In this document: piece by piece, positions 1-9,180 of the stretch
Position numbering within the stretch: position 1 is the first letter of the stretch
How the letters are laid out: every line of letters begins with the position of its first letter
Origin: a candidate division TA06 bacterium SM23_40
GTDB taxonomy: Bacteria; LJUI01; SM1-40
Length of the DNA stretch: 9,180 bases
Reading direction: 5' to 3'
Assembly: GCA_001303705.1 (NCBI GenBank)
Contig: LJUI01000100.1
Coordinates: 1 to 9,180 of the forward strand
The notes under the pieces: generated by a model
Seen by the model: only the letters and a program-made list of their open reading frames with translations
Told to the model about the DNA's origin: nothing
The model's database searches: none
Position numbers and translations under genes: made by a program

Positions 1-8
1 GTTCCCCC

Positions 9-17
9 ATGTCCCAT
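9..17 (-). other. Possible start of a further operon gene, cut by the window edge
   Basis: Downstream of the VanZ stop codon, the minus strand has an AGAAGG ribosome-binding-like stretch four bases before an ATG at 17. A second, in-frame-independent ATG lies at 11. Only three to five codons remain before the window ends, so neither product nor frame can be judged. No hairpin followed by a T tract is visible between 42 and 1, which would fit read-through into another gene. This is a weak call based on spacing alone. Confidence 0.2.
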
Positions 18-42
18 ACTGCCTTCTCGGGAGTTCCCTGTG

Positions 43-456
43 CTATGTGCGGTACACCCAGCGTACGAGCCGGTTCCCGCGGAATGGCCGAGCCCGGTAC
101 GTGAACCACCCCAGCACCACGCCAACAACGTCTGCTGCCAGATCAAGCCCCTCGAAGTATCGGCCCGGAACGAATTGCTGATGGAACTCGTCGAGGAGTC
201 CGAAGGCAAGCGCCGCCGCGACAACACCTGCAAGGCTCCTGGCCCGCCCGCTCCAGTGCATCCCCAAGGACCTGGCGAGGAGGAAGCCGAAGACTGCGTA
301 CTCGAATAGGTGTCCGAGTTTGTCGATCAGTGGGAATTCTAGTTGACGGGGTGTCGGGATGTCAGGAATCGATGAACCAATTACAATGAGGGCCGCCCAG
401 CCAACGACTGGCAGCCACCCGAAGATGATCGGTCTCCATCGCCGGTTTCCGAGCAT
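43..456 (-). CDS. VanZ-family small integral membrane protein
   Basis: This is a 137-residue membrane protein with about four hydrophobic segments (roughly residues 10-29, 47-63, 74-92 and 105-120). It carries the VanZ-family signature: a DK-x-x-H-x-x-x-Y stretch (D45, H49, Y53), then DE-x-HQ followed by a PGR turn (D89, E90, H92, Q93, P97-R99), then a charged and hydrophobic stretch with D106 and D109. The length suits a stand-alone VanZ-like protein. VanZ of Enterococcus gives low-level teicoplanin resistance, but most family members have no known role, so resistance should not be assumed. The ATG comes two bases after the ptsN-like stop codon and has no clear ribosome-binding site, which suggests translational coupling as the last visible gene of the PII-like/antiporter/EIIA operon. 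The family call is solid; the function is unknown. Confidence 0.88.
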   Translation of the reverse strand: MLGNRRWRPIIFGWLPVVGWAALIVIGSSIPDIPTPRQLEFPLIDKLGHLFEYAVFGFLLARSLGMHWSGRARSLAGVVAAALAFGLLDEFHQQFVPGRYFEGLDLAADVVGVVLGWFTYRARPFRGNRLVRWVYRT

Positions 457-458
457 GG

Positions 459-917
459 CTACATATCTGATTCCGAAGCGCGAAATAGCTCGAGTACATC
501 CTGAACCGTCTTCGCTTCGAGGAGCCCCTCCCGAAACGAGTCCCTGTTCAGCAGACGGGATATCCTCGCAAGCGCTCTCACGTGTGGGGAGATCACATCG
601 GGTGGACTGGCGAGGAAGAAGAAGATACGAACAGGTTCGCCATCGAGCGCCTGGAAATCGATGTCTCGGTCAGCGATGCCCAGGGAGGCACAGAGCCCCT
701 TCACCCCCTTCGCCTTACCGTGGGGGATGGCCACTCCTTTCCCGATCCCTGTCGACATCATACTCTCACGTTCCAGGGTCGCCTGGAGCAGGGCATCTCT
801 GTCCTCGACCACTCCAGAAGCGACCGCCAAGTCGATGAGTTCCTCGATGATCTCGTTCTTGGCCCTGCCCTCCAGCGGCAGCTTGATGGATTTCTCATTC
901 AAAATTTCCGCGATCAT
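459..917 (-). CDS. ptsN: PtsN-like PTS EIIA domain protein (EIIA-Ntr/Fru type)
   Basis: This is a single EIIA domain of the fructose/nitrogen PTS type, 152 residues from the chosen start. The phosphorylation site is visible as STGIGKGVAIPHGK with the active histidine at H66. The second conserved histidine segment, SPHVRALARISRLL (H112), is also present. No EIIB, EIIC or HPr domain is attached, so a regulatory phospho-carrier role is more likely than sugar uptake. In proteobacteria EIIA-Ntr binds potassium transport regulators such as TrkA and KdpD, so its place directly after a cation antiporter is suggestive. An upstream GTG at 923 is possible, but GGAGGG at 931-926 is only two bases from that GTG and eight bases from the ATG at 917, so I prefer 917. 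The gene overlaps the antiporter end by 23 bases. The symbol is by family; no other PTS genes are visible to prove the phosphorelay. Confidence 0.9.
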   Translation of the reverse strand: MIAEILNEKSIKLPLEGRAKNEIIEELIDLAVASGVVEDRDALLQATLERESMMSTGIGKGVAIPHGKAKGVKGLCASLGIADRDIDFQALDGEPVRIFFFLASPPDVISPHVRALARISRLLNRDSFREGLLEAKTVQDVLELFRASESDM

Positions 918-2157
918 CGACACTTCCCTCCATCTCTCCGCTCTCTATCGTTTTCGCGCGCGCCGCTGCCAGACTTCTCTTCAACAGAAATGGCGGAATG
1001 AGACTCGTCACCATCACCATCATGACAACGGACGAGAAGAGATTGAGATCGATCAGACCCTGCCTCAGACCGATACTGGCAATCACGAGGGCGATCTCGG
1101 CCCGCGGCATCATCGCCAACCCCACCTGTACGGCACTGAATCCAAACACCCTCCCCGCCACACCGCAGCCGATCAGTTTCGAAAGGACCGCCGCCACGAG
1201 ATAGAGTACGGCGAACAAGCCGACCGAGCCAAACGCCATCGGATCGAACGTCATACCTGTCGTGACGAAGAAGAGAGGAATGAATACCGCCGATCCGAGG
1301 AGCAACACCTTGCGCGACAGGTCGTGCACTGCCCGCGTCTCGCCGATGATCAGCCCGGCGAGGAAGGCGCCCGTAATCATCGCTACCCCGCTCAGGTCGG
1401 CGAGAATCGCAAAGACGAGCATGGTGAGGAGCCCGACGGTCAGCATCGGCTCGGACATCCTCAACAGGGGGGAGCGCTGCTGAAACCGCACTGCACCGGT
1501 GGTGAGAGCACGGGCCCGGCTCCGCTCCACAGACCACTGCTCGATCGACCTCGCGATCCGTGTACCGAGCGTGAGCGAGAGGACGAGGAACAGCGTCACA
1601 ATAACAAATGTACCCGCGGTCGGGCCGACCGCCAGCCCCTCTCGACAGCCGACGAGGATCGAGAGAATCAGGATCCCCAACACGTCATCGATCACCGCGG
1701 ACCCGATGATGAGCGCCCCGTACCGGTCGCGCAGCAACTCGAGCTCCCGGATCACCTCGACGCTGATCCCGACGCTCGTAGCCGTGAGCGTGGCGCCGAT
1801 GAAGAGCGATCCCAGGAGGCCGTAGCCAAACGCCATCCCCAACCCGAGCCCGAGGCCAAAGGGGACCACCACGCCCGACAGCGCCACCGCGAAGCTCGCA
1901 GCCCCGACCTTGAACAACTCCTTAATGTGTATCTCCAAACCTGCCGAGAAGAGGAGCAGCCAGATCCCGACGACCGCGAACGCGTGGAGGGCCTCGCTGA
2001 GCGACCGATGGAGTAGGTGCGAGTAGATACTGCCGAGAACCATGCCGGCCAGGAGTACTCCCACCGTACCGGCATGTCCTGCTCGCTTCGCCAGCTCCTC
2101 GCCGAGTTTGGCAAATGCCAAACAGAGCAGGAGTTCAACGGCGAGTTGAAGTTCCAT
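895..2157 (-). CDS. CPA2-family cation:proton (Na+ or K+/H+) antiporter
   Basis: This is a 420-residue polytopic membrane protein, about the usual size of an antiporter core, with hydrophobic segments along residues 1-395. Family marks include LLLFSAGLEI (68-76), TLTATSVGISVEVI (123-136, the unwound helix region of the NapA/KefB type), AVIDDVLG with paired aspartates D157-D158 in the ion-binding site, a lysine in SKLIG (K327), and PRAEIALVIA (351-360). In this superfamily a DD pair is usually linked with electrogenic exchange, but the ion cannot be read from the sequence. The protein lacks a C-terminal TrkA-N/RCK domain of the KefB/KefC type; the tail after residue 395 is short and charged. 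Regulation could instead come from the separate PII-like and EIIA proteins encoded on either side. The ATG has AGGA six bases upstream (2167-2164), 23 bases after the PII-like stop. Confidence 0.92.
   Translation of the reverse strand: MELQLAVELLLCLAFAKLGEELAKRAGHAGTVGVLLAGMVLGSIYSHLLHRSLSEALHAFAVVGIWLLLFSAGLEIHIKELFKVGAASFAVALSGVVVPFGLGLGLGMAFGYGLLGSLFIGATLTATSVGISVEVIRELELLRDRYGALIIGSAVIDDVLGILILSILVGCREGLAVGPTAGTFVIVTLFLVLSLTLGTRIARSIEQWSVERSRARALTTGAVRFQQRSPLLRMSEPMLTVGLLTMLVFAILADLSGVAMITGAFLAGLIIGETRAVHDLSRKVLLLGSAVFIPLFFVTTGMTFDPMAFGSVGLFAVLYLVAAVLSKLIGCGVAGRVFGFSAVQVGLAMMPRAEIALVIASIGLRQGLIDLNLFSSVVMMVMVTSLIPPFLLKRSLAAARAKTIESGEMEGSVDDRGNFE
926..931 (-). promoter_or_regulatory. Shine-Dalgarno site that decides the ptsN start
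   Basis: GGAGGG on the minus strand lies inside the 3' end of the antiporter gene. It is eight bases from the ATG at 917 but only two from the in-frame GTG at 923. This spacing favours the ATG and points to translation coupled to the end of the antiporter gene. Confidence 0.7.
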
Positions 2158-2180
2158 CTATGATCCTGCCCGAAGGCCGG

Positions 2181-2519
2181 TCAACGCTGTGGGACAATCC
2201 CCTTCGCTTTGCCCACAGAAACCATGAAGGCGATACCCGTGCCCGGATCGTCGAAGCTCCCGCAGATCCGTTCGATCTGCTCAATGAGATGATCGAAGAT
2301 GGAAGCATCCTCGATCACCGAGAAGATAGTCTTGTTGTATGGCCTGCCCACATCGATGAGATGCCGCAGGCCAGTAAAGACAGGAATCTCATGTGCGACG
2401 ATGCGCCCCATCCCGACGGTCTCGATGACGGTGCCGCCCGTGACTCCGTGTTCGATTAGAATCGTAAGGACCTCGTCCAGATGCTCTTCTCGGCCGAGCA
2501 CGATCACCAGAAGATGCAT
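2181..2519 (-). CDS. PII-like (GlnB-superfamily) signalling protein
   Basis: This 112-residue protein has the size and layout of a PII subunit. An N-terminal strand (LLVIVLG) leads to HLDEVLTILIEHGVTGGTVIE (13-33), then GMGR (36-39) with the T-loop region at about 40-60, a second strand-helix half (64-87), and GTGIAFMVSVGKAKGI (93-108), which aligns with the canonical GDGKIFV-x-P-x-E-x-x-x-I part. It lacks the uridylylated tyrosine of GlnB and the usual B-loop TGKIGDGK; DDPGTG stands in its place. It therefore belongs with divergent PII-like proteins and not with GlnB/GlnK. PII-like trimers bind nucleotides or small molecules and often regulate a neighbouring transporter. It is the first gene of the antiporter operon, with its own promoter and an AGGTGG ribosome-binding site six bases before the ATG. 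The ligand is unknown. Confidence 0.85.
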   Translation of the reverse strand: MHLLVIVLGREEHLDEVLTILIEHGVTGGTVIETVGMGRIVAHEIPVFTGLRHLIDVGRPYNKTIFSVIEDASIFDHLIEQIERICGSFDDPGTGIAFMVSVGKAKGIVPQR

Positions 2520-2523
2520 GGGC

Positions 2524-2571
2524 TACCACCTGTCAAGGGTGCACAAAAAAAGGTCGCCGTAGGTGGCATAC
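2524..2571 (-). promoter_or_regulatory. Structured 5' leader of the PII-like gene, possible RBS sequestration
   Basis: The predicted leader of about 50 nt contains UGCCACCU (2568-2561), which can pair with AGGUGGUA (2531-2524) over eight pairs including one G-U. That would hide the AGGUGG ribosome-binding site. The same CCAC can instead close a short hairpin with GUGG (2574-2571), if transcription starts far enough upstream. Seven consecutive U residues (2551-2545) lie between the two arms. The pairing is visible by eye; control by it is an inference. Confidence 0.3.
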
Positions 2572-2577
2572 CACGCC

Positions 2578-2606
2578 ACTATAAGGGCGTCACTCGTTGG
2601 TGTCAA
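2578..2606 (-). promoter_or_regulatory. Sigma70-type promoter of the PII-like/antiporter operon
   Basis: The minus strand carries a perfect -35 box TTGACA (2606-2601), a 17-bp spacer and TATAGT (2583-2578) as the -10 box (5 of 6 matches). This predicts a start near 2571. The site lies in the 121-bp gap between thiL and the PII-like gene. A 5-bp inverted repeat (ACGCC at 2573-2577 and GGCGT at 2586-2590, plus-strand reading) flanks the -10 box exactly and could be part of an operator. Confidence 0.72.
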
Positions 2607-2640
2607 GGGGAAATTGGGAGACACGGGTCCGTATGGGCGC

Positions 2641-3657
2641 CTAGGAATCACTTCTCAGGTGATCCCATCCTGCCACGTCGAGCGGCCTCGCCACGCCATC
2701 CTCGCCGATCAATCGCACCCCCTCATCCTGAGACGTGACCTCCCCGATGGCCGTCAGTGTCGTCCCCGACGGCTCCAACGCCCGGCCTGCAGTCCCGAGC
2801 ATTTCAGGAGGAAGCGTGAGCAAGAGCTCGAAATCCTCGCCTCCGCCCAGTGCCAGGCTCACGGGATCGACGCCGGCCGCACGCGCGACCCTGCGGGTCC
2901 CCTCAAGGATCGGTAGGGCCCCGACATCGAGCCGCGCCCCCACCTTGCTCTCACGGGCGATGTGGTGAACCTCCGAGGCAAGGCCATCGGAGATATCGAT
3001 CATCGCCCCCACCTTCACCGCGCCGACGAGAAGGGCCGCCTCTTCCAGCCGCGGTACTGGCTCGAAATGTTTCTGGCGCGCCGAATGGGCGGTCGCCTCA
3101 TCGACGGCCAGGGACCTAACGACGACGAGGCGGCCGGCCTCTGATCGCCCGAGATCCCCGGTCACGGCCAAGATTTCACCGACCGTTGCCCCCGAACGGG
3201 GGCAGAGTCGTGTCTTATCGACAGAGCCCGTGGCCGTGAGGCATAGGCCGAGCCTCGGCGCCCTCACGATGTTCCCTCCCACGATCGTTACTCCGAACCG
3301 TCCGGCTGTGGTCATGAGCCCATCATACAGGCCGTCGAGATGCCCGACCTCGAACGAAGGAGGGAGAAGGAGTGAGACGAGGCATGCCTTCGCTCTCCCT
3401 CCCATGGCCGCGATATCACTCAGCGTAGCGGCCATCGCTTTGATCCCGACCTGAGTCGGAGTCCAGGTGCTGAGATCGAAATGGATCTGATCGATGAACG
3501 CGTCATCGGTGAGGAGGAGATAGTCCGCTCCCCCTTCATCGATGACTGCGGCGTCATCCCCGATCCCGACGACCACACCCTCCCCGGGCTCTCCCACCCG
3601 ACTCCTCAGTCGCTCGATGAGGCCCCGCTCACCGATCTCCCGTATCAGGTCCGACAT
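2641..3657 (-). CDS. thiL: Thiamine-monophosphate kinase
   Basis: ThiL phosphorylates thiamine monophosphate with ATP to give thiamine diphosphate, the active cofactor, in the cytoplasm. The 338-residue length is typical. Motifs appear in family order: GIGDDAAVI (31-39), LLTDDAFIDQIHFD (48-61), KAMAATLSDIAAMGG (73-87), GGNIVRAP (127-134), TGDLGRSEAG (166-175), DISDGLASEV (221-230), GGGEDFELLLTLP (271-283) and a C-terminal GWDHL. The third metal/nucleotide motif is GGN where the E. coli enzyme has GGD. This fits the AIR-synthase-like fold with its many metal-binding aspartates. The ATG is preceded by an AGGTGG stretch six bases upstream. The gene follows the nitrilase-like gene after 36 bases, so the two are probably co-transcribed. 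No clear terminator follows; the next promoter begins 35 bases beyond the stop codon. Confidence 0.96.
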   Translation of the reverse strand: MSDLIREIGERGLIERLRSRVGEPGEGVVVGIGDDAAVIDEGGADYLLLTDDAFIDQIHFDLSTWTPTQVGIKAMAATLSDIAAMGGRAKACLVSLLLPPSFEVGHLDGLYDGLMTTAGRFGVTIVGGNIVRAPRLGLCLTATGSVDKTRLCPRSGATVGEILAVTGDLGRSEAGRLVVVRSLAVDEATAHSARQKHFEPVPRLEEAALLVGAVKVGAMIDISDGLASEVHHIARESKVGARLDVGALPILEGTRRVARAAGVDPVSLALGGGEDFELLLTLPPEMLGTAGRALEPSGTTLTAIGEVTSQDEGVRLIGEDGVARPLDVAGWDHLRSDS

Positions 3658-3693
3658 ATCTCCCCACCTGTCTCACGTTGAGGGCAGAAGCTC

Positions 3694-4497
3694 TCACTTT
3701 ACTGCCGTTATCTCGCCGTACAGGTCAGGCCGGCGGTCACTCAACAGTTGATTGCGCTCGGTCATCTTCTTGTCTAGCGCCTGGGCGAGATCCACCTCAA
3801 CCGTTTCTGCCCGATCCTCATCCTCCCCCAGTCGAATGAGCACCTCCCCCTTTGGATTCACGACCTGACTCCGGCCGGTGAACTCGTACCACGGCCCACC
3901 TCGTTCTTCCCTGCCGGTACGGTTGACCGTAGCAATGAACACTCTATTCTCGATCGCCCTGGTCTTCATAGCATCCTGACAATAGGGGAGGACGAGATTG
4001 GCCGGATGGCAGATGAGCTGCGCCCCGCGGAGAGCGAGCACTCGCGCCGCCTCTGGATAGATCCAGTCGAAGCAGATGAGCATTCCTACCCGGGCCTCTC
4101 CCACGCGGTGCACCGTGAATCCCGTATCGCCGGGATCGAACCATGATTTCTCCTCGAGAAAGAGGTGCGCTTTCCGGTACACTGCTGTCTCGCCCGTAGG
4201 TGAGATGAGCACAGATGAATTGTACAGGTGCGTTCCATCACGTTCAGGGATGCCGGCAACGATATGCAATCCGCCTTCCCTCGCCAGGCCGCCAAGGATC
4301 TCACACGATCTGCCGCCGGGAATCTTCTCGGCAAACGCGGCGACCTCTTCTCTCCCCTCGAATGCGTACCCGGTCGTGCAGAGCTCGGGCAGGACCGCGA
4401 TCCCCCCAGCGAGATCCTCCGCAAATCCGCTGATGCGCTCCAGATTCGCGTCCACATCCCCGAATACGGGAGCGAACTGCACAATAGTGAGCTTCAT
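3694..4497 (-). CDS. Carbon-nitrogen hydrolase (nitrilase superfamily amidase)
   Basis: This 267-residue protein has a complete nitrilase-superfamily domain. The catalytic triad is visible: E38 in VLPELCTTGY, K109 in YRKAHLF and C142 in LICFDWIYPE. AGIPER (81-86) and the late NPKGEVL segment (214-220) are also typical. The family hydrolyses non-peptide C-N bonds, mostly amides, through a cysteine thioester intermediate. The substrate cannot be read from these residues; omega-amidase-like and general aliphatic amidase roles are both possible. The start is fixed by the conserved N-terminal strand MKLTIVQFAPVFGD. The upstream stretch AGAGAGG abuts the ATG directly, so the ribosome-binding site is poor. 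It lies upstream of thiL in the same direction, but a role in thiamine metabolism is only a guess from position. I found no convincing promoter in the gap above it. Confidence 0.92.
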   Translation of the reverse strand: MKLTIVQFAPVFGDVDANLERISGFAEDLAGGIAVLPELCTTGYAFEGREEVAAFAEKIPGGRSCEILGGLAREGGLHIVAGIPERDGTHLYNSSVLISPTGETAVYRKAHLFLEEKSWFDPGDTGFTVHRVGEARVGMLICFDWIYPEAARVLALRGAQLICHPANLVLPYCQDAMKTRAIENRVFIATVNRTGREERGGPWYEFTGRSQVVNPKGEVLIRLGEDEDRAETVEVDLAQALDKKMTERNQLLSDRRPDLYGEITAVK

Positions 4498-4687
4498 CCT
4501 CTCTGACCCGCGCTGATCCTCGCGACCTCTCGCCAGGACCGACCTGTCTCCCTACCACGCCAGCTGGCTTCTATCACCCTTCACCCAATCGACTGGCGCC
4601 ACCACCGCCTCCACCGGTCCCAGAGCAGCAACCTACCGACCCTCCCACCGTCCGAGTTCAACGGCTCACAGATCCCGGCACATGCAC

Positions 4688-4716
4688 AAAAAGGGGCGGA
4701 GAGAGATCCCCGCCCT
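4688..4716 (-). terminator. Intrinsic terminator after the coaB operon
   Basis: On the minus strand an AGGGCGGGG arm (4716-4708) can pair with CCGCCCC(T) (4699-4692) with one bulged base, leaving a loop of about eight to ten bases. Five T residues (4692-4688) follow immediately. It lies about 47 bases after the stop codon of the 98-residue gene and before the nitrilase-like gene, so it would end the coaB-coaC-TIM-barrel transcript. The rest of the gap down to 4498 shows no recognisable gene or promoter. Confidence 0.7.
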
Positions 4717-4763
4717 GCATACAGACCGACCACACTCCGTCAGATTCCGCTCCCATGCAAACG

Positions 4764-5060
4764 CTAGATCTCCTGCTCCATCACCCATCGATCCTTCTGG
4801 CTGTCGAAATAAATATAGTAGCTTCTGCCGTCCTCGAGCACCACCTCGAAGTAGTGCCTCGATCTCTGCTTCCACCAGAACTCATCCGGGCAGGCTTCCG
4901 GACTCGTCCCGGGCGCGTGCAGAGACTCTGCGCCCTTGTCCCACCAGTCGGCGCTCACCTCCACAACCTTGAGCTTACTGTCCCGCCAGAAGACATACTC
5001 CGGAGCCTTCTCCGCGGAGCCGCCCTCCGCACCGATCAATTCACAGAAGAAACGTGCCAC
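4764..5060 (-). CDS. Small tryptophan-rich protein of unknown function (DUF6504-like pattern)
   Basis: I do not firmly recognise this 98-residue protein. It has six tryptophans (residues 25, 39, 40, 62, 63 and 92) and two strand-rich blocks: YVFWRDSKLKVVEVSADWW (22-40) and FWWKQRSRHYFEVVLEDGRS (61-80), the second followed by YYIYFD and RW near the end. The pattern of an aromatic-W-R strand, then V-x-E-V, then WW, then Y-x-V-x-x-E-D-G-x-x-Y-x-x-Y-x-D and a final W resembles the DUF6504 type of small beta protein, but I could not test this. There is no signal peptide or membrane segment, so it is probably cytoplasmic. The start is GTG, with GGGGGG six bases upstream overlapping the preceding stop region. 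Only three bases separate it from the TIM-barrel gene, so the two are probably translated together. It is the last gene before a terminator. Confidence 0.75.
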   Translation of the reverse strand: MARFFCELIGAEGGSAEKAPEYVFWRDSKLKVVEVSADWWDKGAESLHAPGTSPEACPDEFWWKQRSRHYFEVVLEDGRSYYIYFDSQKDRWVMEQEI

Positions 5061-5063
5061 ATC

Positions 5064-5891
5064 TCACCCCCCGGAACGACATCTGCGTCCCTGTGCTGAC
5101 CAGACGGCGTCCACCTCCCGCCTCGCTGCCGCGAGTCTGCCATCGCGCAGTTGTAGATCCTCGAACCCCTTGAAGAACTCCAGCAGCACAAACTCCAGGG
5201 ATGGGCAGGGCCTGAGACAGGTGATCGCCGCATCGAGCTCCTCTGGGGTCGGCTCGAAATGAGCTCCATCGCCGGGCCGATACCCCGACAGATGGGCTAC
5301 GACCACGACATCGGCGAGCGCACCTCCCCATTTCGACAGCATATCGAGATCCCCATCGTGGGCAGCGAGCACGTGCCCGATATCGAACGAGACGGCAACT
5401 CCTGTCCCGCGGATTGCATCGCTGAACGCATCGAGCCGGGAGAAGATCCCCATCGGCGTGGTCTCTGCAGTCACGACCTCAACACCCTGTATCTGATCGC
5501 GAAGCCGCTGAAGGCTATCGCGTGCCGTACGAATCAGCCGATCGCTCGTCTCCTTCTGCCAGGCGAACACTCCCAGATCATCCCTCAGATGTACATTGAG
5601 GTACTCTGCTCCGATTGCACGGGCGAACTCAGCACACCGCAGAACGGCACTCTCCGCACCCTCCACGCACTCCTCCCACACCGAACCCAGATAGACAGAT
5701 TCCCATGGGCTCTGAACGCCGGCCGCCATCTCACACTCTTCGAGGGCGCGACAGATCTCATCAGCATCCTGTTCCAACATGCCCGGCTCGTCGACGGCGA
5801 TATCGACAAACCCGAACCCCAGCCCCCTTGCCACCGGGATCGCCGCGGCGATTTCCCCGTGCCCGGCATAAACAGGATACCCCACCCTCAT
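5064..5891 (-). CDS. Xylose isomerase-like TIM-barrel protein (sugar phosphate isomerase/epimerase family)
   Basis: This 275-residue protein has the pattern of the AP-endonuclease-2/xylose isomerase-like TIM barrel. Its N-terminus (MRVGYP) leads to GFGFVDIAVDEP (25-36), then LNVHL with H101, VTAETTP with E143, SFDIGH with D170 and H173, VVAHLSG with H200, then H211, and VLLEFF with E238. These H, E and D residues at strand ends are typical divalent-metal ligands of the family, so an isomerase, epimerase or dehydratase reaction on a sugar-like substrate is plausible. The true substrate is unknown. The ATG overlaps the CoaC stop as ATGA and is served by a very strong ribosome-binding site, GGAGGTGA (5903-5896), seven bases away counted from GGAGG. 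That gives tight coupling with CoaC. The final dozen residues are arginine- and glycine-rich and probably disordered. Confidence 0.87.
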   Translation of the reverse strand: MRVGYPVYAGHGEIAAAIPVARGLGFGFVDIAVDEPGMLEQDADEICRALEECEMAAGVQSPWESVYLGSVWEECVEGAESAVLRCAEFARAIGAEYLNVHLRDDLGVFAWQKETSDRLIRTARDSLQRLRDQIQGVEVVTAETTPMGIFSRLDAFSDAIRGTGVAVSFDIGHVLAAHDGDLDMLSKWGGALADVVVVAHLSGYRPGDGAHFEPTPEELDAAITCLRPCPSLEFVLLEFFKGFEDLQLRDGRLAAARREVDAVWSAQGRRCRSGG

Positions 5892-6445
5892 TCGGTCACC
5901 TCCCCGGAGATGGCAGCCTCGATCTCCGCGATGATGGCCGTCAGTTTCGCCAAACGTCCCACTCCACGATCGCCCGATGCGAGAATACCCTCCTCCGGCT
6001 CCACGAACCGGTATCCGAGCGCACGAAGCTTCTCGATGTTCTGCTGAACGATCGGATTGCTGTACATATTCGCGTTCATCGCAGGGGCGAGCACAACCGG
6101 ACTCTCTGTCGCCATGACGAGTGTGCTGAGAAGATCATCCGCGATCCCCGCGGCAATCTTGCCGATAATGTTAGCCGTTGCCGGAGCTATCACCAATATG
6201 TGGGCCCACTTCGCGAGATCGATGTGCGGCAGTGGGCCCACGGGACGCGCCGTAAACAGGTCGACGGCCACGCTACGCCCGGAGAGTGTTTGGAAGGTGA
6301 GCGGTGTCACGAACTCGGTTGCGTGCTGGGTCATGACTACCTGCACTGCAGCGCCACGCTCCATCAGCCGCCGTATGAGCGAGCACGCCTTGAACGCAGC
6401 AATACCTCCTGTGACACCGAGAACGATCTGTTTCCCATCGAGCAT
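5888..6445 (-). CDS. coaC: Phosphopantothenoylcysteine decarboxylase (stand-alone CoaC)
   Basis: CoaC is an FMN flavoprotein that decarboxylates phosphopantothenoylcysteine to phosphopantetheine in coenzyme A synthesis. The protein (185 residues from this start) is the complete flavoprotein half and no more. It shows LGVTGGIAAFKA near the N-terminus, the catalytic histidine in LPHIDLAKWA (H74), the APATANIIGKIAAGIADDLLST stretch, and the APAMN substrate clamp followed by MYSNP. In the flexible substrate-recognition flap the family cysteine of ACGDxGxGR is a serine (ILASGDRGVGR, S157). An ATG two codons upstream (6451) is also open, but GTGGGG lies one base from it and seven from 6445, and the family usually begins M-L-x-G-K, so I chose 6445. 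It follows CoaB after about 100 bases and is overlapped by the TIM-barrel gene. Confidence 0.93.
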   Translation of the reverse strand: MLDGKQIVLGVTGGIAAFKACSLIRRLMERGAAVQVVMTQHATEFVTPLTFQTLSGRSVAVDLFTARPVGPLPHIDLAKWAHILVIAPATANIIGKIAAGIADDLLSTLVMATESPVVLAPAMNANMYSNPIVQQNIEKLRALGYRFVEPEEGILASGDRGVGRLAKLTAIIAEIEAAISGEVTE

Positions 6446-6548
6446 GGCCATACCCCACGTGTACCTCTACCGTCGTCGACGGCCATGGCTCACAACCACG
6501 GCCTTCATGCAGACGCTCCCGATATCCCCGTTCAGCACCTCTACCTCA

Positions 6549-7274
6549 TCACATCTCGCGCATCGGCTCCTGGGTCTCAGCGTCCTTAGCTCTCTCGTGG
6601 ACAAGTGCGGCAACTTTGTCGAGTATGATCCTGGTAATCTCGCCCTTCGTCCGTGCGGTCGCCTGTACCGTCCCATCACTACCTATGATGTGACCGACAT
6701 GGCCCTCGGCCATGATCTCAGTCAAATCATTGGCGACCACGACGTCAGCATCAGCTGAATCCTTAAGAGCAACCGCACTCGCAATAAGCTCTTCGTATGG
6801 GACTCCCACCTCCAGCTTAAACGCCACGAGGACGGCATCGCGGGCCCTCTCTCTGATGCGTCCTATGATCTTGACCGTGGGAACGAGACGAACAGTCCAG
6901 TCTTCTCTGCCTGACTTTGCCTTGCCAGGCGACCGCTCCGCGGGGACGTAATCGAGGACGGCCATGGCATGGATGATCGCATCAAAGTGCCCCCCTCTCA
7001 GCTCTCGCTCCAAAGCGGCGGCTGCATCGTCCACGGTGTCGACCTCGATAAGGTGAAGCCGCCGATGATGCCCGTTGCCGGGCGCACCGGCGGCTGGTAT
7101 TTCACTCCGACGCCCGTAGATGAACGTTACATCGGCGCCACGGCGCAATGCCTCCTCGGCGATCATCGCGCCGAGCTTTCCGCTCGAGGTGTTCGAAATA
7201 TACCGGATTGCATCGATCGGAGCACGCGTCGGCCCCGATGTCATCAGGAGGCGCTTCCCCGACAGATCACTCAT
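6549..7274 (-). CDS. coaB: Phosphopantothenate--cysteine ligase (stand-alone CoaB)
   Basis: CoaB joins cysteine to 4'-phosphopantothenate using a nucleoside triphosphate. The 241-residue protein has TSGPTRAPIDAIRYISNTSS (12-31) followed by GKLG, AIIHAMAVLDYVP (99-111), the K-rich loop PGKAKSG (116-122), PTVKIIGRI (132-140), LVAFKLEVGV (149-158) and ADVVVANDLTEI (176-187). The wording HAMAVLDY (usual CoaBC: AAAVADY), FKL instead of the GFAAET type, and ANDLTEI match the monofunctional CoaB known from streptococci and enterococci better than the C-terminal half of fused CoaBC. The ATG has GAGGA nine bases upstream. It is the first gene of its operon, behind a promoter and a leader with a hairpin. 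The C-terminal 15 residues are charged and may be disordered. A complete, intact enzyme is expected. Confidence 0.93.
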   Translation of the reverse strand: MSDLSGKRLLMTSGPTRAPIDAIRYISNTSSGKLGAMIAEEALRRGADVTFIYGRRSEIPAAGAPGNGHHRRLHLIEVDTVDDAAAALERELRGGHFDAIIHAMAVLDYVPAERSPGKAKSGREDWTVRLVPTVKIIGRIRERARDAVLVAFKLEVGVPYEELIASAVALKDSADADVVVANDLTEIMAEGHVGHIIGSDGTVQATARTKGEITRIILDKVAALVHERAKDAETQEPMREM

Positions 7275-7404
7275 CGGCGTCAGTCCTCAGACGGGCGGCA
7301 GTCTATCGACGCCCGGCGACTCCCCCATAAATGTATTGCCCTTGCTCTCACTTCGTGAGCCGAAGGGCAAGTCCTTGCTATCGTTGCAAAAACCATCGAT
7401 CGCA
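7275..7404 (-). promoter_or_regulatory. Long leader of the coaB operon with an extended hairpin
   Basis: Between the predicted transcription start and coaB lie about 130 untranslated bases. At 7336-7370 an 8-bp stem (TTGCCCTT with AAGGGCAA) encloses a 3x3 mismatch and a second 5-bp stem (CTCAC with GTGAG) closed by a three-base loop. No T tract follows on the minus strand, so it is not a plain terminator. A GCAAGG stretch at about 7380-7375 also occurs in the 3' arm and could compete for pairing. I do not recognise a known riboswitch. Confidence 0.4.
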
Positions 7405-7410
7405 CTTCAT

Positions 7411-7439
7411 ATCATAGCCATCGGACCCGGAGAAGTCAA
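7411..7439 (-). promoter_or_regulatory. Sigma70-type promoter of the coaB operon
   Basis: The minus strand carries TTGACT (7439-7434; 5 of 6 matches), a 17-bp spacer and TATGAT (7416-7411; 5 of 6 matches), predicting a start near 7404. It begins 18 bases after the stop codon of the upstream exported-protein gene. Confidence 0.68.
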
Positions 7440-7457
7440 TAGCCAACCGCACGTAGC

Positions 7458-7997
7458 CTAGTCCTCAGCCGCCCTGATCTCCGAGATTACCCACTCATCA
7501 TCCTCACGGGTGAGCACGACCTGAACGTGGTCGTGATAGAGCACATCTTCTTCCGTGAACCGATAGCTCCGCACGGCAATCGCAAGAGGCTCCTCGCCGT
7601 CCTGATACTCAACGAATTCGAAGCTCTCCCCGACGGTGTAGTGGAAATGATCCCGCAACGCATACTCCGCCTGCATGCTGCTGAACGTTCCACCACGCGG
7701 GCCGCCACGACTGAATGAGATCAGTATCGGCGTATCCCCGAAATGCTGACTGAGCAGCGATACCTCCTCCCGCCGCCACCCCTCCTCCACATCACTGAAG
7801 ACCGCCAGCGGGCGCGATGCTGCCGTATCCTCCTCGGACGAAGTCCCCTCGCTCGCGGATCGGGAAAGCGGGCCCGGAATCGAGGGTCCCCATGACAGGG
7901 TGCCGCCGCTTCCGGCCTGGCTGCACACGCTCACCACAAGGATACCACAGAGACAGAGAAGGAGGACGACGACGGGGGATGCCAAGACCGCACGCAT
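7458..7997 (-). CDS. Exported protein with a DUF4783-like (NTF2-like) domain
   Basis: From the chosen ATG the protein has 179 residues. Residues 1-28 form a short positively charged start and a long hydrophobic stretch rich in V, L and C, typical of a signal peptide; SQA before G29 is an acceptable signal peptidase I site. The cysteine at 25 follows V-S-V, which is a poor lipobox, so I do not call it a lipoprotein. A low-complexity S/G/E linker (about 29-62) leads to a domain at 65-177 with VFSDVEEGWRREEVSLLSQHF, then ILISFSRGG, then SMQAEYALRDHF, then a final EWVISEIRA. That order matches the DUF4783 pattern (S-x-x-QAEY-x-L-x-D-F, ending W/Y-V-I-x-EIR) known from Bacteroidetes-like genomes. 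A TTG at 8015 would add six residues, but a G-rich ribosome-binding stretch (8009-8004) fits the ATG better. Its function is unknown. Confidence 0.8.
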   Translation of the reverse strand: MRAVLASPVVVLLLCLCGILVVSVCSQAGSGGTLSWGPSIPGPLSRSASEGTSSEEDTAASRPLAVFSDVEEGWRREEVSLLSQHFGDTPILISFSRGGPRGGTFSSMQAEYALRDHFHYTVGESFEFVEYQDGEEPLAIAVRSYRFTEEDVLYHDHVQVVLTREDDEWVISEIRAAED

Positions 7998-8039
7998 CCT
8001 CTTCCCCCCGCTCAAGACCTGCTCTCATGGTCTATATAT

Positions 8040-8069
8040 AGTATATCACGGTGGGAGCGGGCCGGTCAA
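8040..8069 (-). promoter_or_regulatory. Sigma70-type promoter of the exported-protein gene
   Basis: TTGACC (8069-8064), an 18-bp spacer and TATACT (8045-8040) lie on the minus strand, followed by an AT-alternating stretch (8039-8032) that contrasts with the GC-rich surroundings. The predicted start near 8033 gives a leader of about 35 bases. Between this promoter and the end of the FG-GAP gene at 8166 I see no clear terminator. Confidence 0.6.
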
Positions 8070-8165
8070 CGCCCACGGGCCCAATTGAGTATCCCCCTCG
8101 GCGTGAACTGAATCCCTATACGAGGAGGCAGATGACTCGGGCTCGCGGGACATCGCCTGGAGACG

Positions 8166-9180
8166 CTAATGCAGTGCCACGACCTTCTGCGTCTCGGTGC
8201 CCAGACTGCTCGACAGGACCGCCAGGTACACTCCCGGACCCACCCTATTACCTCGATCATCACGTCCATCCCATCTCACTGCATGGAACCCGGGCAGGCC
8301 CGTCCGATCGACAAGCGTGCGCACAAGACGGCCCTGTACGTCGAAAAGCCTCAATCTCACACCGCCGTCCCCGTACTGCGGGTCGGCGCTGTGAATCATC
8401 TGGCTGCCACGGGAACTGAGGCCCTCATCAGTGCCGTGACCGGGAAGGGAATAGATGAAGATCGTAGATTCGGTGAACGGGTTCGGGCGGCCCCGCGACA
8501 GGAACAGGCCAGCGCTGTGAGGCTCGAGGTCGCCATTGCCTTCACCGTCCTCTACGCCGACGAGGATCCCCCCCTCGATAGCAGTCACCCAGCGATTCGC
8601 CGGGAGGGAACTGTGGACATCCACTACTCCTGAGGGCCATTCTATGCGGAGCGTTGTGGCAGTCGTGGCGCTTCCCAGCCCGAACTCGACCGCCATGCTG
8701 TTCTGCGAGCAGTACCCGGACCCTCCCTCAACCTGACGTATCCGGGTGACGCCTCCTGCTGTCAGTGAAACGAGTGCTCCTATCCCGGAACGGTTAGAGA
8801 GTGTCCCCCGAGTATCGACCACGAACCATCGATTAGTATCGGAATCGTTTCGGTACAGGACATTCGCCTGATTCGAGTTCACGACGTAGAGATCGACATC
8901 TCCATCGCCGTCGTAGTCCCCTGCCGTCACTCCCCGGCCCGGGCCTGTATCCCCGGCTCCAGCACCCGGGACCGAGGTGAACGTGTTGTCGCCGTCGTTG
9001 CTGTACAGGACGTTTGCCTGGTTATTCTTCGTTATGTAGATGTCGAGATCGCCGTCCTTGTCGAAATCGGCCCAAACCCCGCCGTAGCAGGGACCAGTAT
9101 CGCCCACCCCCGCGCCGACCAGATTAGTGAATGTCGAGTCCCCGTCATTCCGGTACAACACATTCCCCGTGTTCTGGTTG
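8166..9180 (-). CDS. Secreted FG-GAP/ASPIC-UnbV (CRTAC1-like) protein with C-terminal sorting domain, 5' end missing
   Basis: The frame stays open to the window edge and begins inside a repeat, so the N-terminus and signal peptide lie outside; the GTG at 9161 is not a real start. The visible part of about 337 residues has three regions. First come FG-GAP/VCBS repeats of exactly 50 residues (9164-9015 and 9014-8865, then a partial third), each beginning NVLY-x-NDxD and holding a calcium loop (DFDKDGDLD and DYDGDGDVD). Next is an ASPIC/UnbV domain (about 8831-8610) with GIGALVSL, GGSGYCSQ, FGLG and EWPSG. Last is a FlgD-like immunoglobulin-type tail (about 8500-8169) with PNPF, LFDVQGRLVRTLVD, RWDGRDDRG and GVYLAVL. 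Such tails serve as sorting or attachment domains in FCB-group and related bacteria, so a secreted or surface protein is expected. The ligand is unknown. Confidence 0.93.
   Translation of the reverse strand, partial: NQNTGNVLYRNDGDSTFTNLVGAGVGDTGPCYGGVWADFDKDGDLDIYITKNNQANVLYSNDGDNTFTSVPGAGAGDTGPGRGVTAGDYDGDGDVDLYVVNSNQANVLYRNDSDTNRWFVVDTRGTLSNRSGIGALVSLTAGGVTRIRQVEGGSGYCSQNSMAVEFGLGSATTATTLRIEWPSGVVDVHSSLPANRWVTAIEGGILVGVEDGEGNGDLEPHSAGLFLSRGRPNPFTESTIFIYSLPGHGTDEGLSSRGSQMIHSADPQYGDGGVRLRLFDVQGRLVRTLVDRTGLPGFHAVRWDGRDDRGNRVGPGVYLAVLSSSLGTETQKVVALH
8865..9164 (-). repeat. Tandem 150-bp coding repeat (two full 50-residue FG-GAP units)
   Basis: Unit one (9164-9015) and unit two (9014-8865) encode aligned 50-residue blocks without gaps, sharing NVLY, ND-D, TFT, GAG-GDTGP, the calcium loop D-D-DGD-D and NQA. 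A third unit starts at 8864 but turns into the ASPIC/UnbV domain after about ten residues. More units probably continue beyond the window edge. Confidence 0.85.

Follow-up and report, generated by a model that had tools for sequence, protein, structure and literature searches.

PII and EIIA proteins are among the best-known families in metabolic signalling, and transporter control is documented for both. At the locus studied here, a gene of each kind adjoins a cation/proton antiporter gene, which raises the question of whether one antiporter is placed under the control of both. The 9,180-bp window (the whole stretch of DNA that was analysed) is the complete contig C53 of a draft genome of 2.88 Mb in 189 contigs, about 90% complete; no close relative of this genome was found within the genome set searched. 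A preliminary description of the sequence had reported three tightly packed genes. This was confirmed: all three ORFs are present on the minus strand, with a 23-nt gap between the PII-like and antiporter genes and, given an ATG start at 917, a 23-nt overlap between the antiporter and EIIA genes. The genes and the upstream site are as follows:

43..456, minus strand: VanZ-like membrane protein (Pfam VanZ, E=2.3e-11)
459..917, minus strand, ATG start: single-domain EIIA (Pfam PTS_EIIA_2, E=6.4e-35; Shine-Dalgarno GGAGGG)
895..2157, minus strand: NapA-like CPA2 monovalent cation/proton antiporter, 420 aa (Pfam Na_H_Exchanger; Thermus NapA, E=1.2e-39)
2181..2519, minus strand: PII-like protein of an uncharacterised PII clade, 112 aa (Pfam P-II, 25.0 bits; AF2 model; tree)
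2578..2606, minus strand: putative sigma-70-like promoter TTGACA-17-TATAGT in the thiL/PII intergenic region, by consensus matching only (11/12 matches)

The promoter-like site is 58 nt upstream of the start codon of PII. The scan that identified it, which used consensus matching only, returned 4 sites over 4.6 kb where 1.1 were expected. A single terminator-like match was found in the region; it falls inside the antiporter gene and is below shuffle expectation. Because a promoter-like site lies upstream and no terminator exceeds expectation, the sequence suggests that a single transcript beginning at the PII gene is likely. The VanZ-like gene, which starts 2 nt beyond the EIIA stop codon, is probably the fourth gene of that transcript. 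A VanZ-like gene also lies behind the EIIA-PII pair of locus L221 (4888-5277; E=4.3e-14), and among the loci examined no further VanZ relatives occur near the cassette beyond these two. No RNA elements or tRNAs were found in the window. Elsewhere in it, CoaC and CoaB are encoded by separate genes (5888-6451 and 6549-7274); CoaBC is usually one fused gene.

The preliminary description had called the middle gene a CPA2 antiporter without an RCK domain of its own, and our analysis agrees. Pfam Na_H_Exchanger covers residues 13-392 (E=3.9e-49) and no other domain is present. Thermus NapA is the best solved relative, and alignment with it locates the ion site:

1684..1689, minus strand: codons of D157-D158, corresponding to the ion-binding D156/D157 of Thermus NapA
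1177..1179, minus strand: codon of K327, corresponding to K305 of Thermus NapA

The protein is therefore of the CPA2/NapA type by its Na_H_Exchanger domain and its Asp-Asp plus Lys ion site. Its score against the NCBIfam CPA2 model TIGR00932 was 148.3 bits, below the cut-off of 238.3, with a match spanning residues 15-305. By analogy with NapA, it may be an electrogenic Na+/H+ exchanger, with the ion assigned on the same grounds.

The third gene was likewise correctly described as a single-domain EIIA with its phospho-histidine (120.7 bits). Its ORF spans 459-923 and encodes 154 aa if begun at the GTG at 923; the ATG at 917 is favoured from the sequence because of the GGAGGG Shine-Dalgarno. 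Two active-site histidines, numbered from 923, are present:

720..722, minus strand: phospho-acceptor H68, in AIPHG aligned with IPHGR of solved EIIA-Ntr chains
582..584, minus strand: second active-site histidine H114, by alignment

The further label of EIIA-Ntr proved too loose. The protein scored only 67.7 bits against TIGR01419 (PtsN; cut-off 138.7), and it is nearer to the fructose-type EIIA model (99.7 bits against a cut-off of 103.5). The genome's single HPr gene and its single full EI gene are neighbours on contig C101, and the EI frame of about 591 aa is too short for a PtsP with a GAF domain. Six EIIA_2 matches were found in the genome, including the window gene and a part-gene on contig C115. 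PTS_EIIC (PF02378) is absent from the window's genome and from all carrier genomes searched (12/12), while 7/14 control genomes were positive; mannose-type EIIC lay outside this search. A sugar-PTS origin of EIIA was rejected on this basis. Since EI and HPr are present without PTS_EIIC, EIIA in the carrier genomes is most simply read as a regulatory output, and the EI and HPr genes make PTS phosphorylation a plausible input to it.

The first gene had been described as encoding a divergent PII-like protein, and this stands, with a Pfam P-II score exactly at the cut-off of 25. Its AF2 model (pLDDT 83.7, pTM 0.72) has the ferredoxin-like beta-alpha-beta-beta-alpha-beta fold with PII-type topology; the T-loop is of low confidence (pLDDT about 57-72). 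The PDB matches listed for the model are PII or PII-like proteins (Foldseek E 2.7e-5), and the closest folds are PotN (Z 11.3) and SbtB (Z 11.1). Pfam P-II matched 20/23 members of its clade at E <= 1. When 137 clade members and 17 canonical PIIs were placed in one tree, the two groups split at 100/100 support, and this branch places the window PII outside the canonical GlnB/GlnK clade. No dedicated Pfam or NCBIfam model exists for the clade, and PDB sequences matched its profile at E 3.6e-4 or worse, the matches being canonical PII. The only other Pfam P-II match in the window's genome is a fused copy.

Alignment with canonical PII shows where the clade has diverged. The ATP/2-oxoglutarate residues Q39, T83, K90, R101 and R103, each found in 88-100% of canonical PIIs, are replaced in the window PII and most of the clade, which has also lost the end of the canonical C-terminal stretch. 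The clade retains glycines at positions 87/89 and lysine at the position of K58. One region is distinctive:

2322..2414, minus strand: altered T-loop region, PII residues 36-66, with the motif P-x-F-x-G-L-R ... RPYNKTIF, from alignments

RPYNKTIF is invariant across 42 aligned sequences (alignment A3), and the equivalent canonical stretch differs. With the canonical residues lost, the nucleotide sensing proposed in the preliminary description is unproven. It is possible that the ligand is c-di-AMP or another adenine nucleotide. DarA/PstA is a c-di-AMP receptor of the PII superfamily; the clade shares its PII fold, and a few members give weak profile matches (one to CdAMP_rec, three to NCBIfam DarA). 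In contrast, the window PII has no CdAMP_rec match at E <= 1. A DAC cyclase is present in the window's genome. The occurrence of the cyclase across genomes was considered as an indication of c-di-AMP, but it was uninformative, being found in 15/16 genomes and in 11/14 controls too.

We then asked how often these partners occur together. Among 386 genomes sampled for taxonomic spread, 58 carried the PII clade, at 64 loci. Nearly half of these loci (31/64) have both an antiporter and an EIIA gene on the same strand, no further than 1.5 kb away; the others have the antiporter only (9/64), EIIA only (10/64) or neither (14/64). Of the canonical PIIs in this genome set, 0/19 had an antiporter or EIIA neighbour, in control loci whose 1.5-kb flanks cover immediate neighbours only. 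Fisher tests, one per neighbour type and ignoring shared ancestry, gave P = 3.6e-7 and 2.7e-7. This control, together with recurrence in several gene orders, led us to reject a chance neighbourhood. In Bacillota, a CPA2 antiporter lies directly beside PII, upstream or downstream, in 54/55 tree rows. As no EIIA adjoins these pairs, the arrangement does not require one; EIIA joins PII and antiporter in lineages outside Bacillota. One Tissierellia contig (L030, 431-5348) carries three tandem antiporter-PII pairs. A PII subgroup without ion-transport neighbours (L015, L160, L161 and L170, in genomes G003, G083, G084 and G081) lies beside a 2-amino-3-ketobutyrate CoA ligase-like gene, near an acyl-CoA synthetase.

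The preliminary description had singled out the pairing of one antiporter with regulators of both kinds, and this arrangement proved to be conserved, recurring in many lineages, in several orders and as fusions. The particular order was not: PII-antiporter-EIIA was not found elsewhere, so that among the clade loci examined gene content is conserved and gene order is not. The arrangements, in transcription order, are:

PII-antiporter-EIIA: the window
EIIA-antiporter-PII: L166, L213-L215, L235, L239, L243, L245
EIIA-PII-antiporter: L162, L222, L224, L227, L229, L232, L233, L238
antiporter-EIIA-PII: L014, L017, L156, L158, L219, L220
antiporter, then an EIIA-PII fusion: L016, L163, L164, L231, L240, L241, L246, L249
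EIIA-PII fusion, antiporter, antiporter, EIIA-PII fusion: L167, L168

A single antiporter-EIIA fusion of 601 aa was also found (L121). In all four genomes of one phylum (L017, L156-L158), a protein of 1,190-1,210 aa, probably a sensor histidine kinase, is encoded directly after two antiporters, EIIA and PII. The window's own genome appears to hold a fused form as well. Contig C48 ends inside an EIIA gene adjoining a CPA2 antiporter of a subfamily other than the window antiporter's, and contig C115 ends inside an EIIA-PII fusion. Because these ends share 100 nt with a single mismatch, the two contigs most likely form one locus with a second antiporter and an EIIA-PII fusion. Such natural EIIA-PII fusions suggest that EIIA and PII act as one unit.

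The unit is not confined to CPA2 antiporters. EIIA and PII lie directly before the genes of the unrelated, multi-subunit Mrp antiporter in three lineages (L201, L202, L208), and PII alone does so in L012. PII alone was also observed just ahead of genes for F-type ATP synthase (L023/L199, L234) and V-type ATPase (L025, L026). The common denominator of the clade's neighbours is H+/Na+ movement and not one protein family; among the 14/64 loci with neither neighbour, only some adjoin Mrp or ATPase genes.

Several known systems resemble parts of this cassette. In E. coli, the K+/H+ antiporter YcgO (CvrA) is bound and inhibited by unphosphorylated PtsN, and phosphorylation weakens the contact (PMC11808508). 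The cassette, known here from its genes, would share with this system an EIIA-type protein that binds a cation/proton antiporter directly and controls it according to its own phosphorylation state. In contrast, YcgO is a CPA1 protein with a cytoplasmic CorC/RCK region, whereas the window antiporter has no cytoplasmic domain; PtsN has no PII partner, and it uses PtsP/NPr where the window's genome encodes an EI of standard length and a single HPr. SbtB-SbtA, in which the T-loop of SbtB inserts into SbtA (PMC8352866), and GlnK-AmtB likewise pair a small PII-fold protein with a membrane transporter encoded with it. They differ in transporter family and nucleotide sites, lack an EIIA and have T-loops of unrelated sequence. 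UmpAB (DUF1538) is a two-component Na+(Li+,K+)/H+ antiporter, described in a paper that makes no mention of PII (PMC5484666). At L087-L095 (Desulfotignum, Desulfopila, Roseospirillum, Pirellulales), a different PII subfamily directly follows a membrane-protein pair read by eye as DUF1538. A PII-family gene adjoins a putative Na+/H+ antiporter there too, but this PII subfamily is separate (<= 25.5 bits to the clade profile), the antiporter is unrelated, and no EIIA was detected beside these loci.

Based on these observations, the window probably contains an operon of regulated ion transport, with the antiporter under the control of EIIA and the PII-like protein. Because the linkage recurs across lineages, orders and fusions, joint control is strongly supported as the best reading, although we reach it by inference. 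We predict that the antiporter would exchange Na+ (or K+) for H+ at the inner membrane. EIIA, phosphorylated or not through the genome's only EI/HPr relay, would report the PEP/energy state, and the unphosphorylated form would most likely set antiporter activity, the direction of control being a prediction. The PII-like protein, probably a trimer, may use its altered T-loop to dock on the antiporter from the cytoplasmic side and would work with EIIA as one unit. Some observations count against this model. A trimeric PII and a dimeric NapA-type antiporter differ in symmetry, and the window antiporter lacks the cytoplasmic region that PtsN uses on YcgO. Further, the nearest relatives of the window PII in the tree (L022, L200, L023, L211) have neither neighbour, and the Bacillota pairs are without an adjacent EIIA.

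These last pairs bear on a tentative variant, compatible with joint control, in which the PII-like protein is the sole direct regulator of the antiporter and EIIA is its phosphorylation-dependent partner, so that both form one integrated input. EIIA-PII fusions and EIIA-PII pairs without an antiporter also favour this variant. However, the antiporter-EIIA fusion and the PtsN-YcgO precedent (PMC11808508) indicate that EIIA can act directly, and we regard the variant as possible but the less probable form of the model.

It is unlikely that the shared transcript reflects only a common ion-homeostasis response, with EIIA and PII acting on other targets such as transporters, kinases or enzymes. That reading draws on the 10/64 loci with EIIA and PII but no antiporter and the 14/64 with neither neighbour, on the PII genes that precede F-/V-ATPase and metabolic genes, and on the EIIA domains fused to APC-type permeases in carrier genomes. 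Yet the cassette has been re-assembled repeatedly in differing orders, EIIA-PII fusions stand beside antiporters, an antiporter is itself fused to EIIA, and CPA2 has been swapped for the unrelated Mrp antiporter with EIIA and PII kept. That the PII-like protein is a conventional PII reporting nitrogen status, in an incidental neighbourhood, is very improbable: it is the sole Pfam P-II match in the genome besides the fused copy, but its lost canonical residues, its place in the tree and its neighbours (neither amtB nor glnA lies near it in the window, and no canonical PII shares its neighbours) led us to reject this identity.

Joint control of the antiporter may be one instance of something wider, and we give about even chances to a phylum-spanning two-input controller. 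Here a regulatory EIIA would be coupled or fused to a PII clade whose ligand site is new, and the pair would have been transferred among H+/Na+ machines that are unrelated to one another (CPA2 of several subfamilies, Mrp and perhaps F-/V-type ATPases). Energy status, read through the phospho-relay, and a second signal would then together govern how ions and protons circulate. Searches of the open-licence PMC literature turned up no account of PII paired with CPA2 antiporters and none of an EIIA-PII unit, an absence that carries little weight. There is a fair chance that this is a distinct two-input module, and the data point to a salt and pH balance switch that has not been described before. 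If true, an EIIA-PII unit acting on antiporters would tie carbon/energy signalling to Na+/H+ homeostasis in many little-studied bacteria, and the link would reach cultured Bacillota such as Tissierella and Anaerovirgula, which carry the PII plus antiporter form. The cassette further offers a way into the function of a PII clade without a Pfam/NCBIfam model or close PDB match, and it suggests why bacteria without detectable PTS_EIIC retain EI, HPr and several EIIAs.

Other EIIA domains were observed beside or within transporters. APC-like amino-acid permeases (type assigned by eye) with a C-terminal EIIA, about 615-635 aa where complete, are encoded at L117 (G000:C14) and L124-L127, in genomes without detectable PTS_EIIC, including the window's own. 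At L133 (1030-3955), a candidate SLC12-like cation-chloride cotransporter (723 aa, read by eye) directly follows an EIIA with an N-terminal helix-turn-helix, and a second EIIA is encoded close by.
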